From contig CAIOVE010000052.1 in NCBI GenBank assembly GCA_903861645.1, positions 1-64,000 of the forward strand: 64,000 bases of DNA. The letters are read 5' to 3'. Of this stretch, positions 1 through 64,000 are shown piece by piece. The DNA comes from an uncultured Hyphomicrobiales bacterium. Its GTDB lineage: Bacteria > Pseudomonadota > Alphaproteobacteria > Rhizobiales > Beijerinckiaceae. A program made the position numbers and the translations under genes. The first letter of the stretch is position 1. Each line of letters begins with the position of its first letter. Under the pieces are notes generated by a model. It worked only from the letters and a program-made list of their open reading frames with translations, was not told the origin of the DNA and made no database searches.

Positions 1-2
1 GC

Positions 3-146
3 GTGTTCGGCGGCGGTTCTTCACGCGCCGAGGCCGCGCCTGTGGATTTGAAGGCGCTTCACGCCAAGATTGGGGAGCTGGCGCTGGAGAATGATTTTTT
101 GGAAGGCGCGCTCATCAAGGCCGGCATGCTGAGCGCAAAACGATGA
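3..146 (+). CDS. IS3-family transposase OrfA, C-terminal fragment (5' end outside window)
   Basis: Frame 3 reads ...KIGELALENDFLEGALIKAGMLSAKR*, typical of the OrfA C-terminus in IS3-family elements; stop overlaps the orfB start as ATGA (143-146). Confidence 0.8.
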   Translation: MFGGGSSRAEAAPVDLKALHAKIGELALENDFLEGALIKAGMLSAKR

Positions 147-970
147 TCGACCGCGTACACGCCCTTCCCATCGCGCGTCAGGCGAAGGTTCTGAACCTCA
201 GCCGGGGCAGCGTCTATTACAAGCCCCGGCCCGTGTCAGCGGCAACGCTCGCGATCATGCGGCGGATCGACGAACTGCATTTGGAGTATCCGTTCGCGGG
301 CAGCCGGATGCTGCGCGACTTTCTCAATCGCGAGGGCGTCGAGATTGGACGCCAGCGCGTCGCGACGCTGATGAAGCGCATGGGCATCGAGGCGCTCTAT
401 CGGCGCCCGAATACTTCGAAGCCTGCGCCGGGACACAAGATATACCCGTATCTGCTGCGCGGATTGAAGGTCGACCGTCCCAACCAGGTGTGGGCGACCG
501 ATATCACCTACATTCCGATGGCGCGCGGCTTTGTTTATCTTGTCGCCGTCGTCGACTGGTTCACGCGGCGCGTGCTGTCGCATCGCGTGTCGATCACGAT
601 GGAAGCGGATTTTTGCATCGAGGCGCTGGAGGAAGCGATGGCGAAATACGGCAAGCCGGAAATCTTCAACAGCGATCAGGGCAGCCAATTCACCAGCGAG
701 GCTTTTACGCGTGTGCTGAACGACAACGCGATCTCGATCAGCATGGACGGCAAGGGCGCGTGGCGCGACAATGTCTTCGTCGAGCGGCTATGGAAATCGG
801 TGAAGTACGAAGAGGTGTATCTGCGCGCCTACGACAGCGTCGCCGACGCGCGCGCTTCGCTCCAAAAGTATCTCGCTTTTTACAACCAGCGCCGTCCGCA
901 TTCGAGCCTTGACCGCAGGACGCCGGATGAGGCCTACTTCGATCGTCTGCCTCAAAGAGCGGCGGCATGA
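143..970 (+). CDS. IS3-family transposase OrfB (DDE integrase domain)
   Basis: Contains NQVWATDITYIPMARGFVYLVAVVDWFTRRVLSHRV, FNSDQGSQFTS, DNVFVERLWKSVKYEEVYL, YNQRRPHSSLDRRTPDEAYF: rve core with D-D-E. Confidence 0.96.
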   Translation: MIDRVHALPIARQAKVLNLSRGSVYYKPRPVSAATLAIMRRIDELHLEYPFAGSRMLRDFLNREGVEIGRQRVATLMKRMGIEALYRRPNTSKPAPGHKIYPYLLRGLKVDRPNQVWATDITYIPMARGFVYLVAVVDWFTRRVLSHRVSITMEADFCIEALEEAMAKYGKPEIFNSDQGSQFTSEAFTRVLNDNAISISMDGKGAWRDNVFVERLWKSVKYEEVYLRAYDSVADARASLQKYLAFYNQRRPHSSLDRRTPDEAYFDRLPQRAAA

Positions 971-1114
971 ACTTCGCGGCGCGTTTGGGGCGCAACTCTG
1001 GTCGGGCTACGCCCTCCCTGCGTCGCGCCCCAAACGCGCATCAAACCGACCAACGAAACCCGGCAGGAGTCCACTTATCGGACGCGCGAAGCTGTTCAGA
1101 CAAAGCCGGCCAGC

Positions 1115-1749
1115 TCTATGTTCGTATTGTCCTAGCCTCCGCTGAATTTTCAAGAGAGATCACATCCTCAGTCCTTTGGTTGATCGATCACGGAGTTGAT
1201 ATCCGGTGCGTTCGGCTTAAGCCGTATAGCCTAGAAAATAAACTTTTGGTGGATGTTCAGCAGATCATTCCCTTACCGGAAGCAACCGAGTACCAAGTGA
1301 AAATCAGAGAAAAGGTCCGCAAGGAACGCGAGGCCCGTGTAAGCGGCGCTGATTTCACGCGCTATAATTTAAACATAGACGGCCAGCAGCACTTGGCCAT
1401 GTGGAAACGACGGGCGATCTTTCAGATATGCCGATACCTTTGCGAAAAAGCTGTTAGTCCTGAGCAAATCGCCTCCCTGTTTGCATGGCGCGCTAACCGC
1501 GTTTGGTATTCGGTTGAAGGGAACGTAAACGCCACAGAATTCTTGAAGCTTGCGCAAGCAAAAGCGGATAATGGTGGAGGCAGCTTCGACCCGCGTCGGT
1601 GGTTTTGTAATGATGATGAACTCATTCATGCAAACGAGAAAACCTATGCTTTCTCGCATCAATGGGGCGGCGAAGGCTGGCGTAACGCAATGAACGCATT
1701 GAAGGAAAAATTCCCGCAATTTAACATCGAATTTTCGCCGGTCGAATGA
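1115..1749 (+). pseudogene. 5'-truncated gene, C-terminal part of a PD-(D/E)XK/RecB-like nuclease-type protein
   Basis: LYVRIVLASAEFSREITSSVLWLIDHGVDIRCVRLKPYSLENKLLVDVQQIIPLPEATEYQVKIREK resembles the nuclease-domain region of this family, but the N-terminus is replaced by IS sequence. Confidence 0.6.
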
Positions 1750-1816
1750 CGTGACCGGAACAAATATCAGCCATTCATTCGAACTAGGCTAGAGCTTCGA
1801 CCAAGGCGCGCCGGGC

Positions 1817-2761
1817 CTACGGCCCAACCTGCTTGCGCACGCTTTCCTCGACGGAGGCGCGTTCACGCGGCGTGAGGCGGTTCATCTGGCTTTCAAGAAA
1901 TTCATCGCGCTCGCCCGCCGAGCGCGCGAGTATATGCCACTTCATGGCCTCGACGAGATTGACCGCGACGCCGCGGCCGGCGACATACATGCGCGCGATC
2001 CGGTTCATGGCGACGGGATTGCCCGCGTTGGCGGCGCGCAGGAAATATTTCGCCGCGGCTTCCTCGTTCTTTTCGACGCCGTCGCCATTGAACAGCATGA
2101 TGGCGTAATCGACTTCCGCCGCCGCGAGGCGCGAATCGGCCGCGGCGCGCAGATATTCGGCGGCGCGCCTGGAGTCCTTGGCGACGCCGCGACCCTCCTT
2201 GTACATGAGGCCCAGCGCGTAGGTGGCGTCGTAGTCGCCCGCGGCGGCGGCGCGGCGGAACAGATCGGCCGCGCGCGGCGCGTTCTGGATTTCGCCATTC
2301 AGCGATTGCAGGCCCAACTGGTAGAGCGCGGCGGGATGTTCCTTGCCAGCGGCGGCCTCCAGCAACGGCAGCGCCTTTTGCGTATTCTGTTCCACGCCCT
2401 TGCCTTCGAGATAGGCGATGGCGAGCGAAAAGGCGGCCTCGGGATCGCCGCGGTCGGCGGCCAGCCTGAACCAGCGCGCGGCTTCCGCGAGGTCTTGCCG
2501 AACGCCCGATCCATCCTTGTAAAGCTGGGCGATCAGGGTCATCGCCGCGGCGTCGTTCTTGTTGACGTCGATACGCTTCTTGGCCTCGGCCATGGCGGTG
2601 AGAAAATAGCCGCGCTGATAGGCGCCCAGCGCGAGGTCGGGCGGCACGCCCGGCGAAAGGTAGTTGACCGAGCCCGGCGGCTGGCTCGCCACGGGCGGCA
2701 GGTTCTGCGCCAGCGCGGACCCGCCGATAAGAATCAGCGCGAGGGCGATGCGCGTGGTCAC
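1817..2761 (-). CDS. Sel1/TPR-repeat protein with signal peptide
   Basis: GTG start chosen at 2761 (VTTRIALALILIGGSALAQ); repeated AAxWFRLAADRGDPEAAFSLAIAYLEGKGV-type Sel1 repeats; GTGA overlap with upstream thiE-like gene. Confidence 0.85.
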   Translation of the reverse strand: MTTRIALALILIGGSALAQNLPPVASQPPGSVNYLSPGVPPDLALGAYQRGYFLTAMAEAKKRIDVNKNDAAAMTLIAQLYKDGSGVRQDLAEAARWFRLAADRGDPEAAFSLAIAYLEGKGVEQNTQKALPLLEAAAGKEHPAALYQLGLQSLNGEIQNAPRAADLFRRAAAAGDYDATYALGLMYKEGRGVAKDSRRAAEYLRAAADSRLAAAEVDYAIMLFNGDGVEKNEEAAAKYFLRAANAGNPVAMNRIARMYVAGRGVAVNLVEAMKWHILARSAGERDEFLESQMNRLTPRERASVEESVRKQVGP

Positions 2762-3441
2762 GCCGACACCGTCGCCCGCAGATGAACGAGCGCCGAGCGC
2801 ACCGCCTCGGCCGGGCCGCGCGGGTCCTTCCAGACGAGGTCGCCCAGCGCGATGAAATCGGCGCCGGCGGCGACCAAGGGGCCGATTTCGTCGAAGGCCG
2901 TCGCGAAGGCGACGCATGGCACGTTGAAAATCTCCGCCCACCACTCGACGCGCTCGAGCGTCTCCGCATGGGGCGGGGTCCAGCCATCCGGCGCCGGCTC
3001 GCCGAACATCAAATAATCAATATCGAGTTCGCCGGCCTCCATCGCGTCGTGCCGCGTCTTGAGGCCGCTCGCGCCAACGATATGGTCGGGCTTGAGCGCC
3101 GCTACCGCTTCCGCGAGGTCCGGGCCGGGGCCGCGCACATGCGCGCCATCCGCGCCCGCCGCGACGATGGCCGTTGAATCGGCGACCGCGATCAACGCCG
3201 CGTCATGGCGCCGCGCGATCATCGTCCATTGCTCGAGCGCCTTGCGAACGCGGCCGGCGTCGCCCTGCGCCGGCGCGACGAGCACGCAGGCGACGGCGCC
3301 ACCTTCCAGCGCCGATTCGAGCATCGCGCCAAACGCGGCGGGATCGGTCGGCGTGGGCGCGACGAGGTAGAGGCTCGGCGCCGGGCGCGCCTGCGCCTTG
3401 GGTTCCGGGGGCTTTTTGGGGCGTTTGGACTTTTTCGACAT
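2758..3441 (-). CDS. Thiamine phosphate synthase family protein (ThiE-like)
   Basis: SLYLVAPTPTDPAAF..., ALIAVADSTAIVAAGADGAHVRGPG, FIALGDLVWKDPRGPAEAV: TIM-barrel ThiE/TenI pattern; Lys/Pro-rich N-terminus. Confidence 0.75.
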   Translation of the reverse strand: MSKKSKRPKKPPEPKAQARPAPSLYLVAPTPTDPAAFGAMLESALEGGAVACVLVAPAQGDAGRVRKALEQWTMIARRHDAALIAVADSTAIVAAGADGAHVRGPGPDLAEAVAALKPDHIVGASGLKTRHDAMEAGELDIDYLMFGEPAPDGWTPPHAETLERVEWWAEIFNVPCVAFATAFDEIGPLVAAGADFIALGDLVWKDPRGPAEAVRSALVHLRATVSA

Positions 3442-3645
3442 GGATCGGGTTTCGCGCCAGAATCACGCCGCGTCAATCGTTGAAAATCAAGGCGACATCG
3501 CGGCGCGCGCCCAACGGCCGCCAATCGACGCGCCTGACCGCCCTCCCCTTGCGTTTCGTCCAATTTTAGCCCTATTTCCTCGCCACTTCGACGCGGCGCG
3601 TGGCCATTCGGCGCGCGCCGGAACTGTGTCTGAAACTGGGAGGGT

Positions 3646-4815
3646 ATGCGGATGCGCGCAGGCGTTCTGGCGCTGTTGGTGGGTTTGGCGGTCGTGGGCG
3701 TCGCCCATGCGAAGGATCCCAGTCCCGACAATGTGAAGGGGCTTTATCTCACCACTGATTTTCCGGCGATCCAGATTCGCGCCGGCGAGGACACGACGCT
3801 TCCGATCACCATCTACAATTATGGCCTGTCGCCGCAGCGCACGGCGATCACGCTGTCTGGCGTGCCGGACGACTGGAAGGCCGAGCTTCAGGGTTCCGGC
3901 AAGCCGGTGAGCGCCGCCTTCGTCGATTACGACGGCCGCGCCAGCCTGAACCTCAAGCTGACGATCCCAGCCTCGGCCAAGCCGGGCGCCTATCCGATCA
4001 CGCTGGTCGCCAAGGGCGACGGCGGCTCCTCGACCCTGCCGATCGCCATCGATCTGGCCGCGCCGGTGGCCGCCAAGCTGACGGCGACGCCGAAATTCCC
4101 CGTGCTCAAGGGCACGCCGAAGACGAGCTTCGACTTCTCGGTCGCCGTAAAGAACGAAAGCTCCGCCGACCTGACGGTGAACCTCGCCGCGGCGACGCCG
4201 CCCGGTTTCACGACAACGTTCAAGGAAGGCTACAACACGCAGGAAATCACCTCCCTGCAAATCAAGGCCAACGAGAGCAAGGACATCTCCGTCGGCGTCA
4301 AGCCGGGCGCGAACGCGCCCGCCGGCCAGACGCCGGTCAAGTTGACCGTCGCCGCCGACAAGGCGACCGTGACGACCGAGCTGACCCTCGACATCGCCGG
4401 CCAGCCCACGGTCGCGATCACCGGTCAGGACGATCGCCTGAGCGGCGAGGCGACCGCCGGTCAGGAAAAGAGCTTTCCGCTGGTCATCCGCAACACCGGC
4501 ACGGCGGCGGCCAAGGGCCTGAGCCTCAATGGCACCGCGCCGAGCGGCTGGACGATCAAGTTCGATCCGAAGGAGCTTTCCGAGGTCGCGCCGAACGGCG
4601 AGGCCAAGGTCAACGCGCTCATCACGCCCACCGCCAAGGCCATCGCCGGCGACTATGTCGTCAGCCTGCGCGCCTCCGGCGACGGCGTGTCGGAATCGGC
4701 CAGCTATCGCGTCACCGTCACCACCTCGACCCTGTGGGGCGTCACCGGCGTCGGCGTCATCGCCGTCGCGCTGCTCATTCTGGTTGGCGCCGTGGGGAGG
4801 TTCGGTCGGCGATGA
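3646..4815 (+). CDS. NEW3-domain protein, secreted, C-terminal TM anchor
   Basis: Signal peptide [22 protein letters not shown], Ig-like NEW3 repeats (LPITIYNYG..., [32 protein letters not shown]), C-terminal [30 protein letters not shown]. Confidence 0.8.
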
Positions 4816-5747
4816 GCGAACCGGTCATCCGCGCCGAGCAACTCACGAAGGTTTACGGCAAGGCGGTGGCGGTCGATCATCTTGATCTGACGATCCCGCC
4901 CGGCGAGGTGTTCGGCCTGCTCGGCCCGAACGGCGCCGGCAAGACGACGACGATCCTGATGCTGCTCGGTCTCACCGAGCCGACGTCGGGCGCGGCGACC
5001 GTGGCGGGTTTCGACCCGCTGCGCCAGCCGCTGGAGGTCAAGCGCCGCGTCGGTTATCTGCCGGATCAGGTGGGGTTCTACGACAACCTCACCGGCAACG
5101 AGAACCTGCGCTACACCGCCAAGCTCTGCGGCCTGCGCGGCAAGGAGGTCGACGACCGCATCGCGGCCGCCGCCCGGCGCGTCAAGCTCGACTACGCCAT
5201 GAACAAGCCCGTCCGCGCCTATTCGCGCGGCATGCGTCAGCGTCTCGGCATCGCCGAAATCCTGATGAAGGGCGCCTCCATCGCGATTCTCGACGAGCCG
5301 ACGGGCGGTCTCGACCCGCAGGCGACGCGCGAGTTTCTCGAACTGATCCGCTCGCTCAAGCACGACGGCATGACCATCCTTTTGTCGTCGCACCTGCTCG
5401 AAATGGTGCAGTCCATCTGCGATCGCGTCGCACTGTTCAATCGCGGCAAGATCGGCCTGATGGGCCGCGTCGACGAGTTGATGAGCAACGTGCTCGGCGG
5501 CTCGCATGTCGTGCGCGTCGAGGCGTCGGGCGCGGGCCTCGCCGAGGCCATCGCGAAAGTGCCGGGCGTCGCGCGCGTCACGAACGAGGGCGGCCAGTTG
5601 CGCGTCGAGGCGGGCGGCGACATCCGCGGCGACATCGCGCGCGCGGTCGTCGCGGCGGGCGGCGATCTCAAGATGATCGACGCCGGCCACGCCAGCCTCG
5701 AGGATGTTTACACGCGTTATTTCGAGGGAGCGCCACATGCGGCGTGA
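4812..5747 (+). CDS. ABC transporter ATP-binding protein (NosF-like)
   Basis: Walker [13 protein letters not shown], signature [15 protein letters not shown], Walker [18 protein letters not shown] overlap with upstream gene. Confidence 0.93.
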
Positions 5748-6693
5748 GGGTTGGGCCCTGTCGGGCGTCGGTTCCGTCGTGATGAAGGAACTCGCCGACA
5801 ATCTGACGAGCACGCGCATGCGCCTGCTCGAGGGATTGATTTTCCTCACCGGCGCCGGGGCGGTCTATTCGACCATCGGCGCCGTGAAGGAAGTCATCGG
5901 CGAGGATCCGTTCATCTTCCTGCGGGTGTTCACCACGGGCATCCCGCCGCTGCCGTCGTTCGTCGGTTTTCTCGGTTTTCTCATCCCCATCATCGCCATC
6001 GCGCTGGGCTTTGACGGGGTGAACGGCGAGTTCAACCGACGCACGATGAGCCGCATCCTGGCCCAGCCGATCTATCGGGACGGCCTGCTGTTCGGCAAAT
6101 TCCTCGCTGGCCTCGCGACGATCGCCATGGCGCTGACCGCGCTGTGGCTGTTCGTGACGGGTCTCGGCATTCTCATGCTCGGCCTGCCGCCGAGCACGGA
6201 GGAGGTGTTGCGCAGCTTCGCCTTCCTGCTGGCCTCGATCGCCTATGGCGGCGTGTGGCTGGCGCTGGCGATGCTGTTCTCGGTGATCTTCCGTTCCGCC
6301 GCCACCGCCGCGCTCGCGGCGCTCTCGGTCTGGCTGTTGTTCGCCTTCTTCTGGCAGATGCTGGTGGTTCTGCTGACGCCGATCATCGCGCCCATCGACC
6401 CCTACAACCTCCAGTCGCAGGTGCACACGGTCGAGGTCGGTCTTGGTCTCGCGCGCCTGTCGCCGAACACGCTGTTTTCCGAAACGGCGCTGGCCTTTCT
6501 GAACCCCGCCGAGCGCGGCCAGAACCTCGGCGTGCTGTTGCCTTCGCAATTGCAGGGCGCCATCTCCGGCCCGCTGCCGTTTGGCGAAAGCGTCGCGCTG
6601 GTGTGGCCGCAGATGACCGGCATGTTCGCCAGCTTCATCGTGCTGTTCACCATCGCCTATGTGATGTTCCAGCGTCAGGAAGTCCGCGCTTAA
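5737..6693 (+). CDS. ABC transporter permease (NosY/ABC-2 type)
   Basis: Multi-TM protein starting [33 protein letters not shown]; overlaps the ATPase gene. Confidence 0.88.
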
Positions 6694-6716
6694 CCGACCG
6701 CCATCGTTATTCAGGA

Positions 6717-6747
6717 AGCCCTTCCCGCCTCGCGGGAAGGGCTTTTT
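6717..6747 (+). terminator. Intrinsic terminator after ABC operon
   Basis: AGCCCTTCCCGC-ctc-GCGGGAAGGGCT followed by TTTTTG. Confidence 0.9.
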
Positions 6748-6749
6748 GT

Positions 6750-7475
6750 TTACATCGGCTTCTGGAACTTCAACGCGAATTCATCGACCGGCGTCGGGTT
6801 CTTGAAGATAATGGTTTCGCGCGTGTCCTCGGGATGCCGCAGGAACTGCGCGTCGGCGACAAATTTGAATCCGGCCGCCTCGACCTCCGCCCTCAGGCTT
6901 TGCTCCGCGATCCGGTGCAGCGTCTTGCCGACGGCGACGCCATCCTCGGGCTTGGCCGACCAATCCGTCACGATCAGCCATCCACCCGGCTTCAACGCGG
7001 CGAGGATCGCCTTGTTCATCCTGGCGCGATCGACCTGCATGTAGGTCGTGTCGTGGTAGTAGTTGAAGAAGGTAACGAGATCGAGGTTGTTGACGTCGGC
7101 GGGCGCGGGATCGTCGAAGGGCCGCACCAGTTGCGTCACGTTCGCCATGGCCTGCGTCTTGAGGCGCGCGAGGAATTTCTCCGGCTCGCGATCATTCTGC
7201 CCCCAGACATGGCCCGTCGGCCCCACCGCGCGCGCGATGAGCTCGGTGCTGTAGCCGGCGCCGGCGCCCATATCGAGCGCCTTCCAGCCGGACTTGACGC
7301 CGGCGAAGGCCAGCAATTCGGCGGGATGCCGTTTCTGGTCGTTCTGGCGATCGGCGTCGGCGCGGTCAGGCGCGGCGACCAGCGCCTGATAGTCCTGCGC
7401 CATCGCCGCCGGCGCCAGGGCCGCCGCGGCGACCGCGAGCGCGAGCCCCGGCGCGATCAAGAATGTCATGCGCAT
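6750..7475 (-). CDS. Class I SAM-dependent methyltransferase with N-terminal signal peptide
   Basis: MRMTFLIAPGLALAVAAAALAPAAMAQ signal; ALDMGAGAGYSTELIARAVGPTGHV motif I; DLVTFFNYYHDT. Confidence 0.85.
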   Translation of the reverse strand: MRMTFLIAPGLALAVAAAALAPAAMAQDYQALVAAPDRADADRQNDQKRHPAELLAFAGVKSGWKALDMGAGAGYSTELIARAVGPTGHVWGQNDREPEKFLARLKTQAMANVTQLVRPFDDPAPADVNNLDLVTFFNYYHDTTYMQVDRARMNKAILAALKPGGWLIVTDWSAKPEDGVAVGKTLHRIAEQSLRAEVEAAGFKFVADAQFLRHPEDTRETIIFKNPTPVDEFALKFQKPM

Positions 7476-7539
7476 GTTGAACTCCCCCGCCCCGCGACGG
7501 ACGCGCGCGGCTGTTGCTGTTGATCGCGCGTCCGCGCGA

Positions 7540-8580
7540 CTATTTCTTTTCGACGCGCGAGAGAATTTCGATCATTCGTTTTTTCTGCTCGGGCGTTGGA
7601 TCGGAGACGACGCCCAGCGTCGCCTTGCGCGTTTGCGCGGCATCCATGAAGCCGATGAATCGCTGGGTGCGCTCGCCCTCGGCGATCAGCGCGGGATCGG
7701 TGAGCGTCGTCTTGACGGCCTCGGACAGAAAGGCGACGCGCTCGGGCGGCGTGCCCGGCGGCGCCACGAGAATGCGGCCGATCTTTTCCGCGGTCGAATG
7801 GAAATCCAGCAACGCGGCTTCGTCGGGTTTCAGCGTCACGCTTTCAAAAAGCGTGGGCACGTCGGGGAAGATCGTCGAGCGCGCGCGGCTCATGGTCGAG
7901 AGCACCTTGATCTTGCCGCCCTTGACGTAATTGGCCGCGGAGGTGTCGACGATGTACATCATGTCCATCTCGCCATTGGCGACCGACATGGCGGATTCAT
8001 TGCTGCCGGGATAACCGAGCACGATGTTGCAATCGAGCTTCAGCGCCTCGCAGACGAAGGCCGCGCCATCCGACAGGCCATCAATGGGGCCGCCCGCGGT
8101 CCACATGTATTTCTTCCTGGCCTCGACCACCTGTTTCGGCGACGTGTAGGGCGAGTTGACGTTGACGAGCCAGACCCAGGGATTGCCGCTGACCGTGCCG
8201 AGATGTTCGAGTTTCGCGAGATCGTAGCGCACGCCCTGCTGCTCGATGAACTGGCCGAAGGCCGCGGCCATGCCGTTGACGAGCATGATCTGCAAGCCAT
8301 CGGGCGGGGCCGTCATCATGCGGTTGAGCGCGCCGATGCCGCCGGCGCCCGGCTGATTCTCGACGATGACATTGGCGCCCAGCGCCTTGCCGAGATAGGG
8401 CGCGATCATGCGGGCGTAGAGATCGAAGCCGCCGCCGGCGCCATAGCCAACGATGACCCGCACCGTCTTGCCCTTGAAGAAAGCCGCTTCCGACGACTGC
8501 GCGCGCGCGGCGATGGGGAGGAGGCAGGCAAGCGCCAGCATCGCCGCGCCAATTCGCCTGATGTTCCACCCAAGGCGCAT
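7540..8580 (-). CDS. Bug/TctC-type tripartite tricarboxylate transporter substrate-binding protein
   Basis: Signal peptide then KTVRVIVGYGAGGGFDLYARMIAPYLGKALGANVIVENQPGAGGIGALN. Confidence 0.88.
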   Translation of the reverse strand: MRLGWNIRRIGAAMLALACLLPIAARAQSSEAAFFKGKTVRVIVGYGAGGGFDLYARMIAPYLGKALGANVIVENQPGAGGIGALNRMMTAPPDGLQIMLVNGMAAAFGQFIEQQGVRYDLAKLEHLGTVSGNPWVWLVNVNSPYTSPKQVVEARKKYMWTAGGPIDGLSDGAAFVCEALKLDCNIVLGYPGSNESAMSVANGEMDMMYIVDTSAANYVKGGKIKVLSTMSRARSTIFPDVPTLFESVTLKPDEAALLDFHSTAEKIGRILVAPPGTPPERVAFLSEAVKTTLTDPALIAEGERTQRFIGFMDAAQTRKATLGVVSDPTPEQKKRMIEILSRVEKK

Positions 8581-8726
8581 GTTTCCCCCCCGTGTTCGTC
8601 GGCAATCCCGTCCGGCCATGATTGCTTTGTTCGCCACGCGAGGCAAGCGCGTCGCGCCTGTCGCGGCGATGGAAATGCGCTAATATAAGCCAGCCGGCGA
8701 TCAAGCCGGGGCCTCGGGGAAACGCC

Positions 8727-9890
8727 ATGTCGACACTCGCCAGTCTTTGCAAACTCGCCGCCGCGACGCTCGCCTCCGTCCTCGCCGTTGGCGCCGCGCG
8801 GGCCGAACCGCCGCTGACGCTGGCGCGCAACGGGTCGTTCTATGTCGGCGGCAAGATGACCGAGATCGACGGGCGCGCCGTGATGATCAATCACATGTAC
8901 GTCGAATACATGATCCCCGCGCGCAAGACGCATCCCTATCCCATCGTCATGGTGCATGGCGGGCTGCGCACCGGCGTGAATTTCACCGGCACTTTCGATG
9001 GCAAGGAAGGCTGGGCCCAGTATTTCGTGCGGCAGGGCTACGCCGTCTATCTCGTCGATCAGGTCGGGCGCGGTCGCTCGCCCATCATCGAGAAGGCCTA
9101 TGGCCCCGCCCGCATGGGCGACACGCGCGGCGTGCAGAAGCGCTACGCCCAGCAGGAAAAATACAAGCTCTGGCCGCAAGCGCACTTGCACGCGCCATGG
9201 CCGGGCGGCGGCGAGATGAGCGACCCGTGGGTGGTGCAACTGAGCGCCTCGCAGGCGGTGGAGATCGAGAATTTCCACACGCAGCAGGAACTCAACCGCG
9301 ACGCGCTGGTGGCGCTGGTGGACAAGATCGGCCCGTCGATCCTGCTCGCCCATTCGCAGGCCGGCGCCTTCCTGTGGCCGGTCGCCGACGCGCGACCGAA
9401 CGCCATCAAGGCCATCCTCGCCATCGAGCCGAATGGCCCGCCCGTGCGCGCGGTGGATTTCACCGGCGCGCCCGACTGGTTCAAATATGGCGAGGTCGCG
9501 CTCGCCTATGGCGTGACCGACGTGCCGCTGACCTACGCGCCGCCGGTCAAGGACGCGTCGGAGCTGAAATTCGTCCAGCAGGACAAGCCCGACGGCGAAG
9601 GGCTGGTGCGATGCTTCGAGCAGGTCGAGCCGGCGCGGCAACTGCCCAACCTGCGCGACATTCCCACGCTGGTGCTGACATCGGAGGCGTCCTATCACGC
9701 GCCCTATGATCACTGCACGGTCAAATACCTCCAGCGCGCCGGCGTGAAGCCGAGCTTCATCCGGCTCGCCGATGTCGGCATTCACGGCGATTCCCACGTG
9801 CTGATGCTGGAAAAGAACAGCCACGCGATCGCCGGCGTCATCGCACGCTGGCTGTCGACCTCCCTGCCCGGCAAGCAGGCCAGGCGCTGA
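8727..9890 (+). CDS. Secreted alpha/beta hydrolase (esterase-like)
   Basis: Signal peptide; PIVMVHGGLRTG, GYAVYLVDQVGRGRS, ILLAHSQAGAF nucleophile elbow. Confidence 0.85.
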   Translation: MSTLASLCKLAAATLASVLAVGAARAEPPLTLARNGSFYVGGKMTEIDGRAVMINHMYVEYMIPARKTHPYPIVMVHGGLRTGVNFTGTFDGKEGWAQYFVRQGYAVYLVDQVGRGRSPIIEKAYGPARMGDTRGVQKRYAQQEKYKLWPQAHLHAPWPGGGEMSDPWVVQLSASQAVEIENFHTQQELNRDALVALVDKIGPSILLAHSQAGAFLWPVADARPNAIKAILAIEPNGPPVRAVDFTGAPDWFKYGEVALAYGVTDVPLTYAPPVKDASELKFVQQDKPDGEGLVRCFEQVEPARQLPNLRDIPTLVLTSEASYHAPYDHCTVKYLQRAGVKPSFIRLADVGIHGDSHVLMLEKNSHAIAGVIARWLSTSLPGKQARR

Positions 9891-9950
9891 TTGCTTTTGG
9901 CGCGCGGCGGGTTGAAAAAGGTTTCACCTTTCCTCCCGCCGCGCGTTCGC

Positions 9951-11231
9951 ATGTTTCCCACGCTGTCGTCGAAGCCCTTCATCCGCGTCTGGCGGCATCG
10001 CGAGTTCCGGCTCTACGAATCCGGCATGTCGCTTTATTCGGTGACAGGCTGGATCCAGCGCGTCGGCGTGGGCTGGCTCGCCTGGGATCTGACTCATTCG
10101 ACCTTCTGGCTGGGCGTCGTCGCCTCGGCCGATCTCGGCCCGATGATCCTGCTGGCGCCCTTCGCCGGCGCCGTGGCGGATCGCGTGGATTCCTGGAAGC
10201 TGTCGCGCGTGTCGCAATTCCTGCTGATGCTGCAAGCCATCGCGCTATGCGGCCTCATGTACACCCGCGCGATGGGCATCTACACGCTGCTCGCCGTGTC
10301 GCTCTACACGGGCCTGCTCTATCCGTTTTCCGGCGCCGCGCGGCAAACGCTGCTGCCGCGCACCGTGCCGCACGCCGAATTCGCCACCGCCATCGCGCTC
10401 GATTCGGCGGCCTTTCAGGCGGCGCGCTTTATTGGACCGGCCATCGCCGCGCTGATCATTCCCGCCTTCGGCGTCATGGCGGCCTTCGCCATCCACGGCC
10501 TCGGCTCCATCGTGTTTCAGACGGCGATCGCCTTCATGCGACTGCCGCCGGAGGAGCCGCGCAAGCGCGCCCATCGCAACATCCTGCGCGACATCGGCGA
10601 AAGCTTTACCTACGTGCGCGGCCACGTAGGCATCGGCTCGGTGTTCTTCCTGATGATCGCCGCCTCGATCATCATTCGCCCGGTGCAGGACATGCTGCCG
10701 GGTTTCGCGGGCGGCGTGTTCGGCGGCGGCGCGCGCGAACTGGCGTGGCTGACGTCGAGCATGGGCGTCGGCGCGATGGTCAGCGCCTCGACCATCGCCA
10801 TGCGCGGCGGCGTTTCCGGCCTGACGCTAAGGGTGTTTCTGGGATTCATCGGCCTGGCGGCGGCGGTGTTCACGCTCGTCGGCACGGATTACCTGCCGCT
10901 CGGCGTGCTGGGCTCGGCGCTGATCGGCTACACGCTCAATTCCATGTCGACCAGCACGCAGGCGCTGGTGCAGACCGCCGTCGACGACGAGATGCGCGGC
11001 CGCGTGATGAGCCTGTATCTACTCATCTTCCGCGGCATGCCCGCCATCGGATCAATCCTCGATGGCTACATCGCCCAGTTGGTCGGTCTGCGCTGGACGT
11101 TCGCCGTCGGCGCGACGATCTGCGCGCTCCTGTGGCTGGCGTCCATGCCGCGCCGCCACGCCATCGCCGAGTCGCTGGAAGGCCCGCGCGCCGGCGGCCC
11201 GCGCGCGCGGTCGCGCGCGTTCGGGCGTTGA
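9951..11231 (+). CDS. MFS transporter (EntS/DUF894-like)
   Basis: 12-TM-like hydrophobic pattern, FRLYESGMSLYSVTGWIQRVGVGWLAWDLTHSTFWLGVVASADLGPMILLAPFAGAVADR. Confidence 0.88.
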   Translation: MFPTLSSKPFIRVWRHREFRLYESGMSLYSVTGWIQRVGVGWLAWDLTHSTFWLGVVASADLGPMILLAPFAGAVADRVDSWKLSRVSQFLLMLQAIALCGLMYTRAMGIYTLLAVSLYTGLLYPFSGAARQTLLPRTVPHAEFATAIALDSAAFQAARFIGPAIAALIIPAFGVMAAFAIHGLGSIVFQTAIAFMRLPPEEPRKRAHRNILRDIGESFTYVRGHVGIGSVFFLMIAASIIIRPVQDMLPGFAGGVFGGGARELAWLTSSMGVGAMVSASTIAMRGGVSGLTLRVFLGFIGLAAAVFTLVGTDYLPLGVLGSALIGYTLNSMSTSTQALVQTAVDDEMRGRVMSLYLLIFRGMPAIGSILDGYIAQLVGLRWTFAVGATICALLWLASMPRRHAIAESLEGPRAGGPRARSRAFGR

Positions 11232-11238
11232 GGCTCGC

Positions 11239-13050
11239 CTAGCCTTCCATCTCCTCGCGCAGCAATTCGAGCTCCAGCCATTCCTCCTCGAGCCGGGCGA
11301 TGCCGGCTTCGGATTCCGCCAGCGTCTTCGTCGCCTTCTGGTAGCCGGCTGGATCGCGCGCGTAGAGCGCGGGATCGGCGAGGATCGCCTGCAACTTGTC
11401 GCGCGCGGCGCGCAGCGTCTCGATCTTGCCGGGGATCGTCTCCAGCGCGTGCTTCTGCTTGAACGACAGCTTGCGCTTCTGTTCGCCGCCCGCGGTCGGC
11501 GCGAGCGCGCGCTGCTTGCGCGAGCCCTCGGCCTTCGCCGACGCCGGCGCGCCGCTGACGCCAAAGCCGCGTTGCGAGACCATGTCGGAATAGCCGCCGG
11601 CGTATTCGCGCCAGACGCCTTCCTCCTCGGCGACGATCACCGATGTGGCGACGCGGTCGAGAAAATCGCGATCATGGCTGACGACGATGACCGTGCCGGG
11701 ATAATCGGCGATCATCTCCTCCAGCAGATCGAGGGTTTCGAGATCGAGATCATTGGTCGGTTCGTCGAGCACCAGCAGGTTCGAGGGCAGCGACAGGGCG
11801 CGCGCCAGCAACAGCCGCGCGCGTTCGCCGCCCGACAGGCGCGACACCGGCGTGCGCGCCTGCTCGGGGCCGAACAGGAAGTCGCGCATGTAGCCGATGA
11901 CGTGCTTCTTCTCGCCGTTGATTTCGACCCAGTCGCCGCCGCCGCCCGTCAGCGTGTCCTTCAGGGTCATGTCGTCCTTGAGCGCGATGCGCTTCTGGTC
12001 GAGGCTCGCCAGTTCGAGATTGGCGCCCAGCCGCACGTGGCCCGAGTCGGGCTCCAGAGCGCCGGTCAGAAGATTGATCAGCGTGGTCTTGCCGGCGCCA
12101 TTGCGCCCGACGATGCCGAGCCGGTCGCCACGCAGCACGCGGATCGAGAAATCATTGACGATGACGCGCGCGCCATAGGCCTTTGTGACCTGATCCGCCT
12201 CGATGACGAGCTTGCCCGAAACCTTGCCCTCGGCGACGGAAATCTTGACGTCGCCGGCGACGCGCCGCGCCTCGCGGAATTCATTGCGCAGGCCACGCAG
12301 GCGCTCCATGCGCCCGACATTGCGCTTGCGCCGCCCGGTGACGCCGTAGCGCACCCAATGCTCCTCGTTGGCGATGCGCCGTTCGAGCTTGTGGTGGTCG
12401 CGCTCTTCCTGCTCCAGCACCTCGTCGCGCCAGGCCTCGAATTCGCCGAAGCCTTTTTCCAGCCGACGCGTCTGGCCGCGGTCGAGCCAGACCGTGGCGC
12501 GCGTCAGATCCTGCAGGAAGCGGCGATCGTGGCTGATGAGCACGACGGCCGAGCGCATGCCGGCGATCTCGCTTTCGAGCCATTCGATGGCGGGCAGGTC
12601 GAGATGGTTGGTCGGCTCGTCGAGCAACAGAACATCCGGCTCGGGCGCCAGCGCGCGCGAAATCGCCGCCCGGCGCGCCTCGCCGCCCGACAGATTGGCG
12701 GGATTCTCGTCGCCGGTCAGGCCAAGTTGTTCGAGCAGATAGCGGGCGCGATAGGGATCGTCGTTGGGGCCAAGGCCATGCTCGACATAGGCGAGCACGG
12801 TGGAAAAGCCGGAAAGGTCCGGCTCCTGCGGCAGGTAACGCACGGTGGCGTCGGGCTGGAAAAAACGCTCGCCCTTGTCGAACTCAAGCTCGCCCGCGGC
12901 GATCTTCAACAGGGTCGACTTGCCCGAGCCGTTGCGGCCGACCAACGCCAGCTTGTCGCCGGGCGACACGGAAATCTCGGCGCCTTCCAGCAGGGGCTTG
13001 CCGCCGATGGTCAGTTCGATGTCGCGCAGGATGAGAAGGGGCGGGGCCAT
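11239..13050 (-). CDS. ABC-F family ATPase (Uup-like)
   Basis: Two ABC domains: LVGRNGSGKSTLLKI / LSGGEARRAAISRAL / LLLDEPTNHLDL and IVGRNGAGKTTLINLL / LSGGERARLLLARAL / LVLDEPTNDLDL. Confidence 0.93.
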   Translation of the reverse strand: MAPPLLILRDIELTIGGKPLLEGAEISVSPGDKLALVGRNGSGKSTLLKIAAGELEFDKGERFFQPDATVRYLPQEPDLSGFSTVLAYVEHGLGPNDDPYRARYLLEQLGLTGDENPANLSGGEARRAAISRALAPEPDVLLLDEPTNHLDLPAIEWLESEIAGMRSAVVLISHDRRFLQDLTRATVWLDRGQTRRLEKGFGEFEAWRDEVLEQEERDHHKLERRIANEEHWVRYGVTGRRKRNVGRMERLRGLRNEFREARRVAGDVKISVAEGKVSGKLVIEADQVTKAYGARVIVNDFSIRVLRGDRLGIVGRNGAGKTTLINLLTGALEPDSGHVRLGANLELASLDQKRIALKDDMTLKDTLTGGGGDWVEINGEKKHVIGYMRDFLFGPEQARTPVSRLSGGERARLLLARALSLPSNLLVLDEPTNDLDLETLDLLEEMIADYPGTVIVVSHDRDFLDRVATSVIVAEEEGVWREYAGGYSDMVSQRGFGVSGAPASAKAEGSRKQRALAPTAGGEQKRKLSFKQKHALETIPGKIETLRAARDKLQAILADPALYARDPAGYQKATKTLAESEAGIARLEEEWLELELLREEMEG

Positions 13051-13202
13051 GGGGTCCAGACGATTGGAGAGGCCGGACCCTTAGCCTGTTTGCGCGCGCG
13101 GCGCGAGGCAAAGCTTTGCTGGTTCATTCGCGTTAGGGCGACGACGCGCGCTCGTCGGGCCCTTGATGGACGGCGGCGGCCCGGATCAATCGAACTTGGC
13201 CG

Positions 13203-13769
13203 TCAATGCTTCACCCACGCCGTTGTTCCGCCGCCCTCCAACGAGGCATGAAGCCGCCAGGCCGACACGTCCGCGAACAGCGATTTCATTCGCCGCGAGT
13301 CCTGGGGCGAGGCGAGATCGAGATTCGCGCAGACGAAAACGCCGCCCGCCGGCAGCAGGGCCGTCAGGGATCGCAGCAGTTCAAGGGTTGGCGCGAAGCC
13401 ATCGAAAAAGGCGAGATCGTAAGTCCCGCCCAGCGTGGGAAGAACCCGTGCGAAATCGCCCAGATGAACCGTGATCCGGTCGGATAAATTCGCATGCGCA
13501 ATATTGCGGCGCGCGATGTCGACATGCTCCGGATCGCCTTCGATGGTATCGACCAGCGCTCCCGGCGCGCCGGATGCGAGGCAGCACGCCGTGTAGCCCA
13601 GCGCCGTCCCGAGTTCGAGAATGCGAGCGGGTTGAAACGTCCGGGAAATCGCCGCGAGGCCGCCGCCGTCCTCGAAGGTGTAAGCGCCGCATCCATGTTC
13701 GCGGCGGTGGACGCGCGTCGCCGCCTGGAGCATCGGGTGGGGATCGCTTGTTTCGCGATTATTGTTCAT
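13203..13769 (-). CDS. O-methyltransferase family (class I SAM-dependent)
   Basis: RILELGTALGYTACCLA, VDTIEGDPEHVDIARRNI, YDLAFFDGFAPTLELL. Confidence 0.8.
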   Translation of the reverse strand: MNNNRETSDPHPMLQAATRVHRREHGCGAYTFEDGGGLAAISRTFQPARILELGTALGYTACCLASGAPGALVDTIEGDPEHVDIARRNIAHANLSDRITVHLGDFARVLPTLGGTYDLAFFDGFAPTLELLRSLTALLPAGGVFVCANLDLASPQDSRRMKSLFADVSAWRLHASLEGGGTTAWVKH

Positions 13770-13811
13770 CTGATTCTGCTCCAGGCGGGTTTCATCGTTT
13801 GGACGCGTCGA

Positions 13812-14294
13812 CTATTTCTCGAAGGCCCCCATCTGGAACAGCGCGCCCAGCCAGTTCTCGATGTGCCAGGTCTTGACGACCTTGCCGTCCTTGAACTGGT
13901 GAATATCGATGGCCATTGTCGAAAAGCGCTTGCCCTTGGAGGGAAAGCCCGCGAAGGGCGCCGCCTGCGTGCCCGACAGGGTCGACCGCACGATCACCTT
14001 TTCGCCCGCGTCGATGATATCTTCGTTGACCACCTTCAAATCGGGAAACATCGCGTGGAAACCGCCCACGTAGGGCTTGAACGCGTCGCGACCGATGGCT
14101 TGCCCCTCGTTGGGAGGAATGTCCTCCCAGTCAGGCGCGAGGATTCCGTCCAGCAGGTCTGGCTTGTTCTGTCCGAACGCCTCGTAAAACTGCTTGATCG
14201 ATTGAGCGTTGCCTGCCGTGGCCGCGGTGGGAAGGGAAGCCATCAGAATGAGGGCGCCGGCAGCCGCGCCCTTCAGGAAAGTTTGGCTATTCAT
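13812..14294 (-). CDS. Secreted SnoaL-like / ester cyclase family protein
   Basis: MNSQTFLKGAAAGALILMASLPTAATA signal; IKQFYEAFGQNKPDLLDGILAPDWEDIP...GRDAFKPYVGGFHAMFPDLKV. Confidence 0.85.
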   Translation of the reverse strand: MNSQTFLKGAAAGALILMASLPTAATAGNAQSIKQFYEAFGQNKPDLLDGILAPDWEDIPPNEGQAIGRDAFKPYVGGFHAMFPDLKVVNEDIIDAGEKVIVRSTLSGTQAAPFAGFPSKGKRFSTMAIDIHQFKDGKVVKTWHIENWLGALFQMGAFEK

Positions 14295-14349
14295 ATTCGT
14301 TCCTCTCGCATCGCCGCCAAGCCTAGCGGCCTTTCCCTGATCGTTGATC

Positions 14350-14378
14350 CCGGATAATTTGAAAAATAAATTATCCGG
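14350..14378. promoter_or_regulatory. Inverted repeat CCGGATAATTT-N7-AAATTATCCGG, putative operator
   Basis: Perfect 11-bp arms read directly; lies between the divergent SnoaL-like and LysR genes, ending 9 bp before the LysR ATG. Confidence 0.7.
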
Positions 14379-14387
14379 ATTTTGACA

Positions 14388-15311
14388 ATGCAAAAATTGA
14401 ATAATGGATGGCTGGACCTCGCGACCTTGCGCGTGCTGCGCTCGTTGTTCGAGACGCGGAACACGACCCGGACAGCCGAGCAACTCAACATCAGCCAGCC
14501 AGCGGTCAGTCGGGCGCTGGCGAAGCTGCGCGACGCCCTCGGCGACGCGATCATGGTCAAAGGCCCCGGCGGGATGGTGCCAACCGACCGGGCGCTGGAG
14601 ATCCGCGCGCGCCTGGACGTGGCGATCGCCAGCCTCGACGAGCTTCTGGTGCGCCCTGTTTTCGACCCGGGAATCGCCACGCGCGCATTCCGGATGACCA
14701 CCACGGATTATGGGGCCCTCGCGGTATTGCCGCGTTTGACGCGCATGTTGGCGGACGTCGCGCCGGGGATATCGATCGAAATTCTGCCCTTCTCCCCGGA
14801 TGCATTCCGCCAGCTTGGGGAAGGGCAAACCGACTTCGTTCTGTACAGCGACGACGAGGTTCCCTTGCCGCTAAGGTCGCGCAAGCTGTATCGCGAAGGC
14901 TATGCGAGTCTGGCGCGGCGGGATCATCCCGCGCTCGCGAAGCCCATGGACCTTGAATCGTTCCTGGCCTGGCCCCATGCCCTGGTCACCGTAATGGGCG
15001 GCCGCAAGGGCGTCGTGGACGACGCGCTCGCCGCCCTTGGACGACAGCGCGTGATTGCCCTGTGGCTTCCCTATTTCGCGACCGCGGCGAGCGTGATCGC
15101 GCATACGGACATGATCCTGACCGTTCCCGCACGGGCGGCCGACGAATTGTCGCGCGCCGGCGCGCTCGGTCGATTTGAACCGCCGCTGGCGATCGAGGGG
15201 TTCGATTATCGGCTGTTATGGCACGATCGAAGTCATGCGGACCCTGGGCACAAGTGGTTGCGGGACGTGATCGCCGACGTCTCTTCCGGCGCGCCGACGC
15301 CGCGATTGTAG
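14388..15311 (+). CDS. LysR-family transcriptional regulator
   Basis: LRVLRSLFETRNTTRTAEQLNISQPAVSRALAKLRDALGDAIMV HTH. Confidence 0.93.
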   Translation: MQKLNNGWLDLATLRVLRSLFETRNTTRTAEQLNISQPAVSRALAKLRDALGDAIMVKGPGGMVPTDRALEIRARLDVAIASLDELLVRPVFDPGIATRAFRMTTTDYGALAVLPRLTRMLADVAPGISIEILPFSPDAFRQLGEGQTDFVLYSDDEVPLPLRSRKLYREGYASLARRDHPALAKPMDLESFLAWPHALVTVMGGRKGVVDDALAALGRQRVIALWLPYFATAASVIAHTDMILTVPARAADELSRAGALGRFEPPLAIEGFDYRLLWHDRSHADPGHKWLRDVIADVSSGAPTPRL

Positions 15312-15495
15312 CCCTGGACGGCTAGGGCTTCCCGAAATGCGCGATCCCCCGTGGCGGCTTCCAGTCCGGACGCTCGCGCGTTGTTCAACGCGACCAAGCG
15401 CATGAGATTTCAGCGTGCCCCATGAACCCTTGGCGGGCATCTTCCCGTGCTATAGGCGTCGGACCGTGACCCGACCGGATGCGAGAGAGCCCGCC

Positions 15496-16503
15496 ATGAC
15501 CACCCTGCCCGCGCGGATGCGCGAAATCTTCTTCGACGGCGCCGGCGGCCCGGAGGTCGTCAAGCTGCGCGAGGCCGACACGCCGCGCCCGCGCCCCGGC
15601 AAGGTTCTCGTGCAAGTCGTCGCCGCGGGCGTCAATCGCCCCGATTGCGCGCAGCGCACGGGCTCCTATCCGCCGCCGCCCGGCGAGACCGCCATTCCCG
15701 GTCTTGAAATCGCCGGCCGCGTCGTGGCGCTTGGCGAGGGCGTGACCTCGCCCGCCATCGGCGACGAGGTCTGCGCGCTGGTCGGCTCGGGCGGCTACGC
15801 GGAATATTGCGAGGCGGACGCCGCGCTCTGCTTGCCGAAGCCGCGCGCGCTGAGCTTCATCGAAGCCGCCGGCATACCGGAGACGTTCTTCACGGTTTAC
15901 GACAACGTCTTCACCCGCGGCGCGCTGAAGCCGGGCGAATCCTTCCTCGTGCATGGCGGTTCGAGCGGCATCGGCTCCACCGCCATCCAGCTCGCCAGGC
16001 ATTTCGGCGCGACCGTGTTCGCGACGGCGGGCTCGGATGAAAAATGCGATTTCTGCAAATCGATCGGCGCCGACCACGCCATCAACTATCGCGATGGCGA
16101 TTTCGTCGAGGCGATCAGGACCATCACGCAAAAGCGTGGCGTCGACGTCATTCTCGACATGGTCGGCGGGCCCTACATCGCCAAGAACATTTCCATTCTG
16201 GCGACGGACGGGCGCCTTGTGCAGATCGCCTTCCTGCAGGGTCATGTCGCGGAGAAGGTGAACTGGACGCCGGTGCTGACGCGTCGGCTGACGCTCACCG
16301 GTTCGACACTACGTCCGCGCACGGTGGCGCAAAAGGCGATCATCGCCGGACAATTGCGCGAGAAGGTCTGGCCGCTGCTGGAGGCGGGCGACGTGAAGCC
16401 GATCGTTCACGCCACGTTTCCGCTCGCCGAGGCGCGCGCCGCCCATGAACTGATGGAAACGTCGGCGCATCTCGGCAAGATCGTGCTGACCATCGACGGC
16501 TGA
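15496..16503 (+). CDS. NAD(P)H-quinone oxidoreductase (zinc-type alcohol dehydrogenase-like, PIG3 type)
   Basis: VNRPDCAQRTGSYPPPPGETAIPGLEIAGRV; FLVHGGSSGIGSTAIQLARHFGATVFATAGS. Confidence 0.92.
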   Translation: MTTLPARMREIFFDGAGGPEVVKLREADTPRPRPGKVLVQVVAAGVNRPDCAQRTGSYPPPPGETAIPGLEIAGRVVALGEGVTSPAIGDEVCALVGSGGYAEYCEADAALCLPKPRALSFIEAAGIPETFFTVYDNVFTRGALKPGESFLVHGGSSGIGSTAIQLARHFGATVFATAGSDEKCDFCKSIGADHAINYRDGDFVEAIRTITQKRGVDVILDMVGGPYIAKNISILATDGRLVQIAFLQGHVAEKVNWTPVLTRRLTLTGSTLRPRTVAQKAIIAGQLREKVWPLLEAGDVKPIVHATFPLAEARAAHELMETSAHLGKIVLTIDG

Positions 16504-16523
16504 TCCGTCGACGGTCAAACAGG

Positions 16524-17099
16524 TCAGTCCTTGGCGCGCTCGACGTAGGAGCCGTCTTCCGTCTGGACGACGATGCGCGTGCCGACCTGAATGTGTGGCG
16601 GCACCATGACGCGCGCGCCATTCGACATGATCGCGGGCTTGAACGAGGACGAGGCGGTCTGGCCCTTCATCGCCGGCTCGGTCTCCATGACCTCCAGCGT
16701 GATGCGAGGCGGCAGCTGGATGGACACGGCGACGCCGTTGAACATGCTCAGCATGACCTTCATGCCTTCCTGCAAATAAACCTTCTGGTCGCCGAGCACG
16801 TCGTCGGTGACCATCACCTGATCGAAGGTCGCTTCGTTCATGAAGTGGTTGCCGTCCCCGTCCGAGTAGAGGTAGCTGAAGTTGCTGTCCTCGACGAAGG
16901 CGCGCTCGACCTGCTCGGTGGTCTTGTAGCGGACCTGCGTCTTCACGCCGTCCGAAATGCGACGCATGTCGATGGTCGTGGTCGGCGTGCCCTTGCCGGG
17001 ATGGAAGCTTTCGGCCGACAGAACGGCGTAGAGCTGGCCATCCTCGTGCTCGACGATGTTGCCCTTGCGAATGGAGCTGGCGATAACCTTCACGATCAT
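16524..17099 (-). CDS. efp: Elongation factor P
   Basis: [26 protein letters not shown]...[21 protein letters not shown] (modifiable PGKG lysine), C-terminal [19 protein letters not shown]. Confidence 0.97.
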
Positions 17100-17206
17100 T
17101 TCCCCGGTTGATGGCGGGCCCGGCGCGCCCTATTCAGGGCGAACACAAGCGGCCCGCGAGAATTTCCGCGCGCGAACTGCCGCCCGTATCGCAAAGCCGG
17201 ACAAGA

Positions 17207-18286
17207 ATGACAACTGGTTCCTCGGAGAATGCCGGCGCGGCGGCCTCGCCCTGGTGGCGGCGGCGCGTCCACGAGGACCGGCGGCCGGCCCTGCTGGCCC
17301 GGGCGCGGATGATGGCCGCGTGGCGGGCGGGCTTCGCCGACCGCGATTACATCGAGGTCGAGACCGCCGTCTTGCAGGTCTCGCCCGGCAACGAGGCTGA
17401 AATCGCCGGGTTCGGGACCGATCTTGTCGGACCCGACGGGTCGACGACCCGGCTTTACCTGCATTCCTCGCCGGAATTCGCCTGCAAGAAGCTGCTGGCG
17501 GCGGGGGAAGAGCGGATATTCACCTTCGCCCGCGTGTTCCGCAACGGCGAGCGCGGGGCCCTGCACCACCCCGAATTCACCATGCTGGAATGGTACCGGG
17601 CCGGCGCCGACTATCTGGACCTCGTCGCCGATTGCGGCTGGCTCGTAGCCGAGGCCGCCCGCGCGGCTGGAGCGACACGCCTGCGCTTCCGCGACCGCGA
17701 GGCCGACCCCTTCGCCCCGGCCGAAGTCATGACCGTGCGCGAGGCTTTCCGCCGTCACGCCAGTGTCGACCTTTACGAAAGCCTGGGGCCCGATGGCGCG
17801 CCGGACGCCGCCGCCCTTCGCGCCGCGGCCGCCCACGCCGGCTTCGCCACGGCGCCCGACGACTCATGGACGGACGTTTTCAGCAAGCTGCTGGTGGCGC
17901 GGGTCGAGCCCCATCTGGGCCTTGGCCGACCCACGGCGCTGATCGAATATCCCGCCTGCGAGGCGGCGCTGGCGCGGCCCTGCACGCACGACGCGCGCGT
18001 CGCCGAGCGATTCGAGTACTACGCCTGCGGGGTGGAGCTCGCAAACGCCTTTGGCGAGTTGACCGACCCGGTCGAGCAACGCCGACGTTTCATCGTGGAG
18101 ATGGACGAACGCGAGCGTCTGCATGGCGAGCGCTATCCAATCGACGAGGATTTCCTCGCCGCGCTGGCCGAGATGCCGCCGGCGAGCGGCATCGCGCTTG
18201 GCGTCGACCGGCTGGTCATGCTGGCGACCGGCGCGCCGCGCATCGATCAGGTCATGTGGACCCCCGTTGTGGACCCCTCCGCGTGA
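17207..18286 (+). CDS. epmA: EF-P lysine aminoacylase (GenX/PoxA/YjeA)
   Basis: Class II aaRS core: IEVETAVLQVSPGNEAE, LYLHSSPEFACKKLLAAGEERIFTFARVFRNGERGALHHPEFTMLEWYRA, GIALGVDRLVML. Confidence 0.95.
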   Translation: MTTGSSENAGAAASPWWRRRVHEDRRPALLARARMMAAWRAGFADRDYIEVETAVLQVSPGNEAEIAGFGTDLVGPDGSTTRLYLHSSPEFACKKLLAAGEERIFTFARVFRNGERGALHHPEFTMLEWYRAGADYLDLVADCGWLVAEAARAAGATRLRFRDREADPFAPAEVMTVREAFRRHASVDLYESLGPDGAPDAAALRAAAAHAGFATAPDDSWTDVFSKLLVARVEPHLGLGRPTALIEYPACEAALARPCTHDARVAERFEYYACGVELANAFGELTDPVEQRRRFIVEMDERERLHGERYPIDEDFLAALAEMPPASGIALGVDRLVMLATGAPRIDQVMWTPVVDPSA

Positions 18287-19350
18287 ACGGGCCGCGCCCG
18301 CTCACCACGCCCGGCGATCTCGTCGCCGCCGGCCTGCTCGCCGAGGACGCGCGGGCGGCCGTCAAGCGGGTCGCCGAGCGTTACGCCATCGCCGTGACGC
18401 CCGATATCGCCGCCCTGATCGACCCCGCGGATCCCGCCGACCCCATCGCGCGGCAATTCCTGCCCGACGTCCGCGAGCTCGAGGCGGGGCCGGGCGAACG
18501 CGCCGATCCCATCGGCGACGAAGCCCATTCGCCCGTGGAGGGAATCGTTCACCGGTATCCCGACCGGGTGCTGTTGAAACCGCTGCATGTCTGCCCGGTC
18601 TATTGCCGCTTCTGCTTCCGGCGCGAGGTCGTCGGCCCCGACGGCGCGGGCGTCCTGTCGGCGGGCGCGATGGCGCGCGCGCTCGACTATATCCGGGCGG
18701 ACGCCAACATCTGGGAGGTGATCCTCACCGGCGGCGATCCCCTCGCGCTTTCACCCCGGCGGCTGGGCGACATCGCCGAGGCGCTCAGCGCCATTCCGCA
18801 CGTCAAAGTCCTGCGCGTTCACACGCGCGTGCCCGCCGTCGATCCCGGTCGGGTGACCGGGGAACTCGTCGCCGCGCTCAAGCGCTTTGGCCGCGCCGTT
18901 TACGTGGCGCTGCACGCCAACCATCCACGCGAACTGACGCCGGCGGCGCGCGCGGCCTGCGCCCGCCTCATCGACGCTGGCGTGCCCATGGTCAGCCAGA
19001 GCGTGCTGCTGCGCGGCGTAAACGACGACGTCGACACGCTGGCCGCGCTGATGCGCGCCTTCGTCGAAACCCGGATCAAGCCCTACTACCTGCATCACGC
19101 CGATCTCGCGCCAGGCACGGCGCATTTGCGGGTCGGCATCGAGGAAGGCCGGGCGCTGGCGCGCGCGCTGCTGGGCCGCGTCTCCGGCCTGTGCCAGCCG
19201 GCCTATGTGCTCGACATTCCCGGCGGCCATGGAAAATCCCCGATCGGGCCTGAATATCTGACCCGCGACGCGTCGGGGCGCGCCCTCGTCGAGGATTTTC
19301 GCGGGCGCGCGCATGTTTATCCGCCCGACGATCGCGACGGGGTAGAGTAG
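18283..19350 (+). CDS. epmB: EF-P beta-lysylation protein EpmB (lysine 2,3-aminomutase-like radical SAM)
   Basis: Radical SAM CPVYCRFCFRREVVG; ILTGGDPLALSPRRL; GTGA overlap with epmA stop. Confidence 0.94.
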   Translation: MNGPRPLTTPGDLVAAGLLAEDARAAVKRVAERYAIAVTPDIAALIDPADPADPIARQFLPDVRELEAGPGERADPIGDEAHSPVEGIVHRYPDRVLLKPLHVCPVYCRFCFRREVVGPDGAGVLSAGAMARALDYIRADANIWEVILTGGDPLALSPRRLGDIAEALSAIPHVKVLRVHTRVPAVDPGRVTGELVAALKRFGRAVYVALHANHPRELTPAARAACARLIDAGVPMVSQSVLLRGVNDDVDTLAALMRAFVETRIKPYYLHHADLAPGTAHLRVGIEEGRALARALLGRVSGLCQPAYVLDIPGGHGKSPIGPEYLTRDASGRALVEDFRGRAHVYPPDDRDGVE

Positions 19351-19379
19351 TCTCGAGCGAATCATCCGGAGTCCGGGGC

Positions 19380-21818
19380 GTGAAAAGCCTGTTTGCCGTC
19401 CTGTCGCGCGCCCTCGCGCTCGGCCTTGTTCTCATGGCCGCGGCCGTCGCCCAGCCGGCGGCGCCCGGCCCGGCCGCGCCCTCGCCTTTCGCCGCGCAGT
19501 CGCAGAAGCTCGACGGCGTGCGCGCAAACCTCGACCAGATCGGCCGGACGCTCGCGCGCAAGGATCTGTCCGACGCGGAATTGCAGGATTTGCGCGCGCG
19601 GCTCGATCCGCTGGCGCAATCGTCCCAATCTGTCATCGACGACATGCAGCCGCGGAGCGACGCCATCAAGGCGCGCATCGACCAGCTTGGTCCGAAGCCG
19701 GCCGCCAACGCCCCACCCGAGAGCCCCGAGGTCGCGACGCAACGCGACGAACAGCAGAAGCTGTTCGATGTCGTCGATGGCGTGGTGAAACGGGCCGGCC
19801 TCTACGCCAAGGAAATCGAGCAGGACGCCGACTCGATCACCGCCCAGCGGCGTGAATTGTTCACCCGCGCCCTGTTCGCGCGCACGCCGAGCATCATCGA
19901 TCCGCGTCTTTGGATTTCGGTCGCCGCCGAGGGAAAGCGCGACGGCCGCGCCGCCCGCACGGTGGCCGGCGACTGGCTCGCCAGCGCGCGCGTCAAGCTC
20001 GCGGGCTGGAATGGCGCGGTGATGCTCGCCGCGCTCGTCGCGCTGGCCGCCGCCTATGTGCTGCTGCGCAAGGTGTCGGGACGGGTGAACCTGCGCGATC
20101 CCGCCGTTCACGATCCCAGCGCCCTGCGCAAGTCGACCGCGGCGACCTGGGCCCTGCTGGTCGATATCGCCACGCCCATCGCCGCGGCGATTGTCCTGTT
20201 CGGGATCGCGCGATCGTTTGATCTGATCGGCGCCCGCATGGAGCCGCTGGCGAACGCGCTGTTCGACGCCGTCGCGCGCATTGCCGCGGCGGCGGCGGCG
20301 GCGCGGGCCCTGTTGGCGCCCGGCCTCGTCAACTGGCGTCCGCTCGACCTGACCGACGCCACGGTCGAGCGATTGTGCAAGGTGGTGATCATCGTCGCCG
20401 CCATCGTTTCGGGCGTGAAGATTTCGGAAGCCTGCCTTGAAATCATCGGCGCGGGCCTGCGCTCCTCCATCGCGCTGCGCGGCGCGGGCGCGCTGTTGTC
20501 CGCGGCCTTGGCTGGCGTGGCGCTTCACAGGGTCGCGGCCACGTCCGAGCGGGAGGAGGAATGCCTGCCGCCGCGGGTCGCGGGCGGGCCCGACTGGCGC
20601 GGGCCGCTGCGCGCGTCGGTCTGGGTCATCGTCGCCACCGTCATCGGCGCGACGCTGATCGGCTTCAACGCCTTCGCCGCCTTTCTCGTCGATCAGACGC
20701 TGTGGGTCGCCTTTGTCGGCGCCTGTCTGTTCTTGCTGATCAATCTCGCCGACGAGGCCATCACGGTCGGGCTGCAACCGGGCGCGCCGGTGGGGCGCGC
20801 GGCCATCAACACGATCGGCCTGCGGCGCGAGTCGCTCGACCAGATCGCCGTGTTGCTGACGGGCGCCCTGACGGTCGGCCTCGCCAGCATGGCGATCATG
20901 CTGGTGCTCGCGCCGTGGGGCGTCGAATCCGATGACATGTTCGGCGGCGTGCGCACGGCCTTCTTCGGCTTCAGGGTGGGCGAGGTCACGATCTCGCTGT
21001 CGAGCATCATCGTCGCGTTCATTCTGTTCGGGCTGGTCTGGGCGCTGGCGCGCGCGCTGCAAAACTGGCTTGAAACGCGCTTCCTGCCGCATACGCAACT
21101 CGACGCGGGCCTGCGCAATTCCATCCGCACCAGCATCGGCTATATCGGCTTCCTGCTCGCCCTGTCGGTGGCGCTGGGCTATCTCGGCCTCAGCTTCGAC
21201 AAGCTGGCGATCGTCGCCGGCGCCCTGTCCGTCGGCATCGGCTTTGGCCTCCAGTCCATCGTCAACAATTTCGTTTCCGGCCTGATCCTGCTGTGGGAGC
21301 GGGCGATCCGCGTCGGCGACTGGGTGGTGATCGGCGACGAACAGGGCTATGTGCGCCGCATCAACGTGCGTTCGACGGAAATCGAGACCTTCGACCGGGC
21401 GATGATGATCGTGCCGAACTCCAATCTCGTGTCGGGCGTGGTCAAGAACTGGGTGCGCAACGACCGGGTCGGGCGCATCAAGAATCCGGTGTCTCTGACC
21501 ACCGACGCCGATCCCGAAAAGGCGCGCGAAATCCTTCTCGCCTGCGCCGCGAGCCACGACCTCGTGCAGAAATTTCCGGCGCCGGGCGTGCTGTTCACCG
21601 GCATGACGGACAACGCGCTGAAATTCGAACTCGTGTGTTTTGTCTCCGACGTCGAGGTGTCCGCGCGCATTCGCAGCGACCTCAATTTCGAGATCCTGAA
21701 GCGCCTGCGCGCCGAGGGAATCGCGGTCTTTTCCGCCCCCACCAATATCGCGCTCGTCGATGTCGAGCGCATCGAGGCCGCGCTGTCGCGCGCGATGAAA
21801 TCAGATCGAACGCCGTGA
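19380..21818 (+). CDS. MscS-family mechanosensitive channel with large N-terminal (DUF3772-like) periplasmic domain
   Basis: GTG start, signal-like N-term; conserved MscS core GIGFGLQSIVNNFVSGLILLWERAIRVGDWVVIGDEQGYVRRINVRSTEIETFDRAMMIVPNSNLVS. Confidence 0.92.
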   Translation: MKSLFAVLSRALALGLVLMAAAVAQPAAPGPAAPSPFAAQSQKLDGVRANLDQIGRTLARKDLSDAELQDLRARLDPLAQSSQSVIDDMQPRSDAIKARIDQLGPKPAANAPPESPEVATQRDEQQKLFDVVDGVVKRAGLYAKEIEQDADSITAQRRELFTRALFARTPSIIDPRLWISVAAEGKRDGRAARTVAGDWLASARVKLAGWNGAVMLAALVALAAAYVLLRKVSGRVNLRDPAVHDPSALRKSTAATWALLVDIATPIAAAIVLFGIARSFDLIGARMEPLANALFDAVARIAAAAAAARALLAPGLVNWRPLDLTDATVERLCKVVIIVAAIVSGVKISEACLEIIGAGLRSSIALRGAGALLSAALAGVALHRVAATSEREEECLPPRVAGGPDWRGPLRASVWVIVATVIGATLIGFNAFAAFLVDQTLWVAFVGACLFLLINLADEAITVGLQPGAPVGRAAINTIGLRRESLDQIAVLLTGALTVGLASMAIMLVLAPWGVESDDMFGGVRTAFFGFRVGEVTISLSSIIVAFILFGLVWALARALQNWLETRFLPHTQLDAGLRNSIRTSIGYIGFLLALSVALGYLGLSFDKLAIVAGALSVGIGFGLQSIVNNFVSGLILLWERAIRVGDWVVIGDEQGYVRRINVRSTEIETFDRAMMIVPNSNLVSGVVKNWVRNDRVGRIKNPVSLTTDADPEKAREILLACAASHDLVQKFPAPGVLFTGMTDNALKFELVCFVSDVEVSARIRSDLNFEILKRLRAEGIAVFSAPTNIALVDVERIEAALSRAMKSDRTP

Positions 21819-21850
21819 GATCAACGCTTGCTTAACCATGGTTGGCCAAC

Positions 21851-22366
21851 ATGCCGCGCTTCATGACCTGTTTCGCCCTTCTCGCAACGCTCGGACTGTC
21901 GCTTGGCGGCTGCGCCGACGCGCCATCGGCGCCGGCGCCGGGCGCGACGCCCGCCTTCTATCGGCAACTCGACGCCGGCAACGCGGTCGTCGATCCCGTC
22001 GCCGCGCGCGACATGATTTCCGTCTATCGCCACAACAATGGCCTGCCGACGCTCTCCATCGACCCCGCCTTGCAGGGGGAAGCCCGCGAGCGCGTCAACG
22101 CCATGGCGCGCGCGAACGCCGTCGGTCCGTCCTCGCGCGGCTCGCTTTCGGAACGGTTGGCCGCGGCCCACGCGTCGCGCGCAGCGGCGGTCGAAAACGT
22201 GTCGGCCGGCTATCACACGCTGGCGGAGGCGTTTTCGGGCTGGCGGGAATCAAAGCCGCACAACGCCAACATGCTCAACCCGCGGGCGCGCCGCATGGGC
22301 ATCGCGACGGCCTACGCGCCGGACAGCAAATACAAGGTCTTCTGGGCGCTCGTGCTGTCGGACTGA
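21851..22366 (+). CDS. CAP/SCP-domain lipoprotein
   Basis: Lipobox LSLGGC; VYRHNNGLPTLSIDPALQGEARERVNAM, AVENVSAGYHTLAEAFSGWRESKPHNANMLNPRARRMGIA. Confidence 0.85.
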   Translation: MPRFMTCFALLATLGLSLGGCADAPSAPAPGATPAFYRQLDAGNAVVDPVAARDMISVYRHNNGLPTLSIDPALQGEARERVNAMARANAVGPSSRGSLSERLAAAHASRAAAVENVSAGYHTLAEAFSGWRESKPHNANMLNPRARRMGIATAYAPDSKYKVFWALVLSD

Positions 22367-22402
22367 CGGCACGCGGGTTGAAAAACTTCCGGGGAGGATG
22401 GA

Positions 22403-23185
22403 ATGATCTGGTGCCGCTACCAGCAAGGCGACATGACGTCGTTCGGACTTGTCGAGGGCGATGTCGTGCGCGAGGTCGAGGGAACGCCCTTCGGCGCCCA
22501 TGTCGCCACCGCGCGCACGCGCAAGCTCGCCGAGGTGAAGCTGCTGACGCCGGTCACGCCGGGCACGTTCTACTGCGCGGGCGTCAACTACCGCGACCAC
22601 GTCATCAAGAGCGCAGCCAGGCGCGGCGTCGCCCCGGTTTTTCCGACGCGGCCCGACATCGGCTATCGCGCCAACAGCGCGCTGATCGCGCATGGCGAGA
22701 ACATCGTCAAGCCGCGCGACGCCGGTCCCGCGTTCCAGTACGAGGGCGAGCTTGTCGCGGTTTTCGGCAAGCCGGCGCGCCATGTGACGCGCGAGCAGGC
22801 GCTCGATTGCGTGCTGGGCTGGACGATTGGCAACGACGTCAGCGAACGCGGCTGGCAGGCGAGCGACCGCACGCTTTGGCGCGCCAAGAACTGCGACACG
22901 TTCAAGCCCATGGGGCCGTGGATCGTCACGGACCTCGATCCGCGCGACATGACGACCAACATCCGGCTCAACGGCGAGCTCGTCGATTCCTTCGCCACGG
23001 GCGACATGATCTTCGACGCGGCGACCTACATCGCCGAGGTGTCGAAATACATCACCATCCAGCCCGGCGACGTCATGTGGCTTGGCACGGATGGCTTGCC
23101 GCGCGACATGAAGCCCGGCGACACAATCGAGATCGAGATCACCGGCATCGGCGTTCTGCGCAATGGGGTCGTCGCGGAGGCGTGA
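22403..23185 (+). CDS. Fumarylacetoacetate hydrolase family protein
   Basis: FYCAGVNYRDHV, YEGELVAVFGK, GWTIGNDVSERGWQ, PGDVMWLGTDGLPRDMKPGDTIEIEITGIGVLRN. Confidence 0.93.
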   Translation: MIWCRYQQGDMTSFGLVEGDVVREVEGTPFGAHVATARTRKLAEVKLLTPVTPGTFYCAGVNYRDHVIKSAARRGVAPVFPTRPDIGYRANSALIAHGENIVKPRDAGPAFQYEGELVAVFGKPARHVTREQALDCVLGWTIGNDVSERGWQASDRTLWRAKNCDTFKPMGPWIVTDLDPRDMTTNIRLNGELVDSFATGDMIFDAATYIAEVSKYITIQPGDVMWLGTDGLPRDMKPGDTIEIEITGIGVLRNGVVAEA

Positions 23186-23253
23186 CGCGTTTGCGCGTCG
23201 CGTGAAATTCGCTAGTTTGCTCGCCAACAAGCACGCATCGATCTGGAGGAAGC

Positions 23254-24219
23254 ATGGAGCCGTTGCCGGTGGGCGCCAATTTCAAGCGCGCCAAGATTTT
23301 GTGGGAGCTGGGCCTGCACATCGCCGGCAATCCCGCGACCAAATACGGCGGCAATCGCGACATGTGCATCACGGTCGGCGCCGGCTCGGGCGAAAGCTTC
23401 CGGCCCTCGTTGCGTCTGGCGACGGGATCGGCGGTCATGGCCCACGCGGTGGCGAAGGGCGAGATCGAGATGGCCTTCGTCAATCCCTCGGCCATGCTCA
23501 CGCAGGCCTATCGGGGCGTCGGCCTGTTCGACAAGCCGCTGCCCGTGCGCATCATCGGCAATTATCCCAGCGCCGACCGTTTCGTCATCGCCGTGCGCGA
23601 GAAGCTCGGCCTGCGCTCGCTGCACGACATCAAGAAGGCGCGCTATCCCCTGCGCATATCGTTGCGCGAGGATCCGACCCATTCGACGCTGGTGCTGGTC
23701 GAACAGTTGCTGTCCTTCCACGGCATGAGCGTGGCGGAGATCGAATCCTGGGGCGGTCACGTGCGCCCCTGCGGCGGCCCCGGCGACATCCGACGTCTCG
23801 GCGGCTTGCGCGACGGCACGATCGACGCCGTTTTCGACGAGGGCATCAGCGCCTGGCTCGACGAGGCGCTCGCCCATGGAATGGTTCCGCTCGATCTCGA
23901 CGAAGAGGCCTTCGCGCATCTGGGCGCGATCGGCTGGCGACGCATGCCGCTCAAGGCGGGTCGCTTCTCCTATCTCGACCGCAACCATGACTGCATCGAT
24001 TTCAGCGGCTGGCCGCTTTACGCCAGCGCGTCGCTGCCCGATCAGGTCGCCTACGAGGTCTGCGGCGCCTTCGGCGCCCGCCATGACGAAATGCCCTGGG
24101 AGACGGCGACCCATCAGGGCATTTCGCAGATCGGCCGCGAGACCGACGCGACGCCGATGGACGTGCCGCTGCATCCCGGCGCCGAACGCTGGTATCGCGA
24201 GCAGGGACATCTCGGCTAG
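23254..24219 (+). CDS. TAXI-type solute-binding-like protein, no evident signal peptide
   Basis: ITVGAGSGESFRPSLRLATGSAVMAHAVAKGEIEMAFVNPSAMLTQAYRGVGLF pattern; N-terminus MEPLPVGANFKRAKILWELG is not signal-like. Confidence 0.65.
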   Translation: MEPLPVGANFKRAKILWELGLHIAGNPATKYGGNRDMCITVGAGSGESFRPSLRLATGSAVMAHAVAKGEIEMAFVNPSAMLTQAYRGVGLFDKPLPVRIIGNYPSADRFVIAVREKLGLRSLHDIKKARYPLRISLREDPTHSTLVLVEQLLSFHGMSVAEIESWGGHVRPCGGPGDIRRLGGLRDGTIDAVFDEGISAWLDEALAHGMVPLDLDEEAFAHLGAIGWRRMPLKAGRFSYLDRNHDCIDFSGWPLYASASLPDQVAYEVCGAFGARHDEMPWETATHQGISQIGRETDATPMDVPLHPGAERWYREQGHLG

Positions 24220-24255
24220 GATCGCGGCGGCAAGGGATACTCGCGGGAGATCGTC

Positions 24256-25026
24256 ATGACCGAATCCGAGAACGGCGCGCGGCCCCTGCCGGGGCTTCCG
24301 GCGGGCTATGACGGTCTTGGCGAGGCCAAGCGCCTGCTGCGCGGCGTCAAGGTGGCCGCGCTCGGCACCATCGAGCGGGCGGGTGGTTTTCCTCTCGCCA
24401 CGCTGACGACCATCGCCACCGATCACGACGGCTCGCCCATCCTGCTGATGTCGCAACTGTCGGCGCATACGAAAAACCTCGACGCCGACCCCCGCGCCTC
24501 GGTGCTGCTGGCGCAGGGTGGCAAGGGCGACCCGCTCGCGCATCCGCGCGTGACCATCGTCGGGCGCGCGATCAAGCAGACCGATCCCGCCATCCGCGAG
24601 CGGTTGAAAGCGCGGTTCCTGCGACGCAATCCCAAGGCGGCGCTTTACGCCGACTTCGGCGATTTCGCCTTCTGGCGACTCGCCGTCGAGGGCGCCCATC
24701 TGAACGGCGGTTTCGCCAAGGCGGCGGATTTTCCCGCCGCCGACATCCTGACGTCGCTCGATGGAGCCGACGATCTCATCGCCGCCGAGGAGGGCGCGCT
24801 GGAACACATGAACGCCGACCATCCCGAGGCGCTGGCGCTCTACGCCACGCGGCTGGCGGGCGAACCGGCGGGACGCTGGCGCGCCACCGGCCTCGATCCC
24901 GAAGGCATTGATCTGGCGGCCGGCGACATGACGACGCGGGTGGCGTTTCCGCGTCGCGTCAATGGACCCGCCGATCTACGCGCCGTATTGGCGGAAATGG
25001 CGGCGACGGCGCGCGCGAATTCCTGA
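24256..25026 (+). CDS. HugZ-like pyridoxamine 5'-phosphate oxidase-related / DUF2470 protein
   Basis: AALGTIERAGGFPLATLTTIATDHDGSPILLMSQLSAHTKNLDADPRASVLLAQ; C-term EEGALEHMNADHPEALALYA. Confidence 0.88.
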   Translation: MTESENGARPLPGLPAGYDGLGEAKRLLRGVKVAALGTIERAGGFPLATLTTIATDHDGSPILLMSQLSAHTKNLDADPRASVLLAQGGKGDPLAHPRVTIVGRAIKQTDPAIRERLKARFLRRNPKAALYADFGDFAFWRLAVEGAHLNGGFAKAADFPAADILTSLDGADDLIAAEEGALEHMNADHPEALALYATRLAGEPAGRWRATGLDPEGIDLAAGDMTTRVAFPRRVNGPADLRAVLAEMAATARANS

Positions 25027-25268
25027 GATCATTCGACGATTTGCCTAGACCGGAATAGTGAAACGCAATTTCGCGGGATGTAAAGAAGTTATTGCATCGC
25101 AACAAAGGCTTAACAATGCGGATGATCTTGCGTCCGCGCGTCTTGCCCGACGCTTGCGCGAGCGGTAAAGACACGCCCGACTCACGCCCCGCCCCAAGTC
25201 GGACGCGCGAGGAGGAAGCGTCAGTGCCTCGCAAGAGTCCGCGCGAAATTTGACCCGGAGTTCCCCCC

Positions 25269-26885
<1,617 letters not shown>

Positions 26886-26908
26886 GCCTCGGCTAAATCC
26901 AACGAAAG

Positions 26909-26932
26909 CGGCGGCCCTCGGGCCGCCGTTTT
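26909..26932 (+). terminator. Intrinsic terminator of pckA
   Basis: CGGCGGCC-ctcg-GGCCGCCG followed by TTTTTGTTT. Confidence 0.9.
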
Positions 26933-26950
26933 TGTTTGTCCGCGCGGCCA

Positions 26951-26980
26951 ACAAAAAAGCGGCGCCGGAAAGCGCCGCTT
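26951..26980 (-). terminator. Intrinsic terminator of the YbjQ-like gene (minus strand)
   Basis: AAGCGGCGC-N6-GCGCCGCTT; on the minus strand followed by TTTTTTGT. Confidence 0.8.
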
Positions 26981-27009
26981 GAATGCGTGGGAAAACCGAA
27001 AAGCCCGGT

Positions 27010-27294
27010 TCAGGCGCGGGCGAGCTTGACCGCGATGCCCGAGGCGGTGACGCGCTCGAGATCGAAGGACGAAAGGTCGGTCGCGGCGACGCCGTCGACC
27101 TCGTAGCCAACGCCGATCACCGCGTCGGCCTCGAAATCCTCCGCCGCGCTCATCAGCGCGCGCAGGGCTTCTTCCTTCCAGTCGCCGCGGGCGCAGGGGG
27201 CGCCGGGCGCGTGCCAGGACGTGGCCGCGCGCACGCGACCGATGGATTGAACAACGCGGCCACCCTCGACCTGTTCATTGTAGCTGATACGCAT
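27010..27294 (-). CDS. YbjQ/UPF0145 family heavy-metal-binding-domain protein
   Basis: 95-residue ORF with DWKEEALRALMSAAEDFEADAVIGVGYEVDGV, typical of YbjQ family. Confidence 0.8.
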   Translation of the reverse strand: MRISYNEQVEGGRVVQSIGRVRAATSWHAPGAPCARGDWKEEALRALMSAAEDFEADAVIGVGYEVDGVAATDLSSFDLERVTASGIAVKLARA

Positions 27295-27484
27295 GATGCG
27301 ACCTGATCTCCGTGTCCGGCATTCACTGCCACGCGATGGTTTCGCGTCTGTTAACGGCGCGACCGCGACTTGAATTTGATTTGTCGTGTCAACATCGTGG
27401 CGAACGCCCGGTAAACAGCCATATAGATGAATGGCCGTTCAGACGGTGCGTTCGCGCACGCCGCGCGCCGGGACCGGACGAAGC

Positions 27485-29077
27485 CTAGTGGCGGAAGTGG
27501 CGATGGCCCGTCAGCACCATCGCGAGACCGGCCTCGTCGGCGGCCTTGATGACCTCGTCGTCGCGCATGGAGCCGCCCGGCTGGATGATTGCCGTCGCGC
27601 CGGCTTCCGCCGCCGCCAGAAGGCCGTCCGCGAAGGGGAAAAATGCGTCGGACGCGACAACCGAGCCGCGCGCGAGGGTTTCCGCCAGTCCCGCCGCCTT
27701 CGCCGCCTCGGCGGCCTTCCACGCCGCGATGCGCGAGGAATCGACGCGGCTCATCTGACCCGCGCCGACGCCGACCGTCGCGCCATCGCGGGCATAGACG
27801 ATCGCGTTGGACTTGACGTGCTTGCAGACGCGGAAGGCGAACTTGAGGTCGGCCAGTTCGCGCGCGGTCGGCGCGCGCCTGGTGACGACCTTGAGGTCCA
27901 TGTCGTCGACGACGGCGTTGTCGCGGCCCTGAAACAGGACGCCGCCGGCGACCGTGCGCGCCACGAGGCCGCGCGCGCGGGGATCGGGCAGGCCGCCGGT
28001 GAGCAGCAGGCGCAGGTTCTTCTTGCCGGCGATAACGCGCATGGCGTCCTCGTCCGCGTCGGGCGCGATGATGACTTCCGTGAAAATCTTGACGATCTCC
28101 GTCGCCGCTTCCAGGTCGAGCTTGCGGTTCAGCGCGACGATGCCGCCGAAGGCCGACACGGGATCGCAGCGCAACGCCTTTTCGTAGGCCTCGCGCAGGC
28201 TCGCGCCCTCGGCGACGCCGCAGGGATTGGCGTGCTTGATGATGGCGACGGCGGCGACGCGGGCGGGATCGAACTCGGCGACGCATTCGAACGCGGCGTC
28301 GGTGTCGTTGACGTTGTTGTAGGACAGCGTCTTGCCCTGCGCCTGACGCGCGGTGGAGACGCCGGGGCGCGTCTCGGCGGTCTTGTAGAAACCGGCGGCC
28401 TGATGGGGGTTTTCGCCGTAACGCATCTTTTCGGCGAGGACGCCGCCGATGGCGCGGTAATCGGGCGTGTCCTCGCCGAGCTGGGCCGCGAACCAGTTGG
28501 AAATCGCGGCGTCGTAGGTCGCCGTGCGGGCGTAGGCCTTCTGGGCAAGACGACGGCGCAGGGCCAGATTGGTCGCGCCGGCGTTGGCGGCGAGGCTGTC
28601 AAGAATCGCGGCGTAATCGGCGACATCGACGACGACCGCGACGTCGTTGTGGTTCTTCGCGGCGGCGCGAATCATCGCGGGTCCGCCGATATCGATGTTC
28701 TCGATGCAGTCGTCGTAGGGCGCGCCCGCCGCGATGGTCGCCTCGAACGGATAGAGATTGACCACCAGAAGATCGATGGGGCCGATGCCATGGGCGAGCA
28801 TGGCCGCCTCGTGCTCGGGATTCTCGCGAATGGCGAGCAGGCCGCCGTGCACCATCGGATGCAGCGTCTTGACCCGGCCATCCATCATCTCGGGAAAGCC
28901 CGTGAGGTCGGAAACGTCGCGCACGGGCACGCCCGCGTCCGCCACCGCCTTGCGGGTGCCGCCGGTCGACACCAACTCGACGCCCGCGGCGGACAAGGCC
29001 CGCGCGAAGTCGATCAGGCCCGTCTTGTCGGACACGGAAAGAAGGGCGCGCGTGACGCGACGAAGATCGGCGACCAT
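27485..29077 (-). CDS. purH: Bifunctional AICAR formyltransferase/IMP cyclohydrolase
   Basis: [105 protein letters not shown]. Confidence 0.98.
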
Positions 29078-29335
29078 GAAAACCTCTGCGGGTAAGGGAA
29101 TTTCGTGGCGGATTATCACGTTGCGCCGCGAAAACAAACGGCGGGACGGCCAGCGGTCGCGCCTTGTGGCGGAAAAGCGCGCCGGTGCGACAAATGCGCC
29201 GATGGCCATGGCGCCGCATGGGCGACGGCGCCCGATTCAGCTAGGCACGGCGGCAAGTTGGCTACGTCGGCCCGCGCGCCGATGGCGATGATCCAATGAA
29301 AATGTTCAGACGTATACAAGTTGTGACTTGAATTT

Positions 29336-29350
29336 TTGTGCAGCGCACAA
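29336..29350. promoter_or_regulatory. Inverted repeat TTGTGC-AGC-GCACAA overlapping an A/T-rich promoter-like stretch
   Basis: Read directly; adjoins TATAAAAG about 50 bp upstream of the 29406 ORF. Confidence 0.45.
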
Positions 29351-29405
29351 TATAAAAGATCCACGAAAGAGGGCCGAGGCCCGGGGAGCAACAAGGATTT
29401 TCCTC

Positions 29406-29846
29406 ATGCGCGCGACAGCCACCAAGCAGAAATTCAAGGGCCCCGTCCGCGTGCGGAAAGACCCGCCGACGCTGGAAGAGGCGATATTCGCCGCCCAGGG
29501 CTTCATCGACGATATCGACCAGCAGGCTGAGTTCGCGGCGTCCCTCATGGACATGCCGATCGAGGAAGCCCGCCCGCTGGCGCTGAAGGCGCTCGCCGCC
29601 AGCCGTCGCACCCAGTCGCAGGAAGTCGCCTTCGCGACCGACCGCTCGGGCGGCCAGCGCGCGGTGGTCGTCGAGCGCAAAATCGAGCGTCGCCCGGCCG
29701 TCACGGTCGAGCGCAAGGCCATGTTCAGGCCCGCCGGCGCCTCGGTGGAACACACCGGCGGCGCGACTGTCGAGCGCAAGCCCTTCCTGAGCATCGCTGG
29801 CGGCGCGCCGCGCACGCTGCTGCGTCTCGGCACGGCCCGTCGCTAG
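29406..29846 (+). CDS. Hypothetical basic protein with repeated VERK motifs
   Basis: ORF preceded by a promoter-like A/T-rich region; VVVERKIERRPAVTVERKAMFRPAGASVEHTGGATVERKPF repeats. Confidence 0.65.
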   Translation: MRATATKQKFKGPVRVRKDPPTLEEAIFAAQGFIDDIDQQAEFAASLMDMPIEEARPLALKALAASRRTQSQEVAFATDRSGGQRAVVVERKIERRPAVTVERKAMFRPAGASVEHTGGATVERKPFLSIAGGAPRTLLRLGTARR

Positions 29847-29910
29847 GCCAACCGACGCCCCCACTGCGCGCGGCTGTTCAAGCCGCGCGATCCGTGGCAA
29901 GCCGCGACGC

Positions 29911-31080
29911 ATGGCAGCCCTTGATTCCGCCTTCGCGCCAGAGCCGCGACGTCCGCTGATCACGCGGCTGACGCTCTCGAACTTTCGCTCCTATGACGCG
30001 CTCGACCTGCCGGTCGAGGCGCGCCTCGTCGCGTTGGTGGGCGAAAACGGCGCGGGCAAGACCAACGCGCTGGAAGCGTTGTCGATGTTCACGCCCGGCC
30101 GCGGATTGCGCCGCGCCGACCTCGCCGATCTCGCTCGCGCCAACGGACCGGGCGGCTGGGCCGTGTCGATCCGGCTCGATTCGCCCTATGGCGATATCCA
30201 GCTCGGCGCCGGCATGGACCCGCCCGACGGTTACGCCGCCTCGACGCGGCGATTCCGGGTCGACCGCGCGCCCGTCGGCTCGGCGCGGGCCTTCGCCGAG
30301 CACATTCGGGTGGTGTGGCTGACACCCTCCATGGATTCCCTTTTCAGCGGCCCGGCGGGCGACCGGCGGCGCTATCTCGACCGCCTGGTGCTTGCCGTCG
30401 ACAGCGAGCATGCGAGCCGGGTCAACGCCATGGAGCGGGCGCTGCGCAACCGCAACCGGCTGCTGGAGGACGGTGGCCGCGACGGCCACTGGCTCGACGC
30501 GGCCGAGCACGAACTCGCCGACCTCGCCGTCGCCGTCGCCGCCGCGCGCCACGAGACCGTCTCGCGCCTCGGCGACCTGATCACGGCGACGCGCGACGAC
30601 GCCTCGCCCTTCCCCTGGGCGCGGGTCGCGCTCGAAGGAGAGATCGAACGGATGATCCCGGAACGTCCGGCGATCGAGATCGAGGAGCGCTACCGCGCCA
30701 TCCTGCGCGACAACCGGGGCCGCGACGCGACCGCCGGGCGCACGCTGGTGGGGCCGCAGGCGAGCGATCTGGCGGTCTGGCACGGGCCCAAGGGCGTCGA
30801 GGCGGCCCGCGCCTCGACGGGGGAGCAGAAGGCCCTGCTGGTGGGGCTGGCGCTCGCCCACGCCCGTCTGGTGACCTCCATGAGCTCCATCGCGCCGATC
30901 ATGTTGATGGATGAAATCGCCGCCCATTTCGACCCCTCGCGCCGCGCGGCGCTCTACGCCGATCTGGAAGGGCTTGGCGCGCAAATCTGGATGACCGGAG
31001 CGGACGCCGGCGCTTTCGCCGAACTCGGGCCATCCGCCCGGATTTACAGGGTTTCCGGCGGTCGGGTGACGCCCGCCTGA
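29911..31080 (+). CDS. recF: DNA replication/repair protein RecF
   Basis: LTLSNFRSYDALDL, VALVGENGAGKTNALEALSMFTPGRGLR, RASTGEQKALLVGLALAHARLV, IMLMDEIAAHFDPSRRAAL. Confidence 0.97.
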   Translation: MAALDSAFAPEPRRPLITRLTLSNFRSYDALDLPVEARLVALVGENGAGKTNALEALSMFTPGRGLRRADLADLARANGPGGWAVSIRLDSPYGDIQLGAGMDPPDGYAASTRRFRVDRAPVGSARAFAEHIRVVWLTPSMDSLFSGPAGDRRRYLDRLVLAVDSEHASRVNAMERALRNRNRLLEDGGRDGHWLDAAEHELADLAVAVAAARHETVSRLGDLITATRDDASPFPWARVALEGEIERMIPERPAIEIEERYRAILRDNRGRDATAGRTLVGPQASDLAVWHGPKGVEAARASTGEQKALLVGLALAHARLVTSMSSIAPIMLMDEIAAHFDPSRRAALYADLEGLGAQIWMTGADAGAFAELGPSARIYRVSGGRVTPA

Positions 31081-31169
31081 CAATTCGTCGGAAAACGCCC
31101 CGAACGCGCCGAAAAGAGCGCGAAAAACGTGCAATTCCGCCCGGTTTCCGGGTAGATTGCGGAACTTGA

Positions 31170-33677
<2,508 letters not shown>

Positions 33678-33832
33678 CGGGCGGTCGCATCCACCATCGC
33701 GCCGCGCCCGATGTTCCGGGCGCGACAAAAATACGCTTGCGCGCATCTAATTCCAATCATAATGGTAGGAAATAAATTCCGCTGTCCAGCGGGCCCTGGC
33801 GGTCCGGGACGCGTTGCCGAAGGACTATCTCC

Positions 33833-34885
33833 GTGTCGTCGATACGAACCATGCGCGCCGTCGGGCTCGCCCTGACGGCGGTATTCGCCGCCGCGCCCGC
33901 CCGCGCCGCCGAGGATGTCGAGGCCGCTTTCAAGGGCAAGACGATCAATTTCATCGTCGCGCTGGCGGCGGGCGGCGGCTACGACCAGTACGCGCGCACG
34001 CTCGCCAAGCATCTCGAGCGGCACATTCCCGGCAAGCCGAGCGTCGTCGTCCAGAACATGACGGGCGCGGCGGGCATGCGCGCCACCAACTGGCTCTACA
34101 CGATCGCCCCGCGCGACGGACTGACGATTGGCATCACCCAGCGCTCGGTTCTGGTGGAGCCGCTCTACGGCACGAAGGAAGCGACGTTCGACCCGACGAA
34201 GTTTTCGTGGATTTCGAGCCTCAACGACGAGGCCTTCATCGCGGTGACGTGGAAGGGCCGCGGGCTCGACAGCATCAGGGACGCGCAGGAGCGCGAATTC
34301 GCCGTGGCGGCGGATGGCCCGGCCTCCGACGACTACATCTGGCCCGCCATACTCAACGCGACAATCGGTACGAAGTTCAAGATCGTGTCGGGTTACACAG
34401 GCAAGGCCGAGGAGCGCCTGTCGACGCGGCGCGGCGAGACAAACGGCCTGATCGGCTGGAGCTGGGCGGCGTTGCAGGCCAGCGAATGGGACGATTACAA
34501 GGCTGGCAACTGGCGCATCATCGCGCATCTCGGCAAGGGCCATCACCCGGATTTCGACGCGCCGTCGATCTACGACTACGCCGTCACGCAAGAGGCGCGC
34601 GACATCTTCGATTTTCTCGACGCCACCCTGTCGCTGGGCCGGCCGGTCTTCGCGCCGCCGGGCATTCCGAAGGACCGCGAGGCGGCGCTGCGCGCCGCCT
34701 TCGACGAGACCTTGAAGGATCCAGCCTTCCTCGCCGACGCGGAAAAGCAGAAGCTCGACATCAGCCCTGCGACCGGCGAGGCCCTCGCCGAGCGCGTCGC
34801 GCGGCTCTATCGCACGCCGCCGGAAGTGGTCGAGCGCGCTCAAGCCATTCGAAAACAGGCGATATCGGGCGCCGGTAAACCCTGA
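33833..34885 (+). CDS. Bug/TctC-type substrate-binding protein (SBP-A)
   Basis: Signal peptide; KTINFIVALAAGGGYDQYARTLAKHLERHIPGKPSVVVQNMTGAAGMRATN. Confidence 0.87.
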   Translation: MSSIRTMRAVGLALTAVFAAAPARAAEDVEAAFKGKTINFIVALAAGGGYDQYARTLAKHLERHIPGKPSVVVQNMTGAAGMRATNWLYTIAPRDGLTIGITQRSVLVEPLYGTKEATFDPTKFSWISSLNDEAFIAVTWKGRGLDSIRDAQEREFAVAADGPASDDYIWPAILNATIGTKFKIVSGYTGKAEERLSTRRGETNGLIGWSWAALQASEWDDYKAGNWRIIAHLGKGHHPDFDAPSIYDYAVTQEARDIFDFLDATLSLGRPVFAPPGIPKDREAALRAAFDETLKDPAFLADAEKQKLDISPATGEALAERVARLYRTPPEVVERAQAIRKQAISGAGKP

Positions 34886-34965
34886 CCCAACCCGACTTGA
34901 CGGGGCGCCCGCGCTCGGTCAATTTCCGCCACCGCCCCAATGCCCTCCAAGAAAGGCGCCGGCAC

Positions 34966-35841
34966 ATGTCATCGGCAAATACTCCCATCCGCATCGTCGC
35001 CACCACCGCCATGCCCGCCGGCGTGCGCGTCTCGCAGCTGCAACCCGCCGTCGGGTCGATAATTTCCGGCTTCCGTTTCGACGGCAAGCCGTTGAGCGAC
35101 GACTTCCGCGCGGCCCTTCGCGACGTGCTGCACAACCGCGGCCTCGTCATTTTCGAGCCGGGCACGGTGACGGCGGAAAACTTCACGGCCTTCGCGGGCT
35201 TCCTCGGCGAGTTCTTCCACTACGCCGGCCCGCACACGCCGCGCGCGCCGGAAAACCCCGACGCCACGATGATCGATTCCACCAAGGACAAGCATCTGCG
35301 CAATCACATCTGGCACGCCGACGGCGGTTTCCGCCCGGACGCGCCGGCCTTCACGGCGCTCTTCGCCCAGCAATTGCCGGACTTCGGCGGCGACACGATC
35401 TTCAGCAACGCCGCGTGGGTCTACGAACAGCTCGATCCGCTTTTCGCCGCCTATCTGGAATCGCTGACCGTCATCCAGTCGGCCGACGCGACCGGTCACA
35501 TCACCGACCGTTATCTCGATCCGGAAGCCGCCGCGCAGGCGCGTCAGAAAATGCCGCCCTTCGAGATGCCGCTCGTGCGCGTGCATCCGGTGACGGGTCG
35601 CAAGTGGATTGGCGTGAATGAGTCCTACACCAACTACATCAAGGGCGTCAGCCGCATCATCAGCCAGAACATTCTCGGCATCCTGTTCGACATGATCAAG
35701 TCGCCGGAGGCCACCGTGCGCTACTCGTGGTCGCGCGGCGCGCTGGCGATCTGGGACAACCGCGTCGTCCAGCACAAGGGCATCAAGGATTACGCGGGCG
35801 GCGGACGGCGCGTGCTGTATCGCGCCACGATGACCGCCTGA
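34966..35841 (+). CDS. TauD/TfdA-family Fe(II)/2-oxoglutarate dioxygenase
   Basis: HNRGLVIFEPGTVTAENFTAFAGFLGEF; HIWHADGGF (HxD) and WDNRVVQHKGIKDYAGGGRRVLYRATM (distal H and R). Confidence 0.92.
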   Translation: MSSANTPIRIVATTAMPAGVRVSQLQPAVGSIISGFRFDGKPLSDDFRAALRDVLHNRGLVIFEPGTVTAENFTAFAGFLGEFFHYAGPHTPRAPENPDATMIDSTKDKHLRNHIWHADGGFRPDAPAFTALFAQQLPDFGGDTIFSNAAWVYEQLDPLFAAYLESLTVIQSADATGHITDRYLDPEAAAQARQKMPPFEMPLVRVHPVTGRKWIGVNESYTNYIKGVSRIISQNILGILFDMIKSPEATVRYSWSRGALAIWDNRVVQHKGIKDYAGGGRRVLYRATMTA

Positions 35842-35855
35842 GCGGAGACGCGGAC

Positions 35856-36698
35856 GTGAGCGTGGAACGATCGCGGGTTCTTGTCGCCGTCGAGGAACTC
35901 ATTGGATTGTTGACGGCGGGCGCGCCGGTCGTTCTGCTCGACGTGCTCGACGAGCCGGGCGCGGCGCCGGTGGATCGACCGAGGATTCCCGGCGCCCTCT
36001 CCGTTCATCTCTCGACGGATTTTTCTGGCAAGCCGTCGCCGTTGGCGGGCAAGCGTCCATTGCCCGAGATCGCGGCGCTCGAAACAAGCGCGCGGCGCTG
36101 GGGCGTCAACCCCGACACGCCTGTCGTGGTGTACGACAACAACGGCGGCGCGCAGGCCTCGCGCGCCTGGTGGACGCTGCGCTGGGCTGGCTTCGAAAAT
36201 GTTCGCATTCTCGATGGCGGAATGGGCGCCTGGACGGCCACTGGCCGGGATGTCGCGCATCATCATCAGGTTGAAGCCCCCGTCGCGGGGAGCGTCACGC
36301 TGAGCGCGGGCAACATGCCCGTGATCGAGGCGGATGACGCCGCGCGACTGGCGCGCGAGGCGGTGCTGCTCGACGCGCGCGGACGCGCCGCCTATGTCGG
36401 CGAGCCCGGCAAGGCGGCGACAGGTCATATTCCCGGCGCCCATAGCGCGCCGGCGACAGCGACCGTTGGCCCGGACGGCGCCTTCAAGCCCCACGAAGCC
36501 CTGCGCGCGCACTTCGCCGCCCTTGGCGCCGACGGCTCCACGGAAATCGGCGTCTATTGCGGCAGCGGCAACGCGGCGGCCCATGCGATCGCCGCGCTGG
36601 CCGCGGCGGGTCTTCCCGCATCGCTTTATGTCGGCTCATGGTCGGCGTGGAGCGCCGATCCCTCGCGGCCCGTCGCCCAGGGGCCGGAACGCGGCTGA
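35856..36698 (+). CDS. Sulfurtransferase, two rhodanese domains
   Basis: VVVYDNNGGAQASRAWWTLRWAGFENVRILDGGMGAW; VLLDARGRAAYVG...GHIPGAHSAPA; active-site loop VYCGSGNAAAHAIAAL. GTG start chosen. Confidence 0.9.
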   Translation: MSVERSRVLVAVEELIGLLTAGAPVVLLDVLDEPGAAPVDRPRIPGALSVHLSTDFSGKPSPLAGKRPLPEIAALETSARRWGVNPDTPVVVYDNNGGAQASRAWWTLRWAGFENVRILDGGMGAWTATGRDVAHHHQVEAPVAGSVTLSAGNMPVIEADDAARLAREAVLLDARGRAAYVGEPGKAATGHIPGAHSAPATATVGPDGAFKPHEALRAHFAALGADGSTEIGVYCGSGNAAAHAIAALAAAGLPASLYVGSWSAWSADPSRPVAQGPERG

Positions 36699-36806
36699 CG
36701 CGGGCGGTTTCAGGTCACGGCGCGCGGGAATGGCGCGCGGCCCGTCGAAGGCCGCCGTCGGACAGCGAGCGCGCGCATTGCCATTCTCGAAGAGCGAACC
36801 ATCATC

Positions 36807-38441
36807 ATGACGAACAACGCCGTGGACCACGCCCCCGTCGATCTGCGCGAACACCTCGCGCGGCTGGAAGCGCGCGGCTTGCTGACGCGCATCGACGTTC
36901 CGATCAACAAGGACACGCAACTGCATCCGCTCGTGCGCTGGCAATTCACCGGCGGCCTGCCGGAGGAAGCGCGGCGCGCCTTCATGTTCACCAACGTTCA
37001 TGGCGCTGACGGGCGCAAGTTCACCTCGCCGGTCGTCGTGGGGGCGCTCGCGGCCTCGCCGGAAATCTACGCCGCCGGCATGGGCGTCACAGTCGCGGAA
37101 ATCGGCGATGTCTGGACCCGCGGAATCGCCAACCCGATCGACCCCGTGCATGTCGACGAGGCGCCGTGTCAGGAGGTCGTCATCACCGGCGACGACTTGC
37201 GCAAGCCCGGCGGCGGTCTCGCCTCGCTGCCCATTCCCGTGTCGACGCCCGGCTTTGATTCCGCGCCCTATTTCACCGCGACGCTGTGCGTGACCAAGGA
37301 TCCGGAGACGGGCGTGCGCAACATGGGCACCTACCGCGCCGGACTCAAGGCGACCGACCGGCTGTGCGTTCGCATGGCGACGCGCCTGACCGGCGCGGGC
37401 GGCTATCAGCACTGGCTGAAATACAAGGAACTCGGCCAGCCCATGCCGATCGCCATCGTCGTCGGCGCATCGCCCATCGTGCAATACACCGGGCCGCAGA
37501 AGCTCGCGATCGATCTCGACGAAATGGCGGTCGCGGGCGGTCTGGCGGGCGTCGCCGTGCGCACCTGCCGCGCTCGGACCGTTGATCTCGAGGTTCCCGC
37601 CGACGCCGAGATCGTCGTCGAGGGATTGATCGACACGGAACTCGTCGAGCCGGAAGGCCCCTTCGGCGAAAGCCACGGCTATATCGCGCTCGAGGAATTC
37701 AACATGTCCATGCGGGTGACGGCCATCACCCACCGGCGCGATCCCATTCTGGTGTCGATCGTCAGTCAGGTGACGCCGAGCGAATCCAGCGTGATGAAGA
37801 AGGTCGCCTACGAGCCGCTCTATCTCCAGCATCTGAAAAAGACGCTGAACGTGAAGGGCCTGACCGGCGTCGTCATGCACGAGCCGCTGTCGAACCTGCG
37901 GCCGATCATCTTCCTGCAATTCGCGCGCAATTCGATTCAGTCCGAGGTCTGGCGCGGATTGCAGGGCGCCTCCACCCTGCAGGCGCAGTGCGGCAAGATC
38001 GTCATCGCCGTCACCGACGACGTCGATCCACGCAACGCCGACGCGGTGTTCTGGTCGATGGCCTATCGCTCCAATCCGATCGAGGATTTGCTGGTGGTGC
38101 CGTATCGCTCGCGCAGCCACGGCCCCAAGACCGAGGGCGGCGCGGCGAATTCCACGCTGCTGATCGACGCGACGGCCAAGAGCCTGATGCCGCCGCTGGC
38201 CCTGCCTGCGCGCAAATACATGGACGAGGCGCGCGCGATCTGGGAACGGATCGGCCTGCCGTCGTTGAGCCCGCGCGCGCCCTGGCATGGCGTGCATCTG
38301 GGCGACTGGGACGATCGTTGGGAGCGTTTCGCCGAGGCCGCGGCCGCGGGCGAATGGGAACGCAACGGCGAGAACTCCTACCAGCGTCGCCGCCCGAACG
38401 TGGCGCCGGAGACGCCAGTCCGCCGCGTCGAGCGGGATTGA
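36807..38441 (+). CDS. UbiD-family decarboxylase
   Basis: VDLREHLARLEARGLLTRID, NMGTYRAGLKATDRLCVRM, ELVEPEGPFGESHGYIAL, AVFWSMAYRSNP. Confidence 0.92.
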   Translation: MTNNAVDHAPVDLREHLARLEARGLLTRIDVPINKDTQLHPLVRWQFTGGLPEEARRAFMFTNVHGADGRKFTSPVVVGALAASPEIYAAGMGVTVAEIGDVWTRGIANPIDPVHVDEAPCQEVVITGDDLRKPGGGLASLPIPVSTPGFDSAPYFTATLCVTKDPETGVRNMGTYRAGLKATDRLCVRMATRLTGAGGYQHWLKYKELGQPMPIAIVVGASPIVQYTGPQKLAIDLDEMAVAGGLAGVAVRTCRARTVDLEVPADAEIVVEGLIDTELVEPEGPFGESHGYIALEEFNMSMRVTAITHRRDPILVSIVSQVTPSESSVMKKVAYEPLYLQHLKKTLNVKGLTGVVMHEPLSNLRPIIFLQFARNSIQSEVWRGLQGASTLQAQCGKIVIAVTDDVDPRNADAVFWSMAYRSNPIEDLLVVPYRSRSHGPKTEGGAANSTLLIDATAKSLMPPLALPARKYMDEARAIWERIGLPSLSPRAPWHGVHLGDWDDRWERFAEAAAAGEWERNGENSYQRRRPNVAPETPVRRVERD

Positions 38442-38471
38442 TCGCGTCCGCGCGGAACGGTGGAGCAAACA

Positions 38472-39518
38472 ATGGCGCGCGCCAGCAAACCCATCAGCCG
38501 CCGCGCCGCGCTCGCGGGTTCGTTGCCGCTGATCCTCGGCGGCGTTGGCCAACGCGCGCGCGCGCAAGGGCTCGATGATCCCGGCAAGAGCATCACGCTG
38601 CTCGTGAGCCACGCGGCGGGCGGCGGCTATGACGCCTATGCGCGGCTTTACGCCCGCCATGTCGGGCGATTTCTGCCGGGGCGGCCAACGGTGGTGGTGC
38701 GCAACATGCCAGGCGCGGCCGGCATCGTGATGACGAATTTCGTCGCCACGCAGGCGCCACGCAATGGCTCCGTCATCGCGCTTGGACCCGGCAGCGTCGC
38801 GACGGCGGCGCTTTTTGGGTCGCAGGGCGCGCGCTACGACGCGCGCGAACTCGGCTGGATCGGCAGCCTGAACAATGACGTTTCCGTCGTCGTCAGCCGC
38901 TCGGATTCGCCCGTCGTCACGCTCGCCGATCTCTTTGCGAAAGACCTCGTCGTGGGCGGCGCCGGCGCGTCCGACAACAGCGTGATCCACGCGACCATCC
39001 TGTCGCGGATGTTCGGCGCGCGGCTGAAGCTCGTGGCCGGCTACAACGGCAGCGGCGACACCGTGCTGGCGCTCGATCGCGGCGAGGTGCAGGGCATAGC
39101 GGGCTGGAATTATTCATCCATCACCACGATGAAGCCGGAATGGATTCGCGACCGCAAGATCAACATCCTGTTGCAGATGTCGCTGACCCATCATCCCCAA
39201 CTGCCGGATACGCCGACCGTTCTCGACCTCGCGCGCGACGACCGGCAGCGTGAAATCCTGCGGCTGATCTTCGCGCAAAGCCAGATGGGACGCGTGCTGC
39301 TGGCGCCGCCCGGTTTGCCAAGGGCGCAAATCGACGCGCAGCGCTCGGCTTTCGATCAGGCGCTGAAGGATCCGGAATTCCTCGCCGACGTGCAACGCGC
39401 GCGCCTTGAAATCAGCGGCCCCATGTCGGGCGCGGAAGTCGAGGTATTGATCGCCGATCTTTATCGCGCCGCGCCCGATCGCATCAAGGAAGCCGCGGCC
39501 ATCATCGAGCCGAAATAG
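38472..39518 (+). CDS. Bug/TctC-type substrate-binding protein (SBP-B), Tat-like signal
   Basis: SRRAALAGSLPLILGG leader; KSITLLVSHAAGGGYDAYARLYARHVGRFLPGRPTVVVRNMPGAAGIVMTN. Confidence 0.85.
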   Translation: MARASKPISRRAALAGSLPLILGGVGQRARAQGLDDPGKSITLLVSHAAGGGYDAYARLYARHVGRFLPGRPTVVVRNMPGAAGIVMTNFVATQAPRNGSVIALGPGSVATAALFGSQGARYDARELGWIGSLNNDVSVVVSRSDSPVVTLADLFAKDLVVGGAGASDNSVIHATILSRMFGARLKLVAGYNGSGDTVLALDRGEVQGIAGWNYSSITTMKPEWIRDRKINILLQMSLTHHPQLPDTPTVLDLARDDRQREILRLIFAQSQMGRVLLAPPGLPRAQIDAQRSAFDQALKDPEFLADVQRARLEISGPMSGAEVEVLIADLYRAAPDRIKEAAAIIEPK

Positions 39519-39540
39519 GCGGTGGCCCGGATCGGGCGCG

Positions 39541-40512
39541 TCAGTTCTGATCGATCTCGATATGGCGCTCGCGCACGACCCGGCCCCATTTGGCCATGTC
39601 GTCGGCGATGATGTCGCGCGTTTCCGACGAGCGGCCATCGCCGGGAACCATGCGAAACGTCTCAAGGCGAGCGCGATAATCGCCGTCGCGCATGACCGCC
39701 GCGATATCGGTTTCAAGCTTCGCCAGAATATCCGCGGGCGTGCCCTTGGGCGCGAACACGCCGATCCACGCGCGCCCCTCGTATCCGGGAACGCCCGCCT
39801 CGCGCATCGTGGGCACGTCCGGCATGAGCGCGGACCGCGTCGCCGAGGTCACGGCGAGCGCCTTGACGCTCGGCGATTGCAAGGCGGGATTGGCCGTGCC
39901 GAGGTCGGCGATCATCATGTTCGCGTCGCCCGCGATGACGGCGTTGATGGCCGGCGCGCCGCCATTGTAGGGCACGCTCAGAATGTCGACGTCGGCGATT
40001 GATTTCAGCAATTCCAGATAAAGCAACGAGTTCGTGCCACCGGAGGCGTTGGTCAATTTTCCGGGATTTCGCTTCGCCGCGTCGATGAAGCCGCGAACGT
40101 CGGGCACGCCGGTCTTGACGTTCGTCAGGAACACCTCGGGCGCGGTGGCGATCAACGGCAAGGGCTCGAAGTCCCGTTGCGGGTGATAGGGCAGTTTCGC
40201 GTAAACCACCGCGTTCATCGACAGCGCGCCGTCATGGGCGACGAGCAGCGTGTAGCCATCGGCGGGGGCCTTGGCGACGGCGTCCGCGCCGATGCGCATG
40301 GACGCGCCGGGCCGGTTCTCCACCATGACGTTTTGTCCCCACGCCTGTTGCAGCTTGTTGGCGAGGATACGGGCCGTCGCGTCGATGGAGCCGCCCGGCG
40401 GCGTCGGCACGACAAGGCGCACCTGACGCGTCGGCCATGGCTCGGCGTGGACGGACGCTGGCGCGCAAGCCAGAATGATCGCCGCGAAGGCAATAAGACG
40501 AATCCGCGTCAT
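39541..40512 (-). CDS. Bug/TctC-type substrate-binding protein
   Basis: Signal peptide; RQVRLVVPTPPGGSIDATARILANKLQQAWGQNVMVENRPGASMRIGADAVAKAPADGYTLLV. Confidence 0.93.
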   Translation of the reverse strand: MTRIRLIAFAAIILACAPASVHAEPWPTRQVRLVVPTPPGGSIDATARILANKLQQAWGQNVMVENRPGASMRIGADAVAKAPADGYTLLVAHDGALSMNAVVYAKLPYHPQRDFEPLPLIATAPEVFLTNVKTGVPDVRGFIDAAKRNPGKLTNASGGTNSLLYLELLKSIADVDILSVPYNGGAPAINAVIAGDANMMIADLGTANPALQSPSVKALAVTSATRSALMPDVPTMREAGVPGYEGRAWIGVFAPKGTPADILAKLETDIAAVMRDGDYRARLETFRMVPGDGRSSETRDIIADDMAKWGRVVRERHIEIDQN

Positions 40513-40575
40513 GATCAGGTCGCCTCCCCAAAAACGCTGGTTTGACGCGACACACCGTCGTGGCGCGCGATCCAT

Positions 40576-41538
40576 TCAGTCGCCGGCTATGCCCGCCGCG
40601 CCAACAATCCGCTTCATCGAGGCGTAATTGTCGGTCAGCAATTCCGTGAAGGCGGCGGAGGACATGGGCCGCGGCTCGATGCCCTGCTGGGCGATGCTCT
40701 CGGCGACCCGTGGAATGGCGATCGTTCGCGCCACGGCGTCGTTCAGGCGTTGCGTGACGTCGGCGGGCATTTTCGCCGGACCGAGCAGGCCAAACCAGGA
40801 CGTGAACTCGAAGCCCGGCAGTCCGCTCTCGTCCACGGTGGGAACGTCGCGAAAAGTCGGAATACGTTGTTTCGACACGACCGCCAGCAGGCGGATGGCG
40901 GGATTGGCGACAAAGGCCTGCGAGCCGAGCGTCGGCACGATGAGGGCCTCGGTGTCGCCGCCAATCAGACTGTTCAGCGCCTCGGCCGTGCTCTTGAACG
41001 GCACGTGCACGACGTTGATTTGCGCGCGCGTGGCGAAATAGGCCATGGCCAGATGGGTCGCGCTGCCCACGCCAGCCGAGGCATAGTTCAGTTTGCCGGA
41101 TCTGGTCTTCGCGTAGGCGATGAATTCCGCGACCGACCTGGCGGGAATTTTCGCGTTGACGAGAAAAATATACGCGCCCGTGCCGACATGGGCGACCGCG
41201 GTGAAATCGTTCACGGGATCGAAGGGCGCCTTGCGGTCGAGCGCGGCGCTGATCGTGTGGCTGGACGCCGCCATCAGCAGGGTCGAGCCATCCGGCTTCG
41301 AACGCGCGACATCGGACGCGCCAAGGGCGCCGCCCGCGCCGGCCCTGTTTTCAACCACGAACGTCGCGCCGAGCTGAGCGCCAAGCTCGGGAGCGATGAC
41401 GCGTGCCAGAACATCCTGACCGCCGCCCGCGGCGAAGGGCACCACGATTTTCGCGATCGTCGACTGCGCGCGCGCGGTGGGCATTGGCGCGGTGAACATC
41501 AGTAACGCGCCCGCGAGCGCCGCCATCCATGTTTTCAT
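40576..41538 (-). CDS. Bug/TctC-type substrate-binding protein
   Basis: AKIVVPFAAGGGQDVLARVIAPELGAQLGATFVVENRAGAGGALGASDVARSKPDGSTLLM. Confidence 0.93.
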   Translation of the reverse strand: MKTWMAALAGALLMFTAPMPTARAQSTIAKIVVPFAAGGGQDVLARVIAPELGAQLGATFVVENRAGAGGALGASDVARSKPDGSTLLMAASSHTISAALDRKAPFDPVNDFTAVAHVGTGAYIFLVNAKIPARSVAEFIAYAKTRSGKLNYASAGVGSATHLAMAYFATRAQINVVHVPFKSTAEALNSLIGGDTEALIVPTLGSQAFVANPAIRLLAVVSKQRIPTFRDVPTVDESGLPGFEFTSWFGLLGPAKMPADVTQRLNDAVARTIAIPRVAESIAQQGIEPRPMSSAAFTELLTDNYASMKRIVGAAGIAGD

Positions 41539-41586
41539 TGTTTCCACCCTTGTCGATCTTGTCTCGAAAGTCCGGTCGCCGGCGCG

Positions 41587-42441
41587 TCAGCGCGCCAGCG
41601 AAGGGTAAAGCCGCTCCGCCGTGCGACGGAAAATCCAGTCCCGTTCTTCCGCCGTCAGGAACGCCAGCGCCCGCTTGCTCTCGGAGACAATTTCGGAAAG
41701 CGACGCGCCCGACGTCGGGAAGTTCGAGCCCCAGGCGATGCGCGACGCGCCGAAAACGTCGACGACCTTGCGGAAAAAGGGCTCGAACGGGCCGCCGCCC
41801 TCCGCGATCATACGGACGTTGCGAATGGTCGCCTTGAGGTAAAGGTTGGGGTAGGCCGCCAGATCGAACAAGGACTGGGCCGCCGCGTAGGGCGCGCCAT
41901 CGCGCGCGTCGGGCGAGCCCAGATGATCGAGAATGATGGTCGCGTCGGGGAAGCGCGCGAGCAGCACGCGCAATTGATCCACCGCCTTCATGTGCATCTG
42001 CACGCAGACGGGAATGCGCAGATCCCGCGCGCGCTCCCACGCGGGGAACGTGCGCGGATCGTCAAGCCAGCCAGCCTGTTCGGGCATGGTGCTGCCGGTC
42101 GTGAAAAGGCGCAGGCCGGACAAGCCCTTGTCCACCCATTCGGAAACGCGCTCCGGCGCGTCCTTTCGCAGCACGTCGACGGAAAATACACCGGCGAAAC
42201 GGTCGGGATGGGCGCGCACGGCGTCAACAACCAGCGAATTGTCGTAGCCGTAGCACGTGGAGGCGTGCACGAGCGCGCAGCGCGCGACGCCGGCCTCGTC
42301 CATCGCCTCGATCATCCGCTCCGGCGTCACCGGTCGATCACGCGCCCAGTCCGACAGGATGCCGCCAAGCGGCGACCGCGGATAGCGCGCTTCGTCCGGC
42401 GAAATGACGTGCGGATGGATATCAATAATGGTGTCCGCCAT
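41587..42441 (-). CDS. Amidohydrolase-family protein (TIM-barrel, 2-pyrone-4,6-dicarboxylate-lactonase-like group)
   Basis: MADTIIDIHPHVISPDEARYP; ATIILDHLGSPD; RIAWGSNFPTSGASLSEIV. Confidence 0.9.
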   Translation of the reverse strand: MADTIIDIHPHVISPDEARYPRSPLGGILSDWARDRPVTPERMIEAMDEAGVARCALVHASTCYGYDNSLVVDAVRAHPDRFAGVFSVDVLRKDAPERVSEWVDKGLSGLRLFTTGSTMPEQAGWLDDPRTFPAWERARDLRIPVCVQMHMKAVDQLRVLLARFPDATIILDHLGSPDARDGAPYAAAQSLFDLAAYPNLYLKATIRNVRMIAEGGGPFEPFFRKVVDVFGASRIAWGSNFPTSGASLSEIVSESKRALAFLTAEERDWIFRRTAERLYPSLAR

Positions 42442-42659
42442 GCGTGGCACGCTCCCGGAAATCTAAATCCACCGCCGCGATCAAGCATATCGGCTGTTAT
42501 TGCCATACATGCGGCGACCGGTCATTTCAATCGACATGCCCGACGCGGGCGACCGCGCGCGGCGGGGTGCAAGTGGCGGCGGTCGCTGATAATGTTTCGC
42601 CACAATCAATGATCGCGGCGCGCGCGGTGGCGCGTCGCCTCTTTTCGAAGCGAGGAAAC

Positions 42660-43367
42660 ATGCGTCCGTCCCATTCATCGGTAATCGCCGTCGTACTGGG
42701 CGCGTGCCTGATCGCCGGCGGCGCGCGAGAAGCCGCGGCGCAGCAAGCCGCCGCCGCGCGCCCGATGACCCGCGACGCCTGGCCGGCGGATATTGATCGC
42801 AATTCGGGATTCCGCCTGCCGCTGCCAAGGCGCGACGATCTCGATGACGCCGGCAAGGCCGCCTATGATCGATTCACGGCGCCGGGCGCGAGCATCGCCG
42901 GGCTGCAAGGCCCCAATGGCGTGCAACTCTATAGCCCGCGCATCGCGGGGCAGGTGTCCGCCGTCAATGGCTTCCTGCGCAGGGATGCCGGCATTTCGCC
43001 GCGCTTGCGTGAAATCGCCATTCTGACAACGGCGCGTGAATTCGACAGCCAGTTTGAATGGACCGCGCATGAGCGCGAGGCGCTCAAGGAAGGCGCGCCG
43101 CCCGCGACGATCGAGGCGATCAAGTTCCGCAAGCCGCTGGAAGGACTGGACTCAACCGACGCCCTCGTCATCGAACTGGGGCGTCAACTCTGGCGCGACC
43201 ACAAGGTCTCGTCGGCGACCTTCGCGCGCGGCAAGGAGACGTTCGGGCCCAACAGGCTCGTCAACATCATTCTGTTGATGGGCAATTACGCGGGCACGGC
43301 GGCCTTGCTGACCGCCGTCGACATGCAATTGCACGACGGCGAAACGCCGCTCCTGCCGTTGCCCTAG
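42660..43367 (+). CDS. Carboxymuconolactone decarboxylase-family protein with signal peptide
   Basis: MRPSHSSVIAVVLGACLIAGGAREAAA leader; SPRLREIAILTTAREFDSQFEWTAHEREALKEGAPPATIEAI. Confidence 0.85.
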   Translation: MRPSHSSVIAVVLGACLIAGGAREAAAQQAAAARPMTRDAWPADIDRNSGFRLPLPRRDDLDDAGKAAYDRFTAPGASIAGLQGPNGVQLYSPRIAGQVSAVNGFLRRDAGISPRLREIAILTTAREFDSQFEWTAHEREALKEGAPPATIEAIKFRKPLEGLDSTDALVIELGRQLWRDHKVSSATFARGKETFGPNRLVNIILLMGNYAGTAALLTAVDMQLHDGETPLLPLP

Positions 43368-43395
43368 GCGCGTCGCGCGGGAGTTGACCGCGCGA

Positions 43396-44007
43396 TCAGC
43401 CAGCCGGCAGCGCTTGCGTCATTTCCTCCAGCCATGCCTTGTCGACGCCGTCGAGCGACGCGAGTTCGTCCGCCGCCTCCGACTTCGTCTGCGCGACGAG
43501 GGGAATAACATTGGGATCCTCGCCGTCCGCCATCTGGCAGGCGAATTCAAGCCGGATGCCGTTCGGATCGAAAAAGTAGATACCGTCCAGACCGGGCATC
43601 TGCGGAATGGGTCCAACGTAGGGCACGTCGTATTTTTTCAGGCGCTGTTCGAGCGCGCGGAATTTCTCGACCGTGACGACGAAGGCGCAATGCTGCATGG
43701 CGCCGATGGCGTTGCGGTTGCCGGCGGGTTCCTCGCCCCTGGGGATTTCGAAAAAGGCCAGCACGCTGTCGTTGCCCATGTCGAAAAAGTAATGACGCAC
43801 TTCCTCGTAGGGCGGATTGCCGCGGTTGTTGGGCCCCTTGCCGAGACCCGGCGGCACCTTCATCGCATGCACCAACGGCATGCCGATGACGCGCGTGTAG
43901 AACTCCGTTGTCGTTTTCATGTCGTCGGTGCACAGCGCCAGATGATGCACGCCGCGCGTGGGCGGTTGAATACTGGTTTCGGCGCGCTTTTCGGTCGTGG
44001 TCGACAT
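43396..44007 (-). CDS. VOC-family protein
   Basis: GVHHLALCTDDMKTTTEFYTRVIGMPLVHAM; DGIYFFDPNGIRLEFACQ. Confidence 0.9.
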   Translation of the reverse strand: MSTTTEKRAETSIQPPTRGVHHLALCTDDMKTTTEFYTRVIGMPLVHAMKVPPGLGKGPNNRGNPPYEEVRHYFFDMGNDSVLAFFEIPRGEEPAGNRNAIGAMQHCAFVVTVEKFRALEQRLKKYDVPYVGPIPQMPGLDGIYFFDPNGIRLEFACQMADGEDPNVIPLVAQTKSEAADELASLDGVDKAWLEEMTQALPAG

Positions 44008-44096
44008 GAGCTCCTCCCGCGGACAAGCCGTGTCCGGCTTGATCTTGAAAATTCAGCATGCATTATGCCTGAACCAAATATCAAGGGGGAAACGCC

Positions 44097-45245
44097 ATGT
44101 CGCGCTCACGATCGACTCGCCTTTCGCTAGCGGCCTTCGCCATCGCCTTGACGATGCCCGCCTTCGCCCAGGACACGATCAAGATCGGCGTCATCACCGA
44201 TCACGTCGGCGGCTCCAAGTTCTACGCCGAGCCCGTGACCCGCGGCATCGAATATGGCGCGCGCAAGATCAACGAGTCCGGCGGCGTGCTAGGTCGCAAG
44301 CTTGAGCTGATCATCGAGGACGATCAGAACAAGCCCGATGTCTCCGCCGCCAAGGCGCGCAAGCTCGTCGACGACGGCGTGGTCATTTTCCTCTCCACGA
44401 CGGGTTCGCCGTCGACCCAGCAGGCGCAGACCGTTTCACTCGAAACGAAAACGCCGCAACTCGCCCCCGCCAATGGCGCGGATCAGATGACCACCGCGCT
44501 CGACAATCCCTATTTCTTTCAGACGGGTCCGCTGGCGTCGGTGCAACTCGCGACCCTGATGGCCTACACCAGGAAAAAGGGCTTCAAGGAAGTCGCCATC
44601 GTGCGGGACAACACGGCGCTTTCGCAAGGCTTCGCGGATTCCTTCCGCGGCGGTCTCGAAAAGGCGGGGATCAAGGTCGCGCTTGAGGAAGTCATTCCGC
44701 AAGGCTCGACGTCGGCGGTCGCCAACCTGCAAAAGGTCCGCGGCGCCAAGGTCGACGCCATCTTTCAGGCGGGCATCAGCGGGCCGGAGATGCTGCAGTT
44801 CTTCCGAGCCTATGCGCAGCTCGGCATGAAGGAGCCGATCTACGGTTCCTACAACCTGAGCATTCCCGCCTATCTGACGATGGCCAAGGATCTGATGGAA
44901 GGCGTCATCTTCGCCGACGCCTTCGATCCAGATCGCCCCGACGTGAAGACCTTCCTGACGGATTTCGCGAAGGAGAACTCCGGCGGACCGGCGGGCAGTC
45001 TGGAAGCCTATGGCTGGGACGGCATCCATCTCGTCGCCGAGGCGCTACGCCGCGCCGGCGCGCCGGACCGCGAGAAGCTGCGCGCCGCCCTTCAGGGCAT
45101 CGACAAGTTCGACACGATCGTCGGCGCCAAGGGCACTTTCTGGAGCTTCGCTGGCGGCAAGCGCGCGGGCTTCCATCCGCAGGGCGCCGTCATTCGCGTC
45201 GTCGAGAACAACCAGCATGGCCGCGTGCTGCAAGCGGGGCAGTAA
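44097..45245 (+). CDS. Branched-chain amino acid-type ABC transporter substrate-binding protein (LivK-like)
   Basis: Signal peptide; DTIKIGVITDHVGGSKFYAEPVTRGIEYGARKINESGGVLGRKLELIIEDDQNKPDVSAAKARKLV. Confidence 0.93.
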   Translation: MSRSRSTRLSLAAFAIALTMPAFAQDTIKIGVITDHVGGSKFYAEPVTRGIEYGARKINESGGVLGRKLELIIEDDQNKPDVSAAKARKLVDDGVVIFLSTTGSPSTQQAQTVSLETKTPQLAPANGADQMTTALDNPYFFQTGPLASVQLATLMAYTRKKGFKEVAIVRDNTALSQGFADSFRGGLEKAGIKVALEEVIPQGSTSAVANLQKVRGAKVDAIFQAGISGPEMLQFFRAYAQLGMKEPIYGSYNLSIPAYLTMAKDLMEGVIFADAFDPDRPDVKTFLTDFAKENSGGPAGSLEAYGWDGIHLVAEALRRAGAPDREKLRAALQGIDKFDTIVGAKGTFWSFAGGKRAGFHPQGAVIRVVENNQHGRVLQAGQ

Positions 45246-45268
45246 GCCGCGCCGCCGCGAGACCGCGC

Positions 45269-46168
45269 ATGGAAGATTTCCTTGAGCTGCTGGTGAGCGC
45301 GACGGCGTCAGGCTGTGTGTATGGCCTGCTCGCGCTGGCCTATCTGGTCATCATCCGGCCGACGTCGATCATCAACTTCGCGGTCGGCGAATGGGCGGCG
45401 TCCGGCGCCTTCGTGGGCGTCGCGGTGCTGTCGACACTGGTGTGGCCGGCGCTCGAATGGCCGTGGTGGTCGGCCTTGCTCATCGTCGCCGCCTTTGGCG
45501 CGCTTGTCGGCTACGGGACGGAACTTCTCTGCGTGCGGCCGCTCGTGGCGCGCGGCGCGCCCGAACTCAGCGCCATTCTGGTGTTGCTGGGCGTTCTCGT
45601 GATTTTTCGCGAAGGCAATACACTGCTGTTCGGGGCGTCGCCGCTGCCCTCGCCCGCGCCCTTCGGCTTTCGGCGCATGTTGATCGGGCCGTTTCCCGGC
45701 GTCTCCCAGCAATTTCTCATCATCGGCGCGACGTTCGGCGTGTTCCTGAGCGCGTGGCTGTTCTTTGAACGCACGGTGTGGGGACGCGCCTTCGAGGCGG
45801 TCGCGCTGAACCGCAAGGCCGCGGCCTTGATGGGCATTGATCTGCGCATGGTCGGCGCGCTCGCCTTCGCCGCGGGCGGCGCGATCGCCGCGGTGGCGGG
45901 CCTGCTCGTCAGTCCGCTCACGTCGGCGCATTTCCTGATGGGGCTGCCGCTCGCCACGCAGGGCTTCACCGCGCTGGTCATCGGCGGCATTGGCCGCGTC
46001 GAGGGCGCGCTGCTTGGCGGCCTTATCCTCGCGTTCGTCGAGCAGTTCGGCGCGCGCTGGCTGCCCGTTCCCTCGGGCATGACGCTGGCGTTTCCCTTCG
46101 TGCTGCTGATCGGCTTCCTGCTGTTCAGGCCGACGGGCCTGCTGCGCGCGCCGGAAACGCGCGTATGA
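45269..46168 (+). CDS. ABC transporter permease (LivH-like)
   Basis: GCVYGLLALAYLVIIRPTSIINFAVGEWAA; GFTALVIGGIGRVEGALLGGLILAFVEQFG. Confidence 0.93.
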   Translation: MEDFLELLVSATASGCVYGLLALAYLVIIRPTSIINFAVGEWAASGAFVGVAVLSTLVWPALEWPWWSALLIVAAFGALVGYGTELLCVRPLVARGAPELSAILVLLGVLVIFREGNTLLFGASPLPSPAPFGFRRMLIGPFPGVSQQFLIIGATFGVFLSAWLFFERTVWGRAFEAVALNRKAAALMGIDLRMVGALAFAAGGAIAAVAGLLVSPLTSAHFLMGLPLATQGFTALVIGGIGRVEGALLGGLILAFVEQFGARWLPVPSGMTLAFPFVLLIGFLLFRPTGLLRAPETRV

Positions 46169-47106
46169 ACGGTCGCGGCGTCCACGCGCTTGGCTGGCTC
46201 GCCGGCATGGGCGTCGCCATTGGTCTCGCCTTCGTGCTTGGCTCCTATCACACCGACGTCTATCGCAAGATGCTGATCTGGGTGGCGATGGCGCTCGGCT
46301 TCAATTTTCTGTTTGGCGTCGCCGGTCAGATCGCCTTTTCGCATTTCGCCTTCGCCTCCGTCGGCGCCTATGGCGTCGTCATCCTGTCGCATCAACTGGG
46401 CTTGCCCTTCGGGCTCGCGTTCGTGCTGGCGATCGTCATTTGCGGCCTGACGGCGTTCATCGTCGCGATCCCCGCGACGCGGCTCGAGGGATTCTATCTC
46501 GCGCTGGCGACACTCGCGTTCTCGCAACTCGTGCGCGTGACGATCGACGAGGGCGGCGCGTTGACCGGCGGCACCGGCGGCCTCGCCAACTATCGCCTGC
46601 CGCCCTTTTTCGGCGTCGACGTGCGCGGCCCCTGGTACACCGTCTGCCTCGTGCTGCTCGTCGCCTTCACGCTCTGGATATTGACGCGCGTCGACGCGTC
46701 GTGGTTCGGGCGCGCCTGTCGCGCGGTGCGCGACAATCCGCGCGCCGCCGAGGCCATGGGCGTCGACATTGCACGCGCGCGCATTCTGGTCTTCGTCATG
46801 ACCAGCACGCTCGCGGGTCTCGCCGGCATCGGTTACGCCTATGTCGACAACGTCATCAACCCCGCCGTGTTCAGCCTCGAAAATTCATTCCTGTTGCTGT
46901 TCATGATCATCATCGGCGGCAGCGGCCGCCACGTCGGCGCCATGCTGGGCGCGGTCGTTCTGTACCTCGCGCCATTCGCCCTCGAGCCGGTGGCGGGCAA
47001 TCATTACATGCTGGTGTTCGGCGTGCTGATCGTGCTCGCCATCCTGTTTCGACCCGATGGTCTGGCGGGCTTGTTGCGGATCACGCGACCGGGAAAAGCC
47101 GCGTGA
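46165..47106 (+). CDS. ABC transporter permease (LivM-like)
   Basis: ALGFNFLFGVAGQIAFSHFAFASVGAYGVVIL; LTGGTGGLANYRLPP; RAVRDNPRAAEAMGVDI. Confidence 0.93.
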   Translation: MNGRGVHALGWLAGMGVAIGLAFVLGSYHTDVYRKMLIWVAMALGFNFLFGVAGQIAFSHFAFASVGAYGVVILSHQLGLPFGLAFVLAIVICGLTAFIVAIPATRLEGFYLALATLAFSQLVRVTIDEGGALTGGTGGLANYRLPPFFGVDVRGPWYTVCLVLLVAFTLWILTRVDASWFGRACRAVRDNPRAAEAMGVDIARARILVFVMTSTLAGLAGIGYAYVDNVINPAVFSLENSFLLLFMIIIGGSGRHVGAMLGAVVLYLAPFALEPVAGNHYMLVFGVLIVLAILFRPDGLAGLLRITRPGKAA

Positions 47107-47885
47107 GCGCGCCGCTCTTGCAAGTGCGCGGCCTGACGCGCCGGTTTGGCGGCCTCGTCGCGGTCTCCGATCTCGATGTCGACCTCGGCCGAGGCGAAAT
47201 ACTCGCGCTGATAGGGCCCAATGGCGCGGGCAAAACCACCACGTTCAACCTCATCGCGGGCGTCGATCGTCCGACATCGGGTACGATTGTGTTCGACGGG
47301 CGGGACATCTCCCGCCAGCCCGCCCATGCGCGCGCCGCCCTTGGCCTGACGCGCACGTTTCAGCACAACATGCCCTTCGCCGGCATGTCGCTGACCGACA
47401 ATATTCTCGTGGGGCGTCACGCTCGCTTCACCGGCGGACTCGTCGACGTGATTCTCGGGGCGCGCCGCCTACGCGAGCAGGAAAGCGCGGCGCGGCGCAA
47501 GGCGGACGAATTGATCGAATTCACCGGGCTTGGCGCGCGCGTGGACGCCGATGTTTCGACCCTCAGCTTCGGCGAGGGTCGTCTGCTGGAGGTCGCCCGC
47601 GCGCTTGTGAGCGATCCCCGCGCGATCCTGCTCGACGAACCGGCCGCGGGACTAACCGGCGCGGAGGTCGCGCGTCTCGCCCGGATCATCGCCGACATCG
47701 CCGCGCGCGGCATCGCGGTGCTGCTGATCGATCACGACATGCGTTTCGTGCTGCCTCTCGCCCATCGCGCGATCGTGCTGAAGTTCGGCGAGAAGATCGC
47801 GGATGGCCCGCCGCGCGACATCGTCAACGATCCCGCCGTCATCGCCGCCTATCTCGGCAATTCCGCGGGAGCGGCCCATGCTTGA
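47103..47885 (+). CDS. ABC transporter ATP-binding protein (LivG-like)
   Basis: [59 protein letters not shown] overlap. Confidence 0.94.
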   Translation: MSAPLLQVRGLTRRFGGLVAVSDLDVDLGRGEILALIGPNGAGKTTTFNLIAGVDRPTSGTIVFDGRDISRQPAHARAALGLTRTFQHNMPFAGMSLTDNILVGRHARFTGGLVDVILGARRLREQESAARRKADELIEFTGLGARVDADVSTLSFGEGRLLEVARALVSDPRAILLDEPAAGLTGAEVARLARIIADIAARGIAVLLIDHDMRFVLPLAHRAIVLKFGEKIADGPPRDIVNDPAVIAAYLGNSAGAAHA

Positions 47886-48585
47886 GGCGCGCGCGCTCGC
47901 GGGCGGCTACCGCAAGGCGGATGTCATCGCCGACATCGATCTGCGCCTCGACGCCGGCGAGAGCGTGGCGCTGCTGGGCCCCAACGGCGCCGGCAAGTCG
48001 ACGGTGCTCGCCGCGCTCACGGCGACCCTGCCGCGACGCAGCGGCGCGATCCTGTTCAACGGCCGCGACGTCAGCGCCGAGCCCGGTCACAAGCTCGTCG
48101 CCGCCGGCCTCGCGCTCGTGCCAGAGGGTCGGCAGATTTTCGCGCCCTTCACCGTGCGGGATAATTTGCGACTGGGCGCCATCGCCCTGCCCCGCGCGCA
48201 TCGAGTCGCCGACAGATTCGATTATGTCTTCACGCTGTTTCCACGCCTCGCCGAGCGCGCGTCGCAACGCGCCGGCACCATGTCGGGCGGCGAACAGCAG
48301 ATGCTCGCCATCGGTCGCGCCCTGATGAGCGCGCCGCGCCTGCTGTTGCTCGACGAACCCTTCCTTGGCCTCGCGCCGATGATCGTCGAGGAAATCCTCG
48401 CCACGCTGGCCCGGTTGCGGGCGGATGGACTGACAACGCTCATCGTCGAGCAGAAACTCGAGATCGCGCTGGCCTGCGCCACGCGCGCCTATGTGATGGT
48501 CAATGGCCGCGTCATAAGGCATGCGCCCTGCGCCGAACTGGCGGCGGGCGGCGATTTGCAGGACATCTATTTTTCCGCGAACTGA
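47878..48585 (+). CDS. ABC transporter ATP-binding protein (LivF-like)
   Basis: [78 protein letters not shown]. Confidence 0.95.
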   Translation: MLEARALAGGYRKADVIADIDLRLDAGESVALLGPNGAGKSTVLAALTATLPRRSGAILFNGRDVSAEPGHKLVAAGLALVPEGRQIFAPFTVRDNLRLGAIALPRAHRVADRFDYVFTLFPRLAERASQRAGTMSGGEQQMLAIGRALMSAPRLLLLDEPFLGLAPMIVEEILATLARLRADGLTTLIVEQKLEIALACATRAYVMVNGRVIRHAPCAELAAGGDLQDIYFSAN

Positions 48586-48598
48586 CCCACGCCGACGA

Positions 48599-49365
48599 TC
48601 ACGGCGCGTGACGGTCCGCGACGAGCGAATACATGGGATAGGGGCTGGTTCCGTTATAGAGCCCGTCGAACCGGTGCAGCCCGGTCACGCGAAAGCCCAT
48701 GACGCCAAGGGCGTTCTCGAAAAATTTCGGCGCGAACTCCCACCATGTATGGGGATTGCGATTCAGCGCGTCCGGCACAAGTCGCGCGACCGGCGCCACA
48801 TAATCCTCCATCCACGGCTTCCAGGCCTCGACAATGACAATGCGCTGGTGACGCGCCGCGCCACGCCGGTCAGAACGCCGAGCGCGTCGGTGGAATGCAG
48901 CATGATCGAGGCAAGCACGCCAATCTCGAAATCATGGCCGAAATCCGGGAGCCTTCGCGCGTCGCCGTGATAGACCCTCGACCTCGAACCACGCTGTTCA
49001 TGGGAAAACCAGAAAGAATTGAACAACCGGTCGAGCAGGACCGCGCGTTCGCGATTGGCGGCCTCCATGTCGAGATCGTGATGGGGCACGACATCGCCCA
49101 GATAGTTCCCGCCCAGTTCAACGGCGGTGACATCGGCGCCGCGATCCTCCATCGCGAAGGTGAGGAAGCCGGAGGCCGGCCCTATTTCCAGCACGCGGCG
49201 CCCGGCAAAATCGGAAAAACCGAGATGCGCGTCCACGCAAAGGCGCAAATCCCAGTCGCCCGGTATCAACCCGCCATCGGGCGTTTCCATATGCGTGTAG
49301 AAATAGCAGTCCTCGCGCGACACGCCGAGGCGCGGCGTTGCAAATCCGGTCGGCGGCAGGGTCAT
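48599..49365 (-). pseudogene. Methyltransferase-domain protein, frameshifted (or sequencing indel) around 48842-48866
   Basis: ORF 48763-49365 carries RRVLEIGPASGFLTFAMEDRGADVTAVELG; homologous continuation RIVIVEAWKPWMEDYVAPVARLVPDALNRNPHTWWEFAPKFFENALGVMGF... is in a different frame (ORF 48599-48811). Confidence 0.7.
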
Positions 49366-49589
49366 TCACGACGCTTTCGATTCGCTGGGATTTTTTCAGC
49401 GGACGCGTCCGAAAGACTTCCCCGCAAATCCGGTGTTGTCCACTTTCGCCGACATGGTGAAACTGGCGGCGAGATACGCGCTTAACGCGGCGCGCCTGCA
49501 GCCGAAAGCGCGCCGAACACCATTAGCGACGAAAGATCAGGCAAGCAATGCCCGCCACGGCGCGCCCACGTCGCGCCGCGGCGAGAGGG

Positions 49590-51359
49590 TCACGCCCTGA
49601 CGAGCGCGCCCGGGTTTTTCAGATACTGGTTTTTCAGCGCGTCGGCGATCCAGTAGGCGAGCGCGCCGACCGGACCCGTCGGATTCTTGCCCGCGTTCTG
49701 CGGAAAGACGCAGGCGCCGGTGACGAACACGTTCGGCACGTCCCAAACCTGACAATAGCGGTTCAAGGCGCTGGTGCGCGGGTCGGTTCCCATCACCGCG
49801 CCGCCGGTATTGTGCGTGCTCTGATAGGGCACGATGGAATAGGGCACGGGATTGGTGCGCGCCTCGACCTTGCGCGCGCCCATTTCCTTGCCGATGGCGG
49901 CGCAGACATCCGCCAGCGCCTTCATCTGCTTCTGCTCGTTGTCGAGGAAGTCGAAGGTCATGCGCATCAGCGGCCGTCCGTAGATGTCGCGATAGGTCGG
50001 ATCGAGATCGAGATAGTTGCTCCGGTAGGCCATGTTGGAGCCCTGATTGGAAACGCCGGCCGCGTGCGGGTAATTGGCGGCGGTGGCCTTCTTCCACTCA
50101 AGTCCCCAGCGGGGCGTTCCCGCCGGCACGGGGCGCGACTGGATGGGCCGACCACCGGACGTCGACGCGCCGATGCCGCCGCCGCCGATATAGCCAGCCT
50201 TGGCGAAATCGTAATTGCCGGCGTTGAAATCGTCGATGTTCACGCCCAGCGCGCCCGCGCCCATGAAGGAGTTGATGTAGGTCTTCTCGTCGAAGAACAG
50301 GGTCGCGCCGCTGGAGGCCTGATAGGCGTAGTTGCGGCCGACGACGCCCGTGTTGGTGACGGGATCATAGGGCTTGCCGATGCCCGACCAGAGCATCAAC
50401 GCGACATTGCCCAGCGCATAGGCGCTGAGGACGACGAGATCGGCGGGCTGGATGAACTCGCGCCCGCGCGCGTCGACATAAAGGACACCGGTCGCCTTCT
50501 TGCCGGTGGAGTCGAGCAGCACCTTCATGACGTTGGCGTTGGTGCGCAGCTCGAAATTCGGATTGCGCGCGGCGATCGGCATGACCGTGAAATGCGGGCT
50601 CGCCTTGGCGTTGGCCTCGCAACCGAACCGTTCGCAGAATCCGCAGTAATGACACTGACCGAACGCGACGCCATCGGGATTCGTGTAAGGCTGGGAGGAA
50701 TTGGCCGCCGGCGAGGGAAAGGGATGATAGCCGAGATTGCGCGCGGCCTTCTCGAACATCACGCCGGTTTGCGTCTGCTTCAACGGCGGATTCGGATATT
50801 CGGACTTGCGCGGCCCCTCGAACACGTTGCCGCCGTCGATTTTCTGGCCGTTGAGATTGCCCGCCTTGCCCGACACGCCGCAGGTCTTCTCGAACCTGTC
50901 GTAATAGGGCTCCAGCTCATCGTAACCGATGCCCCAGTCCTGAAGGTTCATCCCCTCGGGAATGATCTTCTCGCCATAGCGCTCGACGGTCTGCTTGCGG
51001 GCTTCCTGATCCCACGGCGTCCAGCGCCACGTGACGCCGTTCCAGTGCACGCCGGCGCCGCCGACGCCCTCGCCCGGCAGGAACGAGCCAAGCTGACGCA
51101 TGGGCAGCGCCGTCTGCGACGACTTGTTGCGGAAGGTCAGGGTCTCGCGCGACACGTCCTGCATCAGGTCGTGACGCACGGCGTAGCGCAGTTCATCGTC
51201 CTTGTGCGGCTCAAGGAAATCGGGGTTGGTGTCGCGCGGGCCGCCGCGCTCCAGCGCCAGGATTTTCAGCCCGGTGGACGCCAGTTCCTTGGCGATGATG
51301 CCGCCGGTCCAGCCGTAGCCAACCAGCAGGATATCGACGGGCTTGAGTTGGGTAGCCAT
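49590..51359 (-). CDS. GMC-family FAD-dependent oxidoreductase
   Basis: VDILLVGYGWTGGIIAKELASTGLKILALERGG; LPGEGVGGAGVHWNGVTWRWTPWD; THNTGGAVMGTDPRTSALN; C-rich CHYCGFCERFGC. Confidence 0.92.
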   Translation of the reverse strand: MATQLKPVDILLVGYGWTGGIIAKELASTGLKILALERGGPRDTNPDFLEPHKDDELRYAVRHDLMQDVSRETLTFRNKSSQTALPMRQLGSFLPGEGVGGAGVHWNGVTWRWTPWDQEARKQTVERYGEKIIPEGMNLQDWGIGYDELEPYYDRFEKTCGVSGKAGNLNGQKIDGGNVFEGPRKSEYPNPPLKQTQTGVMFEKAARNLGYHPFPSPAANSSQPYTNPDGVAFGQCHYCGFCERFGCEANAKASPHFTVMPIAARNPNFELRTNANVMKVLLDSTGKKATGVLYVDARGREFIQPADLVVLSAYALGNVALMLWSGIGKPYDPVTNTGVVGRNYAYQASSGATLFFDEKTYINSFMGAGALGVNIDDFNAGNYDFAKAGYIGGGGIGASTSGGRPIQSRPVPAGTPRWGLEWKKATAANYPHAAGVSNQGSNMAYRSNYLDLDPTYRDIYGRPLMRMTFDFLDNEQKQMKALADVCAAIGKEMGARKVEARTNPVPYSIVPYQSTHNTGGAVMGTDPRTSALNRYCQVWDVPNVFVTGACVFPQNAGKNPTGPVGALAYWIADALKNQYLKNPGALVRA

Positions 51360-51418
51360 GGGTCATCCTCCCCCGGCGGCGTTCGCGCGGCGCGCCGGCT
51401 TATTGTTGTCGGAAATTA

Positions 51419-52183
51419 TCAGGCGAAGTCCTGAATCGACTGGGTTTCGCCCGTGTAGGGCTTGTTGCGGAATTCCTCGATCATGTTGACGTACATGGCG
51501 GGAACGCCGGGAAAGCCGATCATCTTCCAGGCGGCCTTGTCCTTGTTGCCGCCGTAGATCGGGTCGCCGAAATAGCCTTCCATGGTCAGCGCGAGAAACT
51601 GATTGAACCAGACCGGGCCGGGAACATGCGCCAGTTGCGCCTTGCCTTGCTCCACTTCCGTCAGGACGGCGGCGCGCGTCGTGGCGTCGAGATCGCGCAG
51701 GCCCTTCTTGCGCGTCGCCATCGCGTAGGCGTCGACGTCGGCGATGCCGATGCGGATGAGGTCCGCCGGGGCGAGCGGCAACTGGTAGCCCTGCTGGGGC
51801 GTGCCCTCGGCGAAGGGCCCCTGCATGTAGAGCCGCGCGCCGCGCCCGAAGGCGCCGCCGAGCTGGCGATCCATGTAGGTGGCGCAGCCGGCTTCCGAGC
51901 CGCCGGGGCCGGTGGGATCGGGCGGGACCAACGTGTCGAGCGCGGCCTTCACGAAGGAGACCTCGTCGGGATTGAAAAACACGAAGCCGTCGAGCGCGCT
52001 CCGGGCGGCGCCCGCCGACGCGGGCGTGGGCATGGCGTGATCATGGCCGGCGTGTTCGCCGGCGGCGGGCGGGGACCCCTGCGCCATGGCGGTCGACGTG
52101 GCCGATACGCCGGCGGCCGCGCCCGTCGCGCCGACAACCTTCAGGAATCCGCGCCTGTCAACGCGATGGTCTTCGCCGCTCAT
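51419..52183 (-). CDS. Gluconate 2-dehydrogenase subunit 3-family protein, Tat signal
   Basis: DRRGFLKVVGATGAAAGVSAT twin-Arg leader; FVKAALDTLVPPDPTGPGGSEAGCATYMDRQLGGAFG. Confidence 0.88.
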   Translation of the reverse strand: MSGEDHRVDRRGFLKVVGATGAAAGVSATSTAMAQGSPPAAGEHAGHDHAMPTPASAGAARSALDGFVFFNPDEVSFVKAALDTLVPPDPTGPGGSEAGCATYMDRQLGGAFGRGARLYMQGPFAEGTPQQGYQLPLAPADLIRIGIADVDAYAMATRKKGLRDLDATTRAAVLTEVEQGKAQLAHVPGPVWFNQFLALTMEGYFGDPIYGGNKDKAAWKMIGFPGVPAMYVNMIEEFRNKPYTGETQSIQDFA

Positions 52184-52274
52184 GGCATCCTCCCTCTTCG
52201 ATGGCGCGCGTTCGCCGCGTCGCCCAATCATTGGGCAAAGCCTACCGCGCCGGCGCGCGCTCGGCTATAGTTTT

Positions 52275-53240
52275 GTGACATGTCTGAATCGCGCCCCGGG
52301 CGCGGGGGAGGCTTCCATCAACCTTCGGCAGCTCGCCTATTTCTCCAGGGTCGTGGAAGCCGGCAACATGACGGCGGCGGCCGAACAGCTCAAGGTCGCC
52401 CAGCCGGCGCTCGGCGTGCAAATCCGTCAGCTCGAAACCGAGCTCGGCGTCGATCTGCTGGTGCGCCATTCGCGCGGCGTGACGCCGACGCCGGCGGGCC
52501 GGCTGCTGCACGAGCGCGCGGCGCGCATCCTCGCCGATGTCGAGGCGACTCGGCGGGAGGTGACGGCGTTGGCCGCCGAAAGCGAGGACCATGTGGTGCT
52601 GGGCGTGCCGCCGAGCATCATGCTGCTGCTGGGTCCGAGCCTGCTCATCGACGCCCGCGCGGAAATGCCGGGCGTCCACCTCAGTCTCGTCGAGGAGCGC
52701 AGCGTTGTTCTGATGGAGGCGCTGGAGCGCGGCCAGATCAACATCAGCTTCGCCTGGAACGTGCCGGAGAAGCCGGATATCGAGCGCATCGCCCTGCTGG
52801 AGGAAGACCTGCTGCTGGTCACCGCGCCCGACGAGGCGGGCGGCGACGGCCCCGTGTCGCTCGCCGAGGCGCTGCGGCACGATCTGGCCATCGCCGGCGA
52901 GCGCGGCGTCATCCGCAACATCGTGCAGGGCGAGGCGCGGCGGCTCTCCCTTCCCATGAAGCTCGCCTTCGAGGTCCACTCGGTCAGCGCGATGAAGGCG
53001 CTGATCACGCGCGGCGGCGCCGCGACGATCATGCCGTTCTCGCTGGCGCCGCGGGAACTGACCACGGGCGAACTCGTGGGCCGGCGCATCGACCGCCCCT
53101 CGATCACCCGCACGCTCTACGCCGTGCGCGCCGCCCGCGCGACGCCCTTTGGCCGCGAGGCCGACATCCAGAAATTCCTCGATGGGGTCGTCGGCAAGGC
53201 GCTGGCGGCCATGGGCCCGCACGCGCGATCCTTGCGTTGA
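52275..53240 (+). CDS. LysR-family transcriptional regulator (start uncertain)
   Basis: INLRQLAYFSRVVEAGNMTAAAEQLKVAQPALGVQIRQLETELGVDLLVRHSRG HTH; nearest plausible initiator is GTG at 52275. Confidence 0.88.
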   Translation: MTCLNRAPGAGEASINLRQLAYFSRVVEAGNMTAAAEQLKVAQPALGVQIRQLETELGVDLLVRHSRGVTPTPAGRLLHERAARILADVEATRREVTALAAESEDHVVLGVPPSIMLLLGPSLLIDARAEMPGVHLSLVEERSVVLMEALERGQINISFAWNVPEKPDIERIALLEEDLLLVTAPDEAGGDGPVSLAEALRHDLAIAGERGVIRNIVQGEARRLSLPMKLAFEVHSVSAMKALITRGGAATIMPFSLAPRELTTGELVGRRIDRPSITRTLYAVRAARATPFGREADIQKFLDGVVGKALAAMGPHARSLR

Positions 53241-53395
53241 ATTGCTGCGCCGCGGCAGGTCGCGAGCGAATTTATTCGTTGGCCTGCGCGAACGAATTCG
53301 TCTTGGACAACCCCCTACCAATGTCCTAGCTAGTTGGCATGGCAGAGACCGCCCAAGGCGGGTCGCCACCCGAACGTGTTGGAGGGAATGCGCTC

Positions 53396-53758
53396 ATGGC
53401 CGAGCAATTCATTGGAAAAGCGTCCGAATTCAAGGACGGCGACCGTCAGATCGTCCGCATCGGCGAGGACGAAATCGGCGTTTTCAAGCACGAAGGCGCC
53501 TTCTACGCCTATAGCAACTTCTGCCTGCATCAGGGCGGTCCGGCCTGCGAGGGCCTGACGATCGCCAATGTCGAGGAGCGCCTCCGCCCCGACAAGACCT
53601 CGATGGGTCTGCACTTCACCGACCAGATGAACTTCGTCTGCCCGTGGCATGGCTACGAGTACGACATGAAGACCGGCTGCCACGTGAAGGACAAGTCCGT
53701 GAAGCTGCGCAAGTACGACGTCGTGACGAAGGGAAACGACGTCTATGTCGTCGCCTAG
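53396..53758 (+). CDS. Rieske [2Fe-2S]-domain protein with extended inter-motif region
   Basis: NFCLHQGGPACEG...NFVCPWHGYEYDMKTGCHVKDKSVKLRKYDV. Confidence 0.9.
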   Translation: MAEQFIGKASEFKDGDRQIVRIGEDEIGVFKHEGAFYAYSNFCLHQGGPACEGLTIANVEERLRPDKTSMGLHFTDQMNFVCPWHGYEYDMKTGCHVKDKSVKLRKYDVVTKGNDVYVVA

Positions 53759-54302
53759 GACCAAGAAGGCCGCCCCCAAGGCGGCCAAGCCCTCGACCAA
53801 GGCGGCCAAGCCCGCCATCAAGGCGTCTCGCGCGGCCAGCAAGCCGGCGAGCGACGAGGGCATGACGGGTCGGGACAAGGCGAATTTCATCAAGGCCATG
53901 ATGGAGGGAATCGCGCCCAAGGACGCGTCCGGCAAGCGCCCCCCCATCAAGGTCGAGGCGCCCAAAAAGGTGGAAATCCTCCGCAAGATTTCCGCCCCCA
54001 CGCCCGTCGAGCGCAAGTCGAATCCGTTGTCGGACGAGGCCTTGAAATTTGCCGCCAGGCTGGAAGAGAAATTCGCCAATGGCGATTTCGAGGCGCTGAC
54101 CCCCGAGGCGACGCAGGCGCTGATGACCGCGATCTGCAAGCTTTACAGCGCCAACGCGGAAGCGGGCAACAAATTCCCGGTGGTCAAGGATCGTTTCTCG
54201 GTCACCGGAACGGACGCGATGATTCTCTGCGGCGCGCTGCTGAAGGCGGTCGACCTGCAGGTCTTCGAACTGGGCATGTGGCAAAGCTGGTCGGGCATCT
54301 GA
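53745..54302 (+). CDS. Hypothetical protein with Lys/Ala-rich N-terminal tail
   Basis: Overlaps Rieske gene end; MSSPRTKKAAPKAAKPSTKAAKPAIKASRAASKPAS then a folded-looking C-terminal region. Confidence 0.75.
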   Translation: MSSPRTKKAAPKAAKPSTKAAKPAIKASRAASKPASDEGMTGRDKANFIKAMMEGIAPKDASGKRPPIKVEAPKKVEILRKISAPTPVERKSNPLSDEALKFAARLEEKFANGDFEALTPEATQALMTAICKLYSANAEAGNKFPVVKDRFSVTGTDAMILCGALLKAVDLQVFELGMWQSWSGI

Positions 54303-54344
54303 ACCGCCCGTCTGGCCATCACTTTAGAAAACGGAGGGATTGAC

Positions 54345-55592
54345 ATGGACCTCATAGCTGACCGCGGTCGACGCGTACAAGTCGACGAACTCAACACCAG
54401 CAAGCTGCTCGCGCACGCCGCCAAGCAGACCCGCGACAAGGGCTTCGACGACGTGCTGATCGTCGACGTCGACGCGCATCACTACGAGAACGAGAGCTTC
54501 GGCGAAATCCTGCCGTTCATGGAGAACGAGGTTCTCAAGCAGTTGGCGATCGCCTCGCGCGCCAAGGGCGGCCGCGGCAATGTCGCGCCGTCGGGCTTCG
54601 GCTATCAGGACATGGGCGGTCGCGTCACGCGCTATCCGCTGCGCTCGTCTGAAAAGACCGACGCCAACGGCCCGCACCGCGACGTGCAGCTCGGCAACCG
54701 CTGGATGGACGCCATGGGCGTCGACTATTCCTGCCTGTTCCCCACGGGCATGCTGTCGATCGGCCTGCACCCGCAGAAGGAAATGGAAGTCGAGCTGTGC
54801 TGGGCCTACAACCGGTGGGTGACGGAAAAGGCCCTGCCGGAAAGCGGCGGACGCCTGTTCACCATGCTCTGCCTGCCCTTCAGCGACGCCGACGAATGCC
54901 TGCGTCAGGTCGAGACCTTCGGTCATCGTCCGGGCGTGCGCGGCTTCATGGTGACGACCGTGCGTCCGAAGATGGGCGTGCAGGACAACGCCTACATGAA
55001 GGTCTATCGCGCCATCGAGGAACGTGGCCTCGTGCTGTCGTTCCACTCCGGCCCGTCGTGGGGCGACCACACGTTCCAGAGCTGCAACCGCTTCCTGTCG
55101 GCGCATGCGCTGGGCTTCTCCTGGTACAACATCCTGCACTGCACGAACTGGGTCGTGAACGGCATGGGCGAGCGTTTCCCCAAGCTGCCCGTGCTGTGGA
55201 TCGAGGCCGGCCTGTCGTGGATTCCCTTCGTCATGCAGCGCATCGACCATGAATACATGCTGCGTCCGTCGGAATGTCCGCTTTTGAAGAAGAAGCCATC
55301 CGACTACATGCGCGACATGTTCTATTCGGTGCAGCCGATGGAAATCCAGGACATGGGCGCGCTGGAAACGACGTTCCGCATGATGGACGCCGAGAACTCG
55401 CTGCTCTACGCCTCGGACTATCCGCACTGGGACTTCGACCTGCCCTCGACGATCTGGGATCTGCCCTTCCTCACCGACAAGGCGCGCCACAACATCCTCG
55501 GCGGCACGGCCCACCGGCTGTTCAAGCTGCCGCCGCGCAACGAGGCGCAGAAGCAGAACCTCATCAAGTACGGCAACTACCAGGAATTCTGA
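54345..55592 (+). CDS. Amidohydrolase-family (metal-dependent TIM barrel) protein
   Basis: VLIVDVDAHHYENESFGEIL, GLVLSFHSGPSWG, LLYASDYPHWDFDLPSTIWD. Confidence 0.92.
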   Translation: MDLIADRGRRVQVDELNTSKLLAHAAKQTRDKGFDDVLIVDVDAHHYENESFGEILPFMENEVLKQLAIASRAKGGRGNVAPSGFGYQDMGGRVTRYPLRSSEKTDANGPHRDVQLGNRWMDAMGVDYSCLFPTGMLSIGLHPQKEMEVELCWAYNRWVTEKALPESGGRLFTMLCLPFSDADECLRQVETFGHRPGVRGFMVTTVRPKMGVQDNAYMKVYRAIEERGLVLSFHSGPSWGDHTFQSCNRFLSAHALGFSWYNILHCTNWVVNGMGERFPKLPVLWIEAGLSWIPFVMQRIDHEYMLRPSECPLLKKKPSDYMRDMFYSVQPMEIQDMGALETTFRMMDAENSLLYASDYPHWDFDLPSTIWDLPFLTDKARHNILGGTAHRLFKLPPRNEAQKQNLIKYGNYQEF

Positions 55593-55618
55593 TTTCCGGT
55601 GGTTTGGGACTAGGATCG

Positions 55619-55645
55619 CGGGCGGCCCTCGGGTCGCCCGTTTTC
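55619..55645 (+). terminator. Intrinsic terminator after amidohydrolase gene
   Basis: CGGGCGGCC-N4-GGTCGCCCG followed by TTTTCGTT. Confidence 0.75.
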
Positions 55646-55650
55646 GTTGA

Positions 55651-56703
55651 ATGGACCTGTTCATGATCATGCGCGCGGGACGCCGCCTCGCTTTCGTCGC
55701 GATAACGCTTTGCGCGGCAACCAGCGCCCGCGCACAGGACGCCGCCGGCTTCTATCGCGGCAAGACCGTCACGATGATCATCGCGTCCGCGGCGGGCGGC
55801 GGCTTCGATGCGTATGGCCGGCTCGTCGCGCGCCACATCGGCGCGCATATTCCCGGCAATCCCAATGTCATTCCGCAGAACATGCCGGGCGCGGCGGGCG
55901 CCAACGCCGCCTATTACGTGGTGAACGTCGCGCCGAAGGAGGGAACGGTCATCGGCGCCATTCACCCCGGCAACATCATCGAGCCCGTGCTGGGCGACAA
56001 GCGCAAGGTGCGCTTTGATCCCAGCGCGTTCCAGTATATCGGCAACGCCAACACGGATGTCTACATCTGCGTGACGCGCGCCGACGCGCCCGCCAAATCG
56101 TTCGCCGAGGCGTTGAACACCGAACTCGTGATGGGCTCGGGCGGCGAGGCCGCGTCGACCAAGGACTTTCCGGTCATGTTGACGAACGTGCTCGGCGCGA
56201 AATTCAAGATGGTGCTCGGCTATTCGGGCAATCGCGAGGTGCAGCTCGCGATCGAGAAGGGCGAAATTCACGGCGAATGCGGCGCCGGCTGGTCGAGCGT
56301 GCTGTCGGCGCATCCCGACTGGTTCGCCAACAAATTCGCGCGCGTGCTTGTGCAGGAGGCCTCCGTCGGACATCCCGATCTCGACCGGATGGGCGTGCCG
56401 AAGACGGTCGATTTCGCGAAGACGCCCGAACAACGCGCCGTGCTGGATCTCGTCTACGCGCAGGAGCAATTCGGGCGCCCCTATATCATGGCGCCGGAAA
56501 CGCCGGCCGAGCGCGTGTCGACCATGCGCAAGGCTTTCATGGATACGTTCCACGATCCCGCGTTCCTCGCCGAGGCCGCGCGGATGAACCTCGATGTGTC
56601 GCCGACCTCCGGCGAGGAAACGCAGGCGCTGGTGCGCAAGGTTTTCGCGACGCCGCCCGACATCGTCGAGCGCGCGAAACAGGCGACGACGGCGCGCGAA
56701 TAA
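55651..56703 (+). CDS. Bug/TctC-type substrate-binding protein (SBP-C)
   Basis: KTVTMIIASAAGGGFDAYGRLVARHIGAHIPGNPNVIPQNMPGAAGANAAYY. Confidence 0.87.
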   Translation: MDLFMIMRAGRRLAFVAITLCAATSARAQDAAGFYRGKTVTMIIASAAGGGFDAYGRLVARHIGAHIPGNPNVIPQNMPGAAGANAAYYVVNVAPKEGTVIGAIHPGNIIEPVLGDKRKVRFDPSAFQYIGNANTDVYICVTRADAPAKSFAEALNTELVMGSGGEAASTKDFPVMLTNVLGAKFKMVLGYSGNREVQLAIEKGEIHGECGAGWSSVLSAHPDWFANKFARVLVQEASVGHPDLDRMGVPKTVDFAKTPEQRAVLDLVYAQEQFGRPYIMAPETPAERVSTMRKAFMDTFHDPAFLAEAARMNLDVSPTSGEETQALVRKVFATPPDIVERAKQATTARE

Positions 56704-56709
56704 CCGGCG

Positions 56710-57705
56710 TCAGCGCGCCAGGAATTTTTCCAGCGTCAGCGGCATCGGCGGCTTGGCGGGAGCCTTCGGCGGCGTCGCCTCGAAATGCGTGGCTTCCTCG
56801 AACCATTTGCGCTGCGCGGGCAATCCCCACGGCAGGGAGATGTTGGGATCGCCGGGATCCCAGCGCACCGGTTCGTTCTCGAGATCCATGATCTGGTAAT
56901 GCGTGTTGAACAATTCGACGCGATGACCATCGGGATCGCGGAAATAGACAAACAGCGCGTGACCGGGGCCGTGGCGGCCGGGACCACGCTCGACGTCGCG
57001 GCCAAATCCCATTTCGCCGGCGATGTCGCAGGCGCGCAGCAGATTGTGCGTTTCCGCGGCCGCGTAGGCGAAGTGATGCAGGCGCGGCCCCTCGCCATTG
57101 AAGAACACGATGTCGTGCGGGTTGCCCTTGCGTTGCAGGAACACGCCGAAGATATCGTCGCCGCCCGCGGGCGCGATATATTCGCTCGCGCGAAATCCCA
57201 TTTCCATCCAGAACTCGGTCGCGCGTCGCACGTTCGGCGACAGAATCTGGCAGTGATCGATGCGTTGCGCGCAGCCGCCCTTGTGGCTTGAAAACCTCGT
57301 GATCATGCGCGGCATCGCGTCCATGCGGGCCGTCAGTTCGATCGGCGCGCCGACGGGATCGATCAGGTGCAGCGTGCGGCCCTGATAAGGCGCGTCGACG
57401 AAACGTGGATCGCAACCCGCCGCCGCGAAGGCGTCGTGCGCGCGATCGAGATCGTCCTCGGTCATCACGCGCATGCCGACGCGTTGGCACAGGGCGTCGC
57501 CCGACGAGCGCCTCAGCACGAGACTATGATGACAGGCTTCCTCGACTCCACGCAGATAAAGAGCGTCCTTGTCCTGATCGGAAACAACCAGACCTAGCAC
57601 CTCCGTGTAGAAATGCCGGCTGGCGTCGAGATCCCGGACGGTCATCACGAAATGGCTGGTGCGCGTAATGCGGCAGGGCGGATCGAACCGCGGCTTTGGC
57701 AGCAT
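56710..57705 (-). CDS. Two-domain VOC protein, extradiol (catechol 2,3-) dioxygenase-like
   Basis: TSHFVMTVRDLDASRHFYTEVLGLVVSD; RIDHCQILSPNVRRATEFW; GPGRHGPGHALFVYFRDPDGHRVELFNTHYQ. Confidence 0.9.
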   Translation of the reverse strand: MLPKPRFDPPCRITRTSHFVMTVRDLDASRHFYTEVLGLVVSDQDKDALYLRGVEEACHHSLVLRRSSGDALCQRVGMRVMTEDDLDRAHDAFAAAGCDPRFVDAPYQGRTLHLIDPVGAPIELTARMDAMPRMITRFSSHKGGCAQRIDHCQILSPNVRRATEFWMEMGFRASEYIAPAGGDDIFGVFLQRKGNPHDIVFFNGEGPRLHHFAYAAAETHNLLRACDIAGEMGFGRDVERGPGRHGPGHALFVYFRDPDGHRVELFNTHYQIMDLENEPVRWDPGDPNISLPWGLPAQRKWFEEATHFEATPPKAPAKPPMPLTLEKFLAR

Positions 57706-57900
57706 GGACGTTCCTCGAACAGGCAACGCACCGCTTGGCGCGGGCTCGGCGGGAGTATGGCCCGCGGCGATCGGAAATGTCCATCCGCCAAGCGGAAACG
57801 GGCCGCGCAAGGTTGTCAGAATCGCCCGTGACAATTAGTGTTCCGGTTAAATCCGACGCGGTTGCAAAACGCGCGGAACGCCATGCGGGAGGAGCTGCAA

Positions 57901-59562
57901 ATGCCGAGACATTCGATTTCTGGATTGGGCGCGGGCGTGGCCCTCGCCGCCTTGTTGCTTGCGTCGCCGACATTGGCGCAAGGACTATCCGGCAAGGTTG
58001 CTTCCGAAGCCGAGCCCAAAATGGAAGGCGTGCTCGTCACCGCCAAGCGCGAGGGATCGACCATCGCCACGACGGTCGTGACCGACGCGACGGGCGCCTA
58101 CGCCTTCCCGGCCGATCGCATAGGCCCCGGCAAATATACACTGTCGATCCGCGCCATCGGCTATGTGCTCGACGGACCGAAAAGTGTCGAGGTGCCGAAC
58201 GGGCAGCCGGCGACCGCCGACATCAAGCTGTCGAAGACAAAGAACCTCGCCGCGCAACTGTCGAACGCCGAATGGCTGATGTCGATGCCCGGCACGGACA
58301 AGGAAAAACAGTTCCTCGACGCCTGCTCGGGCTGCCACACCTATCAGCGCATCGTGAACTCGACCTACGAGCCCGAGGATTTCCGCGACAACATCTTCAA
58401 GCGCATGGGTTCCTATTCGCCGGGCTCCATGCCGACGAAGCCGCAGCCGCTCCTGCCCGGCCCGCGCGGCGAGCGCCCGGCCGTCAACGAGAAGGCGGCC
58501 CCCGCCGCCGCGGAACTGCTGGCGAAGGCCAACCTCAGTCAGGGCCCCAACCGGAGCTACGAACTCAAGACCCTGCCGCGGCCGGCCGGTCGCGCGACGA
58601 AGGTGATCATCACCGAATACGACCTGCCCGCGAAGGACTGGGAGCCCCACGACGTGATCATGGATCACGAGGGCATGGTCTGGTTCTCCGATTTCGGCGA
58701 CCAGCGCATGGGCCGCATGGACCCCAAAACCGGCAAGGTCGAAACCCTCGAACTGCCCATGATGAAAACCGATGGCTCGCCCAAGGGCGGACTTGAAATC
58801 GGCGAGGCGCCGAACGGCGACATCTGGCAGTCGGGCATGTATCAGGGCGGCGTCTATCGTTGGGAGCGCGCCACCGGCAAGGTCACCGCCTATCGCATTC
58901 CCGACAAATGGCAGACGGCCTCGACGCAGGAGTCGATGGTCTCGCCGCAGCATTCGGATGTCGACGGCTATGTCTGGACGAACGATCAGCAAGACCACTC
59001 GCTGCTGCGCCTGAACGTCAAGACCGGCGAATACGAGCAGATGGGCGAAACGAAGGACGCGAACGGCAAGCCGATTCCCGGCTATGGCATGCCGACGGAC
59101 CTCAAGAACCGACCCATGCTGCATGAATTCTCGGGCACGAGGATTGGCTGGTACGATCCCGAGAAGCGCGTCGCCGAGGTCTTCACGACGCCGTTCCAGG
59201 GCTCGGCGCCGCGGCGCGGACGCGTCGACGCGGAGGGCCGCCTGTGGTTCGCCGAATATCGTGGCGGCGGCATCGGCATGTTCGACACGAAGACCAAGGA
59301 ACTCAAGGAATACAAGCTGAAGGCGCCATGGGCGACGCCCTATGACGTCGTCGCGACGAAGACCGGCGAGGTCTGGGCCGGTTCGATGGCCAACGACATG
59401 GTCAACCGGCTCGATACGAAGAGCGGCGAGGAGGTCGATTACCTCATGCCGCGGCCGACCAACATCCGGCGCGTCTTCGTCGACGAGCGCGGCTCCCGCC
59501 CGGTGTTGTGGGTCGGCTCCAATCACGGCGCCTCGGTCATCAAGGTCGAGCCGCTGGATTGA
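57901..59562 (+). CDS. Secreted fusion: CarboxypepD-regulatory-like domain + CxxCH haem motif + Vgb/virginiamycin B lyase-like beta-propeller
   Basis: Signal peptide; ATTVVTDATGAYAFPADRIGPGKYTLSIRAIGY; DACSGCHTYQRI; propeller blades VWFSDFGDQRMGRMDPKTGKVETLELP, LWFAEYRGGGIGMFDTKTKELKEYKL, VWAGSMANDMVNRLDTKSGE. Confidence 0.85.
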   Translation: MPRHSISGLGAGVALAALLLASPTLAQGLSGKVASEAEPKMEGVLVTAKREGSTIATTVVTDATGAYAFPADRIGPGKYTLSIRAIGYVLDGPKSVEVPNGQPATADIKLSKTKNLAAQLSNAEWLMSMPGTDKEKQFLDACSGCHTYQRIVNSTYEPEDFRDNIFKRMGSYSPGSMPTKPQPLLPGPRGERPAVNEKAAPAAAELLAKANLSQGPNRSYELKTLPRPAGRATKVIITEYDLPAKDWEPHDVIMDHEGMVWFSDFGDQRMGRMDPKTGKVETLELPMMKTDGSPKGGLEIGEAPNGDIWQSGMYQGGVYRWERATGKVTAYRIPDKWQTASTQESMVSPQHSDVDGYVWTNDQQDHSLLRLNVKTGEYEQMGETKDANGKPIPGYGMPTDLKNRPMLHEFSGTRIGWYDPEKRVAEVFTTPFQGSAPRRGRVDAEGRLWFAEYRGGGIGMFDTKTKELKEYKLKAPWATPYDVVATKTGEVWAGSMANDMVNRLDTKSGEEVDYLMPRPTNIRRVFVDERGSRPVLWVGSNHGASVIKVEPLD

Positions 59563-59629
59563 TCCTTGCTAGCTAATCGTCGCGCGCGAGAGGCGCGCGG
59601 CGCCCGCCTTTCATGTTCCGGAGCACACA

Positions 59630-60544
59630 ATGATACAGGCCCAACGCCTTTCGCACGCCACGCTCGAAACGCCCGACATGCAACGCGCCATCGATTACTA
59701 TGTCGGCGTGAACGGTCTCGTCGAAGTCAGCCGCGACGCCGGCCACGCGTGGCTCGCCTCGAAAATCGGCCAGCTCGCCATCGAACTGGTGAAGGGCGAG
59801 GAGCCGGCCTGCACGCGGCTTTCGTTCGAGGTGGCGCCGACCACCAATCTCGCCGAGGCGCGCGACAAGCTCGCCGCCCTGGGCGTGAAGGCCGAATTGC
59901 GCGCCGACCCCTTCCCCGGCACGCCGCAATGCCTGAGCTTCTCCGATCCCGCCGGCACGATGATCGACATTTTCGCCAAGTGGGATTTCGTCGCGCCCAA
60001 CCAGAACGTCGCGGGCATCGGTCCGTTGAAGGTCGGCCATGTCGCCTTGTTCGTGCCCGACCTGCATCAGACAATCGATTTCTATTCGAAGGTTCTGGGT
60101 TTCCGCGTGTCGGACTGGATCGGCGATCTCTTCGTGTTCATGCGCTGCAACCCCGATCATCACACCGTGAATTTCTTTCAGGGCGGCCCGCGGCGCCTGC
60201 ATCACCTCGCGCTGGAACTGAAGGACTTCGTGCACATCAACAACGCCTGCGAAACGCTGGCGATGCATCGGATTCCACTGGGCTGGGGGCCGCTACGCCA
60301 TGGCCCCGGCCACAACATCGCCGCCTATCATCGCAACCACGACGATCACGTGATCGAGTATTATTGCGAACTCGACCAGATGAAGAACGAGGATCTCGGC
60401 TATTTCGAGCCGCGCCCGTGGCACGTCGATCGTCCGCAGCGGCCAAAGGTCTGGCCGGCGCGCACGTGGGTGTCGGGCTGGGGCACGCCGCCGGCGCCGG
60501 ACTTCGGCCGCAACGAACGCGCGCTCGGCTCGCGCAACCTCTAG
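59630..60544 (+). CDS. Two-domain VOC protein, extradiol dioxygenase-like
   Basis: [78 protein letters not shown]. Confidence 0.9.
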
Positions 60545-60641
60545 GCGCGCGACGACGACCGACGGGGCGGGGACGTTCGATTCCCGTCGATCGGCGCGGC
60601 GGGTCCATGGTAGGGTTTGCGATCAACCATCGGAATCCCTC

Positions 60642-61520
60642 ATGAACCTCGCCGCGATGCTCAAGGCGTTCGACGCGCCGACCGACCTGCCCGAGGAGGC
60701 CCTGCGCTGGGGCCTCGACCACTGGGACATCGCGCGGCCCGCGCTTGTTCAAGTGCTGGCCCGTTGCGCCCGCAACCCAGAGGGCGCGCGCGACGGCGAC
60801 ATGCTCGCGGCCTATTTCGGCCTGTTTTTGCTGGCCGAAAAACGCGACCCCGCGGCCGCGCCGATGTTGCGCGCGCTGATCAAGGCGCCGGAAGGCGCCG
60901 CGACCCTGTTCGCCGACGACGGCTCGATGTCGCTGGCGCGCGTGATGATCTCGGTTTTCGACGGCGACGCGCGCGCGCAGCGGGCGCTCGCCGAGGATCG
61001 CGCCATCGATCCCTTCATGCGCGAGATGGCCTATGAAACGGTCGCCTGGCTGACGGCGGCGGGGAAGATCGATCACGACGAAACGCTGGCGTGGCTGACC
61101 GCGGCGACCGCGCGCTTCGAGTCGATAGATCCCGTCGACGCCGACTGGATTTCATGGGGCTTCGCGGTGGCCCGGCTCGGCCTCGGCGACCTGATGGGCG
61201 AGGCGCGCGAAGCCTTCGGCGTCATGGGCGAGCAGGCCGTCGAGGCCATCGAGGAACTCGACATGATCTTCGCGATGGCGCGCGAGGAGACCGATCCGCT
61301 CGCCGTCTTCGCGCGTGACGGCATCGGCCCGGTGGATGACGCCATCGCCGACCTTCGACGCATCGATGAAATCGCCGCCACCCTCGAGGAAATGGAAAAT
61401 CCCGACGATGGCGAGGAGGCTCTCGCGCCCGTCGTCAATGAATTCCGCGATGTCGGACGTAATGATCCCTGCCCCTGCGGCAGCGGCAAGAAATTCAAGA
61501 AGTGCTGTCTGGCGGCGTGA
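60642..61520 (+). CDS. DUF1186-like protein with C-terminal SEC-C metal-binding motif
   Basis: Helical repeats; C-terminal [19 protein letters not shown]. Confidence 0.88.
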
Positions 61521-61551
61521 GCCGACGCGCCATCCGCGACGACGCGCAAAC

Positions 61552-61584
61552 AAAAACGCCGGGGAGCGATCCCCGGCGTTTTGT
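61552..61584. terminator. Bidirectional intrinsic terminator between convergent genes
   Basis: AAAAACGCCGGGG-agcgat-CCCCGGCGTTTTG. Confidence 0.9.
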
Positions 61585-61601
61585 TTTGATGATTGAAAAT
61601 A

Positions 61602-64000
<2,399 letters not shown>

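Follow-up and report, generated by a model that had tools for sequence, protein, structure and literature searches.

Three adjoining genes in the 64,000-nucleotide stretch of DNA analysed here (hereafter, the window) likely encode the core of a multicomponent monooxygenase, in which a catalytic subunit of the amidohydrolase-related dinuclear oxygenase (ARO) class would be combined with a Rieske donor, a dedicated cofactor-less partner, here called K, and a reductase acting in trans. Specifically, the TIM-barrel ARO would hold a dinuclear site of the Fe/Fe or Mn/Fe type; judging from the homology to AibH1H2 and SfbO, a reductase whose gene lies outside the operon, in another part of the genome, would reduce the Rieske cluster, which would then pass electrons to the dinuclear site, and the reduced site could activate O2 and hydroxylate a C-H bond of the substrate. 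K would most likely bind the ARO, either as an effector that tunes electron transfer and substrate access, as MmoB and TmoD serve diiron hydroxylases, or as a structural or docking subunit in place of AibH1. The analysis itself shows the linkage and co-occurrence of the genes, the ligand residues of the ARO and its predicted fold; the metal content, the O2 chemistry, the flow of electrons, the role of K and the substrate are inferred. AROs are a young class, with few members of known activity; if the proposed scenario is true, many genes currently labeled "amidohydrolase family protein" and "hypothetical protein" would turn out to belong to a hydroxylase system.

Gene layout and conserved linkage

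The first-pass annotation of this DNA described three tightly packed genes, the first two overlapping, that end in a terminator, and the exact open reading frame coordinates bear this out (Table 1): the Rieske, K and PF04909 genes form a single unit on one strand, closed by a stem-loop that makes a good terminator. A survey of the locus by open reading frames and Pfam profiles also upheld the remark that neither a ring-hydroxylating oxygenase alpha subunit nor a reductase gene adjoins the trio. Close relatives of the LysR-type regulator encoded upstream adjoin three of the related loci described below (L012, L013 and L077).

Table 1. Features of the operon and its flanks in the window
Feature	Positions	Strand	Basis
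LysR-type regulator upstream, candidate operon regulator	52359..53240	+	NCBIfam LysR-family matches
Rieske [2Fe-2S] ferredoxin, AibG-like electron donor, 120 aa	53396..53758	+	Pfam PF00355, E=2.9e-13
Overlap of the end of the Rieske gene with the start of K, 14 nt	53745..53758	+	sequence
Middle protein K, 185 aa, Lys/Ala-rich N-terminal tail and conserved C-terminal helical domain	53745..54302	+	alignment of 38; AlphaFold2
PF04909 amidohydrolase-related dinuclear oxygenase (ARO), predicted catalytic subunit, 415 aa	54345..55592	+	Pfam Amidohydro_2, E=4.3e-24
Intrinsic terminator-like stem-loop closing the operon	55618..55641	+	10-bp stem, 8 G-C pairs, T-rich tail
TctC/Bug-like solute-binding protein just past the terminator, candidate carboxylate uptake	55651..56703	+	weak PF03401, E=6.6e-05, below cut-off
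HpaD/catechol 2,3-dioxygenase-like extradiol ring-cleavage enzyme	56710..57834	-	TIGR02295, 318.4 bits vs cut-off 321.4

When GTDB genomes were scanned with the PF04909 protein of the window, 80 related loci (50-95% identity) were retrieved. A Rieske relative accompanies the ARO gene in 62 of them, nearly always as its immediate neighbor, and 42 of these 62 operons, from Pseudomonadota and one actinomycete, also contain a K relative; hence, the arrangement of the trio is not due to chance, and the neighborhood search that the first-pass annotation had proposed as a check found the linkage conserved. The same association is seen in genomes that were not selected for the system. In a sample drawn from the order, K, the Rieske protein (threshold E<=1e-20) and the ARO (threshold E<=1e-60) occur together in three of 101 genomes, whereas the other 98 have none of them, and in a partly overlapping sample drawn from the phylum, K and the ARO coincide in the same three of 299 genomes; every K gene in the two samples adjoins an ARO gene. 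In 32 further genomes, 52 of the 56 K genes lie no more than 1.5 kb from an ARO gene.

The remaining 18 ARO relatives (L015, L016, L020, L021, L032, L038-L044, L046, L047, L049, L052, L069 and L080) lack a Rieske gene in the part of the locus examined; they may draw on a shared Rieske protein whose gene lies elsewhere.

The PF04909 protein as a probable dinuclear oxygenase

The metal site of AibH2 is formed by D25, H27, H211, E265, D337 and H340, and an acidic residue at position 342 (D342, in the second sphere) is retained only in binuclear members of the family (Hibi 2021, PMC7782822). This set of seven residues maps to D43, H45, H234, E287, D358, H361 and the second-sphere D363 of the window's protein, all of which are invariant in an alignment of 33 rows that takes in distant Rieske-linked paralogues from the source genome. 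As a control, three PF04909 paralogues that have no Rieske link, one of them encoded in the window at 41587-42450, lack the second-site set, with other residues at the position of D43 and histidine at that of E287. The full set is present in the Rieske-linked PF04909 proteins of a haloarchaeon and of Aminobacter; the Rhodococcus counterpart carries asparagine in place of D363. Thus, the window's protein combines the fold, the three histidine and three carboxylate ligands, the nearby acid and a Rieske gene within three genes (two genes upstream, in this case) that characterize AROs.

Structural comparisons lead in the same direction. In a sequence search of the PDB, 8SM7, 8SM9, 8SM6 (SfbO), AibH2 and 8SM8 rank first, and the AlphaFold2 model of the protein (pLDDT 86) yields 8SM7, 8SM6, 8SM8 and AibH2 as the best Foldseek matches (for 8SM7, E=3.4e-21 and TM 0.69/0.82), in both cases ahead of decarboxylases. 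The characterized AROs are distant relatives, with 22-26% identity over the fold alignment.

The first-pass annotation had described the Rieske partner as hydrolase/decarboxylase-like, and one could indeed envisage an ordinary metal-dependent enzyme of the ACMSD or gamma-resorcylate decarboxylase type that functions in an aromatic pathway, with the Rieske protein a bystander or a donor to another oxygenase. Most PF04909 members are such enzymes, and decarboxylases do appear among the PDB matches; the AROs, however, come first both by sequence and by fold, the mononuclear signature of the ACMSD type (an HxH-type first strand and no second-site histidine or acid) is replaced by the complete dinuclear one (D-x-H, E and the H/D second-site residues), and the Rieske gene has been retained with the PF04909 gene in the majority of the relatives counted above. 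An ordinary hydrolase or decarboxylase is therefore very unlikely. Given the complete set of dinuclear-site residues and its absence from the paralogues that have no Rieske link, the protein is very probably an ARO-class monooxygenase fed by the Rieske protein.

The Rieske ferredoxin and its loop

The Rieske ligands C43, H45, C82 and H85 are invariant in an alignment of 20 sequences. The spacing of 36 residues between the CLH and CPWH motifs, to which the first-pass annotation had drawn attention, was reproduced; it is, however, not the insertion oddity that it was taken for. The loop measures 36 or 37 residues in all 65 Rieske proteins encoded beside window-type AROs. Its length is 37 in the ARO operon of a haloarchaeon, and AibG-like operons of the source genome and of Rhodococcus have loops of 32; in two other Rieske sequences of the source genome (L007 and L008), by comparison, it is 16 residues long. 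The long loop is a mark of ferredoxins that serve AROs, and it probably shapes the docking to the oxygenase. The ferredoxins of ring-hydroxylating dioxygenases differ from the window's protein in having a short loop and an adjoining alpha subunit gene.

As to the reductase, the source genome contains no match to Reductase_C (PF14759) and encodes six PF00175 reductase domains, all away from the operon. An Aminobacter "FAD-dependent oxidoreductase" gene that follows the Rieske gene was considered as the missing ferredoxin reductase and dismissed, its product being an aromatic hydroxylase (FAD_binding_3).

Protein K

The middle gene encodes what the first-pass annotation called an unknown basic protein. 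The first half of this description stands: profile searches with the K family against Pfam, NCBIfam and the PDB gave chance-level matches at most, and Foldseek returned a single match to the K model, with E=2.6. The second half applies to a variable N-terminal tail only. In an alignment of 38 sequences, the conserved part of K comprises the C-terminal ~75 residues and ends in a FELGMWQSWTG-like motif; within the domain (about residues 94-185), T156, F174 and L176 are invariant and E175, G177, W179 and Q180 nearly so. K has no conserved cysteine or histidine suited to binding a cofactor. AlphaFold2 places helices at 94-111, 120-139, 155-168 and 176-182; the pLDDT averages 73 and reaches about 90 in the first two helices of the conserved part. 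Since the model is only partly confident, we do not claim a new fold. The Lys/Ala-rich N-terminus is confined to the clade of the window's K, and the K proteins of Amycolatopsis, Herminiimonas and Rhodospirillales have short, often acidic N-termini. The tail was therefore rejected as an essential feature of K: it is a lineage-specific extension that is absent from most of the deep-branching members.

The distribution of K bears on its function. K is missing from 20 of the 62 Rieske-ARO operons and was not found at the haloarchaeal and Rhodococcus ARO loci inspected, so it is not required by all AROs. Among the genomes with a K-less locus, 30 of 32 encode K elsewhere, which means that K could act in trans; the same genomes also carry further ARO genes, next to which 52 of the 56 K genes lie. 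On the ARO tree, K is found on deep branches (Actinomycetota, Oxalobacteraceae and several Alphaproteobacteria), whereas one large clade of Rieske-ARO pairs and some scattered tips lack it, a pattern that fits an old component that was lost or is provided in trans. Of the 40 operons in which K lies between the other two genes, 36 have a Rieske/K overlap of precisely 14 nt, although the choice of the K start nearest to the Rieske stop biases the count toward such an overlap; the constant overlap suggests translational coupling of K to ferredoxin synthesis.

The position of K, nearly always directly after the Rieske gene that it overlaps, could be taken to mean that K is an additional docking or electron-transfer module of the Rieske protein rather than a partner of the oxygenase. 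We consider this distinctly unlikely: three loci (L056, L058 and L084) have K 3' of the ARO gene, in Aminobacter K separates the ARO and Rieske genes, and K has no conserved cofactor-binding residues. Somewhat less improbable, although still unlikely, is an ARO system such as we propose in which K is a dedicated maturation factor, involved in metal loading or acting as a folding chaperone, or else an autoregulator that binds nucleic acids through its Lys/Ala tail. A helical, cofactor-less protein that can be encoded in trans where the ARO operon lacks it would suit such roles, and the tail is akin to the basic tails of histone H1-like proteins; on the other hand, the fixed overlap suggests synthesis coupled to that of the ferredoxin, and, with most deep-branching K proteins devoid of the basic tail, binding of nucleic acids cannot be the core role of K.

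A more far-reaching possibility, somewhat less likely than not, is that K is the founder of a new family and a dedicated effector or coupling subunit of a distinct ARO subfamily, whereby TIM-barrel dinuclear oxygenases would have reached independently the four-part design known from toluene 4-monooxygenase. Both the K family and the three-gene ARO subfamily appear to be new. A literature search limited to freely readable main texts yielded no account of K and, aside from the ARO papers, nothing relevant on operons of this kind, so that priority for K is unproven. As this widespread ARO subfamily carries an additional component in tight linkage, it offers a direct test of the need for an effector, and K may explain why AROs that were assayed by themselves show weak activity in vitro.

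Relation to known oxygenase systems

Toluene 4-monooxygenase consists of a hydroxylase, a Rieske ferredoxin, a small cofactor-less effector and a reductase. The likeness to the window's system lies in the proposed logic of the components, and no homology is claimed: the hydroxylase of toluene 4-monooxygenase is a four-helix-bundle diiron protein, whereas the window's ARO is a TIM barrel. With respect to the Rieske protein and the reductase, this parallel has already been drawn (PMC7782822).

That a Rieske protein serves an amidohydrolase-family enzyme, as the first-pass annotation had surmised, is most likely correct for the window; the novelty it saw in this is not, because the pairing of Rieske proteins with PF04909 oxygenases has been published for AibG and AibH1H2 and in the ARO survey (Hibi 2021, PMC7782822; Powell 2023, PMC10401708; Liu 2024, PMC10811679), the latter resting on the Rieske-PF04909 neighborhood. 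The alpha-aminoisobutyrate monooxygenase of Rhodococcus wratislaviensis, AibH1H2-AibG-AibF (PMC7782822, PMC10401708), has the same dinuclear residues in its PF04909 subunit, and its cluster, like the window's, includes a small Rieske ferredoxin and a LysR regulator. However, two PF04909 proteins make up the AibH1H2 heterotetramer, and the cluster encodes the reductase AibF, whereas the window's operon has neither tandem PF04909 genes nor an aibF-type reductase gene, but a single PF04909 gene and K. The presence of only one PF04909 gene mildly favors an AibH1-type structural role for K. The source genome, with its 35 PF04909 matches, also contains three loci (C17:18105-20577, C32:71936-74447 and C32:77473-79963) with the gene order AibH1-AibH2-AibG, a Rieske gene coming after two tandem PF04909 genes.

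SfbO and the further AROs described by Liu et al. 2024 (PMC10811679; PDB 8SM6-8SM9) are, as in the window, Rieske-linked PF04909 oxygenases; a third small component is absent from the main text of that paper, whereas the window's operon has K. PtmU3 and LynB7 (PMC7782822, PMC10127204), amidohydrolase-superfamily diiron oxygenases of natural-product biosynthesis, share with the window's ARO the ligand pattern D-x-H ... H ... E ... D-x-x-H-x-(D/E); in the LynB7 paper (PMC10127204), a Rieske partner goes unmentioned.

Substrate and neighboring genes

The conserved Arg-rich stretch of the ARO (R93, R96, R100 and R112 in the 33-row alignment) would suit an anionic substrate. TctC/TTT transporter genes stand beside 25-30 of the related loci, and relatives of the downstream TctC/Bug-like protein are found in 30; TctC genes are plentiful in such genomes. 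HpaD-like proteins are encoded beside seven related loci, and the HpaD-like gene of the window lies 1.1 kb downstream of the operon on the opposite strand. Relatives of the ARO are further accompanied by genes for extradiol dioxygenases, p-hydroxycinnamoyl-CoA hydratase/lyase, UbiD and a LigXa-type oxygenase, and the Aminobacter ARO, K and Rieske genes are located near hpaD, hpaH, hpaI and a 4-hydroxybenzoate 3-monooxygenase gene. With moderate confidence, we propose that the substrate is an aromatic or other organic acid, an aromatic acid being the best guess.

The trio has also been found on plasmids. In Phaeobacter and Salipiger (L094 and L095), it occupies nearly alike neighborhoods with Mu-type, TniB and TniQ transposase genes, and this likeness between different roseobacter genera points to recent transfer. 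On a plasmid of Mesorhizobium sp. L-2-11 (L100), the trio adjoins genes for purH, SAICAR synthase and beta-ribofuranosylaminobenzene 5'-phosphate synthase, surroundings that are odd for a catabolic oxygenase.

Farther from the operon, the window encodes, at 57838-59562, a probably secreted, cytochrome-like protein that unites a carboxypeptidase-regulatory-like domain, a CSGCH heme-c motif and a virginiamycin-B-lyase-like propeller. On the other flank, at 49590-52231 on the reverse strand, are the genes for a GMC oxidoreductase and a TAT-exported gluconate-2-dehydrogenase subunit 3. Relatives of both adjoin the ARO operons L009 and L075; in the Mesorhizobium plasmid, a GMC gene comes next after the operon.
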